This document shows, piece by piece, positions 1 to 64,000 of a stretch of DNA of 64,000 bases (its first letter is position 1; every line of letters begins with the position of its first letter). Source of the stretch: Pseudomonas sp. WN033 (lineage in GTDB: Bacteria > Pseudomonadota > Gammaproteobacteria > Pseudomonadales > Pseudomonadaceae); assembly GCA_002287035.1 (NCBI GenBank), contig NSKG01000002.1, positions 372,001 through 436,000 of the forward strand, given 5' to 3'. Both the position numbers and the translations under genes were made by a program. A model generated the notes under the pieces. That model did not search any database. It saw only the letters and a program-made list of their open reading frames with translations, and was not told where the DNA came from.

Positions 1-345
1 AGTGGCCGCATCGACCTGCTGGTAGGCATACGCGCCAATGGCGAACTGGCCGGGGTTCGCGCCCTCAACCATCGGGAAACCCCAGGGCTGGGCGACAAGA
101 TCGAGCTGGCCAAGAGTGACTGGGTACTGAGTTTCAACGGCAAAAGCCTGAGTATCCCTGCCCCTGCCGGCTGGGCAGTACGCAAGGATGGCGGCGAGTT
201 CGACCAGTTCACCGGCGCCACCATCACCCCGCGTGCAGTCGTCCAGGCGGTCTATCGCGCCCTGGAGTATTTCGCCGCCCACCGCCAGCAGTTGCTGGAA
301 TTGCCCGACGCCAGCACCATGAATGAGGACAGCATCGATGGCTAG
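1..345 (+). CDS. rnfG: RnfG, electron transport complex subunit G (C-terminal part, cut by window start)
   Basis: The open frame runs from the first base to TAG at 343-345, giving the last 114 residues. It holds the FMN-binding domain end with the TGAT signature (codons 211-222), whose second Thr carries covalent FMN in the Rnf/Nqr families. The Rnf complex is a membrane ion pump coupling ferredoxin and NAD redox, and in gammaproteobacteria it also keeps SoxR reduced. The stop overlaps the start of rnfE, as expected for the rnfABCDGE operon. The start lies outside the window. Confidence 0.93.
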
Positions 346-1054
346 CACCGATTTCAAGAGCATCAGCGCCGACGGCCTGTGGCACAACAACCCCGGCCTG
401 GTTCAGTTGCTGGGCCTGTGTCCGCTGCTGGGTGTCAGCAGCACCGCCGTCAACGCCCTGGGCCTGGGGCTGGCGACCATTCTGGTGCTGGTCGGCTCCA
501 ACGTGGCGGTATCGCTGATCCGCAGCGCAGTAACCGATGCCGTGCGTCTACCGGCGTTCGTGATGATCATCGCCGCGCTGGTGACCTGTACCGAACTGCT
601 GATGCAGGCCTTCACCTATGAGCTGTATCAGATTCTCGGCATCTTCATTCCGCTGATCGTGACCAACTGCGCGATCCTCGGCCGCGCCGACGCCTACGCT
701 TCCAAACATCCGGTGCTGCCGTCGCTGATCGATGGCTTCATGATGGGTCTGGGCTTTGCTCTGGTGCTGCTGGTGCTGGGCATGCTGCGCGAACTGGTTG
801 GCTACGGCACGCTGTTCTCCAACATGCACCTGCTGCTGGGGCCGATTGCTGCCGATTGGAAGATTGTGGTGTTCAGCAACTACAAGGATTTCCTGTTCGT
901 CATTCTGCCGCCCGGTGCCTTTGTGTTCATGGGCCTGCTGATCGCCCTGAAAAACGCCATCGACAGCCACGTCAAAGCCCTCCAGGCTGCCCGCGCCGAG
1001 AAACCGGCCGCCAGTGGCAGCAAACGGGTACGAGTGACCGGGACCATCAACTGA
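338..1054 (+). CDS. rnfE: RnfE, electron transport complex membrane subunit E
   Basis: This is a 238-residue integral membrane protein of the RnfE/NqrD family with about six hydrophobic segments. The motif [10 protein letters not shown] and the stretch around residues 100-135 ([19 protein letters not shown]) are typical of the family. ATG at 338 is chosen because GAGG sits 8-12 bases upstream and the start overlaps the rnfG stop; an in-frame ATG at 323 would extend it by 5 residues. RnfE is one of the antiparallel membrane subunits that pass electrons across the membrane. nth follows, the usual order in Pseudomonas. Confidence 0.95.
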
Positions 1055-1055
1055 C

Positions 1056-1286
1056 TGGATTGCCACAGGCCTACGGCCCTCGCAATGACGGAGGTGGGCT
1101 ATGGCCCTTGCAACGGCAGGGGTGCTGGGCTAGCCCTCGCAATGACGGGGGTGGGCTATGGCCCGCGCAATGGCGGTAGCATGTAACGTGGCAAGGCTGC
1201 CAACACGCCCACACCGTCATTGCGAGGAGTGCAACGACGAAGCAATCCATGCGTCGCGGCCATCCGCCGACGAAGCAATCCATGCG
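1056..1286. repeat. REP/REPIN-like repeat cluster 1 (rnfE-nth junction)
   Basis: One arm at 1056-1090 (TGGATTGCC...GCAATGACG) starts one base after the rnfE stop. Degenerate copies follow to about 1150, and the inverse arm lies at 1215-1249 (CGTCATTGCGAG...GCAATCCA) with a second partial end at 1268-1286. The arms are inverted relative to each other and each holds a small GC-rich palindrome. The same family occurs at 4938-5324, 13099-13440 and 27551-27836. The cluster fills the rnfE-nth gap. Confidence 0.85.
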
Positions 1287-1333
1287 CGGGCGTTACCACT
1301 ACAACACGGCATAACACACCTGATGAGAACGGC

Positions 1334-1969
1334 ATGAACAAGGCCAAGCGTTATGAAATCTTCCGCCGACTGCGCGAAGACAATCCACACCCAACCACCG
1401 AGCTCAACTACAGCACTCCATTCGAGCTACTGGTAGCAGTAACCCTGTCAGCCCAGGCCACCGATGTGGGCGTCAACAAGGCCACTGACAAGCTGTTTCC
1501 GGTGGCCAATACTCCCGAGGCCATTTATGCCCTGGGCGTTGAAGGGTTGAGCGAGTACATCAAGACCATCGGCCTATACAACAGCAAGGCCAAAAATGTC
1601 ATTGAGGCCTGCCGGATCCTGATCGAGCAACACAACAGCCAGGTGCCGGACAACCGCGAGGCGTTGGAAGCCCTGCCCGGCGTCGGCCGCAAGACCGCCA
1701 ACGTGGTACTCAACACCGCCTTCGGCCAGCCGACCATGGCTGTGGATACGCATATCTTCCGGGTCAGCAACCGTACCGGTATCGCCCCCGGCAAAACCGT
1801 GCTGGCGGTGGAAAAGCAGTTGCTCAAGCATGTACCCAAGGAATTTCTGGTCGATGCCCACCACTGGCTGATCCTGCATGGCCGCTACGTTTGCAAGGCC
1901 CGCAGCCCGCAGTGCGGCAGTTGCCGAATCGAGGATCTGTGCGATTACAAGCACAAGACCAGCGACTGA
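1334..1969 (+). CDS. nth: Endonuclease III (DNA glycosylase/AP lyase)
   Basis: A 211-residue base-excision-repair enzyme that removes oxidised pyrimidines and cleaves the abasic site. The helix-hairpin-helix LPGVGRK ends in catalytic Lys120, the catalytic Asp is D138 (VDTH), and the 4Fe-4S cysteines are C187, C194, C197 and C203 in the standard C-x6-C-x2-C-x5-C spacing. Length equals that of the E. coli enzyme. The open frame extends back to 1220 through the repeat cluster, but MNKAKRYEIF at 1334 matches the normal N-terminus. Confidence 0.97.
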   Translation: MNKAKRYEIFRRLREDNPHPTTELNYSTPFELLVAVTLSAQATDVGVNKATDKLFPVANTPEAIYALGVEGLSEYIKTIGLYNSKAKNVIEACRILIEQHNSQVPDNREALEALPGVGRKTANVVLNTAFGQPTMAVDTHIFRVSNRTGIAPGKTVLAVEKQLLKHVPKEFLVDAHHWLILHGRYVCKARSPQCGSCRIEDLCDYKHKTSD

Positions 1970-2168
1970 TAACACCCTATGCCAGAGCGCTCCACAAGCG
2001 CGAAATGCAGCACCCTTTTCGCGCTTGCCGGCCATTCCTGCCGCTCCCAGATATCAGGCTCATAACTTTTTCGAAAAATCATCCAAAACAATAAAAAAAA
2101 TCTATTTCCGCTGAGACTTTTCTGCCGCTATAAGGTCCGCAAATGGCACTTCATTGTGGAGTTGAGTC

Positions 2169-2351
2169 ATGGCCAAAGCGAAAGCCGAAATCGAACTGGA
2201 CGATGATGAATTTGTGGATGAGGATGACGCGCCGGATACCGATTCGGCAGCCAATTCCAAGGCCAGCCTGACCAAGCGTCGGCTGATCGACAATTATCTG
2301 GAAGAACGTCGTCTGCAAAAGCAGTTGTCCGACTACGACTTCGACCTTTGA
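2169..2351 (+). CDS. Small acidic PA3496-family protein
   Basis: A 60-residue protein with an acidic N-terminal half (ELDDDEFVDEDDAPDTD) and a basic/aromatic C-terminal half (TKRRLIDNYLEERRLQKQL). It resembles the small protein encoded next to nth in Pseudomonas, which databases label a putative envelope integrity protein. The molecular role is not known to me. GGAG at 2157-2160 supports the ATG at 2169. The position directly downstream of nth matches the pseudomonad order. Confidence 0.85.
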   Translation: MAKAKAEIELDDDEFVDEDDAPDTDSAANSKASLTKRRLIDNYLEERRLQKQLSDYDFDL

Positions 2352-2559
2352 GGCAATACGCCCCTCGCACCAGCGGGGGGCAGCCTCAAGGCTGGGTTCG
2401 CGGGCCGACTGATCAACATACCTTCAAACTACCAACCCTCGCTTTCTGATAGCTTTGACCAATCAAAAGCATTAGTCATTTCTGTTTCTGCTTCAGGTAA
2501 TGCTCGCCTACTATCAATTCAACGGGAATGATTCCCATTGGACTATAGAGGCTGTCATC

Positions 2560-2787
2560 ATGACCAAGACCATTTCCTTCACCCTGATGCACTTCACTAT
2601 TGCTTTTGCCGTGGTCTATGCCATGACCGGCAGCCTGGTTCTGGGCGGTGCGGTTGCGGTAGTGGAGCCCGCGCTGAACAGTGTGGCTTTCCACTTCCAT
2701 GAAAAAGTCTGGAAACGGATCGAGCAGCGTCGGCAAATGCGCCGCGAGCAGCGAGGCATGCGCTTTCCTCCGGTAATGCAGGCCTGA
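2560..2787 (+). CDS. DUF2061 small membrane protein
   Basis: A 75-residue protein with two hydrophobic segments (about residues 5-22 and 26-44), the pattern HFHEKVWKRI, then a basic tail. This is the DUF2061 layout: a short inner-membrane protein of unknown function. The frame is open back to 2500, but MTKTISFTLMHF at 2560 is the family start and has an AGAGG-like ribosome site. It stands alone between two strong gaps. Confidence 0.85.
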   Translation: MTKTISFTLMHFTIAFAVVYAMTGSLVLGGAVAVVEPALNSVAFHFHEKVWKRIEQRRQMRREQRGMRFPPVMQA

Positions 2788-2852
2788 CTCGCCGAGGAAC
2801 TTTTGCGGGCTGATTAGGGTATATAGTGTCTGTGTTCATCACGGATTAGCCC

Positions 2853-4139
2853 ATGCCCAGATTTAATGGACTGCTCGTCGTTCTGCTTGCGTTACTGGCG
2901 CTCAAGGCCAGCGCGGATGATTTCAGTTACCCCATAAGCAATGCGCTTATGGCAACTATCGCCGGCACGCCTCAACGACTCATGGCCCCGGTGCCAAGCG
3001 AGGCCGATGTGCGTCAGCGCGATCTGTCGGTGCGCGTGTTGCCCGAGCGCAACTTGCCACCGACCCTGTCGCAGTACCGCGACCTGCATTTCCGTCTGGC
3101 CTGGCAACAGCAACCGGCCCCGTTGCTGTTTTTGATCGCCGGTACCGGCTCCAGCTACGACAGTCCGCGGCTGGATTATCTCAAGCGGGTGTTCTGGCAA
3201 GCGGGCATGCATGTCATCGTTCTGTCCTCACCGACCAATCATGACTTCATCGCCGCGGCCTCACGCAGTGGCCTGCCCGGCTTGGGACGCGAGGATGCCC
3301 GCGACCTGCACACTGCCATGTCGATGGCTGCCGAAAAGGCCCGTCACGAAGTCGGCCTGCAGGTTACCGAGCACCATGTGGTGGGCTTCAGCCTTGGCGC
3401 GCTGAATGCGGCTTTCGTGGCTGAGCTGGACCAGCGTCTGGGACAGTTCAACTTCAGCCGGGTGTTGCTGCTCAACCCACCCGTGGACCTCTATACCTCG
3501 ATCCAGCGGCTGGACTCGCTGGCCCGTACCCGCATTGACGGGGTCAGCGATACCGACAGCTTCTACGAGCATATCTTTGGCAAGCTCTCGCGTTACTTTG
3601 CCGAGAAAGGCGAAACCGACATCGAGGGTGGTCTGTTCTATGGCATCCAGTCATCCGATCAGGCCCTGACCGACCCTGAACTGGCCATGCTGATCGGCGC
3701 GGTGTTCCGCTTTGCCGCCGCCGACCTCAATTTCATGGCCGATCTGGTGAGCGGTGGTGGCTTGTATGCTCCGGCGGACGAGCGACTCAAGGTCAGCACT
3801 TCACTCACTCCCTATCTGCGCCGGGCACTGTTCTGCGACTTCAGTTGCTATATCGAAACTCAATTGTGGCCGGACTGGAGCAGTCGTAATGCAGACAAGA
3901 CCATCGATGACATGGCTTGGCATACAAGCCTCAGAAGCATCGAGAACTTTCTGGCCAGTCATTCCGGCATTGCCGCACTAACCAATGCCGACGATCTGAT
4001 TCTCAGCCGGGAAGACTACGAGTTTCTACACCAGACCTTTGGTGAACGCGCGTTTCTGTTTCCCCGTGGCGGGCATGGTGGCAACCTTCAGCACCAGACC
4101 GTGGTTGAGCGGATGCTGAGCTTCATACAGGGAGAGTAA
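2853..4139 (+). CDS. Predicted secreted alpha/beta-hydrolase upstream of mlaA
   Basis: A 428-residue protein with an N-terminal signal peptide (about residues 1-21, cleavage after ASA). The core looks like an alpha/beta-hydrolase: an oxyanion-type strand turn LFLIAGTGSSY near residue 93 and a nucleophile elbow GFSLGAL near residue 179. A late Asp and a GGHGGN segment near the C-terminus could supply the acid and His. It ends 2 bases before mlaA, so the two are probably co-transcribed and it may act in the envelope. Substrate is unknown; relatives are sometimes mislabelled as protein kinase. Confidence 0.7.
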   Translation: MPRFNGLLVVLLALLALKASADDFSYPISNALMATIAGTPQRLMAPVPSEADVRQRDLSVRVLPERNLPPTLSQYRDLHFRLAWQQQPAPLLFLIAGTGSSYDSPRLDYLKRVFWQAGMHVIVLSSPTNHDFIAAASRSGLPGLGREDARDLHTAMSMAAEKARHEVGLQVTEHHVVGFSLGALNAAFVAELDQRLGQFNFSRVLLLNPPVDLYTSIQRLDSLARTRIDGVSDTDSFYEHIFGKLSRYFAEKGETDIEGGLFYGIQSSDQALTDPELAMLIGAVFRFAAADLNFMADLVSGGGLYAPADERLKVSTSLTPYLRRALFCDFSCYIETQLWPDWSSRNADKTIDDMAWHTSLRSIENFLASHSGIAALTNADDLILSREDYEFLHQTFGERAFLFPRGGHGGNLQHQTVVERMLSFIQGE

Positions 4140-4141
4140 CC

Positions 4142-4903
4142 ATGCGCACGACCATAACCCTGGGCCTGACCTGCGCCCTGCTAGCCACGCCTGCGTTTGC
4201 CAACCAGGCTCCGCCCTACCATGACCCACTGGCAGGCCTGGTGATCGATGATCAGGCCGGCCATTACCAGTTCGAGCGCTCCAGCCTGGATGCGCTCAAC
4301 GTTTATGACCCGTTCGAGGGTTTCAACCGGCGCATGTACCGGTTCAACGCCCAGTTCGACCATTACGTCTATCTGCCAACAGTCCGGGCCTACGAAGTCG
4401 TAACCCCGCGCTTTGTGCGCTCGGGGGTACGCAACGTTTTCGCCAACCTGGGGGATGTTCCCAACTTGGCCAACAGTCTGGCCCAGGGCAAGATCGAGAA
4501 GAGCATGCGTACCACCGCGCGCCTGCTGTTCAACACCATTTTGGGTGGGCTGGGCCTGTTCGATGTGGCCAGCAAGATGGGCCTGCCGCAGGAACCCGAG
4601 GATTTCGGCCAGACCCTGGGCCGCTACGGGGTGCCGCCGGGGCCTTATCTGGTGCTGCCGCTGCTGGGGCCTTCGAACCTGCGTGACAGCACCGGGCTGG
4701 TGGTGGACTGGTCAGTGGAAGACGCCATCAACTATCTCGACAGCCGCAGCGTGATGAATGATGAGCAGTGGTTGTATGGCCTGTACGCCATTGACCTGCG
4801 TTACAACAATGACTTTCGCTATGGCGCGCTGGATAGTCCGTTCGAGTACGACCAGATCCGTTACTTGTATCTGAAATTGCGCGAGTTGCAGATCGGGCAG
4901 TAG
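4142..4903 (+). CDS. mlaA: MlaA/VacJ outer-membrane lipid asymmetry protein
   Basis: A 253-residue MlaA-family protein that removes misplaced phospholipids from the outer leaflet of the outer membrane and hands them to MlaC. Family motifs seen are NVYDPFEGFNRRMYRFN (about 57-73), NVFANLGDVPNLANSLAQG, and EDFGQTLGRYGVPPGPYLVLP. The N-terminus is a signal peptide ending AFA-NQ with no lipobox cysteine, unlike lipidated E. coli MlaA. The strong GGAGAG site sits inside the upstream hydrolase end, indicating one operon. Confidence 0.94.
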   Translation: MRTTITLGLTCALLATPAFANQAPPYHDPLAGLVIDDQAGHYQFERSSLDALNVYDPFEGFNRRMYRFNAQFDHYVYLPTVRAYEVVTPRFVRSGVRNVFANLGDVPNLANSLAQGKIEKSMRTTARLLFNTILGGLGLFDVASKMGLPQEPEDFGQTLGRYGVPPGPYLVLPLLGPSNLRDSTGLVVDWSVEDAINYLDSRSVMNDEQWLYGLYAIDLRYNNDFRYGALDSPFEYDQIRYLYLKLRELQIGQ

Positions 4904-4937
4904 GTGTGCAGGGGCGTGGTAATTCAGGGGCGGCCGG

Positions 4938-5324
4938 TGGATTGCCACGGGCCTACGGCCCTCGCAATGACGGGTGTAAGGCACACACCGCTGCCCCCTC
5001 GCAACAAACCCCATCGCCCCATCATCATTGCGAGGAGCAGGGGGCGGCTATCCGCCGACGTGGCAATCCAGACGCGGCCGGTGGATTGCCACGGGCCTGC
5101 GGCCCTCGCAATGACGGGGTGTAGGTGACATAGCCCCTGCCTTGGCAATGACGGGTGTAGGTGACATAGCCTCTGCCCTGGCGATGACGGGTGTAGGCTA
5201 CATAGTCCCTGCCATAGGCAATGACAGGGTTAGCCACAGCTATCGCCCCTACCCTCACAACGGTGAGGCACAAACCCATCGCCCCACACCGTCATTGCGA
5301 GGGCCGCAGGCCCGTGGCAATCCA
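4938..5324. repeat. REP/REPIN-like repeat cluster 2 (mlaA-ycgN junction)
   Basis: Arms of the CGTCATTGCGAG/GCAATCCA family lie at 4938-4972, about 5024-5070, 5082-5116 and 5290-5324 in alternating orientation, each with a GC-rich inner palindrome. The last arm ends one base before the stop codon of the broken ycgN on the other strand. The interval has no coding signal I trust and separates the convergent mlaA and ycgN. Confidence 0.88.
5119..5226. repeat. Three tandem 36-bp repeats
   Basis: Three head-to-tail units of 36 bp at 5119-5154, 5155-5190 and 5191-5226. Each begins GTGTAGG and ends GCAATGACGG or a close variant, and carries a central CATAG(C/T)C(C/T)CTGCC. Units 1 and 2 differ at three positions; unit 3 is more diverged. 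The unit ends with the last bases of the REP arm at 5082-5116, so the array probably arose by tandem duplication of a REP end plus its flank. Confidence 0.85.
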
Positions 5325-5325
5325 G

Positions 5326-5699
5326 TTACCCGACCCGGAAAATGATGTGCTCTTCCCAGTCGTCTTCATCCACCGCATCCTCAGCCAGCATCCGTCCGGC
5401 CTGGGAAATGCCGGCCTTGTGGACGGCCTTGGGGTCGCCGCAGATCAGGTGGTGCCAGGGCGGCAGGTCTTCGCCCTCGGCCACCAGGCGGTAGGCGCAA
5501 GTCGGGGGCAGCCAGGCGAAAGATTCAGCATCGGCCGGGGTCAACTGGATGCAGTCGGGCAGATGGCGTTCGGATCATCCTCATCCTCAAGCTTCTGCAG
5601 ACAGCACAGGCCACAGCCGTCACACAACGACTCCCACTCGTCCTGATCCAGCTCATCCAGCCGCTTGCGTTTCCAGAATGGCACCACGGTCATGGCCAT
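5326..5699 (-). pseudogene. ycgN: Broken ycgN (UPF0260 cysteine-cluster protein) with internal deletion and frameshift
   Basis: An N-terminal piece (start 5699 or 5693, ending at a TGA at 5541-5543) reads [20 protein letters not shown] and includes the CDGCGLCC cluster and KLEDEDD. A C-terminal piece in another frame begins around PDCIQLTP and runs to the normal family end at 5326. Compared with YcgN of E. coli (about 148 residues), roughly 25 residues between them are missing, including the second cysteine group (normally C-x6/7-C-x-C), and the frame is shifted. The start abuts the TGA of the upstream glutaredoxin-like gene, so it was once in that operon. The product is most likely non-functional. 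Confidence 0.85.
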
Positions 5700-5700
5700 C

Positions 5701-5964
5701 TCAACGGCCCTCGCTCAGGACATCGCCCAGCCAGTCCATCACCTGGGCCAGATCAAACGGAAAATCCAGCTCGGTGCCGCTGTCTTGTCGCTGAAGCACC
5801 GGGATACGCAACTGATAGCGCTGCATCAGTTCATCACTGTCGCTGATATCGACCTCGCTCACCCGCAAACCGTCAGCAATCAGCGGTTGCAGGATCTGCA
5901 TGGCGGCCTCACACAGGTGACAGGCCAGCGTGCCATAGAGAGTGACGGGAGGGAGTTGAGTCAT
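5701..5964 (-). CDS. Glutaredoxin-like (DUF836) protein
   Basis: An 87-residue thioredoxin-fold protein. The N-terminus [15 protein letters not shown] carries the CxxC motif (CHLC), followed by the family's IPVL cis-Pro region (about residues 54-57). These small glutaredoxin-family proteins are thought to exchange thiols or glutathione in the cytoplasm; the partner is unknown. The stop codon is immediately followed by the ycgN start. The ribosome site is weak. Confidence 0.85.
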
Positions 5965-6096
5965 TGCGGGTCACGGCGGGTCGGGAAACAGCTGGCTATT
6001 GTAGCGCCATTTGGAGGTATTTACCGACACTTACCCGCTGACTGGCCAAAGCCCGGAAGGAAATAGCCTTCCCTCCGGGCTGCGCCTATGACTGAC

Positions 6097-7923
6097 TCAG
6101 TTGGCCGGGGTATAGAACTGGGTGGAGTACTCATCCAGCGCAGGCTTGGCCACAGTGCCGACTTCCAGCATGTAATCGACAAAGGACTGCGCATAATCGA
6201 GGAAGGTATCCTCGGCGCGGCCGTCTTCGCTCACCGTACCGAAGGTGACATAGCCGTCCTGCCCCATGGCGGTAAAGCTGTTGCTTACCACCGTCAGTAC
6301 AGTGCTGTCTGTCAGTGGTTGCCAGTCACCCTCGTTACGAATCCGATACTCGATATCGTACAGCCGCTGGCCAGCCGGGCGGTTCATATCGACATACCAG
6401 CGCAGACCGGAAGCATAAGGATAGGCACCGGTGGAATTGCTGTGGGCGTACTCCACAGCTTCATTGAGCACCTGGCGAATTTCCGCGCCGGTCATTTCCA
6501 GATTGGTCAGGGTATTGCCGAACGGCAGCAAGGTGTAGGCATCGCCAATGGTGATGTCACCGGCAAAGATATCAATGCGTACACCACCGGAGTTCTGGAT
6601 GGAAACATCGGCGCCCTTGCTCATGAACAGGAAAGCACTGGCCACCACATTGGGGATGTCACCACCACGGTCGGGGTCTTCACCGGTGCAGGTGGTATCG
6701 CCGTAAGGCACCCCCGGAATCCGCGCCAGACAAAGGTCTTCAATAGCCATACCGATCACATTGTTGCGGAACTCATCAAGCTGCTCAGAGAAGCTGTTGA
6801 GCAGCGCCTGAGCAGCGGGATCCGGTGCAGTCAGGCTGAGCTGGGGATCGGCATCGATGGCTGCTTGCAGTTCAGCAAGGGTATTGCCGGTCAAAGCAGC
6901 GTTGCTGCGGGTTGGGTTATCCAGCAACAAATGTGGCACGCCTTCACAGGACACTACATTGCCGTCAGCATCCCACTGCACATTCAGTTCGCCAACCACC
7001 TTGGAGTACTCCCAGGCCTGGGCAACACAAACCCGGTTGCCGTCGGCATTGGTGACTATGGTCGGGTACTCGCCACCAGCATTCAGGCCGTAGGCATCGA
7101 AATTACCCAGCAAGGTGTGAGAGTCACCGCCGATGATCACATCCACACCAGACAGGTTACGCGCCATGTCCAGGTCGTTCTCATACTGATAATGGGTCAG
7201 CAAAATGATCTTGTTGACGCCCTGCTCGGCCAGCTCGTTGATCATCGCCTGGGCCGTTTCCTGTTCATCCAGAAACTCGGTAGTTGGCAGAGGACTGGAG
7301 CTGCCTTGGGTCTTGCCGCGGATATCGATACCGATTATGCCCACCTGCTGGCCGTCCACTTCGTGAATGTAGTACGGCTTGATGTAATCATCTTCAGCGC
7401 TGGGCGCCAGCGGTGTACCAATCTGCGGTTTGACATTGGCAGCCAGTACAGCAGTGTTGCAGCTACCTGCAGCGAGATAATCGAGGAACTTCACCAACCC
7501 CGCATCGCCCCGGTCAAATTCGTGGTTACCAAGGGCAAAGGCATCGAAGCAGACCTCGTTCATCAGGGCGGCGTCAGCCTCACCCTCGAAGGTCGAAAAG
7601 TACAAGGTGCCGGTGATGGCATCCCCGGCGTGCAGCTTGAGCACGTTTTCCAGTTCAGCTTCACGCTCTGCAATTTTGGCCACCACACGCGGGAATCCGC
7701 CCAGAGCAAAACTGGTTTCAGCGCCGGCAATGTTAAGGCCGATGCTGGTTTCATCCAGATTGGAATGGTGATCGTTGATATGCAGAATATTCAGCGACAG
7801 GGGCTGACCAACATCATTATCGTCGGCATTGCGATTGCTACTGCTACCACTGTTGCAACCACTCAGCACTATGGCTGAGATTACCGGCACCAGGGCCAGG
7901 GAGGCTTTAAGTCTCACAATCAT
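6097..7923 (-). CDS. Lipoprotein bifunctional metallophosphatase/5'-nucleotidase
   Basis: 608 residues from ATG 7923, which has an AAAGGAG site; the frame is open further upstream but without one. A lipobox VLSGC places acylated Cys23, followed by a Ser/Asn-rich linker. The metallophosphatase domain shows ILHINDHHSN (46-55), GNHEFDRG (132-139) and GGDSHT. The C-terminal 5'-nucleotidase domain (about 370-580) shows NSGGVRIDIFAGDIT and LPFGNTLTNLEMTG, where the substrate base normally stacks. It probably hydrolyses extracellular nucleotides in the periplasm, like UshA. Single gene, divergent from dgt. Confidence 0.92.
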   Translation of the reverse strand: MIVRLKASLALVPVISAIVLSGCNSGSSSNRNADDNDVGQPLSLNILHINDHHSNLDETSIGLNIAGAETSFALGGFPRVVAKIAEREAELENVLKLHAGDAITGTLYFSTFEGEADAALMNEVCFDAFALGNHEFDRGDAGLVKFLDYLAAGSCNTAVLAANVKPQIGTPLAPSAEDDYIKPYYIHEVDGQQVGIIGIDIRGKTQGSSSPLPTTEFLDEQETAQAMINELAEQGVNKIILLTHYQYENDLDMARNLSGVDVIIGGDSHTLLGNFDAYGLNAGGEYPTIVTNADGNRVCVAQAWEYSKVVGELNVQWDADGNVVSCEGVPHLLLDNPTRSNAALTGNTLAELQAAIDADPQLSLTAPDPAAQALLNSFSEQLDEFRNNVIGMAIEDLCLARIPGVPYGDTTCTGEDPDRGGDIPNVVASAFLFMSKGADVSIQNSGGVRIDIFAGDITIGDAYTLLPFGNTLTNLEMTGAEIRQVLNEAVEYAHSNSTGAYPYASGLRWYVDMNRPAGQRLYDIEYRIRNEGDWQPLTDSTVLTVVSNSFTAMGQDGYVTFGTVSEDGRAEDTFLDYAQSFVDYMLEVGTVAKPALDEYSTQFYTPAN

Positions 7924-8070
7924 GCTCCTTTGAATGAGTACTCGACTCGCAAGCCTGCCAGCTGTATGTGTCAGTCCAGTGATGTCTGGATGCCGATTTA
8001 GTGACTGAGGCTCGCCCTCGACAGCCTTCGGCAGCTGTCGCATACTCGGCTCAACCACAGGGAGTCATGC

Positions 8071-9399
8071 ATGGATTGGGAAACACTGCTGTGTCGCGAA
8101 CGTCTGGGCAAACCGGTTGCCAGTGCCGATGAGTTGGGCCGCACGCCCTTCCACAAAGATCACGACCGGGTCATTTTCTCCGGCGCCTTCCGCCGGCTGG
8201 GCAAGAAAACCCAGGTTCATCCGGTCTCCAGTAACGACCACATCCATACCCGCCTGACCCACAGCCTGGAAGTCGGTTGCGTCGGCCGTTCGCTGGGCAT
8301 GCGGGTAGCCGAGATGCTGCGCGGCCAGTTGCCGAGCTGGTGCGAGCCAGCGGATATCGGGGTGATTGTGCAGGCCGCCTGCCTGGCCCACGACATCGGC
8401 AATCCACCCTATGGTCATTCGGGTGAAGACGCGATTCGCCACTGGTTCCAGCAAGCTGCCAGCCAGGGCTGGCTGGACCCACTCAGCGACGACCAGCGCA
8501 ACGATTTCCTGAACTTCGAGGGCAATGCCCAAGGCTTCCGGGTACTGACCGAGCTGGAGTACCACCAGTTCGAAGGCGGCATGCGCCTGACCTACGCGAC
8601 TCTGGGCGCCTATCTCAAATACCCGTGGACCGCCCGGCATGCGGAAAACCTGGGCTACAAGAAACACAAGTTCGGCTGCTACCAGGCCGAATACCCGCTG
8701 CTGGTACAGATTGCCGAAAAACTTGGGCTGCCGGCCCAGGGTGAACAGTGTTGGAGCCGCCACCCGCTGGTGTATCTGGTCGAGGCGGCGGACGATATCT
8801 GTTACGGCCTGATCGATCTGGAAGACGGCCTGGAAATGGAGCTGCTGGCCTATTCGGAAGTCGAGCGTCTGCTGCTTGACCTGGTCGGCGATGACCTGCC
8901 GGAAACCTACCGACAGCTGGGTCCCAAAGACTCAACCCGGCGCAAGCTGGCGATCCTGCGCGGCAAGGCCATTGAACACCTGGTCAACGCTGCTGCTGAG
9001 GCGTTCATTCGCCAGCAGCCGGCACTGCTCAGCGGCACCCTGCCGGGTGATCTGGTTGAGCATATGCATCCGCTGGCCCGCGACTGCGTGCAGACCGCCA
9101 AGGCCATGGCCCGCGAACGGATTTTCCAGGACAAACGCAAAACCCTGCATGAAATCGGCGCCTACAGCACCCTGGAGACCTTGCTGGACGCCTTCTGCGG
9201 CGCGGTCAATGAACTGCATGCCGGTCAGCACCTGAGCTTCAAGCACCGACGCATTCTGGATTTGATGGGTAATAATGCCCCGCGTGAGGACTGGGACCTG
9301 TATCGCAGCTACCTGCGGGTGATCGACTTTATCGCCGGGATGACAGACCTCTACGCTGCCGATATGGCGGCCCGTATTCGCGGCATCACGCTGGGCTGA
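8071..9399 (+). CDS. dgt: dNTP triphosphohydrolase (Dgt-like)
   Basis: A 442-residue HD-domain enzyme that hydrolyses dGTP or other dNTPs to the nucleoside and triphosphate. The N-terminal [20 protein letters not shown] is the family signature. Metal ligands are visible as TRLTHSLEV (His64), the HD pair at 107-108 ([14 protein letters not shown]) and a later Asp in [16 protein letters not shown] strong CAGGGAG site precedes the ATG. The length and the DDICYG motif fit the Dgt-like subfamily common in Pseudomonas. It lies alone, divergent from the nucleotidase gene, suggesting a shared nucleotide theme. Confidence 0.93.
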
Positions 9400-9456
9400 C
9401 AGAGAACGCTGCCAACTTCGCAGGAGCAGATGCTCCCGCCTCGCAGGGTTGTGCTT

Positions 9457-10299
9457 TCAGGCGCGAGCCTTCAGACGCTCAAGCAGCATGTCGACCAGCG
9501 CCAGTTGGGCGCTGATAGTCCGGGTCGCGGTCTGGAAATAGTTCTGCGTGCGCACGAGCGGGCCTTTTTCGCCCGCAAGCAGATCCTCGATCAACTGCAG
9601 CAGCGTATCCAGGCTGTCTTCGGCCTCGCGCACCGCAGTCGCCATCTGAGTGCGCAGCAACGCATCGCTATACAGCCGGGCCGGCACTCCATAGGCACGC
9701 AAGCGTATCTGTTCAGCCAGGCGCTGCAACTCTTCACGTTGCAATGCACTGTTCTGCCGCCGCGCGGCGACACCCGTGCCGATTGCCCGGGCCTGCCCCA
9801 GCAATTCAGCATTCTGCAGCAGCTCCAGCCATAACCCTTCGGTTTGCGGCACCAAATGCCCCAGACAGACCAGATCCTGCTTGCCGGCCATTTCCTCAAT
9901 GGTATCGAGCAGTTGGGCGATCATTCGGTTATGCAGCAACAACACTTGTTCGGCACTGGCCTGCTCGCGCTGGGCATCCACTTCCTGCCAGCCGGCCAGC
10001 ACATGGTGCCAGCCGGGATACCAGAACAGGCTGGCCTCATGGACCTTGGCCTGCTTCAGCAAGGCGTCAACCTGCTGGCTGACCGACCAACGCTGAGCCT
10101 CCAATCCGGGCTCACCGGACATGGAGCCATAGCAAAGGCCGCGGTGGCGCTGGAGTTGTTCGAGCAACAGACGCAACAGGCGGATCTGATCGAGAGTCTG
10201 GGTATGCCGGCGGCGCACCAACTGACGGCGACGGAAGTGGCTCAACCGGGTCAGCAACAGAACCAACAGGAGCAACGCGACCAACAACCCCCAAAGCAT
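9457..10299 (-). CDS. Membrane-anchored protein with NIT-type (nitrate/nitrite-sensing-like) helical domain
   Basis: 280 residues. One N-terminal membrane segment (about 2-18) is followed by a basic stop-transfer stretch and then a helical soluble region. The segment LLLEQLQRHRGLCYGSMSGE has the R-x-x-R-G shape seen in NIT sensor domains such as NasR (compare LQRERG in the protein at 33645-34934). No kinase, cyclase, ANTAR or HAMP domain follows. An AGGAGA site supports the start. I infer a sensor-like or scaffold role; the family is not recognised with certainty and the ligand is unknown. Confidence 0.55.
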   Translation of the reverse strand: MLWGLLVALLLLVLLLTRLSHFRRRQLVRRRHTQTLDQIRLLRLLLEQLQRHRGLCYGSMSGEPGLEAQRWSVSQQVDALLKQAKVHEASLFWYPGWHHVLAGWQEVDAQREQASAEQVLLLHNRMIAQLLDTIEEMAGKQDLVCLGHLVPQTEGLWLELLQNAELLGQARAIGTGVAARRQNSALQREELQRLAEQIRLRAYGVPARLYSDALLRTQMATAVREAEDSLDTLLQLIEDLLAGEKGPLVRTQNYFQTATRTISAQLALVDMLLERLKARA

Positions 10300-10356
10300 G
10301 TGCTTCTCCTGGCTGATCTAACGTGGATTGCTCTCAGGGGCGGCGCATGCCGTTGA

Positions 10357-10758
10357 TCAACTTGAGGCTGGGCTGGAACGCCCGGATAACAGCTCGATCC
10401 GGTAACCATCCGGATCTTCGACGAAGGCCAGAATACTGGTGCCGTGTTTCATCGGCCCGGCCTCGCGTACCACCTTGCCGCCAGCAGCCTTGATCTGCTC
10501 GCAGGCCTTGTAGACATCCTTGACCTCAATAGCGATGTGGCCGTAACCACTGCCCAGGTCGTAATGATCGGTATCCCAGTTGTGGGTCAGCTCCAGCACG
10601 GCCTGCTCGGCCTCGTTGCCATAGCCGACAAAGGCCAGCGTAAAGCGCCCTTCCGGGTAATCCCGGCGCCGCAACAGGGTCATGCCCAGCACTTCGGTAT
10701 AAAACGCAATGGACTTCTCCAGGTCGCCAACACGAAGCATGGTGTGAAGTATGCGCAT
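10357..10758 (-). CDS. gloA: Lactoylglutathione lyase (glyoxalase I)
   Basis: 133 residues. It isomerises the glutathione hemithioacetal of methylglyoxal to S-lactoylglutathione. Metal ligands match the E. coli enzyme: H5, E56, H74 and E122. ATG 10758 has GGAGGAA directly upstream; the open frame to 10797 is ignored. The absence of the longer loops suggests the Ni-type short class. It lies downstream of argG on the same strand, as in P. aeruginosa. Confidence 0.95.
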
Positions 10759-10841
10759 AGTTTCTTCCTCCGAAGGGGCTGGGGCTGGAGACCGCACTCA
10801 GCAGTCGTCCAGCCTTAAGCCTATAGCGGTTCCAACGGCTT

Positions 10842-12059
10842 TTACAGCAGCTTGCGACCCTTGCCCGCGGCGATGCGCATGCGCAGAGCATTGAGCTTGA
10901 TGAAACCAGCAGCATCGGCCTGATCGTAGGCGCCGGCATCGTCCTCGAAAGTGGCGATATTGGCGTCGAACAGCGAGTCATCAGACTTACGGCCCACGAC
11001 AATGACGTTGCCCTTGTACAGCTTCAGGCGCACGACACCGTTCACGTTCAGTTGCGAGGCATCGATCATTTCCTGCAGCATGACCCGCTCCGGGCTCCAC
11101 CAGAAGCCGTTGTAGATCAGCTCGGCGTATTTGGGCATCAGGCTGTCTTTGAGGTGAGCGACTTCACGATCCAGGGTGATCGACTCAATGGCGCGGTGGC
11201 CCTTGAGCATGATGGTGCCGCCGGGAGTTTCGTAGCAGCCGCGCGACTTCATGCCGACGAAGCGGTTTTCAACGATATCCAGACGACCGATGCCGTTCTC
11301 GCCGCCAACCTTGTTCAGGTAGGTCAGCACTTCGGCCGGGCTCATAGCCTTGCCGTCGATGGCGACGATATCACCCTTCTGATAGCTCAGTTCGATGTAG
11401 GTTGGCGCATCCGGTGCTGCCTCAGGCGAGACAGTCCACTTCCACATGTCTTCTTCGTGCTCGGTCCAGGTGTCTTCCAGTACGCCGCCCTCATAGGAGA
11501 TGTGCAGCAGGTTGGCATCCATGGAGTACGGCGACTTTTTCTTGCCATGACGCTCGATCGGAATCCCGTGCTTCTCGGCGTAATCCATCAGTTTTTCACG
11601 CGAGAGCAGATCCCATTCACGCCAGGGGGCGATAACCTTCACGCCCGGCTTCAGCGCGTAGGCGCCCAGCTCGAAACGAACCTGATCGTTGCCCTTGCCG
11701 GTGGCACCGTGGGAAATGGCGTCAGCGCCGGTTTCGTTGGCGATTTCAATCAGGCGCTTGGCGATCAGCGGACGGGCAATCGAGGTGCCCAGCAGGTATT
11801 CGCCTTCATAGACGGTATTGGCGCGGAACATCGGGAATACGAAGTCACGCACGAACTCTTCACGCAGGTCATCGATGTAGATTTCCTTGACGCCCATCGC
11901 CTGAGCTTTGGCGCGGGCCGGCTCGACTTCCTCACCCTGACCCAGATCGGCGGTGAAAGTCACCACTTCGCACTGGTAGGTTTCCTGCAACCACTTGAGG
12001 ATTACCGAGGTATCCAGGCCGCCCGAATAGGCCAGGACGACTTTCTTCACGTCAGACAT
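10842..12059 (-). CDS. argG: Argininosuccinate synthase
   Basis: 405 residues. It joins citrulline and aspartate with ATP in arginine synthesis. The pyrophosphatase loop YSGGLDTS (11-18) follows the start [10 protein letters not shown]. Further signatures are [14 protein letters not shown] and [19 protein letters not shown] (about 180-198). The open frame reaches 12110, but ATG 12059 matches the family start and has GGAG. It lies between motY and gloA, the conserved pseudomonad order. Confidence 0.97.
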
Positions 12060-12174
12060 TGCGCGCTCCATAGGAAGATGACTCCCGCTGCCCGATAGGG
12101 CAACGGCCAAAGGCGCTATTCTAGCGTTACAGCGCGAGGATTCACAGGGGCGCGGGCCACTGGCTCAAGAAACC

Positions 12175-13023
12175 TCAGCGCTTTTCCAGTCGCAATGTCA
12201 CCCGACGATTCTGGGCCCGCCCCTCGGCGCTACGATTGCTGGCCACCGGGAAGCTGTCACCGTGGAAGCGCAGGCTGAACTTCGATTCATCCACTCCACG
12301 CTCGATCAGGTAGTTCTGCACCGCCAGCACTCGCTGACGGGACAGCTCGCGGTTATCCAGACGGTTGCCGACGTTGTCCGAGTGGCCATCAAGCTGAATG
12401 CTCTTGATCTGATCATCGGCCTCGATATAGATCAGCACCGTATCGAGCAATTTCCGTGCGGCATCATCCAGTTTGCTGCCGCCCGTGGCAAAACTGACTA
12501 CGCTGCGCGAAGCCTGATCGAAATTGATCGGTAGCAAGCCGGTAGCGCATTGCTGAAAATCGTTCCAGGCCGCCTGATAACCGACGCTGGACACCACCAC
12601 CCGCACCGGCTCACTGCCGGCAAAGCTGCTGCGCTGAATGGTCGGATGCAGCCCTTCGGCCAGACCAGCCAGCATCAACCCGGCCTGCTGTTCAGGTGCG
12701 ATAAGCGCCACCGGCCCGTCCCGTACCTGAGCCTGGCCCAGCAACCGGCTACGAGTGCCCGGACGCCAGAGCGGAGCCTCGTTGTAGAGCTGGGCCGGGC
12801 CCGGCTGCATCAGGTTGCTCCAGGGCTTCAACTCAAAGGTCGGCCGCTCGCCTGCACGGCGAACGAACACCGCCTCACCGTAACCGGTGACAGTCTGCGA
12901 CAACCGGCACTCGAACTGATCCCCCGCCACCGACCACTGCACATCTTCCATGCGGGTCTGGAAGGTCAGCGCCTGCACCGGCAAGGTAATACTCAGCAAA
13001 ATCCCCAGATAGACTCGCGCCAC
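12175..13023 (-). CDS. motY: Flagellar motor protein MotY (OmpA-like)
   Basis: 282 residues with an N-terminal signal peptide (cleavage near VQALT). The first half is the MotY N-terminal domain; the C-terminal half is an OmpA-like peptidoglycan-binding domain with LDGHSDNVGNRLDNRELSRQR (about 215-235) and RRVTLRLEKR at the end. MotY forms the T ring and stabilises the stators of polar flagella. The start is GTG 13023 with GGAG 7 bases upstream. A FliA-type promoter lies at 13061-13087. Confidence 0.92.
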   Translation of the reverse strand: MARVYLGILLSITLPVQALTFQTRMEDVQWSVAGDQFECRLSQTVTGYGEAVFVRRAGERPTFELKPWSNLMQPGPAQLYNEAPLWRPGTRSRLLGQAQVRDGPVALIAPEQQAGLMLAGLAEGLHPTIQRSSFAGSEPVRVVVSSVGYQAAWNDFQQCATGLLPINFDQASRSVVSFATGGSKLDDAARKLLDTVLIYIEADDQIKSIQLDGHSDNVGNRLDNRELSRQRVLAVQNYLIERGVDESKFSLRFHGDSFPVASNRSAEGRAQNRRVTLRLEKR

Positions 13024-13060
13024 AGCTTGGCTCCACAGGCTTTAGCAACTCTCTTGTGAA

Positions 13061-13087
13061 GAATCGGCGCAAAACCGGAAAACTTTA
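13061..13087 (-). promoter_or_regulatory. Sigma-28 (FliA) promoter of motY
   Basis: On the minus strand TAAA (13084-13087), 15 bases, then GCCGATTC (13061-13068). This is the TAAA-N15-GCCGATAA FliA consensus with one mismatch, 38 bases upstream of the GTG start. It ties motY to the flagellar late-class regulon. Confidence 0.85.
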
Positions 13088-13098
13088 GGAAAGCCCCC

Positions 13099-13440
13099 TG
13101 GATTGCCACGGGCCTGCGGCCCTCGCAATGACGAGGGTTTGGGGTATGGCGGGTGAGGGATGTGGCGGGTGTAGTGATACGGCGCGGGAGGCCGGCGCGG
13201 GATACGCCACCCTGTCACCGTCATTGCGAGCAGCGCAGCCGCGAAGCAATCCATGGGCAGGTGGCCTAGCCCCGGGACTGCCACGTGCCTACTGCCCTCA
13301 CAATGACGAGGGTGATGCAACCCATGCGCGGATATGCCTACCCCGCCACCGTCATTGCGAGCAGCGCAGCAGCGAAGCAATCCATGGGCAGGCGGCCTAG
13401 CCCCGGGACTGCCACGTGCCTACTGCCCTCGCAATGACGA
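13099..13440. repeat. REP/REPIN-like repeat cluster 3 with ~95-bp direct duplication
   Basis: A TGGATTGCC...GCAATGACG arm lies at 13099-13133. Then two nearly identical blocks at 13216-13313 and 13347-13441 (offset 131) each carry CACCGTCATTGCGAGCAGCG...GCAATCCATGGGCAGG and end in an inverted GCAATGACGAG arm. The whole motY-fadH interval upstream of the FliA promoter is made of this family. No gene is seen in it. Confidence 0.88.
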
Positions 13441-13454
13441 GTTGTGGGGCTGAC

Positions 13455-15503
<2,049 letters not shown>

Positions 15504-15637
15504 TTATATCGTCATCAGGTGGTGTGCCGCTCTGAGGCAGCTTGCTTATGACGAGACAATAGGCCTCATCCCGCCGACGCTCAATTACTTCAGGTGACAT
15601 TTTTATAACCCTGAATTACATTTTAATCTCACTGCTT

Positions 15638-15808
15638 GGGAAAGACTGATTGCGCACAGGACTTCACGGCGCGGTTGCGTGGCCCCTGTTTCAGACCGTT
15701 AGATGCCAGGGATGGCATCTACGAGCGTACAGGGAAGTATTTACAGCGTGTCTGAAACAGGGGCCACGCAACCGCGCCAACACCGTAACTGTGCAGTCAG
15801 TGTTTCCC
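15638..15808. repeat. Noncoding hairpin element A (fadH-araC gap)
   Basis: Ends are imperfect inverted repeats: GGGAAAGACTGAT at 15638-15650 and GTCAGTGTTTCCC at 15796-15808. Inside are 29-bp arms at 15668-15696 and 15750-15778 that are perfectly complementary, with a loop carrying a second hairpin AGATGCC/GGCATCT (around 15701-15720). The element fills most of the fadH-araC divergent region. The ends match those of elements at 17055-17216 and 30052-30302. It has no coding potential. Confidence 0.85.
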
Positions 15809-15830
15809 AGCGTATCAACAGGAATACTCC

Positions 15831-16847
15831 ATGAAACTCGGCGACCTGTCCGTCGGCTACCTCTACAGTCTGCAAGCCGCGCTACGCAGCCTGGGACATG
15901 ATCCAGCACCGCTGTTCCAGCGCTTTCGCATCAGCGATGAACTGCTGGCCACACCTGGGGCGCGCATCAGCATTCCGCGCTTTATGCGTCTGGGCAATGC
16001 CGCGATTGGCCTGAGCCAGCGGGCCGATATCGGTTTGTTGATGGGTAGCCAGAGTCAGGCCAGTCATCTGGGGCTGCCAGGCGTAACCGCGCAGTGCGCC
16101 CCGGACCTGAATCGTGCATTCGAGACCCTGGTGCACTTCGAGCGGCTGACCAGCATGAACTATCGCGGCCACTCGAGCTTCGAGTCTCCGGCCTTGCGGT
16201 TCTATTCGATCAGCCCATACAACGCCTTCAACCTGTTCGTGGTCGACTCGGCACTGGCCTCCCGCGCACAACTGGCCCGGCAACTGAGTGGCGGCCAGGC
16301 CCGCCTGCGAGAAGTGCATATCGAGTTTCCCGCCCCGGCCTATGCCGAGCGCTATGAAGCGTTGTTCAACTGCCCGGTGCTGTTCGAGCAGGCGCATAAC
16401 CAGTTGCTCTGGGAACCGGCAAGTCTGACGCAGCCACTGCTGCACAGTGCGCCGAGCACCTATGCCCAGCTGCGCGCGCTGTGTGAGGCCCAGTTGCATG
16501 AGCAGACCCGGCACCGACGCTTGCGCGAGCGGGTCGAGGAAATTCTTTCACCGCGCCTGCATAGTCAATTGCCGGGCATTACCGAGGTCGCCAGACAGCT
16601 GGGGTTGCCGTCATGGACCCTGCGCCGACGCTTGCAGATTGAGGATGGCACGCGGTTTCAGGACATTATCGATGAGACCCGGCGGGATCTGGCTCTGAGT
16701 TATATCCGTGATACCGAACTGGCGCTGGGTGAAGTGGCGTTTCTGCTGGGCTTTTCATCACCGGCAGCGTTTCAGCGCGCATTCAAGCGCTGGGCTGGAC
16801 AGGCGCCGGGGCAGTTCAGACGGGAACAGCGGGTAGTGAGGGGGTAG
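15831..16847 (+). CDS. AraC-family transcriptional regulator divergent from fadH
   Basis: 338 residues. The N-terminal 'Arabinose_bd'-type ligand domain covers about 20-205; the C-terminal HTH_18 domain (about 235-332) has ITEVARQLGLPSWTLRRRL and the second helix-turn-helix LGEVAFLLGFSSPAAFQRAFKRW. It belongs to the OruR/ArgR-like AraC group typical of pseudomonads. AGGAA precedes the ATG. Divergent placement suggests it responds to a fatty-acid-related ligand and controls fadH; this is inference. Confidence 0.85.
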   Translation: MKLGDLSVGYLYSLQAALRSLGHDPAPLFQRFRISDELLATPGARISIPRFMRLGNAAIGLSQRADIGLLMGSQSQASHLGLPGVTAQCAPDLNRAFETLVHFERLTSMNYRGHSSFESPALRFYSISPYNAFNLFVVDSALASRAQLARQLSGGQARLREVHIEFPAPAYAERYEALFNCPVLFEQAHNQLLWEPASLTQPLLHSAPSTYAQLRALCEAQLHEQTRHRRLRERVEEILSPRLHSQLPGITEVARQLGLPSWTLRRRLQIEDGTRFQDIIDETRRDLALSYIRDTELALGEVAFLLGFSSPAAFQRAFKRWAGQAPGQFRREQRVVRG

Positions 16848-16866
16848 AACGCGGTTACAAAGAGAG

Positions 16867-16900
16867 AAAAACAGCCGAAGGGACATTACATCTCTTCGGC
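16867..16900 (-). terminator. Rho-independent terminator of the 26-codon gene
   Basis: On the minus strand a 7-bp stem GCCGAAG/CTTCGGC (16894-16900 with 16874-16880) is followed by TGTTTTTC (T-run at 16867-16871). The stem starts inside the last codons of the short gene at 16886-16966. It could also form from araC transcripts, but the T-run is only on the minus strand. Confidence 0.75.
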
Positions 16901-16966
16901 ATCTTCCACGGTTTCATCCCATTCCTGGGCACGTTGTTCCAACAGTTCTTCCACGTAATCGTTCAT
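16886..16966 (-). CDS. Possible 26-residue acidic small protein
   Basis: ATG at 16964-16966, stop TAA at 16886-16888. The peptide begins MNDYVEELLEQRAQEW and ends DAEEM, with 11 acidic residues and one Arg; an amphipathic helix is plausible. A strong AGGAGA site lies 6 bases upstream and a rho-independent terminator overlaps its end. RBS, stop and terminator together make a translated gene credible although it is very short. I do not recognise a family. A GGAAC/GTTCC palindrome lies about 45 bases upstream (16994-17007), perhaps regulatory. Confidence 0.5.
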   Translation of the reverse strand: MNDYVEELLEQRAQEWDETVEDAEEM

Positions 16967-17054
16967 TGCTTATCTCCTGATTGTCATTTGAGTGGAACAC
17001 AGGTTCCTTGTGCACCCAAGCTCAGTGCTCAGGCATGCGACGTTATTCAGGCCA

Positions 17055-17216
17055 AACGCGAAACTCCGGGTAACCGCCAGGGAGTGTCGCGCGCCTGCGC
17101 GACACAGGGCTAACCGGCAACGCCGAGCTATCCGACAGTTCCAGCATCGCGCAGGCGCGCGACGCTCCCCAGATCGGGTACCAATCTCCGCGCAACTGAT
17201 TTAATCAGTGTTTCCC
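17055..17216. repeat. Noncoding hairpin element B (cobV downstream)
   Basis: Long arms at 17080-17102 and 17147-17169 (23 bases, one mismatch, GC-rich) extend imperfectly outward to about 17055. The right end TTAATCAGTGTTTCCC (17201-17216) is the same terminal sequence as in elements A and C; the left end is not recognisable, so it may be degraded. It lies between the small gene and the end of the cobalamin operon and could serve as that operon's terminator. The 300 bases around it hold no convincing gene. Confidence 0.7.
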
Positions 17217-17311
17217 TTGCTTGAAGTTAGGAGGGCTGTATGACAATCGGATGAACACAAATGAGAAAAGTTCCGTTTTGCTAGTGCTTTTTGCGATAAG
17301 GACAATGGTGT

Positions 17312-18046
17312 TTACAGGCTCAAGGCTATTGCACAGCCCAGAAGCACCGTCACTTCGCTCAGTTCCACCAAGGCTCCGGCGGTGTCGCCTGTGGTGCCGC
17401 CCAGACGTTTGAGCAGCAGCGCCCTACCCCAGGCCAACAGCAGCAAGGTCAACAGCAGCCCGAGCAATGTCAGCCAGCCAAACAGCAGCATGGCCAACGC
17501 ATGCAGGATCAGCAGTGCCGGCAGGCTGCGCCGTGGCAAATATTGACTGAGGGTATGCCCCAGGCCGCCAGGGCGCACGTAGGGGGTGGTCAACAGCAGC
17601 AACGGCAGGCACCAGCGGCCAAGCCAAGGCGTCAATAGCAGCACAGCCCAGGCCTCAGCGTCGATCAGGCTGACCAGTGCCGCCCACTTGAGCAGCAGAC
17701 ACAGCACCAGAGTGATCACCCCAATGGGCCCGCAGGCAGGATCTTTCATAATCGCCAGGGTGCGCTCACGGTCGCCATAACCGCCCACCCAGGCATCGGC
17801 GCTATCGGCCAGACCGTCCAGATGCAGTCCGCCGCTGAGCCAGACCCAAAGCGCCACCAGCAACGCACCCAGCAGCAACGGGTTCAATCCACTCAGCACC
17901 CAGTACACAGCCGCCAGCAGCGCACCGATCAACAGCCCCACCAGTGGATACCAGAGCAGCGAACGGCCGTTTTCCTCGGCCGAGGGCAAGCCCGGCAGGC
18001 GAATCGGCAGTCGGGTCAGAAACTGCAGGGCGATCAGCAGGGGCAT
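17312..18046 (-). CDS. cobS: Adenosylcobinamide-GDP ribazoletransferase (cobalamin synthase)
   Basis: 244 residues, multi-pass membrane protein (CobS in Salmonella, CobV in Pseudomonas). It joins adenosylcobinamide-GDP and alpha-ribazole to complete the nucleotide loop. The signature LSGGLHLDGLADSADAW...DPACGPIG (about 70-105) is present with its acidic metal ligands. ATG 18046 lies inside the end of the upstream phosphatase gene (13-base overlap). Last gene of the cobalamin operon. Confidence 0.93.
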   Translation of the reverse strand: MPLLIALQFLTRLPIRLPGLPSAEENGRSLLWYPLVGLLIGALLAAVYWVLSGLNPLLLGALLVALWVWLSGGLHLDGLADSADAWVGGYGDRERTLAIMKDPACGPIGVITLVLCLLLKWAALVSLIDAEAWAVLLLTPWLGRWCLPLLLLTTPYVRPGGLGHTLSQYLPRRSLPALLILHALAMLLFGWLTLLGLLLTLLLLAWGRALLLKRLGGTTGDTAGALVELSEVTVLLGCAIALSL

Positions 18047-18612
18047 TCGTACAGGACTCCGCCAGGCTCGCAACGCAGACGGCTGAGCTGGGCATGTTCG
18101 ACCTGAACCTGCAGCAGCGCCTGGGGCGCCAGACCACGAGCCTTGGCCAGCAGCAAACGCATGACGCCGCCATGGGTGACCAGCAGCAGATGCCGACCGC
18201 TGTGCTGCTGTTGCAGGCCAGTCAAGACACTCAGTACCCGTGACTCAAAGTCAGCCAGGGGCTCGGCGCCCGGGGGCGTGAAAGCATAGGGGTCATCCCA
18301 GAACCGACCCAGAGCATCAGCTTGGTCCTGCATCAAATCAGCCGCACTGCGGCCTTCCCAATCACCGAAGTGCAATTCGCGAAAGGCCGGTTCCAGCAGC
18401 AGCGGCCGGTTCAGTTGACGCGCAAGTTCAAAGGCAAAATCTGCGCAACGGCGCAGCGGCGAGCTGATCACCGCGTCCCAGTCAGCTCTGCCATCGGTGG
18501 CGGCCTGCATTTGCTGCCAGCCAGCAGTCGTCAGGTTGTCGTCGATGCTGCCGCGAAACCCGCCACCCAGCTCAGTCTGGCCGTGGCGCAACAGGTCCAG
18601 GGTCAGAGTCAC
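18034..18612 (-). CDS. cobC: Histidine-phosphatase family, alpha-ribazole phosphatase-like
   Basis: 192 residues. The phosphoglycerate-mutase-type motif LRHGQTE places catalytic His10; partner residues are [10 protein letters not shown] and [10 protein letters not shown]. In this position it should dephosphorylate alpha-ribazole 5'-phosphate (or adenosylcobalamin 5'-phosphate) at the last step of the pathway. Overlaps cobT by 4 bases upstream and cobS downstream. Confidence 0.88.
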
Positions 18613-19664
18613 CGCGCCCCTCCGGAAATCGCTGCTTCGCTAAAGGTCGCCATCTGGTTGTGCAGTGCACAGGCTGCCCGCAGCAGGGGTACCGCCAACG
18701 CCGCACCACTACCCTCGCCCAGACGCATGCCCAGGCTCAGCAGCGGTTCGGCATCAAGCGCGGCGAGTACCGGAGCATGTCCAGGTTCAGCCCCCTGATG
18801 ACTGAACAGCAGCCAGTCCCGACAGGATGGGTTCATGCGGATCGCACACAAGGCAGCCACCGAACAGATGAATCCATCGACCAGGACCGGCACCCCGAAC
18901 TGGCTGGCGGCAATAAAGGCGCCGACCAAAGCGGCAATTTCCAGCCCGCCAAGCCGGGTCAGGCAATCCAGCGGGGTACTGCAGGCCGGCAAATGCAGGG
19001 ATAGCGCCTCGTTGACTATTCGCGCCTTGTTGGCAACCCCCTGTGCGCCAAGCCCGGTACCGGGGCCAACCAGCCGCTCGGCGGGCAGATCGAGCAAAGC
19101 GCAGGCCAGAGCACTGGCTGCGGTAGTGTTACCAATCCCCATTTCGCCACCGATGAACAGGTGCGCGCCCTCACCGGCCGCGCCCAGCAACACCTGTCGA
19201 CCAGCCAGCAACGCCTGCTCGCACTGGACCTCTGTCATCGCCGGCTGACAGCGCAGGTTGGCCGTGCCGGGCGCGATCGCCAGATGGCGAACACCGGGCA
19301 AGGGGTCAATCGGTACAGCCAGGCCCAGATCGATCAGCTCGAAGCGAGCTCCCAGTTCACGGGCCAACACATTGATTGCCGCGCCACCGGCAACAAAATT
19401 GCGCAGCATCTCGCCGGTTACCGACTGGGGAAAAGCCGAGACGCCTTCGGCCACGACCCCATGATCGGCGGCAAAAATGCTGATCCAGACACGATCAACC
19501 AAAGGATTGGGCTGCCCCTGCAAGGTTGCCAGCTCGATTGCCAGGGTTTCCAGTCGGCCCAATGAACCTGGGGGTTTGGTCAGCTGAGCCTGACGGCTGC
19601 GAGCCTGCTCGGCGACCGGTTCATGGGGCCGGGCAGCTGATTGACTCCACCAGAGCGCACTCAT
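18609..19664 (-). CDS. cobT: Nicotinate-nucleotide--dimethylbenzimidazole phosphoribosyltransferase
   Basis: 351 residues (CobU in Pseudomonas nomenclature). It makes alpha-ribazole phosphate from dimethylbenzimidazole. Motifs: [10 protein letters not shown] (about 30-39), [29 protein letters not shown], and [11 protein letters not shown] near the C-terminus with the catalytic Glu. ATG 19664 overlaps the cobU stop by ATGA; the longer frame to 19724 is not needed. Confidence 0.95.
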
Positions 19665-20182
19665 GTTTGGCCTCCCTTGAGGATCATTGGCAACCCAGCC
19701 ACGCAGAAACTGACCCGCTCGCAACGTTGCGCCAGGTCCTGATGCAGCCAGCCGGCTTCATCGACATAGCGCCGACTCAACTCGCCCAGCGGCACAATCC
19801 CCATCCCGGTTTCATTACTGACCAGAATCACTTGCCCTGGCAGTTCGCTCAGACACTCCAGCAGCGCCTGGCGCTCTTGCTGAAGACGTTGCGGATCGCT
19901 ATCGAGCAGCAGGTTGGTCAGCCACAGGGTCAGACAGTCAACCAGCAGGCAGCGCTGCGGATCGGCCTCACGGCGCAGCACTCGGGCCAGAGCCAGAGGT
20001 TCCTCAACCAGCCCCCAATCAGCCGGCCGGCGTTCACGGTGCTGCCGAATGCGTTCGGCCATCTCGGCATCGTGCGCCTGGCTGGTGGCGATATAGGTCA
20101 CCGCTAGCCCCGAGGCCTGGGCGCGCTGCTCGGCAAGCCGGCTTTTGCCAGACCTTGCGCCACCTAAAATCAATTCAATCAT
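19661..20182 (-). CDS. cobU: Adenosylcobinamide kinase / adenosylcobinamide-phosphate guanylyltransferase
   Basis: 173 residues (CobP in Pseudomonas). It phosphorylates and then guanylylates adenosylcobinamide. P-loop GGARSGKS at 7-14, then [22 protein letters not shown] with the guanylated His region, and [14 protein letters not shown] and [11 protein letters not shown]. Overlaps cobQ by 4 bases upstream and cobT by 4 bases downstream. Confidence 0.95.
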
Positions 20183-21636
20183 TGAGTTACACCGCAGAGC
20201 TTGAGCAGTTTATTGGTATCCAGATGCTGCTCGACCAAGTCCGCCAGACGCTCAATATCACGTGCACGCAAGGCCGGATAATCCAGTGCCGCCGCCTGCT
20301 CCTGCCCGGCCCAGCGCAACAGTGCGGCACTGGCCTCAGGGTGTTCGAACAATCCATGCAGATAAGTGCCGGCAATCTGCCCGTCGTTACTCAGTGCGCC
20401 ATCGGCTTCGCCGCCGTCCAGCAGTGCAAATGGCTGGGTCAATGCCTTGCCATGGCTGCGTCCGGCGTGGATTTCATAGCCCTGAACCTCAGCCCGCTCC
20501 AGGCACAAGCGACCACGCACTCGGGTCAGGCGCTTCTCGGCTTCCAGCCGGGTGCTGAAGTCCAGTACGCCTAGCCCGGCACTCGAACCAGCCTCGCCCT
20601 CCAGCCCCAGCGGGTCATCCACCCACTCACCGAGCATCTGAAAACCACCACAGACCCCCAGCAACTTGCCGCCATAGCGCAGGTGGCGACGAATATCGGC
20701 ATCCCAGCCCTGCTGCTCGAGAAACGCCAGATCACTGCGTACGCTCTTGGAACCAGGCAGGATGATCAAGTCGGCGGCGAGCAACGGTTGGCCTGGGCCG
20801 ACGAATTGCAAATCGACCTGCGGATGCAGCCGCAGCGGATCGAAATCGGTATGGTTGCTGATGCGCGGCAGCACCGGCACCACCACCTTCAAGGCCCCCC
20901 CCTGCTTGTCTGGCTGACGGGCATTGACCGCATCCTCGGCCTCGATATGCAGGTCATGCAGATAGGGCAATACGCCGAGCACCGGCTTGCCGGTGTGCTG
21001 CTCGAGCCAGTCCAGCCCCGGCTGCAGCAAGGCGATGTCGCCGCGAAAGCGGTTGATGACAAAGCCCTTGACCCGCTCCTGTTCACTGGGCGACAGCAAG
21101 GCCAGGGTGCCGACCAGATGGGCGAAGACGCCCCCCTTGTCGATATCGGCAATCAGGATCACCGGGCAGTCGACCGCCTCGGCAAAGCCCATGTTGGCGA
21201 TATCACCGGCGCGCAGATTGATTTCCGCTGGCGAGCCGGCACCTTCGACCAGCACGGTCTGATACTGCTGGCGCAGCCGCTGATGCGAGGCCAGCACCGC
21301 CTCCAGGGCGATGGGTTTGTAAGCGTGATAGGCCACGGCATCCATGCTGCCCACCGGGTGGCCATGAATGATCACCTGGGCACCGATATCGGTATTGGGC
21401 TTGAGCAGCACCGGGTTCATATCGGTGTGCGGCTCCAGCCCGGCGGCTTCGGCCTGCACCGCCTGGGCGCGGCCGATCTCACCGCCGTCGATGGTCACCG
21501 CCGCGTTCAGTGCCATGTTCTGCGGCTTGAATGGGGCCACGGCAATCCCCTGGCGTTTGAGCCAGCGGCACAACGCGGTGACCAGGGTGCTCTTGCCGGC
21601 ATCCGAGGTGGTGCCCTGGATCATCAAGGTGGTCAT
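20179..21636 (-). CDS. cobQ: Cobyric acid synthase
   Basis: 485 residues. It amidates four carboxyls of adenosylcobyrinic acid a,c-diamide. The N-terminal ATPase domain has [10 protein letters not shown] and [13 protein letters not shown]; the C-terminal class I glutaminase-like domain has the Cys nucleophile in [12 protein letters not shown] and the His in [10 protein letters not shown]. Length and order are standard. Overlaps both neighbours by 4 bases. Confidence 0.96.
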
Positions 21637-22655
21637 AACGCAGATGCCTCCTGAATCAACTGCGGTGCCGGCAGACCTAGCCCCTGCAAGGCCTGCTCCA
21701 GCCGGCTCCAGCCCGCTTCATTGCCGGGCAGGCCAATGCGCAGCGCTGCCGGCTGATTGAACAGCCGGGTCAGAATGCCCTGCCCGGCCAGTGCCTGATG
21801 CAGATCTGCGGCATCCGTGCGGCAAACCCACTGGAAAAGTGCGCAGCCACCGTCCGGCGTCAGGCCACAGGCACTCAGCAATTGCTGCAAGCGCTGGCCT
21901 TCACGCTGTAGCCGCCAGCGCCAGACCTGTTGGGTATCACGTTCGGCCAGCACCTGCTGGGCAGCAAAACGCGCCGGACCATTCACTGCCCAGGGTCCCA
22001 AGCGCTGATTCAAGCGCACCAGCAGTTCGGTGTCGGCCAGCACAAAGCCCAAACGTGCACCGGCCAGGGCGAAGAACTTGCCGAGTGAACGCAACACAAT
22101 CAGCCCCGACCGGTCGCTACAGGGCGCCAGACTGTACTCGGGTTGCAGATCGGCAAAGGCCTCATCGACCACCAGCCAGCCGCCACGCGCGGCCAGCTCG
22201 GCCTGCCAGGCCAGCAGGGTTGGCGGGGCCAGCAGGCGACCGGTAGGGTTGTTTGGGTTGACCAGCACCAGCACATCGCAATCATCCAGCAGCGGCGGAC
22301 CCTGCGCCCATTCATCCCAGACCTGTACCTGATGCCCGGCCTGGCTCCAGGCCTGGGCATGCTCAGCATAGCAGGGCCCGAGTACCCGCACCCGACAGGC
22401 CGGGCGCAGGCTCGGCAAGGCCTGAATCGCCGCCTGCGAACCGGCTACCGGCAACAGCGCCGGGGCTTGATAGTAGTCACGGGCGATCGCTTCCAGGCCG
22501 TCATCCGGCTCCGGCAACCGGCTCCAGCAACTGGCCGGAACCGCCGGCAGCGGCCAGACCCAAGGCGCCAGCCCGGTGGACAGGTCCAGCCAATCGTCCA
22601 GGGCGATGCCGTATTGCCGTGCGGCCTGGCGCAGCCGTCCACCATGCTCAAGCAT
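21633..22655 (-). CDS. cobD: Threonine-phosphate decarboxylase (PLP enzyme)
   Basis: 340 residues (CobC in Pseudomonas, CobD in Salmonella). It makes (R)-1-aminopropan-2-ol O-phosphate for the nucleotide loop. Class I/II aminotransferase fold: [13 protein letters not shown] at the N-terminus, [21 protein letters not shown], and the PLP-lysine region [17 protein letters not shown]. Start overlaps cbiB by 8 bases. Confidence 0.93.
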
Positions 22656-23556
22656 AAGTCAGCCCCCAGACAATCAGGGCCAGCAACAACCACAGCGCTA
22701 CGCCCTGACGTACCAAACGTACGGCACGACCGATATCTGCCGCGCCCGGTGCGAGTCCGGCACCCAGCTCGGGTTTGCGTTGCCATTGGCCGTGATAGCA
22801 CCCCCCACCACCCAATTGCAGGTGCAGCGCCCCGGCACCTGCGGCCATCACCGGCCCGGCATTCGGGCTGTCCCATTGCGGCGCCTGGCGGCACCAGCAG
22901 CTTAGGGCCTGACGGGTTCGACCACAGAGCGCATAGGTCAGCGCCACCAGCCGCGCCGGCAGGTAATTCAGCGCATCATCCAGCCGCGCCGCAGCCCAGC
23001 CAAACTGCTGGTAGCGCTCATTACGGTAGCCCCACATCGCATCCAGGGTATTGGCCAGACGGTAGAGCACTGCCCCCGGCGCGCCAAGCAAGACAAACCA
23101 GAACAGTGCGGCGAACACCGCATCACTGCCGTTTTCCAGCACCGACTCGGTGGCCGCCCGGGCCACACCTTCGGCATCCAGTGCCGAGGTGTCGCGACTG
23201 ACGATATAGCTCACCCGCTCGCGGGCCAGCGGCAAATCGCCTGCCGCCAGTGCCTGTGCGATCGGAATGGCATGTTCGCTGAGGCTGCGCAAGCCGACAG
23301 CCAGGTACAACGCCAGCACCGCCACCAGCCAGCCGACCCAGGGCAAGGTGGCCAGCGCGGCGGTCAGCAGGGTCAAGGGCACGACCGCCAGCAACCAGGC
23401 CAGCACGCCGTGCCAGCGGCTGGCGGCGGGCCGGTTCAGCCATTGCTCCAGTTGGTTGGCCAGCCGGCCAAAACCGACCAGCGGATGCCAGCGTTTCGGC
23501 TCACCTAACAGCTGATCGAGCAACACCCCGACCAACAGCAGCGGCGCCAGGCCCAT
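22648..23556 (-). CDS. cbiB: Adenosylcobinamide-phosphate synthase (CbiB)
   Basis: 302 residues, membrane protein (CobD in Pseudomonas). It attaches aminopropanol phosphate to adenosylcobyric acid. Family motifs: [19 protein letters not shown] near the N-terminus, [20 protein letters not shown], and [14 protein letters not shown], then [13 protein letters not shown]. Start and upstream stop share one base (TGATG). Confidence 0.94.
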
Positions 23557-24347
23557 CAGCGCTGGCTCCAGTCCCGGATCAGGCCATGCAACTGCTCCAG
23601 GCCGATGGTCAGCGCGGAGATGCCCGGCTGCAGGATATCCGGAGACTTGATCTCAAACAGTTGCCCGTCACGTACCGCCGGCACGGACTCCCAGCCGGGC
23701 CGCGCGACCACCTGCTCCGGGCGAAAGCGCTTGCCGCACCAGGAGCCGACGATGATATCCGGGGCCCGGCGCACCACCTCCAGCGGATCGGTGATGTAAC
23801 GCTGGCGTGCGCGTGGATACTGGCTGAGTTCGGCAAAGCAGTCCTGGCCTCCGGCAATCTCGATCAACTCACTGACCCAGCGAATGCCACTGATCAGCGG
23901 CTCATTCCATTCCTCGAAGTACACCTTGGGGCGAGCGGCCAAGGCAGCGCCCTGGGTCTGCACCTGATCCAGCCTGCGCTGCAATTCGACGATCAGTTGC
24001 CCGGCACCTGCGCTGGCATGCACCAGTGCGCCCAGGGTCTCGATCATGCGGAAAATACCGGCAATATCACGCTGATTGAACAGATGCACCTCCAGCCCCT
24101 CGCGCGCCAGTTCAGCGGCGATATCAGCCTGCAGATCGCAGTAGCCGAGCACCAGATCGGGCTTGAGTTCGAGGATTTTCTCGGTCTTGGCACTGGTGAA
24201 AGCCGAGACCTTGGGCTTTTCCTTGCGTGCCTGTGGCGGGTGCACGGTAAAGCCGGAAATCCCGGCGATGCGCTGCTGCTCGCCGAGGCGATACAGCACT
24301 TCGGTAGTTTCGGTAGACAGGCAGACGATGCGTTGCGGCCCCTTCAT
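23556..24347 (-). CDS. BtuF-like cobalamin-binding protein lacking a signal peptide
   Basis: 263 residues with the periplasmic binding fold of the BtuF/FhuD class ([41 protein letters not shown]-type segments). No signal peptide is visible; the protein starts [10 protein letters not shown] in the mature domain. No BtuC or BtuD gene follows. It may bind corrinoids in the cytosol, or the start may have been lost. Its position between bluB and cbiB with short overlaps shows it is expressed with the pathway. Confidence 0.75.
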
Positions 24348-24994
24348 GGTGATTCTCCCCAGTGATCGGTATACACCAACTCGGCCAGCGGGCGTGGTGC
24401 GGCCCAGCCTTGTTCGACCAGCATCGGCCGGTCATAGAAGGCGGTGACCGGGCCCAGGCACAAGATCGCGACCGGCTCGGCTCCGGCAGGCAAACCCAGC
24501 AACTCAGCCACGGCCTGCGGATCAAACAGCGACACCCAGCCCAGCCCCAGCCCCTCGGCACGGGCCGCCAGCCACAGATTCTGGATGGCACAGGCCAGCG
24601 AGGCCAGATCCATCTGCGGCAAGGTGCGGCGGCCAAACACATGGGCCTCGCGGCCTTCCGGCAGTGCCGCGACGAGCAATTCAGCGCAGTCGCGGATACC
24701 CTCAACCTTGAGCTGCATGAAGGCCGCACCGCGCTCACCCAGCGCCTCGGCGGTACGCAGCCGCTCCTGTTCGACCAGCCCATGCAACTGCTGGCGGAGC
24801 GTCGGTTGGGTGATGCGAATAAAGCGCCATGGCTGCATCAGCCCCACGCTGGGCGCCTGATGCGCCGCTTCAAGCAGCTGCGCCAGCAGCTCGGGAGCAA
24901 CCTCACCGCCACTGAAATGGCGCATGTCACGGCGCTCACGGATCACCCGGTAAATGGCCGCGCGCTCGGCATCGCTGTAGCGCGAGCTGCTCAT
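24344..24994 (-). CDS. bluB: 5,6-dimethylbenzimidazole synthase BluB
   Basis: 216 residues of the nitroreductase fold. It converts FMNH2 and O2 into dimethylbenzimidazole, the lower ligand of cobalamin. Motifs: RRDMRHFSGG, HQAPSVGLMQPWRFI, and the C-terminal LGWVSLFDP...LCLGPVTAFY. Linked by 4-base overlaps to cobB upstream and the BtuF-like gene downstream. Confidence 0.92.
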   Translation of the reverse strand: MSSSRYSDAERAAIYRVIRERRDMRHFSGGEVAPELLAQLLEAAHQAPSVGLMQPWRFIRITQPTLRQQLHGLVEQERLRTAEALGERGAAFMQLKVEGIRDCAELLVAALPEGREAHVFGRRTLPQMDLASLACAIQNLWLAARAEGLGLGWVSLFDPQAVAELLGLPAGAEPVAILCLGPVTAFYDRPMLVEQGWAAPRPLAELVYTDHWGESP

Positions 24995-26283
24995 GGAGCA
25001 AACAGCGCCGCAGCCGCCTGCGGGTTACCCGGCAGATAGCAGTGAATGTAGGACGCCGTCAGCCGGCCCAGACGCCAGACCGCCTCGCTGGTGCGCTTGT
25101 AGTTGGGGCACTCGCCACGGGCCAGCGGCTCCAGCGCACACTCGATCGCCGAGTGGTGATAGGTATGCCCGCGCAGCGACCCTTCCGGCAACACCACTTC
25201 CTGCAGGGCCAGCGCGGTCAGGCGTGGCTGCATGGTCGCCGTCGCCGGCAGCAGGCCGAGCATCTCGCCGCTGTGGCCCTGCACATCGGTCAGGCGCTGG
25301 CACAGATAGAGCATGCCGCCGCATTCGGCGTGAATCGGCTTGCCGGCGGCATGATGGGCGCGGATAGCCGCCGCCATCGCCGTATTGCCGGCCAACTGAT
25401 CCAGATGCAGTTCGGGATAACCACCGGGCAGATACAGGCTATCGACCGCCGGCAGGGCGCTATCGGCCAGGGGTGAGAAGAATTGCAATTTGGCGCCCAG
25501 CGCTTCGAGCAGATCCAGATTAGCCTGGTAGACGAAAGCAAAAGCCGCATCACGGGCCACACCAATACGCACCCCATCAAGCAGTGGCGACAGGTTGCGC
25601 GCTGCAACCGGTTCAAAACTCACCGCTGGCGGCAGCCGGGTATCGGCGCTGGCCGCCAGAGCATCGGCGGCGGCGTCCAGGCGGGCGTCAATATCGGCCA
25701 GCTCGTCGGCCTGCACCAACCCCAGATGCCGGCTCGGCAGCTCTACCGCCGCATCACGACTCAAGGCCCCGAACCACTCGATTTCCGGTGGCAGGCAGTC
25801 GCGCAGCATCTCGCCATGACGGGCACTGCCGACCTTGTTGGCCAGCACTCCGGCGAACGGCAGGTCGGCCTGATAGCTGGCCAGCCCATGTGCCATGGCG
25901 CCGAAGGTCTGGGCCATGCCTGAGCCATCGATCACCGCCAGTACCGGCACACCAAAGCGCCGGGCCAGATCAGCGGCTGAGGGCGTGCCATCGAACAGCC
26001 CCATCACCCCTTCGATCAGGATCAGGTCATTCTCGGCCGCAGCTTCAGCCAGCAGACGCTTGCTTTCGGCCTCACCAATCATCCACAGATCGACCTGATA
26101 GACCGGCTGACCACTGGCGCGAGCCAGAATCATCGGGTCGAGAAAATCCGGCCCGCATTTGAATACCCGCACCCTGCGGCCCTGACGGCTGTGCAAACGC
26201 GCCAGCGCGGCCGTGACCGTGGTCTTGCCCTGGCCCGAAGCCGGAGCGGCGATTAATACCGCTGGACACTCAAGCTGACTCAA
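24991..26283 (-). CDS. cobB: Cobyrinic acid a,c-diamide synthase
   Basis: 430 residues. It amidates carboxyls a and c of (hydrogeno)byrinic acid. N-terminal P-loop in APASGQGKTTVTAAL (about 13-27) and LIEGVMGLFDG; C-terminal glutaminase domain with the Cys in HAECGGMLYLCQ and His in RGHTYHHS. Here it is the earliest corrin-modifying step; ring-building genes are not in the window. Confidence 0.95.
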   Translation of the reverse strand: MSQLECPAVLIAAPASGQGKTTVTAALARLHSRQGRRVRVFKCGPDFLDPMILARASGQPVYQVDLWMIGEAESKRLLAEAAAENDLILIEGVMGLFDGTPSAADLARRFGVPVLAVIDGSGMAQTFGAMAHGLASYQADLPFAGVLANKVGSARHGEMLRDCLPPEIEWFGALSRDAAVELPSRHLGLVQADELADIDARLDAAADALAASADTRLPPAVSFEPVAARNLSPLLDGVRIGVARDAAFAFVYQANLDLLEALGAKLQFFSPLADSALPAVDSLYLPGGYPELHLDQLAGNTAMAAAIRAHHAAGKPIHAECGGMLYLCQRLTDVQGHSGEMLGLLPATATMQPRLTALALQEVVLPEGSLRGHTYHHSAIECALEPLARGECPNYKRTSEAVWRLGRLTASYIHCYLPGNPQAAAALFAP

Positions 26284-26891
26284 AACTCTACCCCCTTCTG
26301 CGCCTTGATACCGGCCTTGAAGGCATGCTTGACCATGCCCATCTCGGTTACCGTATCTGCGGCCTCTATCATCGCCGCCGGAGCCCCGCGACCGGTCACC
26401 ACCACATGCTGGTGAGCCGGACGGCCCGCAATATCAGCCAGCACCTGATCCAACTCCAGATAGTTGTATTTGAGCGCGATATTCAGCTCATCGAGAATCA
26501 CCAGCGCTACCGCCGGGTCGCGCATCAGTTCGCAGGCTACCGCCCAGGCCGCCTGGGCCTTGGCGATATCGTCCTGGCGGTCCTGGGTTTCCCAGGTGAA
26601 GCCGGCCCCCATCACGTGATAGCGCACCTGCTCAGGGAAACGGCGGAAAAACACCTCTTCGCCGGTGCTGCTGGCGCCCTTGATGAACTGCACAATGCCC
26701 ACCTGCATATCATGCCCCAGGGCTCGCGCGGCCATGCCGAAAGCTGAGCTGCTCTTGCCCTTGCCGTTGCCGCTGAGCACCAGCAACAAGCCGCGTTCGT
26801 CCTGCGCCGCAGCGATCTTTTCATCGACCACCGCCTTCTTGCGCTGCATGCGCTGGCGGTGACGCTGATCGCGCTCGCTCGGCTCGCTCAT
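26280..26891 (-). CDS. cobO: Cob(I)yrinic acid a,c-diamide adenosyltransferase
   Basis: 203 residues. It attaches the adenosyl group to cobalt of corrinoids (CobA/CobO/BtuR family). P-loop SGNGKGKSSSAFG (about 40-52), IVQFIKGA, and LVILDELNIALKYNYL. The basic N-terminal stretch ERDQRHRQRMQRKKA is the family's N-terminal cap. 4-base overlaps with both neighbours. Confidence 0.96.
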   Translation of the reverse strand: MSEPSERDQRHRQRMQRKKAVVDEKIAAAQDERGLLLVLSGNGKGKSSSAFGMAARALGHDMQVGIVQFIKGASSTGEEVFFRRFPEQVRYHVMGAGFTWETQDRQDDIAKAQAAWAVACELMRDPAVALVILDELNIALKYNYLELDQVLADIAGRPAHQHVVVTGRGAPAAMIEAADTVTEMGMVKHAFKAGIKAQKGVEF

Positions 26892-27466
26892 GCCTTGCGA
26901 CCCTGGCCCAGCAGCCCTTGATTAGCCAGCAAACGCAGCACTGCGTAGACGGCCGCGGCAATCACTACATACATCGCCAGGGTGCTCAGGTACTGGGGGT
27001 AATAGGTAGCGATCCGTTCAAGCATGCCGGCAAAGGTCGGGGCTTCGTAACGCCCAGAGAAAAAGTAAAACCCACCACTGGAAAACAAATTGCAGATCAA
27101 CGCACCGGTGGCCACCGTAGGGGCCAGGATCAGCAGCGTGGCCGGGTGATCACGGTGCCAGCCAGCGTATAACCGCCCAGCAAGCCACAGGCTGCCATAG
27201 GCGGGCAGCAAGGCCCAGTAGGCGATGGTCATGCAATGATGGCCGGCGTTGGTCCAGCCGACGCTGAGCACGTCCATGACGACTGCTTGCAGGAACAGTA
27301 ACGGAAACGCCCAGCGCGGACGCAAAAACACCCCAGCCAGGAAAAATACCGCCCAGGAAGCGCTGGGCAAGTTGACCACACTGAAGTGACTGCCACGGGT
27401 CATGGCCATCAACAGTACCAGTATGGCGCCAACAGCCAGTTGGCTGCGTTTGGATAGTACGATCAT
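26888..27466 (-). CDS. Six-span membrane protein heading the cobalamin operon (candidate uptake component)
   Basis: 192 residues with about six hydrophobic segments (roughly 10-25, 35-50, 53-70, 80-98, 108-128 and 160-182) and a short basic tail. No motif identifies it firmly; size and topology resemble the S-component of ECF-type uptake systems, and similar proteins beside pseudomonad cob genes have been called cobalamin transport proteins. It overlaps cobO by 4 bases, so it is the first gene of the operon. I infer a role in cobalt or corrinoid precursor uptake. No ECF ATPase or EcfT lies here. Confidence 0.6.
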   Translation of the reverse strand: MIVLSKRSQLAVGAILVLLMAMTRGSHFSVVNLPSASWAVFFLAGVFLRPRWAFPLLFLQAVVMDVLSVGWTNAGHHCMTIAYWALLPAYGSLWLAGRLYAGWHRDHPATLLILAPTVATGALICNLFSSGGFYFFSGRYEAPTFAGMLERIATYYPQYLSTLAMYVVIAAAVYAVLRLLANQGLLGQGRKA

Positions 27467-27550
27467 GTCATCCTCCTTGGATGGGTGTAGATGTTCAATT
27501 CAACTGCCGCGATTGCGTCATTCCGTCTTCCCGCTAGCCCGCTACCCCTA

Positions 27551-27836
27551 CGTCATTGCGAGCCGCGTAGCGGCGTGGCAATCCATGCGCAGGCCCCACC
27601 ACCGAGGCACGTGGATTGCCGCGGGCCTGCGGCCCTCGCAATGACGAGGGTGAGGCAGGCCTTTTGGCTTGCCCTCGCACTCGGGCACGCCCCCGCTACT
27701 CCGTCATTGCGAGCCGCGTAGCGGCGTGGCAATCCATGCGTAGGCCCCACCACCGAGGCAGGTGGATTGCCGCGGGCCTGCGGCCCTCGCAATGACGAGG
27801 GTGAGACAGACCCTTTCCCCCTCGCAATGACGAGGG
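27551..27836. repeat. REPIN-like pair, two 96-bp direct copies (cluster 4)
   Basis: Two copies, 27551-27646 and 27702-27797 (offset 151), are nearly identical. Each has a 35-base left arm CGTCATTGCGAGCCGCG...GCAATCCA, a spacer with CCCCACCACCGAGGCA, and an inverted 35-base right arm ending GCAATGACG; each arm has its own inner GC hairpin. A partial third end is near 27820-27836. They fill the 377-bp space between btuB and the downstream membrane protein gene. Confidence 0.9.
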
Positions 27837-27843
27837 GGTCGCT

Positions 27844-29661
27844 TTACAGCATCTGGTAGCGCAGGGTCAGATAGCCGGCCCGGCCCTGCTGCTGATAGCT
27901 GGCCGCAGTTTCATACTCGGTGTCGAACAGGTTGCTGATCCGTGCCTGCACTCGCCACTGGTGGCTGAACCAGTACTCAGCGCGCAGATCGACAGTGTTG
28001 TAGCCATGCAGGTCGGTGGTATTGGCGGCGTTGTCCCAGCGCCGGCCTTCGGCGTGCAGGCTGGCGCCGACGCCTATCCGGCCAAAACGGCGGTCGACAT
28101 CCAGGTTGAACAGTTGCTCGGCGCGCCGCGCCAGCAGGTCGCCCTGGTTGGCGCGTTTGGAGCGGTTGGACGGGTCCTGCAGGGTCAGATTGCTGGCTAC
28201 ATCCCAGCCCCACCAGTGGCCGGCCAGTTCCAGCTCGACACCCTTGATCACCGCCTTGTCGACGTTCTCCGCCTGCCAGATGCCGCCTCCCAGGTTGACG
28301 CTGGCGATCAGGTCATCAACCTCATTGCGGAAGACATTGACGGCCCAGGTGCCCCAGTCATGCTGACCACGCAGGCCAACTTCATAGTTGCGCGAGGTTT
28401 CTTCCTTGATATCGGGGTTGCCGAAACCGGGGAAGTACAGCTGATTGAAGGTCGGCGCCTTGAACGCGGTGCCGTAGCTGGCCACCAGTTGCAGGTTGTC
28501 GCTCAGGCTCAGGCCATAACCGATGTTGCCGGTGGTGTGATCGCCGTGCTGCTGGTTGTCGTCATGGCGCAGGCCAAGCTGCCATTCATGGATACCGCGC
28601 TGGCCCAGGTACTGGGCGTAGTAACCCTTGTTGGTGCGCCGGCCCTTGCTGTAGTCGGTGCTGCTGCTGACCTCATCGATCAGGTGGTCGTAGCCCAGGG
28701 TCAGCACCTGGCCCGGCGCCAGATCGATATCGTTCTGCCAGCCAAAGCTGTCGCGGCGGGTGTCGAAGCGGCTGGTAAAAGTACTGCCGTTGAAATTGTC
28801 GCTCTTGTCTTCGCTGCGTGCGGCCTGCAGGGTCACGCGCCACGGTTCAAGCGGAGCAAAGCGGGCATTGAGGCCATGGGTCTTGAGCACCGAATCGGAG
28901 TTGGCCTTGTAGCCGGAGTCGAAGTCATTGCTGGAGTGGGTTTCCAGTACCTGACCATCGATCTCCAGACCGTTGGCAAAGCGATAGCCTGCCTTGAGGT
29001 TGGCCGACAGCTCACGATAGCCGTCGTTGTCCGGATCACCCCGGCCCGGGCGGGCATCGATACCCCGGGTCGACAGGCTGCTGACACCCAGGTTGTACCA
29101 GGCGTTGCCGAAGCCGCCGGAGACGCCGGCACTGCCGGCCAGATGATTGCGACTGCCTGTGGTCACCGAGGCCCAGGGCTTGGGATCGCCCTTGCTGCCC
29201 TGGCGGGTGAAAATCTGGATCACCCCGCCGATGGCTTCTGAGCCATAGAGGCTGGAGCGCGGACCACGGACAATCTCGATCCGCTCGATCTGCTCCATCG
29301 GCAGATTCTGCAACGCGGCGTTGCCACTGGTCACTGAACCAATGCGTACGCCATCGATCAGCACCAGTACATGATCACTGTTGGTGCCGCGAATGCCGAT
29401 GCTGCTGGACTTTCCCGGTCCGCCGTTGTTGACGATGCTGACGCTCGGCGTGCGGCGCAGCAGATCCAGGGCGTCGGTAGCTTGCAGGCGTTCGATATCG
29501 GCCCGCTCAATGACCGTGACCGCGGCCAGGTTGGCGGCAATCGATTGGTTGGTGCGGGTTGCTGTAACCACCTGGCTGTCCAGGTGCAGGGATTGGGCAT
29601 GGGAAAAGCAGGCGCTGGCCATCAGGGCCAATGCCAGCGGCGTGCGCGGCAACATCTTCAT
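27844..29661 (-). CDS. btuB: TonB-dependent cobalamin receptor BtuB
   Basis: 605 residues, outer-membrane beta barrel. Signal peptide about 1-22 (ends CFSHAQS), a TonB-box-like DSQVVTATRT, plug domain with LQATDALDLLRRTPSVSI and RGTNSDHVLVLIDGVRIG...RIEIVRGPRSSLYGSEAIGGVIQI, and barrel ending in an aromatic-type LTLRYQML. It imports vitamin B12/corrinoids. A cobalamin riboswitch lies just upstream, matching repression by B12. Confidence 0.94.
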   Translation of the reverse strand: MKMLPRTPLALALMASACFSHAQSLHLDSQVVTATRTNQSIAANLAAVTVIERADIERLQATDALDLLRRTPSVSIVNNGGPGKSSSIGIRGTNSDHVLVLIDGVRIGSVTSGNAALQNLPMEQIERIEIVRGPRSSLYGSEAIGGVIQIFTRQGSKGDPKPWASVTTGSRNHLAGSAGVSGGFGNAWYNLGVSSLSTRGIDARPGRGDPDNDGYRELSANLKAGYRFANGLEIDGQVLETHSSNDFDSGYKANSDSVLKTHGLNARFAPLEPWRVTLQAARSEDKSDNFNGSTFTSRFDTRRDSFGWQNDIDLAPGQVLTLGYDHLIDEVSSSTDYSKGRRTNKGYYAQYLGQRGIHEWQLGLRHDDNQQHGDHTTGNIGYGLSLSDNLQLVASYGTAFKAPTFNQLYFPGFGNPDIKEETSRNYEVGLRGQHDWGTWAVNVFRNEVDDLIASVNLGGGIWQAENVDKAVIKGVELELAGHWWGWDVASNLTLQDPSNRSKRANQGDLLARRAEQLFNLDVDRRFGRIGVGASLHAEGRRWDNAANTTDLHGYNTVDLRAEYWFSHQWRVQARISNLFDTEYETAASYQQQGRAGYLTLRYQML

Positions 29662-29782
29662 CGGTTCGCTCCGTCGTACTCACCCGTACGACATTGAGTG
29701 CTGGGTACACACGGCGAAGCGAACAGGCAGACAGCCAGACGAACAGAGGCCATACACCCGCAGAGCCCGCCGCACTGCTGTG

Positions 29783-30003
29783 ACATGCATCAGGCCGGTC
29801 TCCGGGCTCACGAGCGAACAATGTCCAATGATCCGACCTTCCCGTGCGTACACAGTGGTCATGGGGGATCATCTGCCGCGTCACACCCCTGTGGGTGGCG
29901 GGCACTCGTTTACCGTTGCGGGGGCAGCGCCGGAATTGTTCCGTATCAAGGAACGCACCGGCTTCCCAGTTTCACCCTAAGGCCATTGGCCAGAGGGCAC
30001 CTG
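29783..30003 (-). promoter_or_regulatory. Cobalamin (AdoCbl) riboswitch
   Basis: On the minus strand the conserved segments appear in order: GGTGAAACTGGGAAGCCGGTG, the core GCTGCCCCCGCAACGGTAA, GTGCCCGCCACC...ACAGGGGTGTGACG, and the 3' GAGCCCGGAGACCGGCCTGATGC. Boundaries are approximate. It sits about 120 bases before btuB and should repress btuB (and any read-through into the cob operon) when adenosylcobalamin is plentiful. Confidence 0.93.
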
Positions 30004-30051
30004 AAGCGAGGCGAAGGTTAGAAGTTTTGCCCTGTAGCGTCAATGAAAAAG

Positions 30052-30302
30052 GGAAACACTGATTAAATCTGTTTCGGTGTTGGCCCAATTGTCGCTGACC
30101 TGTTCTGGACACGCCGTGAACCCCCTCCGGGTCCGGCCAACCGATCACAGATCGGTCGGCGTTCGGCTGTGCACGAAGCATGCTTCGTAAACGCTTGCCT
30201 CACCCCTGGGGGCTTGACGATGCCCGTCCAGGGCATCGACAGTCCAGAACAGGTCAGCGACAACCGGGCTACTGAGCTTGTGTGTAATTAATCAGTGTTT
30301 CC
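30052..30302. repeat. Noncoding hairpin element C (nrt operon end)
   Basis: A 251-bp element with perfect 15-bp terminal inverted repeats, GGAAACACTGATTAA (30052-30066) and its complement (30288-30302). Inside are perfect 20-bp arms at 30091-30110 and 30242-30261, and several smaller hairpins (CCGATC/GATCGG near 30141, GAAGCATGCTTC near 30175, GATGCCC/GGGCATC near 30219). It ends exactly at the stop codon of the transporter ATPase gene and lies upstream of the riboswitch. No gene is seen in it. Confidence 0.85.
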
Positions 30303-31100
30303 TTAAGCCGTGGCCTTTTTGCGTTGTTTTTCATAGAGAAACCGCAAAACTGCCTGGCGGTACTGGTTGTACTTGGGGTCCTCGGCCAAGGCGATGCGAT
30401 CACGCGGGCGCGGCAGATCGATGTCGAGAATCTCGCCAATGGCTGCCGACGGGCCGTTGGTCATCATCACGATGCGATCAGACAACAGTACTGCCTCGTC
30501 AACATCGTGGGTGATCATGATCACGGTATTGTGCAGTTCAGCCTGGATACGCATCACCTCGTCCTGCAGATGCGCGCGGGTCAGGGCATCCAGAGCGCCG
30601 AACGGCTCGTCGAGCAGTAGTACCTTGGGCTGCATGGCCAACGCCCGGGCAATCCCGACCCGCTGTTTCATACCACCGGAAATCTCGCCAGGGCGTTTAT
30701 CCAGCGCATGGCCCATATGCACCATGTTGAGGTTGTGACGAATCCATTCGTCACGTTCACTGCGGCTCTTGCTGCGACCGAAGACCTTGTCGACGGCAAT
30801 CTGCACGTTCTCGTAGACGGTCAGCCAGGGCAGCAGCGAGTGGTTCTGAAACACCAGGCTGCGATCCGGCCCAGGACCGCTGACTTCCTTGCCGTCCAGA
30901 ATCACCACGCCACTACTGGCCTCCAGCAGGCCGGCGACGATGTTCAGCACCGTCGACTTGCCGCAGCCGGAGTGACCAATGATCGAGATGTATTGCCCGC
31001 GCTCGACCTGCAGATTGATATCGCTCAGCACTTGACTGGTCACGCCGCCACGGCTGAAGCTTTTGAACACCTTTTCGATACTCAGATAGGCCTTGCTCAT
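30303..31100 (-). CDS. Nitrate-type ABC transporter ATP-binding protein
   Basis: 265 residues, NrtD/SsuB-like ATPase. Walker A GHSGCGKST (about 42-50), ABC signature ISGGMKQRV, Walker B VLLLDEPFGALD, and the switch His in ITHDVDEAVLLSD. It should energise nitrate (or related anion) import with the permease and binding protein upstream on the same strand. A GGAG site precedes the start. The 3' end abuts element C; no nitrate reductase gene follows. Confidence 0.9.
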   Translation of the reverse strand: MSKAYLSIEKVFKSFSRGGVTSQVLSDINLQVERGQYISIIGHSGCGKSTVLNIVAGLLEASSGVVILDGKEVSGPGPDRSLVFQNHSLLPWLTVYENVQIAVDKVFGRSKSRSERDEWIRHNLNMVHMGHALDKRPGEISGGMKQRVGIARALAMQPKVLLLDEPFGALDALTRAHLQDEVMRIQAELHNTVIMITHDVDEAVLLSDRIVMMTNGPSAAIGEILDIDLPRPRDRIALAEDPKYNQYRQAVLRFLYEKQRKKATA

Positions 31101-31111
31101 GATGATGCTCC

Positions 31112-31984
31112 TCAGCCTTCGCTGGTGCCGCGAGTGACCAGCCGGCCAACCCAGGCCACCAGACGGTCGAGAATGAAGCCGACGATGCCGACATAGACCA
31201 GAGCCAGGACGATGTCGCTGATCAGCGAAGCATTCCAGGCATCCCAGATGAAGAAGCCAATCCCTACCCCGCCGACCAGCATCTCGGCGGCGACGATCGC
31301 CAGCCAGGACAGACCGACCCCGATGCGCAGCCCGGAGAAGATATAGGGCGCGGCCGCCGGCAACATGATCTTGGCGAAGTACTCGATGCCGTTCAGACGC
31401 AGCACCCTGGCGACATTGCGGTAGTCTTCAGGAATGTTGCGGATGCCCACCGAGGTATTGATGATGATCGGCCAGATCGCGGTGATGAAGATGACGAAGA
31501 TCGCCGACGGATTACTGTCCTGGAAGCCGGCCAGCGACAGCGGCAGCCAGGCCAGCGGCGGCACCGTGCGCAACACCTGGAAAATCGGATCCAGCCCGCG
31601 CATGGCCCAGGTCGATTGCCCTACCAGCACGCCCAGCCCCACCCCGGCCACTACCGCCAGGGCATAGCCGTAGGCGACCCGCTCCAGGCTGGCGAGAATC
31701 TGCCAGGCCATGCCGACATCGTTACCACCATTGTCATAGAACGGATTGGCGATCAGCTCCCAGGTATCGCTGAACACTTGGGTAGGAGGGGGCAATGCGC
31801 TCGCTGGGCTGGAGCAGAGCATTTCCCAGACCAGCAGAAACAGCAGAAACAGCAGGGTAATGGCGACCGGTGGCAGTAGATTGTGCAAGCCGATTTGCCC
31901 CAGCCGGGACAACCAGGCGGGTATCCGGGTGGCTGGCCGCAGTGCAGCGGCGTCCCCGGTTTCGATCTTGACGTTGGCATTCAT
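31112..31984 (-). CDS. ntrB: Nitrate-type ABC transporter permease
   Basis: 290 residues, membrane permease of the NtrB/NrtB type with about six spans and the ABC-coupling EAA-like loop (RIGVGLSWLAIVAAEMLVGG region). Motif QVLRTVPPLAWLPLSLAGFQDSNPSAIFVIF is typical of nitrate/cyanate/sulfonate permeases. AAGGAG site at the start. Probably co-transcribed with the binding protein and ATPase. Confidence 0.88.
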   Translation of the reverse strand: MNANVKIETGDAAALRPATRIPAWLSRLGQIGLHNLLPPVAITLLFLLFLLVWEMLCSSPASALPPPTQVFSDTWELIANPFYDNGGNDVGMAWQILASLERVAYGYALAVVAGVGLGVLVGQSTWAMRGLDPIFQVLRTVPPLAWLPLSLAGFQDSNPSAIFVIFITAIWPIIINTSVGIRNIPEDYRNVARVLRLNGIEYFAKIMLPAAAPYIFSGLRIGVGLSWLAIVAAEMLVGGVGIGFFIWDAWNASLISDIVLALVYVGIVGFILDRLVAWVGRLVTRGTSEG

Positions 31985-32013
31985 GGGTCAGTCTCCTTCT
32001 GGCACACACCGGC

Positions 32014-33348
32014 TCAGGCCAGCGCTTTGATCGCCAGACTGTCGAGGTAGGCCTTGGGGTTTTCCGGATCGAACACAGTGCCATCGAAGAAGGTCTCGAC
32101 ACCGCGCGAGGTGGACGTCGGGATCTGCTCGGCCGGCACCCCCAGATCAGCGGCAGCTGCACGCCAGAGGTCTTCACGGTTGACCTGCTCGATCAGGCCA
32201 TGGGTATCAAAGTCGGCAGGCAAATATCCCCAACGGATATCCTCAGTCAGGAACCACAAGTCGTGGCTCTTGAACGGATAGGAAGCGAAGTCATTCCAGT
32301 AACGCATCTGGTGCGGGCTGTTTTCCACCACGCGACCGGTGCCGTAATTGAAGTTGCCCTTCATCCGCTCGACCACATCATTGAATGGCGCATTGATCCA
32401 GCGGCGCTTGGCACAGATCTGCGCAACTTCTACGCGGTTGGCCGGGTCTTCGCAGTACATTTGCGCTTCCATTACCGCCTTGAGCAGTGCACGGGTAGCA
32501 TTGGGGTTGGCTTCAACCCAGTCGGCGCGCATACCCAGCGCCTTTTCCGGGTGGTTGTGCCACAACTCGCTGGTGGTCAGCGCGGTGTAACCGATCTTCT
32601 GGTTGATCAGTTGCTCGTTCCACGGCTCACAGACACAGAAAGTATCCATGCTGCCGACCTTCATATTGGCAACCATCTGCGCCGGCGGCACCACGATGGT
32701 CGAGATGTCACGATTGGGATCGATGCCGCCAGCAGCCAGCCAGTAGCGAATCCACAGGTCGTGGGTACCGCCGGGGAAGGTCATGGCCGCGTTGACCGGT
32801 TTGCCGCTGGCTCTTTTGGCTGCCAGGGCCGCCTTGAACGGTGTGCTGTCGACCCCGAGCTTGAGGTCGATATACTCCTGCCCCACTGAAATGCACTGCC
32901 CGCCCAGGTTCAGACGAGCCAGAATCACCATCGGCACCGGCACATTGTTCGGCGTCATCGCCCCCGAAGCGATCAGGTACGGCATTGGTGTGAGAATATG
33001 CGCGCCATCGATCCCGTTACGCGCCGAACCCAGCACCAGATTGTCGCGGGTAGTCCCCCAGGATGACTGCTTGAGCACCTCAACCCCGGTCATACCGTGC
33101 TTGGCGAAAAAGCCCTTTTCATCGGCGACGAACAGCGGCGCCGCATCCGTCAGGGCAATAAACCCCAGCTTGGCTCGGGTGGTTTCCGGCGCATCGCTGC
33201 CTGCAGCCCAGGCCGCCGAGCGCAGGCCCGGCGCCATGCCGCCGAGCAACGCGGCGCCACCCACGGCGGCAATCGAATATTTGAGAAAGTCACGGCGCTT
33301 GAGATTGACGCTGGCCTGGCTGGTTGGCTTGATCGGTTTGTCGTCCAT
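32014..33348 (-). CDS. Nitrate-type ABC transporter substrate-binding protein (TAT-exported)
   Basis: 444 residues of the NrtA/CmpA family, which bind nitrate, nitrite or bicarbonate. The N-terminus has a twin-arginine signal (LKRRDFLKYS, about 16-25) and a hydrophobic Ala/Gly-rich region. Family segments: KLGFIALTDAAPLFVADEKGFF, SWGTTRDNLVLG, and AMTFPGGTHDLWIRYWLAAGG. Start 33348 has GGGGAA; the frame open to 33396 is not needed. With the ANTAR regulator and leader upstream, nitrate is the most probable ligand. Confidence 0.9.
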   Translation of the reverse strand: MDDKPIKPTSQASVNLKRRDFLKYSIAAVGGAALLGGMAPGLRSAAWAAGSDAPETTRAKLGFIALTDAAPLFVADEKGFFAKHGMTGVEVLKQSSWGTTRDNLVLGSARNGIDGAHILTPMPYLIASGAMTPNNVPVPMVILARLNLGGQCISVGQEYIDLKLGVDSTPFKAALAAKRASGKPVNAAMTFPGGTHDLWIRYWLAAGGIDPNRDISTIVVPPAQMVANMKVGSMDTFCVCEPWNEQLINQKIGYTALTTSELWHNHPEKALGMRADWVEANPNATRALLKAVMEAQMYCEDPANRVEVAQICAKRRWINAPFNDVVERMKGNFNYGTGRVVENSPHQMRYWNDFASYPFKSHDLWFLTEDIRWGYLPADFDTHGLIEQVNREDLWRAAAADLGVPAEQIPTSTSRGVETFFDGTVFDPENPKAYLDSLAIKALA

Positions 33349-33374
33349 TGCACATTCCCCTGAAAAGCACGCAT

Positions 33375-33431
33375 AAAAAACGGCGCCCCCTCGCACCTGG
33401 CCTTATGGCCGGGATGGAGGTGGACGCCGTT
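33375..33431 (-). promoter_or_regulatory. Leader terminator of the nitrate transporter operon (ANTAR antitermination target)
   Basis: On the minus strand a GC-rich hairpin (ACGGCG...CGCCGT arms with inner GGCC/GGCC stem, 33381-33431) is followed by six T (33375-33380), 27 bases before the binding-protein start. A weaker stem AGGTC/GACCT lies upstream near 33450-33470. This layout fits a terminator relieved by the NIT-ANTAR protein encoded upstream; the paired hexaloops typical of ANTAR targets were not resolved by eye. Confidence 0.75.
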
Positions 33432-33482
33432 GCCCTTAGTCAATGATGTAGAGGTCTAATGGTCTTGACCTGAAGGTATCAA

Positions 33483-33498
33483 AGCAGATTGCGTGCCA
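33483..33498 (-). promoter_or_regulatory. Sigma-54-type promoter of the nitrate transporter operon
   Basis: Minus-strand TGGCAC (33493-33498), five bases, then CTGCT (33483-33487): the -24/-12 pattern TGGCAC-N5-TTGCA with the essential GG and GC kept. Transcription would start near 33470, giving a leader of about 120 bases that holds the terminator. It implies NtrC-type nitrogen control on top of antitermination. Confidence 0.65.
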
Positions 33499-33644
33499 GT
33501 TAGTGGTTGGCTCAGAAAAACCCTCAGCAGTTTAAAGAGTTATCAGCCTGGGAGAGCAACAGCCAATGAATCCAGGCCCCAGGCACGCACTTTAAGAGAG
33601 CGCCAGCAGGGCAAATGCGCAACCAGCGTGCAAAAATGCCTCGC

Positions 33645-34934
33645 TTATCCGGTCTTAACCCGCGTACTGGCGTTTGGCATAAGATCCGCCAGGCTGAGCA
33701 CCGCCTGAGCCACGTCGGCCAGCCGTTGACTGCGCTCCATGGCAGCATTTTGCAGTATCCGGTAGGACGCTTCCTCATCAAGCCCATGACGCGACATCAA
33801 CACCCCCTTGGCCCGCTCGATCAGCTTGCGTTCATTCAACGAGCTGCGGGCGTTATCCAGCTCCTCAGCCAGCATCTGCAAACGCTGATTCTGTTCGTGC
33901 AAAAGATCCAGCACCGAGCGATTGAGCTGCTGGCCCATGGTGTCGCCCGGTGCACCATCCAGCTCAGTAGCCTGCACGTTGAATAACCGGGTCCCTGGTG
34001 GCTCGTTGGCGTCATCAAACTGATCGAGCCGCTCAAGCAGGCAGCGATGATTATCAAGATCAGCCTGAGCCTGGCGAATCTTCTGCTGACACAATTGCTG
34101 CAATCGCTCGGTCAGCAGGTCTTCAACCTGCTTCATGGCATCGATACGACGGGTAGTCAGTTCAAACCAGGGCTCACCCAGGCTGGCCTCCAGCGGCTGC
34201 CCCGGCAGACTGCGCGCGGCGACCAGGCGCAAGCGGGCAATTTCAGCTTCGACCGGATCGGTGCAGAGCTGATGCCAGGCATTGAGCGCGAGCTTGTCGG
34301 CATAGTCACAAAAGATCGCAAAGCAGCGCTGCTGGCCCTCGCCCAGATACTGCAGGCGCTCAAGCTGTTCCAGATCGAACATCCTCGAGGCGAAACCCGC
34401 GACTCCGGTGGCCCGCTCCAGCCCCGCCAATTCCTTGCCCTGCATGAAGTTGAACAGCGCAACCAGGCAACGGGTGATATCCGGATCGACTGAGGTATCG
34501 GCGGCCTCGAACACGACCGCCAGCAGCCCGCCAATCACCCGGGTAAAGGCCCGGGTCGACTCCTGAGGACTCAGGGCCTGATCCCGTACCCGACGGCGCA
34601 GGCTGGCCAGGCCGTCGAGCCCGTGCAGTACCAGGGCAATACGGTTGAATAGCCGGGCCTTGTCCGCCCCGCGCCCAGCCTCCGGGTCCATGCGATTGAA
34701 CCCGCGCCGTACCGACTGCTCCAGACCACGACTGTCGCTGGTCAACTGATCCAGCGGCTGGCGGAAACATTCAGCCTGAGCGCTGAGATACATATTGGAA
34801 AAGCCGCGCTCGCGCTGTAACGCATGTACCAGCCGGCTAATGCCGCCGACCAGCTCACAGGTCAACTCCAGCGCAATCAGCCCCTGCATTTCGCTGCGCC
34901 GGGCCGCCAGCATGAATCCCAATACCGTAGCCAT
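33645..34934 (-). CDS. nasR: NIT-ANTAR nitrate-responsive antiterminator
   Basis: 429 residues. The N-terminal NIT domain (about 20-300) senses nitrate/nitrite and has the signature VHALQRERGFSNMYLSA. The C-terminal ANTAR domain (about 355-415) has NERKLIERAKGVLMSRHGLDEEASYRILQ, which binds RNA hairpins in nascent leaders. GGGGAG precedes ATG 34934. It lies upstream of the nitrate transporter on the same strand, with the target leader between; NasR of Klebsiella works the same way. Confidence 0.9.
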   Translation of the reverse strand: MATVLGFMLAARRSEMQGLIALELTCELVGGISRLVHALQRERGFSNMYLSAQAECFRQPLDQLTSDSRGLEQSVRRGFNRMDPEAGRGADKARLFNRIALVLHGLDGLASLRRRVRDQALSPQESTRAFTRVIGGLLAVVFEAADTSVDPDITRCLVALFNFMQGKELAGLERATGVAGFASRMFDLEQLERLQYLGEGQQRCFAIFCDYADKLALNAWHQLCTDPVEAEIARLRLVAARSLPGQPLEASLGEPWFELTTRRIDAMKQVEDLLTERLQQLCQQKIRQAQADLDNHRCLLERLDQFDDANEPPGTRLFNVQATELDGAPGDTMGQQLNRSVLDLLHEQNQRLQMLAEELDNARSSLNERKLIERAKGVLMSRHGLDEEASYRILQNAAMERSQRLADVAQAVLSLADLMPNASTRVKTG

Positions 34935-34988
34935 GTGCTTGCTCCCCTACCCTCGGGTATTGAACAAGCACGAGCAATTGCCGTGCCA

Positions 34989-36788
34989 TCAGGCCATGAC
35001 CGGATCATCCTCGCGCGCCACGCCGGTCTGCACCCGCCACTGAGCCGCGTAGAAACCGTCTTCAGCCAGCAATTCGCTGTGCCGGCCAGACTCGACCACC
35101 CGGCCCTGTTCGATCACCGCGATCTGGTCGGCGTGCACTATGGTGGACAGCCGGTGAGCAATCATGATCACCGTGCGGTCATGGGCGATACGCCGCAATG
35201 AACGCTGAATCGCCGCTTCGGTCTCGTTGTCGACCGCGCTGGTGGCTTCGTCCAGCACCAGGATCGGCGGGTTCTTCAACAGTGCCCGGGCCAGCGACAG
35301 ACGCTGACGCTGGCCGCCGGACAACCGCACGCCGCGCTCACCGACCGGGGTATCCAGCCCCTGCGGCAAGGCCTCAATGAACGCCCAGGCTTCGGCCTGA
35401 CGGGCAGCGCTGACAATCTCCTCATCACTGGCATCGGGCCTGCCATAGGCGATGTTGTCGCGAATGCTGCCCTCGAACAGATACACATCCTGGCTGACCA
35501 GCCCCACCGCCTGGCGCAGTGAGCGCAGGCTGATCTCAGTTACCGGCTGGCCATCGATCAAGACCTGACCGGCCTGGGGGTCCTGAAACCGCAGCAGCAG
35601 CTTGATCAGGGTCGACTTACCCGAACCGGTAGCCCCGACCAGTGCCAGGGTGTGCCCAGCCGGGACCTTCAGGTCGATCCCGTGAATGCCACTGTTGGAG
35701 TTCGGATACTGGAATGCCAGTTGCTGGAAATGCACCTCGCCGCGCACTGGCTGGGGCAGGTCCGGATTACCCTGATCGGCCACATGCACCGGTTCTTCCA
35801 GCAGGCCGAGAATCCGTCGGGTGCTGGCCATAGCCCGCTCGAACAGGTCGATCACCTCGGCCAGTCCGGTCAAGGGCCACAACAGACGCTGAGTCAGGAA
35901 CACCAGCACGCCGTAGGCACCGATATTCAACTCACCACTGAGCGCCTGCATGCCGCCGATGGTGAAGGTGGCCAAAAAGCCGGACAGCACCGCCATGCGG
36001 ATCACCGGAATAAATGCCGAGCTGACTCTGATGGCCTTACGGTTGGCTTCGACATAGGCCTCACTGGCCTGACGCAGGCGCTCGGCCTCACGGGCCTCGG
36101 CGGTGAAGCTCTTGATCGTGGCGATGCCGTTGAGGTTGTTGCTCAACCGGCTGGCGATCTCGCCTACCCGCTCACGCACCTCGCCGTACAGTGGGCCAGC
36201 CTTGCGCTGGAAGTAGAAGCCGCCCCAGATAATCAGCGGAATCGGGGTAAAGGCCAGCAGTGCAATCAGCGGCGAGATGAAGAAGAACACCGCGCCTACC
36301 GCTACCACGGTTACCCCAACCTGAATCATGGCGTTGGCTCCGCCATCAAGGAAGCGCTCAAGCTGGTTGACGTCGTCGTTCAGGGTGGCGACCAGATGCC
36401 CGGAGCTGCGCGACTCGAAGAAGCTCATATCCAGACGCTGGGCATGCTCATAGGCATCCTGGCGCAGATCCGATTGCAGCCGCTGGGCCAGGTTGCGCCA
36501 CAGGATCTGATAGAGGTACTCGAAAATCGACTCCCCGGCCCAGATCACGAAGGTCAACACCCCGAGTGCGATGATCTGCTCCTGCGGGGTGGTGAACCCC
36601 AGCCGGGCAACGAAGCTGCGCTCCTGGTTAACCACCACGTCGATAGCCACGCCGATCAGGATTTCCGGGGCAATATCGAACAGTTTGTTGATCACCGAGC
36701 AAGTGGCCGCGGCGATGATCCGCCTGCGGTATCCGCGGGCATAGCGCAACAGGCGTACCAGTGCGCTGAAGCTGTTGGTTTGATTCAT
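34989..36788 (-). CDS. ABC-type exporter (fused membrane and ATPase domains)
   Basis: 599 residues. An N-terminal six-span domain (about 15-310) with the coupling helices, then an ATPase domain: GATGSGKST, Q-loop VGLVSQDVYLFEGSIRDNIAYG, signature LSGGQRQRLSLARALL, Walker B LVLDEATSAVD and switch His AHRLST. It is a half-transporter that probably dimerises. Divergent from fhuCDB across a Fur box, so siderophore or iron-linked export is possible. The start at 36788 has only a weak ribosome site. Confidence 0.88.
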   Translation of the reverse strand: MNQTNSFSALVRLLRYARGYRRRIIAAATCSVINKLFDIAPEILIGVAIDVVVNQERSFVARLGFTTPQEQIIALGVLTFVIWAGESIFEYLYQILWRNLAQRLQSDLRQDAYEHAQRLDMSFFESRSSGHLVATLNDDVNQLERFLDGGANAMIQVGVTVVAVGAVFFFISPLIALLAFTPIPLIIWGGFYFQRKAGPLYGEVRERVGEIASRLSNNLNGIATIKSFTAEAREAERLRQASEAYVEANRKAIRVSSAFIPVIRMAVLSGFLATFTIGGMQALSGELNIGAYGVLVFLTQRLLWPLTGLAEVIDLFERAMASTRRILGLLEEPVHVADQGNPDLPQPVRGEVHFQQLAFQYPNSNSGIHGIDLKVPAGHTLALVGATGSGKSTLIKLLLRFQDPQAGQVLIDGQPVTEISLRSLRQAVGLVSQDVYLFEGSIRDNIAYGRPDASDEEIVSAARQAEAWAFIEALPQGLDTPVGERGVRLSGGQRQRLSLARALLKNPPILVLDEATSAVDNETEAAIQRSLRRIAHDRTVIMIAHRLSTIVHADQIAVIEQGRVVESGRHSELLAEDGFYAAQWRVQTGVAREDDPVMA

Positions 36789-36853
36789 TGGTTGACATCC
36801 ATGATTGGGGTGGCCGCGCGCACGCGCGTCAGGCGGCACATCCTACCTTTAAA

Positions 36854-36872
36854 CAAATTGATAATCATTATT
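36854..36872 (+). promoter_or_regulatory. Fur box in the divergent exporter/fhuC region
   Basis: The 19-mer CAAATTGATAATCATTATT matches the Fur consensus GATAATGATAATCATTATC at 14-15 positions, including the central GATAATCATTAT run. It lies 52 bases before fhuC and 66 bases before the divergent exporter gene, so it can repress either or both under iron plenty. Confidence 0.85.
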
Positions 36873-36923
36873 GTTTTATTTAACCTTGCGCAGATTAATC
36901 GAATCACTCTGCGGAGCCCATCC

Positions 36924-37691
36924 ATGTTCAGCCTCGACGCCGCCAGTTATCAGGTCAATGGCAAAACGCTGTTGCAGCCACTCAGCCTGGAGTTGGCTCA
37001 GGGCCAGGTTCATGGGCTGATCGGTCACAACGGTTCGGGCAAATCTACCCTGCTGAAACTGCTGGCGCGCCAGTATAGCCCCAGCAGTGGCCTGGTTTGC
37101 TTCGATCAGCGCCCATTGCCGAGCTGGGGGGCACGAGCCTTTGCCCGCGAGGTTGCCTACCTGCCCCAGCATCTGCCCAGCGCCGAGAACCTGACTGGGC
37201 GTGAGCTGGTCGAGTTTGGCCGCTATCCCTGGCGTGGCCTGCTTGGGCGTCTGACCCGCGATGACCAGCAACAGATCGACCGGGCGCTGGAACTGACCGA
37301 TACCCAGACCTTCGCCACCCGCATGGTCGACACTCTGTCCGGCGGTGAGCGTCAGCGCCTGTGGCTGGCCATGCTGCTAGCCCAGGGGAGCCGCTTCCTG
37401 CTACTTGACGAGCCACTGGCGGCGCTGGATATCGCTCACCAGGTCGAGGTCATGGGCCTGGTCACAGGGCTCAGCCGTGAGCTGGGGCTCGGGGTCATTA
37501 TCGTTCTGCATGACATCAATATCGCCGCCCGCTTCTGCGACAACCTGATCGCCCTGCACAGCGGCCAACTGCTGGCCCAGGGGCATCCCGAACAGCTGAT
37601 GGATCACGAGACCCTGCAGGATATCTACGGCATCAGCATGCAGGTCATCCCCCATCCCAGTGCCAACCACCTGGTCGCCCTGGCCCACTGA
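36924..37691 (+). CDS. fhuC: Ferric-hydroxamate ABC transporter ATPase FhuC
   Basis: 255 residues, FecE/FhuC class. Walker A GHNGSGKST (33-41), YLPQHLPSAENLTGRELVEFGRYPW (the FhuC-type segment), signature LSGGERQRLWLAMLLAQ, Walker B LLLDEPLAALD. The frame is open far upstream, but MFSLDAASYQ at 36924 with GGAG is the natural start. First gene of the Fur-controlled fhuCDB operon. Confidence 0.92.
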   Translation: MFSLDAASYQVNGKTLLQPLSLELAQGQVHGLIGHNGSGKSTLLKLLARQYSPSSGLVCFDQRPLPSWGARAFAREVAYLPQHLPSAENLTGRELVEFGRYPWRGLLGRLTRDDQQQIDRALELTDTQTFATRMVDTLSGGERQRLWLAMLLAQGSRFLLLDEPLAALDIAHQVEVMGLVTGLSRELGLGVIIVLHDINIAARFCDNLIALHSGQLLAQGHPEQLMDHETLQDIYGISMQVIPHPSANHLVALAH

Positions 37692-37697
37692 CGCCAC

Positions 37698-38555
37698 ATG
37701 CATTCAACTCTATTACGTTACCTGTTGCTGGCTGGCCTGCTGCTGAGCCAGGTCAGTCTGGCCGCTCCCGAGCGACTGGCCAGCCTTGACTGGACGCTGG
37801 GCGAAACCCTGGTCGCGCTTGAGGCGCCACCAGCGGCCATGGCGCAGATTGCCGACTACCATAGCTGGGTCGGCGAACCGGCCATGCCCGAGCAGGTCGT
37901 TGATCTGGGCCTGCGTACCCAACCCAATCTTGAATTGCTGGCCAGCCTTAAGCCCGACGGCATCCTGATCTCGCCGATGTTCGCCAATCAGCGCCCTGTG
38001 CTCGAACGCATCGCGCCAGTGACACAACTGGAACTCTACAGCCCGGGTGCCGACACCTGGGCAGAAATGCTTGAACTGACGCGCAAGCTTGGCGCCCTGA
38101 CCGAACGCCAGCAAGCCGCTGAGCGCCTGATCGAAACGACCCAAGTCGAACTTGAACAACTGCGAACACGTCTGCCCGAGCAACCGCCTGCCGTGCTGAT
38201 CATCCAGTTCATGGATGCCAGGCATGTCCGGGTGTTCGGCGCCAACGGCCTGTATCAGGTAGCACTGGACAAACTCGGGCTGGTCAACGCCTGGCCCGGC
38301 GGTACCAATAGCTGGGGCTTCGCTCTGGTCGGCATCGACGCCCTGGTCGGCCTGGATGCCCAGTTGGTAGTGATTGATCCAAAGCCGGCCGGGGTCGAGC
38401 GCGAACTGCAGCGTAGCGCGCTTTGGCAGCGCCTTCCCGGGGTCAATGAGGGGCGTGTGCTTACCCTGCCGCCGACCTGGAGCTTCGGTGCCCTGCCCTC
38501 GCTACAACGCTTCGCCACCCTGCTGGTAGCGGCTTTGGAGACCCAGCGTGACTGA
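37698..38555 (+). CDS. fhuD: Ferric-hydroxamate binding protein FhuD
   Basis: 285 residues. Signal peptide about 1-22 (ends SLAAPE, no lipobox Cys). Periplasmic binding fold with LASLDWTLGETLVALEAPPAA near the mature N-terminus, KPDGILISPMFANQ, and NSWGFALVGIDAL, which resemble FhuD. It delivers ferric hydroxamates such as ferrichrome to FhuB. Six bases after fhuC; its end overlaps fhuB by 8 bases. Confidence 0.9.
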   Translation: MHSTLLRYLLLAGLLLSQVSLAAPERLASLDWTLGETLVALEAPPAAMAQIADYHSWVGEPAMPEQVVDLGLRTQPNLELLASLKPDGILISPMFANQRPVLERIAPVTQLELYSPGADTWAEMLELTRKLGALTERQQAAERLIETTQVELEQLRTRLPEQPPAVLIIQFMDARHVRVFGANGLYQVALDKLGLVNAWPGGTNSWGFALVGIDALVGLDAQLVVIDPKPAGVERELQRSALWQRLPGVNEGRVLTLPPTWSFGALPSLQRFATLLVAALETQRD

Positions 38556-40506
38556 ACACTTCAAACCCGCGCTGCCTGTCTTGCTGCTGGCCGCGCTGAC
38601 CCTGGGACTGGCCAGCACCAGCCTTAATCCACTGGGTGGTGGCAGCGCGGCCTGGCAGGCGCTGTTCAGCGAGCAGTCGCTGCTTTTACATTTCAGCTGG
38701 TGGCCACGGCTGTGCATGGCATTGCTGGCCGGGGCAGGTCTGGCCATGGCCGGAGTACTGATGCAGCAGTTGTTGCGCAATCCGCTGGCTTCGCCGACAA
38801 CCCTCGGGGTCTCCAATGGCGCCAATCTGGCCCTGCTCTGCGTCAGTCTGAGCGCCCCCTGGCTGCTCGACTGGGGCCGCGAATGGGTGGCACTGACCGG
38901 CGGCGCGCTGGCCATGGGGCTGGTCATGCTGATCAGTTGGCGGCGCGCCCTGGCTCCGCTGGTGGTGGCACTCGCCGGGCTGGTGGTCAACCTCTACCTG
39001 GGTGCTCTGGCGATTGCCGTGTTGCTGTTCAATCAGGAAGCCTTGGGCGGCTTGTTGATCTGGGGTGCCGGATCGCTGGCCCAGAATGGCTGGGACGGGG
39101 TGGCCTTCCTGGCCCCGCGGCTGCTGCTCGGCATGCTGCTGGCGGGTTTGTTGCTGCGCCCGCTGGCACTGCTGGACCTGGACGACATCAGCGCCGGCAG
39201 TCTTGGCATCTCACTCAAGTATCTGCGCCTGGCCGGCCTGGGGTTGGCGGTTTTTCTGGCCGGCTGCGTGGTCAGCGCGGTGGGCGTGATCGGCTTTATC
39301 GGCCTGGCGGCACCAAACATCGTGCGCCTGGCCGGGGCCCGCCGGCTCGGCCCACGGCTGCTGTGGTCCACCTTGCTCGGCGCCCTGCTGCTGGCAGCCA
39401 CCGACCTGATGCTACAGGCGCTGGGCAACCGGGCGGCCATGCTGATACCCACGGGCGCGGTCACTGCCGCACTGGGAGCACCGCTGCTGTTGTGGCTGAT
39501 TCCACGCCTGCGGCTAGGCCAGCGCCAGGCTCCGGTCACGCCCGGGGTACTGGCCAGACGCACTACTCAGCCGGGGCGCCGGCTGCTACTGCTGGCTCTG
39601 GCGCTGCTGCTGGCCTGCGTCCCAGCCCTGTGGTTCGGTCAAGGCCCAACTGGCTGGTTCTGGCTTGATAGCAGCCAACTGGCGGTGCTCGACTGGCGTC
39701 TGCCGCGGGTCACCGCCGCGCTCGCCTGCGGCCTGCTGCTGGCGCTGGCCGGCACCCTGGTTCAGCGTCTGAGCGGTAATCCCATGGCCAGCCCGGAGCT
39801 GCTCGGCATCAGTGGCGGCAGCGCCATCGGCCTGATGGCCGCAGTCTTTCTGCTGCCAACCCCGAATAATCTGAGCCTGATGCTCAGCGGCACCTTCGGC
39901 GCACTGCTGGTACTGGTCCTGCTGATCACTCTCAACCGCCGCAGCGGCTGGCTACCCGAGCGTCTGTTGTTGACGGGTGTAGCGATTACCGCGCTGTTTG
40001 ACGCCCTGCGCGCTGTAGTACTGGCCGGTGGCGATCCGCGCGGCCAGCAGTTGCTGGCCTGGATGTCCGGCTCAACCTACTACGTTGACGCTACCGCAGC
40101 CTGGACTCTGCTTGGCACCGGTATGCTGCTGGCACTGGTGTGCGTGCCGCTGGTACGTTGGCTGGACATTCTGCCACTGGGCGCCGACACCAGTCGGGCG
40201 CTGGGTATCCGGGTGCAGCAGGCGCGCCTGTTGCTGTTGCTGCTGACTGCGGTACTGACCGCCGCCGCCACCCTGATCATCGGCCCCTTGAGTTTCGTTG
40301 GCCTGCTGGCACCGCACATGGCACGCCTGCTTGGCTTCAGCCGGGCCGGCCAGCATCTGGCTGGTGCGGCGCTGGTTGGCATGTTGCTGATGGTCCTGGC
40401 CGATTGGCTGGGCCGTCAATTGCTGTTCCCCAATGAACTGCCCGCCGGCCTGATGGCTGCGCTGATTGGCGGTGCCTATTTCATGTGGGGACTGCGGCGA
40501 CTCTGA
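38548..40506 (+). CDS. fhuB: Ferric-hydroxamate permease FhuB (two fused halves)
   Basis: 652 residues, close to E. coli FhuB (660). Two homologous BtuC/FecCD-type halves each have about ten spans: the first has LLRNPLASPTTLGVSNGANLAL and GFIGLAAPNIVRLAGARR, the second QRLSGNPMASPELLGISGGSAIG and SFVGLLAPHMARLLGFSR. GTG start at 38548 inside fhuD. The 3' end overlaps the P-type ATPase gene on the other strand by 26 bases. Confidence 0.93.
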   Translation: MTEHFKPALPVLLLAALTLGLASTSLNPLGGGSAAWQALFSEQSLLLHFSWWPRLCMALLAGAGLAMAGVLMQQLLRNPLASPTTLGVSNGANLALLCVSLSAPWLLDWGREWVALTGGALAMGLVMLISWRRALAPLVVALAGLVVNLYLGALAIAVLLFNQEALGGLLIWGAGSLAQNGWDGVAFLAPRLLLGMLLAGLLLRPLALLDLDDISAGSLGISLKYLRLAGLGLAVFLAGCVVSAVGVIGFIGLAAPNIVRLAGARRLGPRLLWSTLLGALLLAATDLMLQALGNRAAMLIPTGAVTAALGAPLLLWLIPRLRLGQRQAPVTPGVLARRTTQPGRRLLLLALALLLACVPALWFGQGPTGWFWLDSSQLAVLDWRLPRVTAALACGLLLALAGTLVQRLSGNPMASPELLGISGGSAIGLMAAVFLLPTPNNLSLMLSGTFGALLVLVLLITLNRRSGWLPERLLLTGVAITALFDALRAVVLAGGDPRGQQLLAWMSGSTYYVDATAAWTLLGTGMLLALVCVPLVRWLDILPLGADTSRALGIRVQQARLLLLLLTAVLTAAATLIIGPLSFVGLLAPHMARLLGFSRAGQHLAGAALVGMLLMVLADWLGRQLLFPNELPAGLMAALIGGAYFMWGLRRL

Positions 40507-42481
40507 GTTCGTCAGTCCGGGGCACGTCTGCCGTGCCCCAGCGCAGTAACCGCAGCCCATTGAACACCACCAGCAGGCTGACGCCCATGTCAGCGAAGAC
40601 CGCCATCCACAAGGTGGTATGCCCGGTCAGGGTCAACAGCAAAAACAGTGCCTTGATGCCAACCGCCAGTGCAATATTCTGCCGCAGGATACGCACCGTC
40701 GCCCGCGACAGCTGGATGAAGGTGGGAATTTTGCCCAGGTCATCATCCATCAGCGCCACATCGGCGGTTTCCATCGCGGTATCGGTACCGGCCACAACCA
40801 TGGCGAAACCGATATCGGCCTGGGCCAGTGCCGGCGCATCATTGATTCCATCGCCGACCATACCGACCTTGCGCCCTTCTGCCTGCCAACGCTCGACCAG
40901 ATCCAGCTTGTGCTCGGGCAGCAGCTCGGCATAGGCCTGATCGATACCCGCCTGCGCGGCGATGGTTTGGGCCGCGTGCGGGTTATCGCCGCTGAGCATA
41001 TGCGTCTGCACCCCGGCCTGAGTCAACCGGCTGACAGCCTCACGACTGCCCGACTTGAGCTGATCAGCTACAGCGAACAGGGCCAACGGTTGCTGCGTGT
41101 CAGCCAGCACCACGACACTCTTGCCCTGGCGCTCCAGGGCTTGCAGGAGCTGTTCAAGTGACGCATTGAGCAACCCTCGTTCATCCAGCAGCCGTCGATT
41201 GCCCAGCCAGTAATCCTGACCAGCAATCCGCCCGCGCACACCACTACCAAGCAGGGCGGTAAAGCCCTCCACGGCTTGCAACCCGGCGAGCTGCCCCATG
41301 GCCGCACGACTAATTGCGCCGGATACCGGGTGATCGGAACGTCCAGCCAGACTTGCGGCCAACGCAAATAGCGGCTCGGCGTCCCGCCCATTGAGCGCTT
41401 CGACATCCGTCAGCTCTGGCTGCCCCAGCGTCAGAGTGCCGGTCTTGTCCAGAGCCAGGCAGTCCAGCTCGCGCCCGGCTTCGAGAAAGCGCCCGCCCTT
41501 GATCAGAATCCCCAGGCGCGCCGCCCGGGTCAGACCGCTGACCACGGTGACCGGTGTCGAGATCACCAAGGCACAGGGACAGGCCACCACCAGCAATACC
41601 AATGCCCGGTAGATCCATTCCAGCCAATCACCGACGAACAGTGCCGGGACCACCGCCACCAGCAGCGCCAGAGCAAACACCGCCGGGGTATAGATACGCG
41701 CGAAACGGTCGATGAAACGCTGGGTCGGAGCCTGACTGGCCTGGGCTTGCTCCACCGCCCGAATGATCCGCGCCAGCGTGCTGTCACTGGCCGGGGCCGT
41801 GACCCGATACTCCAGCTCCCCCTGCTGGTTCAGGCTGCCGGCAAACAGAGCGTCGCCCGGACGCTTGTCGACCGGCAGACTTTCCCCGGTAATCGGTGCC
41901 TGATTGATGCTCGAATGACCACTGAGCACCTCCCCGTCCAGCGCGATACGCTCACCAGGGCGCACCCGCACCCGGTCCCCCACCGCAACCTCGGCCACCG
42001 GCAGATCGCGCCACTGGCCATCGCTCTGCAACACCCAGGCCTGCTCCGGGCTCAGATCCAGCAACGAGCCGATAGCCCGCCGAGCCCGCTCCAGCGAACG
42101 CGCCTCGATCAGTTCGGCAATGGTGAACAGAAACATCACCATCGCCGCCTCCGGCCACTCGCCAATCAGCATGGCCCCGGTCACCGCCACGCTCATCAAG
42201 GCGTTGATGTTGAGTTCACGGCGGCGAATCGCCAGCCAGCCGGCCTTGTAGGTCCCTAGCCCGCACAGCAGGATCGACAGCAGCGCCAGCGCCGCTACCC
42301 GCCAGTCGCCGGCCAGCCCGGCCAGGTGCAACACTTCAGCCGCCAGTGCCACCAGCCCGGCCGCCGCCAGACGCCAGCGTCCCCAGCGCGAGGAAGATTC
42401 GGCGTCCGAGCAGCCATCGGCGCCACAGCAGCTTTGGATCTCAGGCTTCGGTGCCTGAGGTTGATTATCGCAACAGGACAT
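40481..42481 (-). CDS. cadA: Heavy-metal P1B-type ATPase (Cd/Zn/Pb exporter)
   Basis: 666 residues. Transmembrane CPC motif in VVACPCALVISTP, phosphorylation site DKTGTLTLGQP, TGES loop PITGESLPVD, and hinge MVGDGINDAPALAQADIGFAM. The N-terminus has no full HMA fold; instead it begins MSCCDNQ...SCCGADGC, a cysteine-rich tail that may bind metal. CPC without a Cu-type HMA plus the CadR-like regulator point to Cd2+/Zn2+/Pb2+ export. Start at 42481 with GGAG; the frame to 42520 is not needed. Confidence 0.92.
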   Translation of the reverse strand: MSCCDNQPQAPKPEIQSCCGADGCSDAESSSRWGRWRLAAAGLVALAAEVLHLAGLAGDWRVAALALLSILLCGLGTYKAGWLAIRRRELNINALMSVAVTGAMLIGEWPEAAMVMFLFTIAELIEARSLERARRAIGSLLDLSPEQAWVLQSDGQWRDLPVAEVAVGDRVRVRPGERIALDGEVLSGHSSINQAPITGESLPVDKRPGDALFAGSLNQQGELEYRVTAPASDSTLARIIRAVEQAQASQAPTQRFIDRFARIYTPAVFALALLVAVVPALFVGDWLEWIYRALVLLVVACPCALVISTPVTVVSGLTRAARLGILIKGGRFLEAGRELDCLALDKTGTLTLGQPELTDVEALNGRDAEPLFALAASLAGRSDHPVSGAISRAAMGQLAGLQAVEGFTALLGSGVRGRIAGQDYWLGNRRLLDERGLLNASLEQLLQALERQGKSVVVLADTQQPLALFAVADQLKSGSREAVSRLTQAGVQTHMLSGDNPHAAQTIAAQAGIDQAYAELLPEHKLDLVERWQAEGRKVGMVGDGINDAPALAQADIGFAMVVAGTDTAMETADVALMDDDLGKIPTFIQLSRATVRILRQNIALAVGIKALFLLLTLTGHTTLWMAVFADMGVSLLVVFNGLRLLRWGTADVPRTDELRVAAVPT

Positions 42482-42511
42482 ATTCCAGACTCTCCGTGGT
42501 TGTCTGGCTCT

Positions 42512-42542
42512 ATTGCACACCCTATAGTTACTACAGGGTCAA
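42512..42542 (-). promoter_or_regulatory. MerR-type operator/promoter of the metal ATPase gene
   Basis: Minus-strand TTGACC (42537-42542) and TGCAAT (42512-42517) are 19 bases apart, the stretched spacing of MerR-family promoters. Within lies the near-perfect inverted repeat ACCCTGTAGTAACTATAGGGT, matching ZntR/CadR operators. The divergent regulator should twist this DNA to activate the ATPase when metal is bound. Confidence 0.88.
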
Positions 42543-42562
42543 GCAATTCAGGACACGACGAG

Positions 42563-42997
42563 ATGAGAATCGGCGAACTGGCCAGGCATACCGGCTGCCC
42601 GGTGGAGACCATCCGCTACTATGAGCGCGAAGGATTGCTGCCGGCACCGGCACGCAGCGCCAGCAACTACCGGCTTTACGGGCAGGCACATATCGAGCGA
42701 TTGGGCTTTATTCGCCACTGCCGTGTGCTGGACATGAGCCATGAAGAAATTCGTCAGTTGCTGGCCTTGCGCGACAACCCGCAATCACCCTGCGATAGCG
42801 TCAACGACCTCATCGATGCCCATATCAGCCATGTCGAAACCCAGATGGCCAGCCTGCAGGCCCTGCATCAGCAACTGGTCGAACTGCGCCACCGCTGCTC
42901 TGGGCACAATGACACCGAGCACTGTGGCATTCTCAATGAACTGGAGAAGCTTGATTCTGTGTCAGGCGGCCCAACCCGGCTGCATCCGCTAAGCTGA
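42563..42997 (+). CDS. cadR: CadR-like MerR-family regulator
   Basis: 144 residues. N-terminal winged helix MRIGELARHTGCPVETIRYY (1-20) and the MerR pattern ASNYRLYGQAHIERLGFIRHC. Metal-binding cysteines C77, C112 and C121 are placed as in CadR/PbrR, though the last pair is spaced a little wider than in P. putida CadR and the His-rich tail is missing. Controls the divergent P-type ATPase through the operator at 42512-42542. Confidence 0.88.
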   Translation: MRIGELARHTGCPVETIRYYEREGLLPAPARSASNYRLYGQAHIERLGFIRHCRVLDMSHEEIRQLLALRDNPQSPCDSVNDLIDAHISHVETQMASLQALHQQLVELRHRCSGHNDTEHCGILNELEKLDSVSGGPTRLHPLS

Positions 42998-43020
42998 TAA
43001 GCGCACAGCCCAATCCACCA

Positions 43021-43096
43021 GGGAACCTCTGAAAAACGTAAGCGAGGCCGTTTTTAACGCAGTATTGCCAACACAGCTAGTTTTTCAGAGGTTCCC
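43021..43096. mobile_element. 76-bp MITE-like element with perfect 17-bp inverted ends
   Basis: Terminal repeats GGGAACCTCTGAAAAAC (43021-43037) and its exact complement (43080-43096) enclose 42 bases that include AGCGAGGCCGTTTTTAACGCAG. The ends look like those of IS elements that use GGGAACCTCTGAAAAA termini, so it is probably a nonautonomous remnant. No transposase is present; target duplication was not clear. It sits 13 bases before the next start codon. Confidence 0.8.
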
Positions 43097-43109
43097 CAGG
43101 AGTCCTGCC

Positions 43110-43457
43110 ATGTTTACACCAGGTCACCTGCATCTAAGCCGTATGCAGCTCTTGCCCAGCGACGTCGGTTTCAGCATCGACATCAATTACGAGATCGACG
43201 AGCAACGCACTGCCGTGCATTTCACACTGGAAGGTGAAATCAAGGGCGAGCCACTCAAGGAAAGCTTTTCTTTACCGCGCGATACCGCCTTCAACTTCGC
43301 CAGCAATATCGACCACATCCTGCGCCATCACGGCGTGACCAGCCCGGAATTCCTCTCGGTATCCGCTCACCACGAGTACGATGAGATGTTCGAAGACATC
43401 CGCGCCAAACTGCACGCCTGGCATGGCGAGGCGATTGATCCGGATCATTTGGTGTAG
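43110..43457 (+). CDS. DUF5064-like small protein
   Basis: 115 residues, soluble, beginning MFTPGHLHLSRMQLLP and containing EEIKG-type beta segments and THHEYDEMFEDIRAKL near the end (SVSAHHEYDEMF). It resembles the Pseudomonas DUF5064 family; function unknown. AGGAG at 43098-43102, just outside the MITE, supports ATG 43110. The promoter region has been replaced or altered by the MITE. Confidence 0.7.
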   Translation: MFTPGHLHLSRMQLLPSDVGFSIDINYEIDEQRTAVHFTLEGEIKGEPLKESFSLPRDTAFNFASNIDHILRHHGVTSPEFLSVSAHHEYDEMFEDIRAKLHAWHGEAIDPDHLV

Positions 43458-43559
43458 GGTCTGTTGCCGTTTCATCGCAAACCGCGTTGCTGTGCACCCC
43501 GAAGGGCCGGGCCTGTTTTTGCGCGATGCAGCGTTGCTCAATGCTTATTTGGCACTACC

Positions 43560-46500
43560 TCAAAGCCAGGCCTCACACAACGTCTCGGCCTGCGCCAATA
43601 CTAGTTGCGCGGCCTCCTCGGCCTGATCCGGCGGATACTTGTACTTGCGCAAAATGCGTTTGACCATCAACCGCAATCTGGCACGCACACTGTCACGGTT
43701 GTTCCAGTCCACGGTTACGTTCTGCCTCAGACTGTCGGTCAGTTCATGGGCGATCTTGGCGAGGATCTCGTCTCCCAGGTCACGCACCGACGCCTCGTTA
43801 TTGGCCAGCGCATCATAGAAGGCCAGCTCGTCGTCATTCAGCCCCAGTTGCTCGCCACGCTGGCTGGCCGCGGCGAACTTTTTCGCCATCTCGATCAGCT
43901 CTTCGATGACCTGGGCGGTTTCGATTGAGCGGTTCTGGTAGCGCTTGATCACATTGCCCAGCAACTCGGAGAATTTCTTTTCCTGGGCCAGATTGCTGGA
44001 AAACTTGCTCTTGATCTCGCCTTCCAGCAACCGCTCCAGCAGCTCAACGGCGAGGTTTTTCTCCGGCAGGTTGCGTACCTCGGCGAGAAACTCGTCATCC
44101 AGCAGGCCGATATTCGGCTTGTCCAGACCAACCGCCTCGAACACATCCACCACTTCGCCGGAGACCACTGCATTGCCGATGATCTGGCGGATCGCCAGTT
44201 CGCGCTCCTCGTCGGTTTTCTTTTTCGCGCTGATATCGCGCTTGGTCAGCAGCACCTTGATCGCCTGCAAAAAGGCCACTTCCTCGCGCACCGCCCTGGC
44301 CTCGTCCAGCGTACAGCACAGGGTAAAGGCCTTGCTCATGGCCAGCGCGGCATCGGCAAAGCGCTTCTTGCCGTCCTCCAGCCCCAGCACATGGTTGGCC
44401 GCCCCGGCCAGCAGCTTGTGCCCGCCGGTCAGGTAATCGCTGTAATCAAAGCCATGCAGCAGGCCGCGCAGCACGTCGAGCTTTTCCTCCAGCAGCGCAT
44501 AGGCCTCATGGGCGTCCACCGTCGGCCGTCCGCGCCCCTTGCTGGCGGTGTATTCCTTGAGCGCCGCCTTCAGCTCGTTGGCAATGCCGATGTAATCCAC
44601 CACCAGCCCGCCCTGCTTGTCCTTGAACACCCGGTTCACCCGGGCGATGGCCTGCATCAGGTTGTGGCCCTTCATCGGCTTGTCGACATACAGGGTATGC
44701 ACGCAGGGCGCATCAAAGCCGGTCAGCCACATATCGCGCACTATCACCAGCTGCAGCGGATCGGCCGGGTCCTTGAAGCGCTTTTCCAGACGTTTTTTCA
44801 CCTGGCCGGGATAGATATGCGGGCGCAGCAGCGCCTTGTCCGAGGCACTGCCGGTCATAACGATCTTGACCGCGCCCTTTTCCGGATCATCGTCGTGCCA
44901 CTCCGGGCGCAGGGCGACAATCGCGTTGTACAGATGCACACAGATTTCCCGACTCATCGCCACCACCATGGCCTTGCCGGTCTGCGCCTGATTGCGCTCC
45001 TCGAAGTGCGCCACCAGGTCCGCCGCCACGCTGTGGATACGTGGCTCGGCGCCCACCACCTTTTCCAGCGCCGCCCAGCGCGACTTCAGCCGCGACTGCT
45101 GGTCTTCCTCCTCGTCCTCGGCCAGCTCGTCCACCTCTTCGTCGAGCTGTTCCAGCTCGGCCTCCTTGAGCGACAGTTTGGCCAGCCGCGACTCGTAGTA
45201 GATGGCCACAGTCGCGCCATCTTCCTTGGCCTGCTGCATGTCGTAGACGTGGATGTAGTCACCGAACACCGCCCGCGTATCGCGGTCCTCGCTGGACACC
45301 GGCGTGCCGGTAAAGGCGACAAAGGTGGCATTCGGCAGCGCGTCACGCAGGTGCTGGGCATAGCCGACCTGATAGCGGGCACCGGCCTCGGCGGCCTGCA
45401 GACCCGGCGCCTTCAATGAGGCACTGAAACCATACTGGGTGCGGTGCGCCTCATCGGCGACCACCACGATATTGGAGCGGGTGGACAGCACCGGAAAGCT
45501 GTCCTCGTCCTCGCCCGGCATGAATTTCTGGATGGTCGCAAAGACAATACCGCCACTCGGGCGATTGGCCAGCTTCTCGCGCAAATCACCCCGTGTCGTC
45601 ACCTGCACCGGCTGCTCACGCAGCAAATCCTGCGACAGCGAAAACACCCCGAACAACTGGCCATCCAGATCGTTGCGGTCGGTAATCACCACAATGGTCG
45701 GGTTCTCCATCACCGCCTCCTGCATCACCCGTGCGGCGAAGCAGGTCATGGTGATGCTCTTGCCGGAGCCCTGGGTATGCCAGACCACCCCGCCCTTCTG
45801 CGTACCGCCCGGCCGCGATGCCTGCACCACCTGCTGAATCGCCGCGCGTACCGCATGGAACTGGTGATAGCCGGCAATCTTCTTGACCAGCCGGCCATCG
45901 TCCTCGAACAACACAAAGTAGCGCAGGTAATCCAGTAACATGGCCGGCTGCAACACACCGCGCACCAGGGTTTCCAGCTCGTTGAACTCGCCCAGCGGGT
46001 CAACCGTCACCCCGTCGATGGTCCGCCAGCGGGAAAACCGCTCGATATCCGCCGACAGCGAGCCCATGCGCGCCTCGCTGCCATCACTGATCACCAGTAT
46101 TTCGTTGTACTGGAACAGGTCAGGGATCTGCTCCTTGTAGGTCTGGATCTGGTCAAAGGCCTTGATCAGGTCGGCATTCACATCCGCCGGATTCTTCAGC
46201 TCCAGCAGTACCAGTGGCAGGCCATTGACGAACAGGATGATGTCCGGCCGGCGCGTATGCTTTGGCCCCTGAATGCTGAACTGGTTGACCGCCAGCCAGT
46301 CGTTGGCGCGCACATCGGCCCAGTCGATCAGCCGCACAAAATCGCCACGGGTTTCGCCATCCTTCTGGTACTGCACCGGCACCCCGCCCACCAGCATGCG
46401 ATGGAACAGCCGGTTAGCCGACAACTGGATCGGCAGGCCCAGCTCCAGCACCTGACGCAGGGCATCCTCGCGGGCTGCCGGCGGCACCTGCGGGTTGAGG

Positions 46501-46661
46501 CTGGCGATAGCCGTGCGCAAACGCTGGGTCAGCAGCACATCGCGATAGCTGGCCCGCTCCGGGCTGTCGCCATCGTGGGCGATATCCGGGCCGTAGAGGT
46601 GGGTGTAACCCAACTCACCCAGCCAGCCGAGGGTTTCCTGTTCCAGTTGGTCTTCGGTCAT
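43560..46661 (-). CDS. hsdR: Type I restriction endonuclease subunit HsdR
   Basis: 1033 residues. The N-terminal nuclease domain (about 60-200) shows [32 protein letters not shown], with the PD-(D/E)xK pattern (PD...ELK). Translocase motifs follow: [11 protein letters not shown] (Walker A), [26 protein letters not shown] (DEAH-type), and [14 protein letters not shown]. The C-terminal part joins HsdM. It cuts unmethylated DNA as part of the HsdR2M2S1 complex. Follows the Fic gene by 30 bases with a weak ribosome site. Confidence 0.95.
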
Positions 46662-46691
46662 TGGAGTGCCCTGTCTGCCCCTTCCTCAGTG

Positions 46692-47675
46692 TTAAACGCG
46701 CCGGTACTTCTGCACCGGGCTGCGCGGTGATGCCGGGTCGGTCATTTCAATCAAGCCTGCCGCCAGCGCGGGCTTCAGATAGTTTTTGCTGAAGCTCGGA
46801 CGGTGTGACAAGCCCAGGCGCTGCATCAGCTCATTGGACCTGAGTGCAACACCCGGCGGCAACACCTGCAACAGCTGCTTTACTTGATCGCTTACTTGAT
46901 CGGTTACTTGATCGCTTTGCACGGCTTCCAGCAGTGCCTGATGCAAGGCCTGCAGCATAAAGTCGACAAAGGGTGCAGCGTCCGATGCCCGGTCGGCCGC
47001 CGCCAGCGCCGCGTAGTAATCATCCTGACGATCCCGAATCACGCTCTCCACTGGCAGCCAGGCCAGCACCGGTCGCCAGCGGCTGAGGATCAGCGTCTGC
47101 CACAAGCGGCCCATGCGGCCGTTGCCATCGGCAAACGGGTGGATAAACTCGAACTCATAGTGGAACACGCAACTGGCGATCAGCGGATGCCAGTCGGTTT
47201 GCGCCAGCCACTGCAGCAGATCCTGGGTCAGCGTCGCCACCCGGCTGGCCGGTGGTGCCATGTGCAGCAGTTGATCTGCACGGTAGATGCCCACCCCGCC
47301 CTGGCGGAACTGGCCGGCGCTGTCGATCAGCCCGTGCATCAACAGCCCATGTGCCGCCAGCAAATCGGCTTGCGAAGACGGCTGCCAACCGGGCATGGCT
47401 TCATAGGCAGCAAAGGCATTGCGTACCTCCTGAATCTCGCGGGGCAAGCCAAGCACGCGCTTGCCATCCAGCACGGCAGTGACCTGATCGACGCTCAGGG
47501 TGTTGTTCTCGATGGCCAGCGAAGCCTGAATGCTGCGAATGCGATTGCCCCGCCGCAACTGCGGGGTCAGTACCGCATCATGCAGCGCCGACAGCCAACC
47601 AACCTGCTCGCTGATGCTGGCAACCTGATCCAGCATCGAGGGCGTCAGGTTCAAGGGCGGCTGGTAGTGACTCAT
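46692..47675 (-). CDS. Class II Fic-domain AMP-transferase-like protein within the hsd operon
   Basis: 327 residues. Fic motif HPFADGNGRMGR at 179-190 with catalytic His179; the inhibitory helix motif SLAIEN at 52-57 lies N-terminal, defining class II. The N-terminal segment is the Fic_N helical domain. The C-terminal part (about 250-327) contains tandem DQVTDQVSDQVKQL, then a winged-helix region (LRSNELMQRLGLSHRPSFSKNYLKPAL). Fic enzymes transfer AMP to proteins. Its start overlaps the hsdS stop by ATGA and hsdR follows, so it is translated with the restriction system. Target unknown. Confidence 0.9.
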   Translation of the reverse strand: MSHYQPPLNLTPSMLDQVASISEQVGWLSALHDAVLTPQLRRGNRIRSIQASLAIENNTLSVDQVTAVLDGKRVLGLPREIQEVRNAFAAYEAMPGWQPSSQADLLAAHGLLMHGLIDSAGQFRQGGVGIYRADQLLHMAPPASRVATLTQDLLQWLAQTDWHPLIASCVFHYEFEFIHPFADGNGRMGRLWQTLILSRWRPVLAWLPVESVIRDRQDDYYAALAAADRASDAAPFVDFMLQALHQALLEAVQSDQVTDQVSDQVKQLLQVLPPGVALRSNELMQRLGLSHRPSFSKNYLKPALAAGLIEMTDPASPRSPVQKYRRV

Positions 47676-48937
47676 GCCAGCGCGTCCTGCAGTTGTTTCT
47701 GGGCTTCGGGCAGGCGCAGCTGGCCGGAGATCAGACGGGGTAACAGGGTGTCGCGGAGTTGGGTAAGGGTTTGGGCTTGCTGCTCTTGTGACCGACTCCG
47801 TTCGTAGAGCTTTCCGACGATCGCCTCAAACTTGCCAAGCACTTCTCGCGAGGGAATCAAACCTTGCTGGGCGCCCAAGTCTCGTTGCGTTAAGAGTGGC
47901 TGGGTTGAGCCACGATTTAGTGCCTGCACATCAATCGATCTAATCCAATTCAACGCAAATGAAAAATCTGCAGGCAACTTCGGAGACACAACGAGAACGT
48001 TGTCCGATGCCCAAAATGGTGGATATGCAATATGAACCTTACCTAAGGTGCCAACCCTACCAGTTACGATCTGCATCTCATCAAAAAGAGAAGCTGAGGT
48101 GTAACCCATCAACCCTGCTCCACCATAGAGTGGAATAGAGTACACCTCGGTCAAATGATCGCTTCTATCCGGCGGGCGCTTCCCACTAGCAATGATGCAT
48201 ACATCGGAGAGAAATCCGACCCTCCACCCCTTCGGCACCAACCCCAGTTCGGATTCTTCGAAGCTATCGGGGAACAGGGCGGCGGTGGCGGCGTCCATAC
48301 CTTCCGGCTGGCGGCCTTCGGCCTTGGCGCGCATGGGGTCGAAATCGACGAACCAGGATTTGAACAGCGCCTGGGCGATGGCTTCCAGGGTGACGTTGGT
48401 TTCGCGTAGCAGGGTGATGCGGTCGTCGAGAAGGGACAGTAATGTTACTGCATCACGCATATCCCTCTGATTGGCCGGGTAAGAGACAGGAAAATTACGA
48501 ATTTCAGCTAACGAAATATATTGCTGCGTTGAGCCCTTTTTACGTTGCTCAATCAGTTGCTGCCCCTGAGAAGATCTAAGGAAGTAGTAGAGCCACTTGG
48601 CTCGAAGCTCTGAGCCACACTTTAAAAGCCCCACATTCTTGATAGCAAACATGGGGTTTGGCTGACTGACAATACAAACTTCGCCAACGGTACCGATCAT
48701 AGTCAGAAGAAGGTCCCATTGATCAACTTTGCTACGACGATTGATCTCGGCGAAATCCTCATCTGAAATCAAATAGGCAGAATCAAGAAGTAGGCGACCA
48801 CCTTTAACATTCTTGGACGTTACAAGAAGTTTGCCATCAGTTGTCTGTTTCGGGCTGTCATGGGTACCGTCCGCAACTCTCAAGCAATACTCATCGCATG
48901 CGACTGTTTCGAAGCCAGGATCAATCTCAAAACTCAT
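47672..48937 (-). CDS. hsdS: Type I restriction-modification specificity subunit HsdS
   Basis: 421 residues with two target-recognition domains separated by conserved helices. TRD1 covers about 15-165 ([43 protein letters not shown]); the central repeat is [39 protein letters not shown]2 covers about 225-385 ([40 protein letters not shown]); the second helix ends the protein. TRD2 and part of TRD1 have visibly lower GC than the flanks, a sign of exchange. Sets the DNA site recognised. Confidence 0.94.
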
Positions 48938-50852
48938 ACCCCAGCCCCCCCAGCTTCTGCCGGATCAACTGATCGAGTTCCGCGCCCTTGTGCATCTGCT
49001 CGCCCAGTTGCCGGGTCAGCCGCTGCATCTTTTCGGCAAAAGCTTCGTCGTCGTCTTCCACGGCTTCGGCACCGACATAACGGCCCGGCGTCAGCACATG
49101 GCCGTGCTCGGCGATTTCTGCGAGGCTGACGCTGCGGCAGAAGCCGGCGATGTCCTGGTAGTCGGCAATCTCACCGTCCACATCCAGCGGCTCGCCGCGC
49201 CAGTTGGCCACCGTTTGCGCGATGCGCTCGATATCGGCGTCGGTCAGTTCGATCTGCACGCGGCTGACGCTGGTGCCCAGCTTGCGCGCGTCGATAAACA
49301 GCACTTCGCCGGGGCGGGCGGTTTTCTGTTTGGCGAGGAACCACAGGCAGGCGGGAATCTGCGTGTTGAAGAACAGCTGGCCGGGCAGCGCGATCATCAC
49401 TTCCACCACATCGGCCTCGACCATCGCCCGGCGAATCTCGCCTTCGCTGTTCTGGCTGGAACTCATCGAGCCGTTGGCCAGCACGATGCCGGCGCGGCCA
49501 TTGGGTTTCAGGTGGTAGAGCATATGCTGCAGCCAGGCGTAGTTGGCGTTGCCCTGCGGCGGGGTGCCATAGTCCCAGCGCGGGTCGCCTTCCAGGCTGC
49601 CGTGCCACCAGTCGCTGATATTGAACGGCGGGTTGGCGAGGATAAAGTCGGCACGCAGATCGCTGTGCTGGTTGCGGATAAAGGTGTCCGCCGGTTCCTT
49701 GCCCAGATTAAAGTCGATGCCGCGAATCGCCAGGTTCATCGCCGCCAGTCGCCAGGTGGTGGGGTTGGATTCCTGCCCGTAAATCGACACATCGCCCAGC
49801 TTGCCGCCGTGGGCTTCGATGAATTTCTCCGACTGCACAAACATCCCGCCACTGCCGCAACAGGGGTCATAGACCTTGCCGTGGTGCGGGTTGAGCACCG
49901 CCACCAGGGTTTTGACGATGCTCGCCGGCGTATAGAACTGTCCGCCCTTCTTGCCCTCGGCACTGGCGAACTGGCCGAGGAAGTATTCGTAGACCTGCCC
50001 CAGCAGGTCGCGGGCCTTGCTGGTGTCGTCACCAAAGCCGATGGTCGAAACCAGATCCACCAGCTCGCCGAGCTTGCCATCCGGCAACTGGGCGCGGGCG
50101 TAGCGCTTGTCGAGGATGTTTTTCAGCTTGGGGTTTTCCGCCTCGATGGCGGCCAGCGCCTCGTCGATGCGCTTGCCGATATCCACCTGCTTGGCGCTCG
50201 CACGGATCGCCTCCCAGCGCGCCACCTCGGGCACCCAGAACACGTTCACTTCGCGGTAGTAGTCGCGGTCTTCCAGTTCGGCGGCGAGCAGCTCGCCATC
50301 ATTTTCAAGAGCATCATCGCCCAGGTAGTAGTCGTCGTTCTCATCCAGCAGCTTGCGCTGCAGCTCGGCCCGCCGGCCGGCGAAGCTGTCGGAGATGTAT
50401 TTGAGGAAGATCAGCCCGAGCACGATGTGCTTGTACTCAGCAGCGTCCATATTGGCGCGCAGCTTGTCGGCGGTGGCCCACAGGGTTTTCTTCAGGTCTT
50501 CGATACCGGTGGCCGGCTGCGCCGGCTTGCCCTTCACCGCACGGGCAGCCTGGGCCAGATAGCCGGCTGACACTTCGTTGATCTGTGCAGTTGGTGCAGC
50601 AGACTTGGTTTGCACCGGAGCACTTTGTCCGCTGCCAACCCCTTGGGCACGCAGCACCGAACCACCGCGCCCACGCCCCTTAACCAGTACGCCCTGATCA
50701 ATAAGCGCATCACGCGCGGTCCACAGCTGCTCATCTGATGCGCCTGGAAAACGGGTCTTCAATCGCTCGAACAGGGTCTGATTACCAATGCTGCTGCCAT
50801 CGGCAGGTACCTCGGCCAACACAGCAATACCCAGTTCAGCCAAATCACTCAT
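48927..50852 (-). CDS. hsdM: Type I DNA methyltransferase HsdM with N-terminal winged-helix extension
   Basis: 641 residues. The first ~75 residues form an extra predicted winged helix ([40 protein letters not shown]) joined by an Ala/Gln-rich linker. Then the HsdM N domain ([37 protein letters not shown]) and the N6-adenine methylase domain: SAM motif [12 protein letters not shown] and catalytic [16 protein letters not shown] precedes ATG 50852. It is the first gene of the operon and methylates the site set by HsdS. Confidence 0.94.
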
Positions 50853-51085
50853 TCACAACTCCTCAGGTGCGCTGCATGGCATCAGCACACAACTACTTGT
50901 ACAGGTTCGCCATAGCATACATGGAGGAAGGCTTGCAGAAGGTACTGCCGGGTTGCACATACCATTGAAGAGCCATCCCTGGGATGCCGCGGACTGCCAT
51001 GACGTGATGCCGATCACATTAGCCACAGAGGCCACGGGAGTAAAGCAGTGTGGGGTGGATAACTGTTGGCAATGGCTGAAGAAAC

Positions 51086-51116
51086 AAAAAACCCCAGCCT
51101 CTTGCGAGGCTGGGGT
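51086..51116 (-). terminator. Rho-independent terminator after tRNA-Asp
   Basis: A perfect 10-bp stem CCCCAGCCTC/GAGGCTGGGG (51092-51101 and 51106-51115) with loop TTGC is followed on the minus strand by TTTTTT (51086-51091). It ends the tRNA transcript about 10 bases past its 3' end and shields the hsd operon from tRNA transcription. Confidence 0.9.
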
Positions 51117-51126
51117 TTCTGAATAA

Positions 51127-51203
51127 TGGCGCAGCGGACGGGACTCGAACCCGCGACCCCCGGCGTGACAGGCCGGTATTCTAACCGACTGAACTACCGC
51201 TGC
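51127..51203 (-). tRNA. tRNA-Asp (GTC)
   Basis: A 77-base cloverleaf on the minus strand: acceptor stem GCAGCGG/CCGCTGC, D arm with AGTTCAGTCGGTTAGA, anticodon loop CCTGTCACG giving GTC, T arm GGTTCGAGTCC, and a genome-encoded CCA (51127-51129). The acceptor differs from the common GGAGCGG type but pairs fully. The hsd operon lies on its 3' side. Confidence 0.97.
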
Positions 51204-51293
51204 GCGTCGTTCAGTGAACACCGGAATCCGGTATGGGTGGGGCCACCCTGTCCGTCTGAACTGGCGCGCATTTTAAACATTCCTCCAGCGGAG

Positions 51294-54200
51294 TCAAGCA
51301 CTTGCATAAGATTTATTGTCCTGCGCCTGCGCTTTGGGTTTGAGGCTCAGGCGGCAGACCGCCGGGATCACCAGCAGGGTCAGTACGGTCGAGGCCAGCA
51401 AGCCGGAAATGATCGCCCAGGCCATCGGTGGCCACAGGGTCGATGATGAAAAGGCCAGTGGCAACAGACCGGCGATGGTGGTCGCCGTGGTCAGCAGAAT
51501 CGGCCGGGTACGCCGCTGTACCGCTTCGCTGACCGCCTCCCCTACCGCCTTACCCACGGCCAGGCGCTGATCGACCAGATCAAGCAAGACGATGGCGTTG
51601 TTGACCACGATACCGACCAGGGCAATCACCCCGAGCATCGACTGGAAGCCGAACGGCGAGCCGGACAATACCAGACCGGGGAAAATGCCGACGCTGGCTA
51701 GCGGCACGGTCAGAAGAATGATCCCGACCCGGCGGAACGAGTTGAACTGCAGCAGCAGGAAAAACAGCAACAGCAGCATGCCGACTGGTGCGCTGGTGGC
51801 CAGCGCCCGGTTGGCATCACCGGAGCCCTCGCTGTCACCGCCCAGTTCCAGCCGGGTCCCAGGCGGCAAGGGCTGGACCTGCAACTGCCGATCCAGCGCA
51901 TCAAGCACCTGATTGAAGCTGTAGCCGTCTTCCAGCCCGGCCGTGACGCTGTAGACCCGTACCCCGTTGCGTTGGCGGATACTGGCCGGCAACCAGCGCG
52001 CCTCGATCCGCGCCAGCGCGGTCAGAGGAATCGCCTCGCCGGCCTGGTTGAATACATGCAGTGACAGCAGGCGTTCCAGCGACTGCCGGGTCCCCTCATG
52101 CGAGCGCAGCAGCATCGGGATCGGATCAAGCTCCTGGCGATACTGCTCGACAGTCAGCCCCAGACTCTGGGAGAACAGCGCCCGGGCTACCTCGGCGCGG
52201 CTTACCCCCAGACGCTGGGCCTGGGCATCATCGACCTCGATGGCCAGCACCGGCACGCCCAGATCTACGTCATGGCGTACATCCACCGCGCCCTCGACGG
52301 CTTTGAGCGCAGTGAACACCTGCTCGGCGGCGGCAATCCGCTGACGATCATCGGGGTGGTACAGCCGTACCTCGACCGGCGCCACCCGTGGCGGTCCCTG
52401 CCCCAGCCGTTCTGCTACCACATCCAGCTCCGGCCGTTGCCGGGCGACATGCTCACGCACCCAGTGAATCACTTCGCCGGTGGCAGCCAGATCAGTAGTC
52501 TGAACGACCAGACGGCCACGGTTGGGCGACTCCGGTGAGCGCAGCAGGTTGTAATAGAAGCTGGGCCCGGCCGAGCCGACAAAGCGATGGACCGCCTGTA
52601 CCTGGGGCAAGCCACGCAACTCGCGCTCCAGATCGGCGGCAACATCGGCGGTGCGCTGCTGATCGGTGCCTTCTGGCATATGCAGTTCAACCACCACCAC
52701 AGGCCGGTCGGCATAGGGGAAAAACTGCTGCTTCATCCAGGGCGTCATACCCAGGCTGATGATCACCATTACCAGCCCGAACAACACCACCAGCCTGGGA
52801 AAGCGGCCACTGATACGCGCCAGACCGGCGCCCAGACGCTCCATCAAGGGACTGTCGAGCGAGGCCGCCGGCTTGAGAAAACGCCCTGCGATCAGCGGGG
52901 CGACACTGATAGCCAGCAGGTAGCTGACACTCAGGGTCAGCATGATCATCACCGGAATCCCCCGGGTGAAGTCCGCCGTGCCGCCCTTGGCAAGCAGCAA
53001 GGGCGTAAACGCCGCCAGCGTAGTCGCGGTCGACGCACCCAGCGGACCGGCCAGTTCGCGTACCGCCTCATGCATGGCATGGGCCCGTGAGGCGCCGCGG
53101 TTGAGCCGGTCCTGAATGTTCTCGACCATGACGATGGCGTTATCGATCAGAATCCCTAGCGAGATCACCATGCCGATCACCGCAATCTGGTGCAGGACAC
53201 CGCCGCCGAAGTTGTACAGCCCAAGACTGATCATCGCCACCAGCGGCAGCATGGTCGCCACCAGCACGCCCATCCGCCAGCCCATGCCAACCAGCACCAC
53301 GGCGACAATGATCAGCACACTCAGCAGCAGGCTCAGCTCCAGGCTATCCAGACGCTCCTTGACCTGATCCGGTTGAAAGAACATCTCGTCAATCTGCAGC
53401 GGCTGAAACTCGTCACGCAGCAGATCCAGACGCTCGCGCAACTGCTCACCGAAACGAATCGCATCGACCTGGCCACGCTGCGCAGTCAGACTGACCAGAA
53501 CCGCCTGCTCGCCATCGAACCAGGCCTGGGGCTGAGCCGGCTCCAGCGGGCCACGCCAGACATCGGCAATCGCCGCCAACGGCACGCTGCCGCCTTCGGG
53601 CAGCGGAATCTGGGTGCCACTTAGTGCCTCAAGACTGGTGAACTCGCTGTTGGGCAAGACCCCCAAACGCTTGTCATCGACCACCACAAAGCCGCCAGGG
53701 ATTACCTGATTGCGCTGAGCCAATAGCGTGCTCAGTTGTTGCGGCGTCAGACCCAGGCGGCGCATCTCGGCATCGCGCAGGGCGATGGTGATCTGCTCGT
53801 CAGCCTCACCTTCCAGTTCAACCCGCGACACTCCCGGCAGGTCCATCAGGGCTCGTTTGAGCCGCTCGGCCTGCTGACTGAGATGCACCAGGGAAGCGTC
53901 ACCACGCACCGCCAGCACCACTGCCGGGATATCGATCAGCCGGTCATCCAGGTTCATGCGCGCAATCCCGTCGGGAAACTCCAGCCGGGCCCGCTCCATG
54001 GCCTGGCGCACCCGGTCCCAGGCAGAATCGGTGTCGTAAATTCTATCTTCAAGGTTGATGCTGATCAGCACCACGCCGGTCCGCGCGGTGGCGGTGAAAT
54101 AATCGATCTCCTCTACCTGTGACAGCTCATCAGACAGTGGCTCCAGCACCATTCGCTCGACCGCCTCGGCCATGGCCCCAGGATAAATCACCGTAATCAT

Positions 54201-54329
54201 GCCGGCACGCTGGGGAAAGCTCGGATCTTCCTGGCGCGCCATGGTCAGATAGGAAGCCAACCCCAGCAGGCACAACATGGTGACCACCAGCCCAATCAGC
54301 CGGGCCCGGGTATTGAGCAACAGAGTCAT
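51294..54329 (-). CDS. RND efflux transporter (inner-membrane pump)
   Basis: 1011 residues, AcrB/HAE1-like family with 12 spans and two large periplasmic loops. Family motifs: RQEDPSFPQRAGMITVIYPGA near the N-terminus, GILIDNAIVMVENIQDR in TM4 (a single Asp where AcrB has two), and VVNNAIVLLDLVDQRL in TM10-11. Pairs with the fusion protein encoded upstream (ATGA overlap). No outer-membrane factor gene lies here, so it probably uses one encoded elsewhere. Substrates unknown. Confidence 0.92.
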   Translation of the reverse strand: MTLLLNTRARLIGLVVTMLCLLGLASYLTMARQEDPSFPQRAGMITVIYPGAMAEAVERMVLEPLSDELSQVEEIDYFTATARTGVVLISINLEDRIYDTDSAWDRVRQAMERARLEFPDGIARMNLDDRLIDIPAVVLAVRGDASLVHLSQQAERLKRALMDLPGVSRVELEGEADEQITIALRDAEMRRLGLTPQQLSTLLAQRNQVIPGGFVVVDDKRLGVLPNSEFTSLEALSGTQIPLPEGGSVPLAAIADVWRGPLEPAQPQAWFDGEQAVLVSLTAQRGQVDAIRFGEQLRERLDLLRDEFQPLQIDEMFFQPDQVKERLDSLELSLLLSVLIIVAVVLVGMGWRMGVLVATMLPLVAMISLGLYNFGGGVLHQIAVIGMVISLGILIDNAIVMVENIQDRLNRGASRAHAMHEAVRELAGPLGASTATTLAAFTPLLLAKGGTADFTRGIPVMIMLTLSVSYLLAISVAPLIAGRFLKPAASLDSPLMERLGAGLARISGRFPRLVVLFGLVMVIISLGMTPWMKQQFFPYADRPVVVVELHMPEGTDQQRTADVAADLERELRGLPQVQAVHRFVGSAGPSFYYNLLRSPESPNRGRLVVQTTDLAATGEVIHWVREHVARQRPELDVVAERLGQGPPRVAPVEVRLYHPDDRQRIAAAEQVFTALKAVEGAVDVRHDVDLGVPVLAIEVDDAQAQRLGVSRAEVARALFSQSLGLTVEQYRQELDPIPMLLRSHEGTRQSLERLLSLHVFNQAGEAIPLTALARIEARWLPASIRQRNGVRVYSVTAGLEDGYSFNQVLDALDRQLQVQPLPPGTRLELGGDSEGSGDANRALATSAPVGMLLLLFFLLLQFNSFRRVGIILLTVPLASVGIFPGLVLSGSPFGFQSMLGVIALVGIVVNNAIVLLDLVDQRLAVGKAVGEAVSEAVQRRTRPILLTTATTIAGLLPLAFSSSTLWPPMAWAIISGLLASTVLTLLVIPAVCRLSLKPKAQAQDNKSYASA

Positions 54330-55429
54330 GGTAGCAGCTCCACCCGGTCCTGATCGGCCAGCCGGGTCAGACCGGCATAGACCACCTGCTCACCCGGTTG
54401 CAGGCTTCCCGCATCCAGTAACGCTCGTTCACCCTGCATACCGCGTACTTCAACCGCCACCCGACTCACCCGCTCACCCTCGACACGGAATACCGACAGA
54501 CCTTCGGCCGAGCGCATGATCGCCGCCAGCGGCACGCTGAGCTGGCCCGGCTGCTGACGTGCCAGTCCTACTTCCACTGCATCACCGGCCTGCAGGCCGG
54601 GCTCATCCAGGCTCAATACCAGCGGATACAGCACACTGCCCTGCGAGGCACTTTGACCGATTTCACTGACCCGGCCCTGCCATTGCCCCTCTCGTACGCT
54701 GGCCCACACCGGCAGGCTTTGGCCCAGCTCGACGCCATTGAGCAAGGCCGCCGGAACCCGTACTTCTACCTCATGGCCTGCCGACGCCGACAAGCGCAAT
54801 ACCGGTTGCCCTGGTGCGACGTACTCACCCGGCTCGACCAGCAAAGCCTCAATGCTGGCGTCGAACGGGGCCAGCAAACGCATTTCTCCCTGCAACTGCT
54901 CGCTCTGACGCAGTGCTGCCCGGGCGCTATTGACCGAGGCCAGCAACGCATCGCGACGAGCTGCCTGCTGTTCGCGCTCCTGGGCCGACATCACACCGCG
55001 CTGATACAGCTGTTCGGCCCGGTCGACATCGCGCCGGGCCTGCTCAGCCTGGGCCTGCAGCTCCTGCAACCTGGCCTTGGCCGCATCACGGGCCGGCTCC
55101 AGTTCAGGGTTGTACAACCGCGCTAGTAACTGGCCGGCCTTGACCTGCTGGCCAATCTCCAGTGGCCGCTCACGCAGCACACCACCTACCTGAAAGGTCA
55201 GTACGGCTCGCTGACGCGGTCTGACCAATCCGGCAAAACGCAATGGCTCCTCAGCTTGCGCCAGGCTGACCTCTGCCGCACGCACCGCAACTGCCGGCAC
55301 CTGCGGCAGCGCTGCCGCATCAGCCTGCTGCTCTCGGCCGCAACCACTGGCAGTGGCTAGCAACGGCAGCAACAACGCCACCAGCAACGGTGGCAACCAG
55401 GATTTCGGGGCATCAGCAAGGCGGGACAT
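54326..55429 (-). CDS. RND periplasmic adaptor (membrane fusion) lipoprotein
   Basis: 367 residues. Lipobox LATASGC gives an acylated N-terminus. Then lipoyl/beta-barrel segments (LRFAGLVRPRQRAVLTFQVGG, LLARLYNPELEPARDAAKARLQEL) with a coiled hairpin (about 105-170), and MRLLAPFDASIEALLVEPGEYVAPG returning through the lipoyl half. ATG 55429 has GGAG. It links the RND pump to an outer-membrane channel. Operator-like palindrome upstream at 55460-55492. Confidence 0.92.
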   Translation of the reverse strand: MSRLADAPKSWLPPLLVALLLPLLATASGCGREQQADAAALPQVPAVAVRAAEVSLAQAEEPLRFAGLVRPRQRAVLTFQVGGVLRERPLEIGQQVKAGQLLARLYNPELEPARDAAKARLQELQAQAEQARRDVDRAEQLYQRGVMSAQEREQQAARRDALLASVNSARAALRQSEQLQGEMRLLAPFDASIEALLVEPGEYVAPGQPVLRLSASAGHEVEVRVPAALLNGVELGQSLPVWASVREGQWQGRVSEIGQSASQGSVLYPLVLSLDEPGLQAGDAVEVGLARQQPGQLSVPLAAIMRSAEGLSVFRVEGERVSRVAVEVRGMQGERALLDAGSLQPGEQVVYAGLTRLADQDRVELLP

Positions 55430-55459
55430 GACAGACTCCTGAATAGGGCAGGATTGTTT

Positions 55460-55492
55460 TTGACAGTTTGTCACTGTTTGACAAATTGTCAA
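55460..55492. promoter_or_regulatory. TetR-type operator palindrome
   Basis: TTGACAGTTTGTCA (55460-55473) and TGACAAATTGTCAA (55479-55492) are near-perfect mirror images, each itself containing a TTGACA...TGTCA dyad. It lies between the divergent RND operon and tetR, 31 bases upstream of the fusion-protein start and 46 bases before tetR, so the TetR protein probably represses both. Confidence 0.75.
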
Positions 55493-55538
55493 TAACGTCA
55501 CAGACTCCATTCGTCAGCCATCAGTTAGTGAGTAGTCT

Positions 55539-56174
55539 ATGAGCGTTGAGCAACGCCGGGAACGGGAAAAGCAGGAGCGCCGAGACAGTATTCTCGACGC
55601 CGCCGAGCAGGTTTTCTTCAGCAAGGGCTATGAGCGCTGCTCTATGGATGACATCGCCCGGGCCGCCCAGGTCAGTCGCGCCCTGCTGTACGTCTACTTC
55701 AAAGATAAGGCCGCAATCATGCGCGGCATCATGCTACGCGCCGGCGAATCGATCCGCAGTCATTTCCGCCAGGCCATGGAGGCCTCAAGCAGCGGAGCCG
55801 AGCAGATTGAAAATATCGGCCGAGCTTACTATCACTTCAGCGTTGAGCATCCCAACTATTTCGATGTACTGACCCAAGCCCAGGGATTCGCCCACCCAGA
55901 CGAGCCTGACGAACAGAGCCTGGCTCTGCAGCAATGCAGCAGCGACGCCATGCACCTGATGATTCAGGCGCTGCTCCAGGGCGTAGCCGACGGCAGCCTG
56001 AGCGCCGAGCGGGTCAGCGATCCACTGCAAACCGCCTACTATCTGCGCGGCGCCTTACATGGAGTGATCATGCAATGTCGGCACATCAGTGAAATCGAAT
56101 TACCTGACCACCCCAACCCGGAGCAACTGGTCAGCTATACCCTGCGCATGCTGACCCAGTCGATGCGGCCCTGA
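55539..56174 (+). CDS. TetR-family regulator of the RND pump
   Basis: 211 residues. N-terminal helix-turn-helix RRDSILDAAEQVFFSKGYERCSMDDIARAAQVSRALLYVYFKDK (about 14-57), followed by an all-helical ligand domain. Divergent from the RND operon across the palindrome at 55460-55492, so it is probably the local repressor, relieved by a pump substrate. Ribosome site is weak (GTTAGTGAG region). Confidence 0.9.
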   Translation: MSVEQRREREKQERRDSILDAAEQVFFSKGYERCSMDDIARAAQVSRALLYVYFKDKAAIMRGIMLRAGESIRSHFRQAMEASSSGAEQIENIGRAYYHFSVEHPNYFDVLTQAQGFAHPDEPDEQSLALQQCSSDAMHLMIQALLQGVADGSLSAERVSDPLQTAYYLRGALHGVIMQCRHISEIELPDHPNPEQLVSYTLRMLTQSMRP

Positions 56175-56213
56175 ACTGAATCACCTGCCGGCCTGATAAC
56201 GGAGACAATAATA

Positions 56214-56696
56214 ATGCTGACGCCCATGATCATACTGGCCATCCTTATCACCCCTCTGGCCATTGCATTCGCCTATGCCAGTTACCGCAGCCAACCACTG
56301 GAGGTCCGGCGTCCAGCCTGCTACGGCATGGGGCTGGCCTTTGCGTTCTTTGCCATCGGCCACTTCGTGCAAACCGAAGGCATGGTTGCCATGCTGCCTG
56401 CCTGGGTGCCGTGGCGCCTGCAACTGGTCTACCTGACCGGCGTACTGGAGCTCTTGATTGCCATCGGATTTTTCCTGCCGGACTACCGGGAACTGGCTGC
56501 CAAGTTGGCAATAGCTGTTCTGATTCTGTTCTTTCCAGCCAACGTGTATGCAGCCCTGCACGGAGTCGGCCTCGGCGGGCATCAGTGGGGGCCGGTATAC
56601 CTGCTGATTCGCGCGCCCTTGCAGATAGTCTTGATCTTTTGGGCCTACGTATTGTGCCTGGGCGGCCGCTTTTCTCTGCTGCAACGAAGTAGCTGA
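56214..56696 (+). CDS. DoxX-like small membrane protein
   Basis: 160 residues with four hydrophobic segments (about 5-23, 38-58, 70-90, 95-115, with a further one near 130-150) and VLELLIAIGFFLPDY, typical of the DoxX/SURF4-like group. Function is not known; some relatives affect redox or thiosulfate use. It follows tetR by 39 bases and may be co-transcribed. Confidence 0.65.
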   Translation: MLTPMIILAILITPLAIAFAYASYRSQPLEVRRPACYGMGLAFAFFAIGHFVQTEGMVAMLPAWVPWRLQLVYLTGVLELLIAIGFFLPDYRELAAKLAIAVLILFFPANVYAALHGVGLGGHQWGPVYLLIRAPLQIVLIFWAYVLCLGGRFSLLQRSS

Positions 56697-56703
56697 CGCG
56701 CAC

Positions 56704-58011
56704 TCAACCCGCCAGCTTCAGGCGCAGGGTTCGGCCAATCTGATCACGCCAGAGCGGTGCCACGGCTGCTTGTTCGGCAAAGACCGACCACTGACCAACC
56801 ACTTCGGTCACCTCGTGTAGCAACGCTTCAGCGCGGCCACGCTTGAGACCGGCAACCCGGGCACAGGCCTTGATATCTTCCAGGGTGAAGTGATCGCGCT
56901 TGCCATTGAGGCTCATCTGATGGCTGGCGGTCCACATGCCCTCGGGATTGTAGCTATAGGTCACGTCAAAGGCCGGCGATAATGACCAGCGCCCCTGACG
57001 ATCCATCAGAAAGGCGATGTTCTTGACATGATCATCCTGGTTACGGGCGACGATATTGAACAGCATGCGCCGGAACTGCTGTTCCAACGCGGCCATCGGC
57101 AGCCCCAGGCGGCGAATCACCTGCAACGCCTGTTCGTAACTGTAGGCGCCGGCCTGATTGAAGTCGAAATGGGCCAGCGCGCACAGTGACTGCATATGCA
57201 GCTTGCCGCCGCCGGGCAAGCGATCAAACCGCCGGGTCATGAAGTGCCTGCGCCCGCCTTCCTCCAGCAGCCGGCACTCGCTCATGTCAATGCCGGCCTC
57301 GCGGGCCATCAGGTAGTAGGCATATTCGATCGCACAATACCCCTGTGGATCATCCAGCTCCTTGTCGCGATTGCCGGAAACCCCATCGAACTTCAGCAGC
57401 CAGTATTCAAAACCTTCTCCGGCCTCGACCTGACCAGAACGCACCTCATTGGTCTGCGGCTGCCAGGCAATCACAGCTTTGGCCCGGGCGCCACCGGCCG
57501 AGGTTCCCACTCGCAGGATGTCACGCAGGGCCGCAGCCTTGTCGGCATCAGCAAAACTGCCCTGCAGATCGTTACGGTGCGCCAGCACTTCAGAGGCCAA
57601 CTCGACCAGTGCATCGATGCTGACCCGCTCCGACTCACGGGCCTGCGGCCCGGTGGTCGGCAAAAACTCCAGCGCCCCCATCCCCCGTCGCCCGGTGTAA
57701 CACAGGCGCTCTACCGCATTGAAACTGTCCGGGCTACGACCCTGAGTTGCCAGCCAGGCATCGATAAGAGCATTGCCGAATTTGTCCGGCAAACAGTCAG
57801 CCAGCAGCCCAGGCAAACCATGAAAAGTTTGCCTGGGCAGCTCAGGAAAGCGGTAAACCCGTGGCGACAAGGGCATCACCAATGGCGACAGTTCAATGCC
57901 GCTACCAATAAACGCCGGATCATACTGGAACGCCGCCGCGGCCTCACCGGGCTCCTGTGCTACCGCACCAATGGTCCGCCCCCATAGCCGGACCTCGGCC
58001 AGTGTGGTCAT
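56704..58011 (-). CDS. hipA: HipA-type serine/threonine kinase toxin
   Basis: 435 residues (E. coli HipA 440). HipA_N region MTTLAEVRLWGRTIGAV...RFPELPRQTFHGLPGLLADCLPDKFGN, glycine-rich loop VGTSAGGARAKAVI (about 168-181), catalytic NIVARNQDDHVKNIAFLMD (N...DDH) and the metal motif SPAFDVTYSYNP. In E. coli HipA phosphorylates glutamyl-tRNA synthetase and causes persistence. Start overlaps the hipB stop by 4 bases. Confidence 0.92.
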   Translation of the reverse strand: MTTLAEVRLWGRTIGAVAQEPGEAAAAFQYDPAFIGSGIELSPLVMPLSPRVYRFPELPRQTFHGLPGLLADCLPDKFGNALIDAWLATQGRSPDSFNAVERLCYTGRRGMGALEFLPTTGPQARESERVSIDALVELASEVLAHRNDLQGSFADADKAAALRDILRVGTSAGGARAKAVIAWQPQTNEVRSGQVEAGEGFEYWLLKFDGVSGNRDKELDDPQGYCAIEYAYYLMAREAGIDMSECRLLEEGGRRHFMTRRFDRLPGGGKLHMQSLCALAHFDFNQAGAYSYEQALQVIRRLGLPMAALEQQFRRMLFNIVARNQDDHVKNIAFLMDRQGRWSLSPAFDVTYSYNPEGMWTASHQMSLNGKRDHFTLEDIKACARVAGLKRGRAEALLHEVTEVVGQWSVFAEQAAVAPLWRDQIGRTLRLKLAG

Positions 58012-58355
58012 TCGTCATCTCCCCACTGCCATTCGCCCTTGGGCTCGGCCACCGTACGGCGCGACGCTCGTTGCGGCGGTTTGCCCTTGCCACGCAGCAG
58101 CGCCATTGGCCCCGGCCCGGTATCCGGCAACAAGGCCTCCAGGCCACCCAGCCGGCCCAACACCCGCAGCACCCGAATCAGGCTGAGCAGTTGGCTGGAC
58201 TGCCCCGCTTCCAGACGCTCCAGGGTACGCTTGGACAGACCGGCCTGTTCCGCCAACTGGGCCTGGGTCAAACCACTGTCAAGTCGTAGCCGGGCCAGCC
58301 TGGCACCCAGCTCGCTCAACACAGCATCATCAGTCAGTGAGCTTGATAGCTGCAT
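58008..58355 (-). CDS. hipB: HipB-type antitoxin (XRE family)
   Basis: 115 residues. XRE helix-turn-helix LGARLARLRLDSGLTQAQLAEQAGLSKRTLERLEAGQSSQLLSLIRVLRVLG (about 16-67) followed by a basic Pro-rich region (GKGKPPQRASRRTVAE) and acidic end. AGGTGA ribosome site lies inside the first operator-like repeat. It should neutralise HipA and repress its own operon. Longer than E. coli HipB (88). Confidence 0.9.
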   Translation of the reverse strand: MQLSSSLTDDAVLSELGARLARLRLDSGLTQAQLAEQAGLSKRTLERLEAGQSSQLLSLIRVLRVLGRLGGLEALLPDTGPGPMALLRGKGKPPQRASRRTVAEPKGEWQWGDDE

Positions 58356-58464
58356 AAGTCGTCACCTATTGCGAAATAAATGCTGCCGACATATTAAATC
58401 GACATATTTAGCGACTTATACAGCAAAGAACGAAAATATTCAAATCGTCAAATATTGCGACTAA
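58355..58464. promoter_or_regulatory. Three operator-like repeats upstream of hipBA (TAARTCG-N10-CGAYTTA)
   Basis: Three sites of the same form: TAAGTCG-N10-CGAAATA (58355-58378, covering the hipB RBS and start), TAAATCG-N10-CGACTTA (58395-58418, a perfect dyad except one position) and CAAATCG-N10-CGACTAA (58441-58464). Starts are 40 and 46 bases apart. The region is AT-rich, unlike its surroundings. They are probably HipB binding sites; the HipB of E. coli likewise binds several operators. Confidence 0.8.
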
Positions 58465-58470
58465 ATCAAT

Positions 58471-58512
58471 AAAAAAGCCTCTATTCGTCACAAATGACGA
58501 ACAGAGGCTTTT
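58471..58512 (-). terminator. Bidirectional terminator between doxX and the hip region
   Basis: A 14-bp stem with one mismatch (GCCTCTATTCGTCA at 58477-58490 with TGACGAACAGAGGC at 58495-58508) and loop CAAA. On the minus strand it is followed by TTTTTT (58471-58476), ending doxX; on the plus strand TTTT follows. It insulates the hipBA promoter from doxX transcription. Confidence 0.9.
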
Positions 58513-58522
58513 GGACAATACA

Positions 58523-58966
58523 TTAACGAGGCAGACGCGACAGCAAGCCCTGGTCCAGGCTCAACTTGCCGGCACCCGACAACATCAAGGCCACCGAGCC
58601 GGCCAGTAGCGACAGCGCAAACTCATAGCCGTTGTTGCTCATGAACAAGCCGTTATCAATATGCACAGCAAAGATCGCCACCAGCATGGTGAAGGCCAGC
58701 ACCAGCGCCGCCGGACGAATAAGCAGCCCCAGGACCAGACACAAACCACCGAAAAACTCGGCAGACCCCGCGCCCAGCGCCATCAGATAGCCCGGCTGCA
58801 GCCCAATTGATGCCATCCATTGACCTGTTCCCTCCAGTCCGTGACCACCAAACCAGCCAAACAGCTTTTGAGCGCCATGGGCCATGAAGATGATACCGAA
58901 TGGTATACGCAGCGCCAGCGGGGCCCAGTGCTGCCCAGGGTTGATGATTGACTGAAGGATATTCAT
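58523..58966 (-). CDS. DoxX-family membrane protein
   Basis: 147 residues, four spans. Signature ALRIPFGIIFMAHGAQKLFGWFGGHGLEGT near the N-terminus and AEFFGGLCLVLGLLIRPAALVL. DoxX proteins are thought to contribute to membrane redox balance; exact role unsettled. A GAGTCGCTATG-type start with weak ribosome site; terminator immediately downstream. Single gene. Confidence 0.88.
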   Translation of the reverse strand: MNILQSIINPGQHWAPLALRIPFGIIFMAHGAQKLFGWFGGHGLEGTGQWMASIGLQPGYLMALGAGSAEFFGGLCLVLGLLIRPAALVLAFTMLVAIFAVHIDNGLFMSNNGYEFALSLLAGSVALMLSGAGKLSLDQGLLSRLPR

Positions 58967-59058
58967 AGCGACTCCTTGATGGGGATGCAGGCAATGTGCC
59001 CGTTAAAATAACTGTAGGCCAGCGCCGCAACGGCGTCTAACTTGCCCGCACCAGACGC

Positions 59059-60333
59059 TCAGGGCAACTCGGCCTGGGCCTGACGCAGCCAGGTTTCGAA
59101 CTCCGAATCAGGCAACAGCCCGCCCCCGGTACTCCACAGCAGATGCACCGCTTGCGCCGGGTTCACTCCTTGCGCCAGACACCATTGCCGTCCGGGCTCA
59201 CTATCCATGAGCCAGCCTGGACCGGTAAATCCGGCACAGGCCGAGTGCTCAAGCCGTTCGCCCAGAGCATTCCAGGCCAGAGCCAAGCCTCGCTGCAACT
59301 GCGCGTCACTGACGGTAAAGACGCCTGCAAGCCGATCCTGCATAGCATTGCTGGCCAGCATCGAGGCCTGAGCTACCGCCATGCCATCAGCCAGGGTACG
59401 GTTGTCCAGGCCAATATCGTAGACCGACAACGGCTGTTCCAGGCCTGCCGCCAACTGCAGCAAAACCGAGGGCGAGGCGACTGGCTCGGCGAACCAGACG
59501 TGTACTGCATCGCCCAGCATTTGTTTGAGTCCATAGGCAATCCCGCCTGGCGCACCGCCAACACCACAGGGCAGATAGACCAACAGCGGCCGCCGCGCGG
59601 AAACCTCGATTGCCAGTTCACGTAGTTGCGGCAACAGGCGCCGGGCAGCTACCGCGTAGCCAGCAAACAGCGAACTGGAGCGTTCATCATCGACGAAGTG
59701 GGACTGCGGATCAGCCTCAGCCAGGCGCCGACCTTCGGCTACGGCCGCAGCGTAGTCACCACCATGTTCGACAACATCGACGCCCTGCTCACGCAGCAGG
59801 GCTTTTTTCCAGTCCTTGGCATCCTGAGACATATGCACCTGAGCCGCAAAACCCAGCAAGCGTGCCATCAGCCCAATACTGATCCCCAGATTACCAGTAC
59901 TACCCACCACCAGTTGATAGCCAGAAAAACAAGCTCGCCACTGCGCAGAACCCAACTCACGAAAGTCCTCCCCCTGCCAGCCGTGTTCCCGCGCACAATG
60001 CTCAGCAAACTCCAGCACTTCATGAAAGCCGCCCCGCGCCTTGACCGAGCCGGCCAGTGGCAGGCGGTGATCGGCCTTGAGCAACCATTGCCCCTGCCCG
60101 CTATAGGCATCGCGCAGGGCATCGGCTGGCAATAGCGGCGATTCGACCACTCCACCACAGGCCGCCAACGCAGGGTTCCCTGCCGCCAGCAAGGGAGCCG
60201 CACGCAGCAATCGCTGTTCGGCCTGATCGATCAGGGCAGGGTCGAACAGTTCCGGCTGGGTACGAACACCGGGATTGATCCACAACATTGGAGTCTGGCT
60301 TCGCAGAGCCTGGCGCAACATGTCATCCAGCAT
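59059..60333 (-). CDS. dsdA: D-serine ammonia-lyase (dehydratase)
   Basis: 424 residues. PLP enzyme that converts D-serine to pyruvate and ammonia. PLP-lysine segment LPLAGSVKARGGFHEVLEFA with Lys98, phosphate-binding STGNLGISIG, and PCGVGGAPGGIAYGLKQMLG. About 20 residues shorter at the N-terminus than E. coli DsdA (Lys118). No LysR-type dsdC or DsdX transporter nearby. Divergent from the DUF2897 gene. Confidence 0.94.
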   Translation of the reverse strand: MLDDMLRQALRSQTPMLWINPGVRTQPELFDPALIDQAEQRLLRAAPLLAAGNPALAACGGVVESPLLPADALRDAYSGQGQWLLKADHRLPLAGSVKARGGFHEVLEFAEHCAREHGWQGEDFRELGSAQWRACFSGYQLVVGSTGNLGISIGLMARLLGFAAQVHMSQDAKDWKKALLREQGVDVVEHGGDYAAAVAEGRRLAEADPQSHFVDDERSSSLFAGYAVAARRLLPQLRELAIEVSARRPLLVYLPCGVGGAPGGIAYGLKQMLGDAVHVWFAEPVASPSVLLQLAAGLEQPLSVYDIGLDNRTLADGMAVAQASMLASNAMQDRLAGVFTVSDAQLQRGLALAWNALGERLEHSACAGFTGPGWLMDSEPGRQWCLAQGVNPAQAVHLLWSTGGGLLPDSEFETWLRQAQAELP

Positions 60334-60395
60334 GGTGTTTGCCTCGGGGGATTGCTTGTCGCATGATAGTTCAACAGCAGTTTAGCGGAGTTGCG

Positions 60396-60581
60396 ATGAT
60401 GCCGATGATCGGTTGGCTGTTTTTACTGATGGCTTTCGGCCTGGTGCTCGGCAGTTTGCTGATGTTGCGCGACAGCGCCAACAAGATGCCCATCGACAAG
60501 GAAAAGCTCAAGCGCATCAAAGAGCGTCAGGCTGAACTCGAGGCAGAAGAAGCCAGGGAAGCCGAACGCAAAAAGGACTGA
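60396..60581 (+). CDS. DUF2897 small membrane protein
   Basis: 61 residues. One membrane helix (about 5-24) then a charged Lys/Glu-rich tail (KRIKERQAELEAEEAREAERKKD). This is the DUF2897 layout of pseudomonads; function unknown. Two in-frame ATGs (60396 and 60399) follow GGAG; either could be used. 47 bases before the DUF2058 gene, so perhaps one transcript. Confidence 0.82.
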   Translation: MMPMIGWLFLLMAFGLVLGSLLMLRDSANKMPIDKEKLKRIKERQAELEAEEAREAERKKD

Positions 60582-60628
60582 AAACCCGGTAGAATGCCCG
60601 GCAGATTCAACTCGCAGGATTTCACCCC

Positions 60629-61153
60629 ATGATCAATTCACTGCAAGCCCAACTGCTCAAGGCCGGCCTGGTCGACGAGAAAAAACTCAAACAAGCCCAG
60701 CGCTCGAAGAAAAAACAGGCCAAACAGCAGCCCGAAAAGGTTGTGGATACCGCGGCACTGGTGGAAAAAGCCCGGGCCGACAAGGCCGAGCGGGACCGTC
60801 AGCTCAACCAGCAGCGCCAGGAAGAGGCTGCCCGCAAGGAGCGTGAAGCCCAGGCCAAGCAGTTGATCGAACAGAATAAAATCGAGCGCACCGGCGGTGA
60901 AGTGCCCTACCAGTTCGCCAGCAAGAACAAGATCAAGAAGATTTATGTCACTCAGGAGCAGTTCGACAGACTCAGCCGCGGCAAACTGGCCATTGCTCGC
61001 TTGGGCGGGCAGTTCGAGCTGATTCCATTGGAGGTCGCGGACAAGGTCAGGGAGCGGGCCCCACATTGGCCGGTAATCATCGCCAAGGTCGAAGAAGTCA
61101 GCGAGGACGATCCCTACGCCGCGTACCAGATCCCTGACGATCTGATGTGGTAA
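60629..61153 (+). CDS. DUF2058 (YaiL-like) nucleoid-type protein
   Basis: 174 residues. N-terminal SLQAQLLKAGLVDEKKLKQAQRSKKKQAK and a long charged coil (about 40-90), then a compact C-terminal domain (IERTGGEVPYQFASKNKIKKIYVTQEQ...LIPLEVADKV). It matches DUF2058/YaiL, an uncharacterised cytoplasmic protein sometimes called a nucleoprotein or polysome-associated. Function uncertain. A hairpin lies after its stop. Confidence 0.85.
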   Translation: MINSLQAQLLKAGLVDEKKLKQAQRSKKKQAKQQPEKVVDTAALVEKARADKAERDRQLNQQRQEEAARKEREAQAKQLIEQNKIERTGGEVPYQFASKNKIKKIYVTQEQFDRLSRGKLAIARLGGQFELIPLEVADKVRERAPHWPVIIAKVEEVSEDDPYAAYQIPDDLMW

Positions 61154-61160
61154 TACAATC

Positions 61161-61183
61161 GGCCCGGGCGCAATGCCCGGGCC
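61161..61183. terminator. Hairpin between convergent genes
   Basis: A perfect 9-bp stem GGCCCGGGC/GCCCGGGCC with loop GCAAT, in the 39-base gap between the DUF2058 gene and the convergent retropepsin-like gene. There is no T-run on either side, so intrinsic termination is likely weak; it may block 3' exonucleases. Confidence 0.55.
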
Positions 61184-61192
61184 AGCCAGCCA

Positions 61193-61867
61193 TTATTGCC
61201 GCTGTTCCTGCTCGTCTTCTTCCTCGACCTGCTCCGGCTCATCCAGGGCAGTGTCATCCACCAGTTCGGCATCTTCCTTCATTCGCTCGACACGCTCACG
61301 CTCACGGGTCTCCTCGGCCTCTGGGCAGTCCAGCTTGAGCAGGAAGGTCCGTGACACATCGATCAGGCCGACATGTTCGATAGTCCGCCGGCCAATCAGC
61401 ACCGGATAGGTCATGTCGCCGCGGTCACGCAGAGAGAATTGCTCTTCATACACCTGATTGCCGATGCACATCGCCATTTTCACCACCGGTCGACGATCCT
61501 CGCCGCCAGCCCCGCGCACCAGCACCCGACGATAGACCGGCCGCTCAAACTTCAGGGTCACCAGTTCGCCGCTATCGGCATCCTTAACCGGCACGTCATA
61601 ACGCACCCAAGGATTGCCGTTGAGGGTGAAGTTCTCGATGTTGATCGCATGCATCGAAGAGGTCAGCGCACCGGAGTCAACCTTGATCTTGACGGCTGTA
61701 TGCTCTGGCAAGATTCGGCCCTTCTCAACCCAGCCAACGATTACCTTCGCGGCAACCGGTTGTTCCGAGGCTTCAGGGTCTTCGTACTGCTCGGCCTCGG
61801 CCCAGGCCACCGGGGCCAACACCGAAATGCACACTGCCCAACACCAACGCTTGATCACTGAATGCAT
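61193..61867 (-). CDS. Retropepsin-like aspartic peptidase (RloA3/COG4067 type), exported
   Basis: 224 residues. Signal peptide about 1-23 (ends PVAWAEA). Core domain about 40-170 with the aspartic peptidase triad VDSGALTSSMHA (DSG at about 64-66), then LIGRRTIEHVGLIDVSRTFLL. The C-terminus is a long acidic tail (EEETRERERVERMKEDAELVD...). The family used to be called ATP-dependent zinc protease (RimK-linked) and is now seen as retropepsin-like. Periplasmic; substrate unknown. Confidence 0.82.
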   Translation of the reverse strand: MHSVIKRWCWAVCISVLAPVAWAEAEQYEDPEASEQPVAAKVIVGWVEKGRILPEHTAVKIKVDSGALTSSMHAINIENFTLNGNPWVRYDVPVKDADSGELVTLKFERPVYRRVLVRGAGGEDRRPVVKMAMCIGNQVYEEQFSLRDRGDMTYPVLIGRRTIEHVGLIDVSRTFLLKLDCPEAEETRERERVERMKEDAELVDDTALDEPEQVEEEDEQEQRQ

Positions 61868-62272
61868 GAGAGATCCTTTGCAGAAACAACAGGATAGACC
61901 GGCAGGAATAGAAAAAGTGCCACACCAGCCGGGATACTGGCCATTTGCGAACCAAAACGGCGCGCATTTTATATGATTTGACGGCGCTGAATAGAGGGGT
62001 CAGCCGGACGGTATTGTCCCGACCAAACAATAGTCACCATAAGCCCGGCTTGGGGAGCAGCATAGCCAACGCGAATCATTGAGCGTGGCCATCAGCTTGG
62101 CATTACACTGACTAGCCCACAGAAAACCGACGCCAATTTGACATCATTTTTTTGTTCAAACGGGTTCAGGTTTACCTGAAAGTGCCGATACAGACGCTAG
62201 GGGACCGCAGCCACTGGCATAGGGCGCGGCAATACAAGAACAAACACAAGTCGTTTGCGCGTGGAGGTTTTA
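61868..62272 (+). other. Regulatory gap before the chemoreceptor gene
   Basis: 405 bases with no convincing ORF between the divergent peptidase and chemoreceptor genes. The AT-rich stretch near 61950-61990 probably holds the peptidase promoter. The FliA-like promoter described separately lies at 62165-62191. Nothing else recognisable. Confidence 0.6.
62165..62191 (+). promoter_or_regulatory. Possible sigma-28 (FliA) promoter of the chemoreceptor gene
   Basis: GCCGATAC (62184-62191) is a 7/8 match to the FliA -10 box GCCGATAA. TTCA (62165-62168) is exactly 15 bases upstream but only a half match to TAAA. Chemoreceptors of motile pseudomonads are often FliA-dependent, and motY in this window has a full FliA promoter. 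Confidence 0.5.
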
Positions 62273-63922
62273 ATGAAGCTGTTGCGCAGCATCAAAATCA
62301 GTCAGCGGATCTGGCTGATCCTTATCGTCGCTCTGGTCAGCATGACCCTTCTGTCAGTTACCGCGCTCGTCGGCCTCAAGAGTGAACTGCGTCAGGCAGA
62401 AATCACCAAGGCCACCCATCTGGTGGAAGTGGCCCACGACCTCATGGCTCACTACCACGGCAAACAGATGCGCGGCGAGTTGAGCGAGGAGCAGGCTCGC
62501 AAGCAGGCTCTGGACGCCTTGCGCGGGCTACGCTACGACGGCCAGGAATATTACTGGGTCAATGACATGAACAACATCATGATCATGCACCCGGTAGCGC
62601 CCCAGACCGAAGGCATGGACCTGACCAACATCAACAGCTCAGATGGGCGCCGCAATGTCATCGTCGACATGGTCAACATGGCCCGTAGCCAGGGCACCGC
62701 GCATATCGAGTACACCTGGACCCGCCCCGGCAAGAACCCTGGCGAAGACGAAGGCGTTGGCAAAATCGCCGCATTCAAGCACTTCAAGCCCTGGGACTAC
62801 ATGGTCGGCACCGGCATTTTCATCGAAGACATGCAGTCCAAGTTCTGGACCGAGGCCATGCGCCTGCTGCTGGTGGTCAGCCTGATCAACCTGCTGATGA
62901 TCGTTATTCTGTTCATCATCGGCCGCAGCATTTCCCAACCGCTGAACCGGGTGGTCGACGCCATGCATGATATTGCCAGTGGCGAAGCCGATCTGACCCG
63001 CCGGCTGGATGATGACGCCCGAGACGAACTGTCACTGATGGCCCGCTATTTCAACCAGTTCACCGGCAACCTGCGCGGCCTGATCCAGCAACTGGGCGAC
63101 AGTGCTCGGCAGATGATCAGCGCCAGCCAGCAGCTCGACCAGATCAGCGATAACAGCCTGCGCGACATGACCCGCCAATCGGAGCGCATGGAACTGATGG
63201 CCACCGCCATTAACGAAATCACCTACGGTGTTCAGGACGTAGCCCAGAATGCCAATGCTGCCGCCCATGAGGTAGAAAACGCCAACGAAGGTGCCAACCA
63301 CGGTCGCAGCCAGGTGGAAAAAACCATCGAGCAGATCAACCACCTCTCCAGCAGCGTCAAGACGGCTGTCGAGCACATGGAGACCCTGGCCACCGATGCC
63401 AATGAGATCACCTCGGTACTGGATGTGATCCGCAACATCGCCGAGCAGACCAACTTGCTGGCGCTCAATGCCGCCATTGAGGCCGCCCGTGCCGGCGAGA
63501 TGGGTCGCGGTTTTGCGGTGGTCGCCGATGAGGTGCGCAATCTGGCCCAGCGCACCCAGAAGTCCACCGAAGAAATCCATGAAATGATCACCAAGCTGCA
63601 GAACAATACCCAGACGGTGGTCAACGTCATCAACGAAAGCAGCCGCTACTCACAGCTCAGTGTCGAGCAGGTCAACGCTGCCGGTCAGGCGCTGGATCAG
63701 ATCGCCCAGTCCATGCAGCAGATGGTCGCCCTCAACGCTTCGATCGCCAGCGCCACAACCCAGCAATCGACCGTGGTCGAGGACGTCAACAAGAACGTAA
63801 CCGAAGCCGCCGAACTGGCCCGTGAAACCACCGACGGCGCCCAGCAGACCGCACAGGCCAGTCAACACCTGGCCCAGCTGGGACGACAGATAGATGGATT
63901 GGTAAGCCGGTTCAAAATCTGA
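62273..63922 (+). CDS. Methyl-accepting chemotaxis protein with single Cache sensor
   Basis: 549 residues. TM1 about 14-34; periplasmic single Cache (sCache_2-type) about 40-195 with [26 protein letters not shown] and [20 protein letters not shown]2 about 200-220; HAMP about 222-275; signalling domain to the end with the hairpin tip [19 protein letters not shown] (about 405-423). It binds CheA/CheW at the cell pole. sCache_2 receptors often bind small carboxylates. GGAGG precedes ATG 62273; the frame to 62255 is discounted. Confidence 0.94.
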
Positions 63923-63931
63923 GCAGAGAAG

Positions 63932-63958
63932 ATGGGAGCGCCACAGCGGCGCTCCCAT
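63932..63958 (+). terminator. Hairpin after the chemoreceptor gene
   Basis: A perfect 11-bp stem ATGGGAGCGCC/GGCGCTCCCAT with loop ACAGC, 10 bases past the stop codon. There is no T-run, so a classic intrinsic terminator is doubtful, but the position fits the end of the transcript. Confidence 0.6.
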
Positions 63959-64000
63959 TGACTGCCTATCTTCAGAGCACCATCACCGCCAGCCAGCCAA

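Follow-up and report, generated by a model that had tools for sequence, protein, structure and literature searches.

A fic gene in the hsdS-hsdR junction of a Pseudomonas type I restriction operon looks like portable, self-inhibited defence cargo

A type I restriction-modification operon of Pseudomonas sp. WN033 carries a fic gene between hsdS and hsdR. Because related operons fill the same gap with many different anti-phage genes, fic seems to be an exchangeable second layer of defence rather than an integral component of the restriction enzyme. In our best explanation, to which we assign a probability of roughly 0.58, fic is portable defence cargo of the hsdS-hsdR slot and encodes an autonomous, self-inhibited abortive-infection toxin.

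The window, i.e., the whole stretch of 64,000 nucleotides that was analyzed, holds the operon on its minus strand in the order hsdM-hsdS-fic-hsdR. The modification subunit gene hsdM (48927..50852, 641 aa) encodes PF12161 and PF02384, with a match to TIGR00497 under the family cut-off; hsdS (47672..48937, 421 aa), for the specificity subunit, has two PF01420 stretches; and hsdR (43560..46661, 1033 aa), for the restriction/motor subunit, has PF04313, PF18766, PF22679 and PF11867, with a match to TIGR00348 above the family cut-off. All three are open frames with domains of their own, and fic (46692..47675, 327 aa) lies between the last two on the same strand. The overlaps of 11 nt between hsdM and hsdS (48927-48937) and of 4 nt between hsdS and fic (47672-47675), as well as the spacing of 30 nt from fic to hsdR (46662-46691), agree by coordinates with those given in an earlier note on this DNA. 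The overlaps suggest that translation of fic is coupled to that of hsdS, and fic is probably co-transcribed with the operon. A scan for minus-strand promoters found no match inside the operon, but was weak, with 2 promoter matches vs 2.1 in shuffles. The whole operon (43452..51081) is missing from an empty-site relative (G098, L218), and the upstream border of the insertion adjoins tRNA-Asp(gtc) (51127..51203, minus strand).

The Fic protein contains PF02661 (residues 101-197) and the C-terminal Fic-like_C domain PF21247 (residues 263-325; 46701..46889, minus strand). It has the class II catalytic motif HPFxxGNGRxxR as HPFADGNGRMGR (residues 179-190, including H179; 47106..47141, minus strand) and the N-terminal motif (S/T)xxxE(G/N) as SLAIEN (residues 52-57; 47505..47522, minus strand), which supports its prediction as a class II AMP-transferase with its own restraint. 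A 12-bp tandem repeat of 3.2 copies (46880..46917, minus strand), encoding SDQV-TDQV-SDQV, lies between the Fido core and the C-terminal domain. The catalytic His and the inhibitory Glu are each present in 42/42 Fic copies labelled restriction-linked, and the retention of the Glu argues that self-restraint is kept. The slot copy L116 has a damaged catalytic motif, HPFADGKERMGR, which counts against a toxin, while the other 41 of the 42 keep the motif. At this level, the earlier proposal that the Fic is intact and restrains itself is borne out. The proposal of a C-terminal winged helix holds for the presence of a domain there; PF21247 is presumably a winged helix, judging by its C-terminal place, and the AlphaFold model is poor in that part. 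Overall, this model, built from 8 sequences, had a mean pLDDT of 64 and a pTM of 0.63. A fold search with it ranked 4rgl first (Dde_2494 Fic of Desulfovibrio, 65% identical in the fold alignment and matched over residues 2-325), the closest solved structure, which has the same two domain stretches and an entry title without a function name.

To describe the slot in related operons, we used the best 80 of 441 HsdR relatives, all Pseudomonadota as judged from titles. In this set, the hsdM-hsdS junction was nearly always closed (gap >200 nt in 3/64), and the hsdS-hsdR gap exceeded 200 nt in 60/73 operons and was at most 150 nt in the other 13. A same-strand ORF of at least 100 aa or a Fic match was found in 56 of the 60 open slots; those without a same-strand ORF of 100 aa were L082, L087, L128 and L143. 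With ORFs picked mechanically and cargo groups defined as BLAST clusters named from one or few representatives, the cargo included McrBC, YhcG PDDEXK, Schlafen/AlbA, SIR2, MTES_1575, Doc, PtuAB (Septu) and KwaB, together with ZorC (Zorya) with MotB/OmpA-type and SNF2 neighbours and an AAA_13 protein of PDC-S06. The presence of many known defence modules in this slot makes a second defence layer, as the earlier note had suggested, a plausible role for fic.

The survey of fic between hsdS and hsdR that the earlier note had called for found a Fic, defined as a match to our own profile, in the slot of 18/73 related operons, belonging to two distant families. A further Fic at L096, where hsdS is outside the view, was counted apart, as was a small Doc at four loci (PF02661 in one scanned). 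Among ORFs of at least 100 aa in the 73 operons, 15/127 in the slot were Fic vs 0/846 of the other non-hsd ORFs of the same stretches, so Fic occurs in the slot more than by chance, in Fisher tests that ignore relatedness; the slot Fics L135, L139 and L150 were missed by the ORF picker and enter the 18 through the profile search. Since the slots of most relatives are without Fic, we set aside the idea that it is a constant fourth subunit of the enzyme. A search of E. coli genomes with a 1501-base hsdS-fic-hsdR piece of V. cholerae gave no site covering 80%; among ten records listed of 1359, the matches were to hsdS and hsdR only.

Closely related operons differ in cargo. In Halopseudomonas yangmingensis (L079), HsdR is 96% identical to that of the window, and the slot Fic is SoFic-type and only 28% identical; homology stops at 47690, near the end of hsdS, and restarts at 46662, the start of hsdR. 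We considered that L079 might occupy the window's own tRNA-Asp site and dropped this idea: the tRNA stretch was the only match, and window positions 51300-55600 and 40001-43559 had no match to L079. Therefore, a shared chromosomal site is not claimed. Different cargo sets were found in 23/33 operon pairs with HsdR 95-97% identical.

The Fic phylogeny requires many moves into and out of restriction loci, with 19 label changes, at least 11 of them forced by well supported branches. In this tree, rows labelled restriction-linked are those with a same-strand type I profile match no more than 6 kb away; among them are L034, a weak match that reads as type IV in PADLOC, as well as L038, L040 and L043, where hsdM-hsdS lie downstream, and many of these 42 rows are present through the choice of the 80 loci by HsdR. 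The tree left out six ORFs <200 aa, two extra L096 ORFs and five duplicate loci (L031, L071, L053, L054 and L058). Within the clade of the window's Fic, 37/62 copies carry the solo label, which includes L216 (type III-like), L037 (adjoining helicase) and short stretches, e.g. L207 (3,674 bases). Many close copies lie away from type I genes, and several adjoin ordinary genes. Over nine loci, the distances between Fics are correlated with those between HsdRs (Mantel r 0.53, p 0.002) and therefore indicate some co-inheritance, an observation that speaks against purely portable cargo.

Among known systems, the class II Fic SoFic reportedly confers phage protection via abortive infection (PMC12249575). 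Both proteins have a class II inhibitory motif ahead of the Fido core and a separate C-terminal domain. They differ in that PF13784 (N-terminal) and PF21248 (C-terminal), both present in the L079 Fic, are absent from the window's Fic, and no AS1-like partner was found at the latter. The window's Fic scored 142 bits with the PADLOC SoFic model, which we give as a score only, and 58.8 bits with NCBIfam NF046030 vs a cut-off of 550, a shortfall that weighs against a toxin of this kind. An AS1-like small antitoxin was set aside, with small neighbouring ORFs common only to closely related loci. A two-gene module of Fic and a 312-aa slot protein was also set aside, since the latter had no match at E 0.01 to the proteins encoded upstream of the Fic at L041, L044 and L206. 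DarTG2 of the EPEC RRDM island and TgvAB of V. cholerae VPI-2 likewise sit as defence genes inside the hsdS-hsdR junction, but they have other chemistries and two genes each.

We propose that an inhibitory helix in its own N-terminal part (S52..E56-N57) would keep the window's Fic inactive while it is made along with the operon. Infection or loss of control would relieve this inhibition, perhaps sensed via the C-terminal domain, and the released Fic might then AMPylate a vital cell protein; the resulting growth arrest would back up DNA cleavage as a second line.

An alternative is modelled on PrrC. In the prrABCD operon (EcoprrI, type IC), prrA, prrB and prrD correspond to hsdM, hsdS and hsdR, and prrC lies between, as described in extracts of PMC4857294; PrrC is reported to be kept within the type I complex until phage T4 blocks this complex and so releases it (excerpts of PMC3874165 and PMC2610378). 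By analogy, the Hsd complex would silence Fic, and anti-restriction proteins or loss of HsdR would free it and stop the cell. The window's fic occupies the same place as prrC, as a candidate toxin gene in an apparently complete system, and in 13/13 multi-gene slots holding Fic in the 80-locus set Fic adjoins hsdR, which random order does not predict and which also tells against free cargo; counterexamples to the hsdR-proximal position are L072, L076 and L077. Consistent with such a guard, the genes flanking a Fic of the window's clade at L216 encode a methylase and a ResIII helicase, no small partner gene common beyond closely related loci was found, and outside restraint may be needed, because the restraint of SoFic itself is reported to be incomplete (PMC12249575). 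However, PrrC is an anticodon nuclease without a match to the window's Fic in family-profile searches, and it is reported to be invariably linked to type Ic systems, whereas the solo label prevails in the window's clade. The inhibitory Glu of all 42 linked copies also argues against this model, as does L079, where an almost identical HsdR has a different Fic next to it. We set aside obligate dependence in view of the lone copies and the retained inhibitory motif, and consider the guard as a whole unlikely.

A broader variant, which we regard as doubtful, is that Fic AMP-transferases repeatedly partner with ATP-driven restriction motors, reading the motor or assembly state and firing when a phage disables the motor. 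Such a Fic would follow the logic of PrrC, with AMPylation as its output and with sensing by the changeable C-terminal domain. This variant draws on the two distant Fic families beside hsdR, on L216, and on L037, L038, L040 and L043, where a Fic of the window's clade lies 30-34 nt ahead of an SNF2-type helicase family.

Passenger DNA without benefit, in a slot that merely tolerates insertions, would fit the many unrelated cargos and the decayed operon of the same genus (L062), which has a truncated fic and an hsdR remnant. It is improbable: fic dN/dS is 0.11 between the window and L081 and 0.09-0.26 in all 36 pairs, the insertions are found mainly at a single junction, and defence genes account for many of those that were given a name.

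The earlier note had raised control of restriction through AMPylation of HsdR or HsdM, to which the tight spacing within one operon and the partial co-variation with HsdR lend something; as the main role this is not supported and is very improbable, given the scarcity of Fic among the relatives, the slots of at most 150 nt, the distant Fic of L079 and the lone copies. Of the outcome that the note had named against itself, loss of fic in most relatives with no effect on restriction, the loss is what we observed. It is equally hard to credit that Fic is mainly a transcription regulator of the operon acting via its C-terminal domain, as PF21247 and the other, helix-turn-helix-like C-terminal part of four aligned slot Fics (read by eye) might suggest, since all but one linked copy keep the catalytic motif and the C-terminal domain varies within the clade.

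We found no study of a Fic between hsdS and hsdR in the literature searched. Embedded defences are reportedly treated in a bioRxiv preprint by Payne et al. In Histophilus somni, a figure legend places a Fic between hsdS and hsdM (PMC3339403), and the genes listed for two Vibrio ICEs include both a Fic and a type I system, in extracts that give no position (PMC4857294).

Across operons with near-identical HsdR, one junction is empty or occupied by McrBC, Zorya, the window's Fic or a Fic unrelated to it, which amounts to an experiment in cargo exchange carried out by nature. Should the embedded Fic prove protective, protein AMPylation would be added to the second-line effectors that type I systems harbour, and independence of the cargo vs guarding of the restriction enzyme would become testable. 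The hsdS-hsdR junction is also a place to seek unnamed defence genes.

The type I operon was found on the minus strand in the order hsdM (the modification gene, 48927-50852), hsdS (47672-48937), fic (46692-47675) and hsdR (43560-46661). The positions given in the earlier note, together with the 11-nt hsdM-hsdS and 4-nt hsdS-fic overlaps and the 30-nt gap between fic and hsdR, were all confirmed. Domain searches indicate that the type I system is complete, and they detected PF02661 and a C-terminal PF21247 domain in the Fic protein, in which the catalytic (residues 179-190) and inhibitory (residues 52-57) motifs that the same note had described are both present. Among solved structures, 4rgl (Desulfovibrio Dde_2494) is the closest to this Fic; by the NCBIfam cut-off the protein falls outside SoFic, and it represents one of two PF02661 matches in the 4.16 Mb of this genome. 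The linker between its two domains contains a 12-bp repeat of 3.2 copies encoding DQV units (46880-46917). Similar DQV-coding units were observed in McrC C-terminal tails just before hsdR at three loci from relatives (L083, L086 and L090) whose hsdS-hsdR junctions, hereafter slots, lack Fic; these common repeats possibly reflect a recombination seam or chance.

Comparison with a close relative (genome G098; RND gene 99% identical, DUF5064 gene 95%, 249 bp between the matched ends) showed that homology ends at 51082 and restarts at 43451, and therefore that the entire operon sits between a tRNA-Asp gene and DUF5064. The comparison indicates that the operon is an insertion. The tRNA-Asp gene at its border carries a terminator-like hairpin. 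A related operon in Halopseudomonas yangmingensis (L079, HsdR 96% identical) likewise follows a tRNA-Asp gene, but a shared insertion site is not supported, as the flanks past the tRNA and past hsdR do not match those of the window. The outcome of hsdR BLAST was identical for L079 and for G074, a genome of the same genus, which suggests that the window belongs to Halopseudomonas. Contig 22 of G074 holds a decayed operon (L062), with a window-type fic cut to 204 aa and then a 172-aa hsdR remnant.

A search of genome contigs by HsdR found 441 relatives, of which the best 80 were retained, with the upstream hsdS in view for 73. In this set, the hsdS-hsdR gap exceeded 200 nt at 60 of 73 loci and was 150 nt or less at 13, whereas the hsdM-hsdS gap exceeded 200 nt in 3/64 and was the 11-nt overlap in 56/64. 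Most open slots (56/60) contained a same-strand ORF of at least 100 aa or a Fic match. In the survey for fic between hsdS and hsdR that the earlier note had suggested, Fic was present at 18 of the 73 loci, plus L096, and absent from the rest. Among non-hsd ORFs of at least 100 aa at the 73 loci, Fic accounted for 15/127 inside slots, a count that misses three slot Fics, versus 0/846 outside.

Representatives of the slot genes, or cargo, were named by Pfam and PADLOC and counted as clusters over the 80 loci: McrC (12), YhcG-type PDDEXK (7), DUF3800 proteins (7), Schlafen/AlbA (6), ZorC (4), Doc (4), SIR2 (2) and MTES_1575 (2), with single cases that include PtuAB (L145), KwaB (L137) and, at L133, a PDC-S06 AAA_13 protein that matches PrrC weakly. 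A 312-aa protein at 8 of the 80 loci (e.g. L104, 8017-8955) gave no match in the Pfam and PADLOC scans and is a candidate unnamed defence gene. The cargo set was equal in 10/33 operon pairs with HsdR 95-97% identical and in 5/7 pairs at 97% or more. Loci with different cargo have short pre-hsdR leaders in common: GCCAGGTAAGGC occurs at L081 (McrBC and Fic), at L083 (McrBC) and at L082, where the slot has no large ORF; a longer leader occurs at L079 (SoFic-type Fic), L088 and L094 (both window-type Fic).

Two Fic families use this slot. A tree built from 79 Fics placed 17 restriction-linked copies (type I profile match on the same strand within 6 kb; others are termed solo) in their own clade, separate from the 62 of the window's clade; the L079 Fic, the sole member of the 17 scanned, is a SoFic-type protein. 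The match between L079 and the window spans hsdM and parts of hsdS, ends at 47690 near the hsdS end, and restarts at 46662, one base ahead of the hsdR start, while the two Fics are 28% identical. Two Azotobacter plasmid operons (L051/L071 and L072) each carry two different Fic genes, one in the hsdM-hsdS junction and the other in the hsdS-hsdR slot.

The Fic is portable. Matches occurred in 41/298 genomes of the family, the window's own included; 40 of the 41 other places were examined, a C-terminal fragment in G042 being left out. Seven had hsdS upstream and hsdR downstream (L031, L051, L053, L054, L058, L062 and L068, with fic truncated in L062 and split over two frames in L068), and four had type I genes nearby in another order (L038, L040, L043 and L065). 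Across the class, 15/369 genomes matched, own included, and 7 of the 14 others have type I genes next to them, arranged in several ways (L204, L208, L210-L214); at L216 (6047-13603), a window-clade Fic lies between DNA methylase and ResIII helicase genes and overlaps both when the longest frames are taken. Eight of 24 plasmid records with fic were examined: five had the slot arrangement, one of them being the L051 plasmid sequence again, judging by length and genes, and three did not. Some copies adjoin ordinary genes, e.g. rsmI, a histidine kinase and CreD (L063), or an ABC transporter gene (L046, named by eye). Lone fic in eight Pseudomonas-family relatives (L046-L048, L055-L057, L059 and L039) has similar-sized neighbours throughout, 588-617 aa upstream and 650-683 aa downstream on the opposite strand; by eye, those in L046 are the ABC transporter and a lytic transglycosylase.

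The Fic tree required 19 changes between restriction-linked and solo states, of which at least 11 fall on branches with good support. The catalytic His was present in 42/42 restriction-linked and 37/37 solo copies, and the inhibitory Glu in 42/42 restriction-linked and all 35 solo copies not truncated at the site; the L116 Fic has a damaged motif. C-terminal domains vary among Fics with close Fido cores. Over nine loci, fic dN/dS was 0.09-0.26, above the hsdR value in every pair. Fic and HsdR distances correlated moderately (r 0.53, nine loci; hsdR with hsdM, 0.69, eight loci), and the ratio of fic to hsdR synonymous distance was not constant (window-L081, 1.04 vs 0.70; L088-L094, 0.20 vs 0.41), as expected if their histories are partly separate.

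Based on operon comparison, our best reading is that the embedded, self-inhibited Fic serves as defence cargo (probability about 0.58). The main rival, in which Fic would guard the restriction enzyme, seems rather unlikely to us. Several observations argue in its direction. Fic adjoins hsdR in 13/13 multi-gene slots holding it among the best 80 of 441 HsdR relatives, several of these slots being related to each other, a tendency that fits a functional tie to HsdR; at L072, L076 and L077, however, another gene separates the two. In four close relatives a window-clade Fic lies 30-34 nt ahead of a large helicase. A scan of the L037 helicase showed SNF2 and helicase domains along with a PLD-like match below cut-off; the remaining three share 90% identity with that protein. 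SoFic is reported to inhibit itself incompletely and to be neutralised by AS1, a small protein (PMC12249575). A small gene of this kind, shared beyond closely related loci, was sought here and not found, so that Hsd proteins might instead provide the restraint.

PrrC, which the type I enzyme is described as silencing (PMC3874165, PMC2610378), shares its slot position with the window Fic. DarTG2 occupies the slot in EPEC, at a site its authors term a potential recombination hotspot (PMC12255303); TgvAB, a functional modification-dependent restriction system, occupies it in V. cholerae, and RloF of Campylobacter is cited as a further case (PMC11411939). This kind of arrangement is therefore already known, and a 2025 review describes R-M systems to which accessory genes, presumed toxins, are coupled (PMC12707154). 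In the literature searched, no study of a Fic in the hsdS-hsdR slot came up. What our comparison adds to the cited papers is that this operon family has a single junction filled with interchangeable modules, and that two Fic families have entered it.
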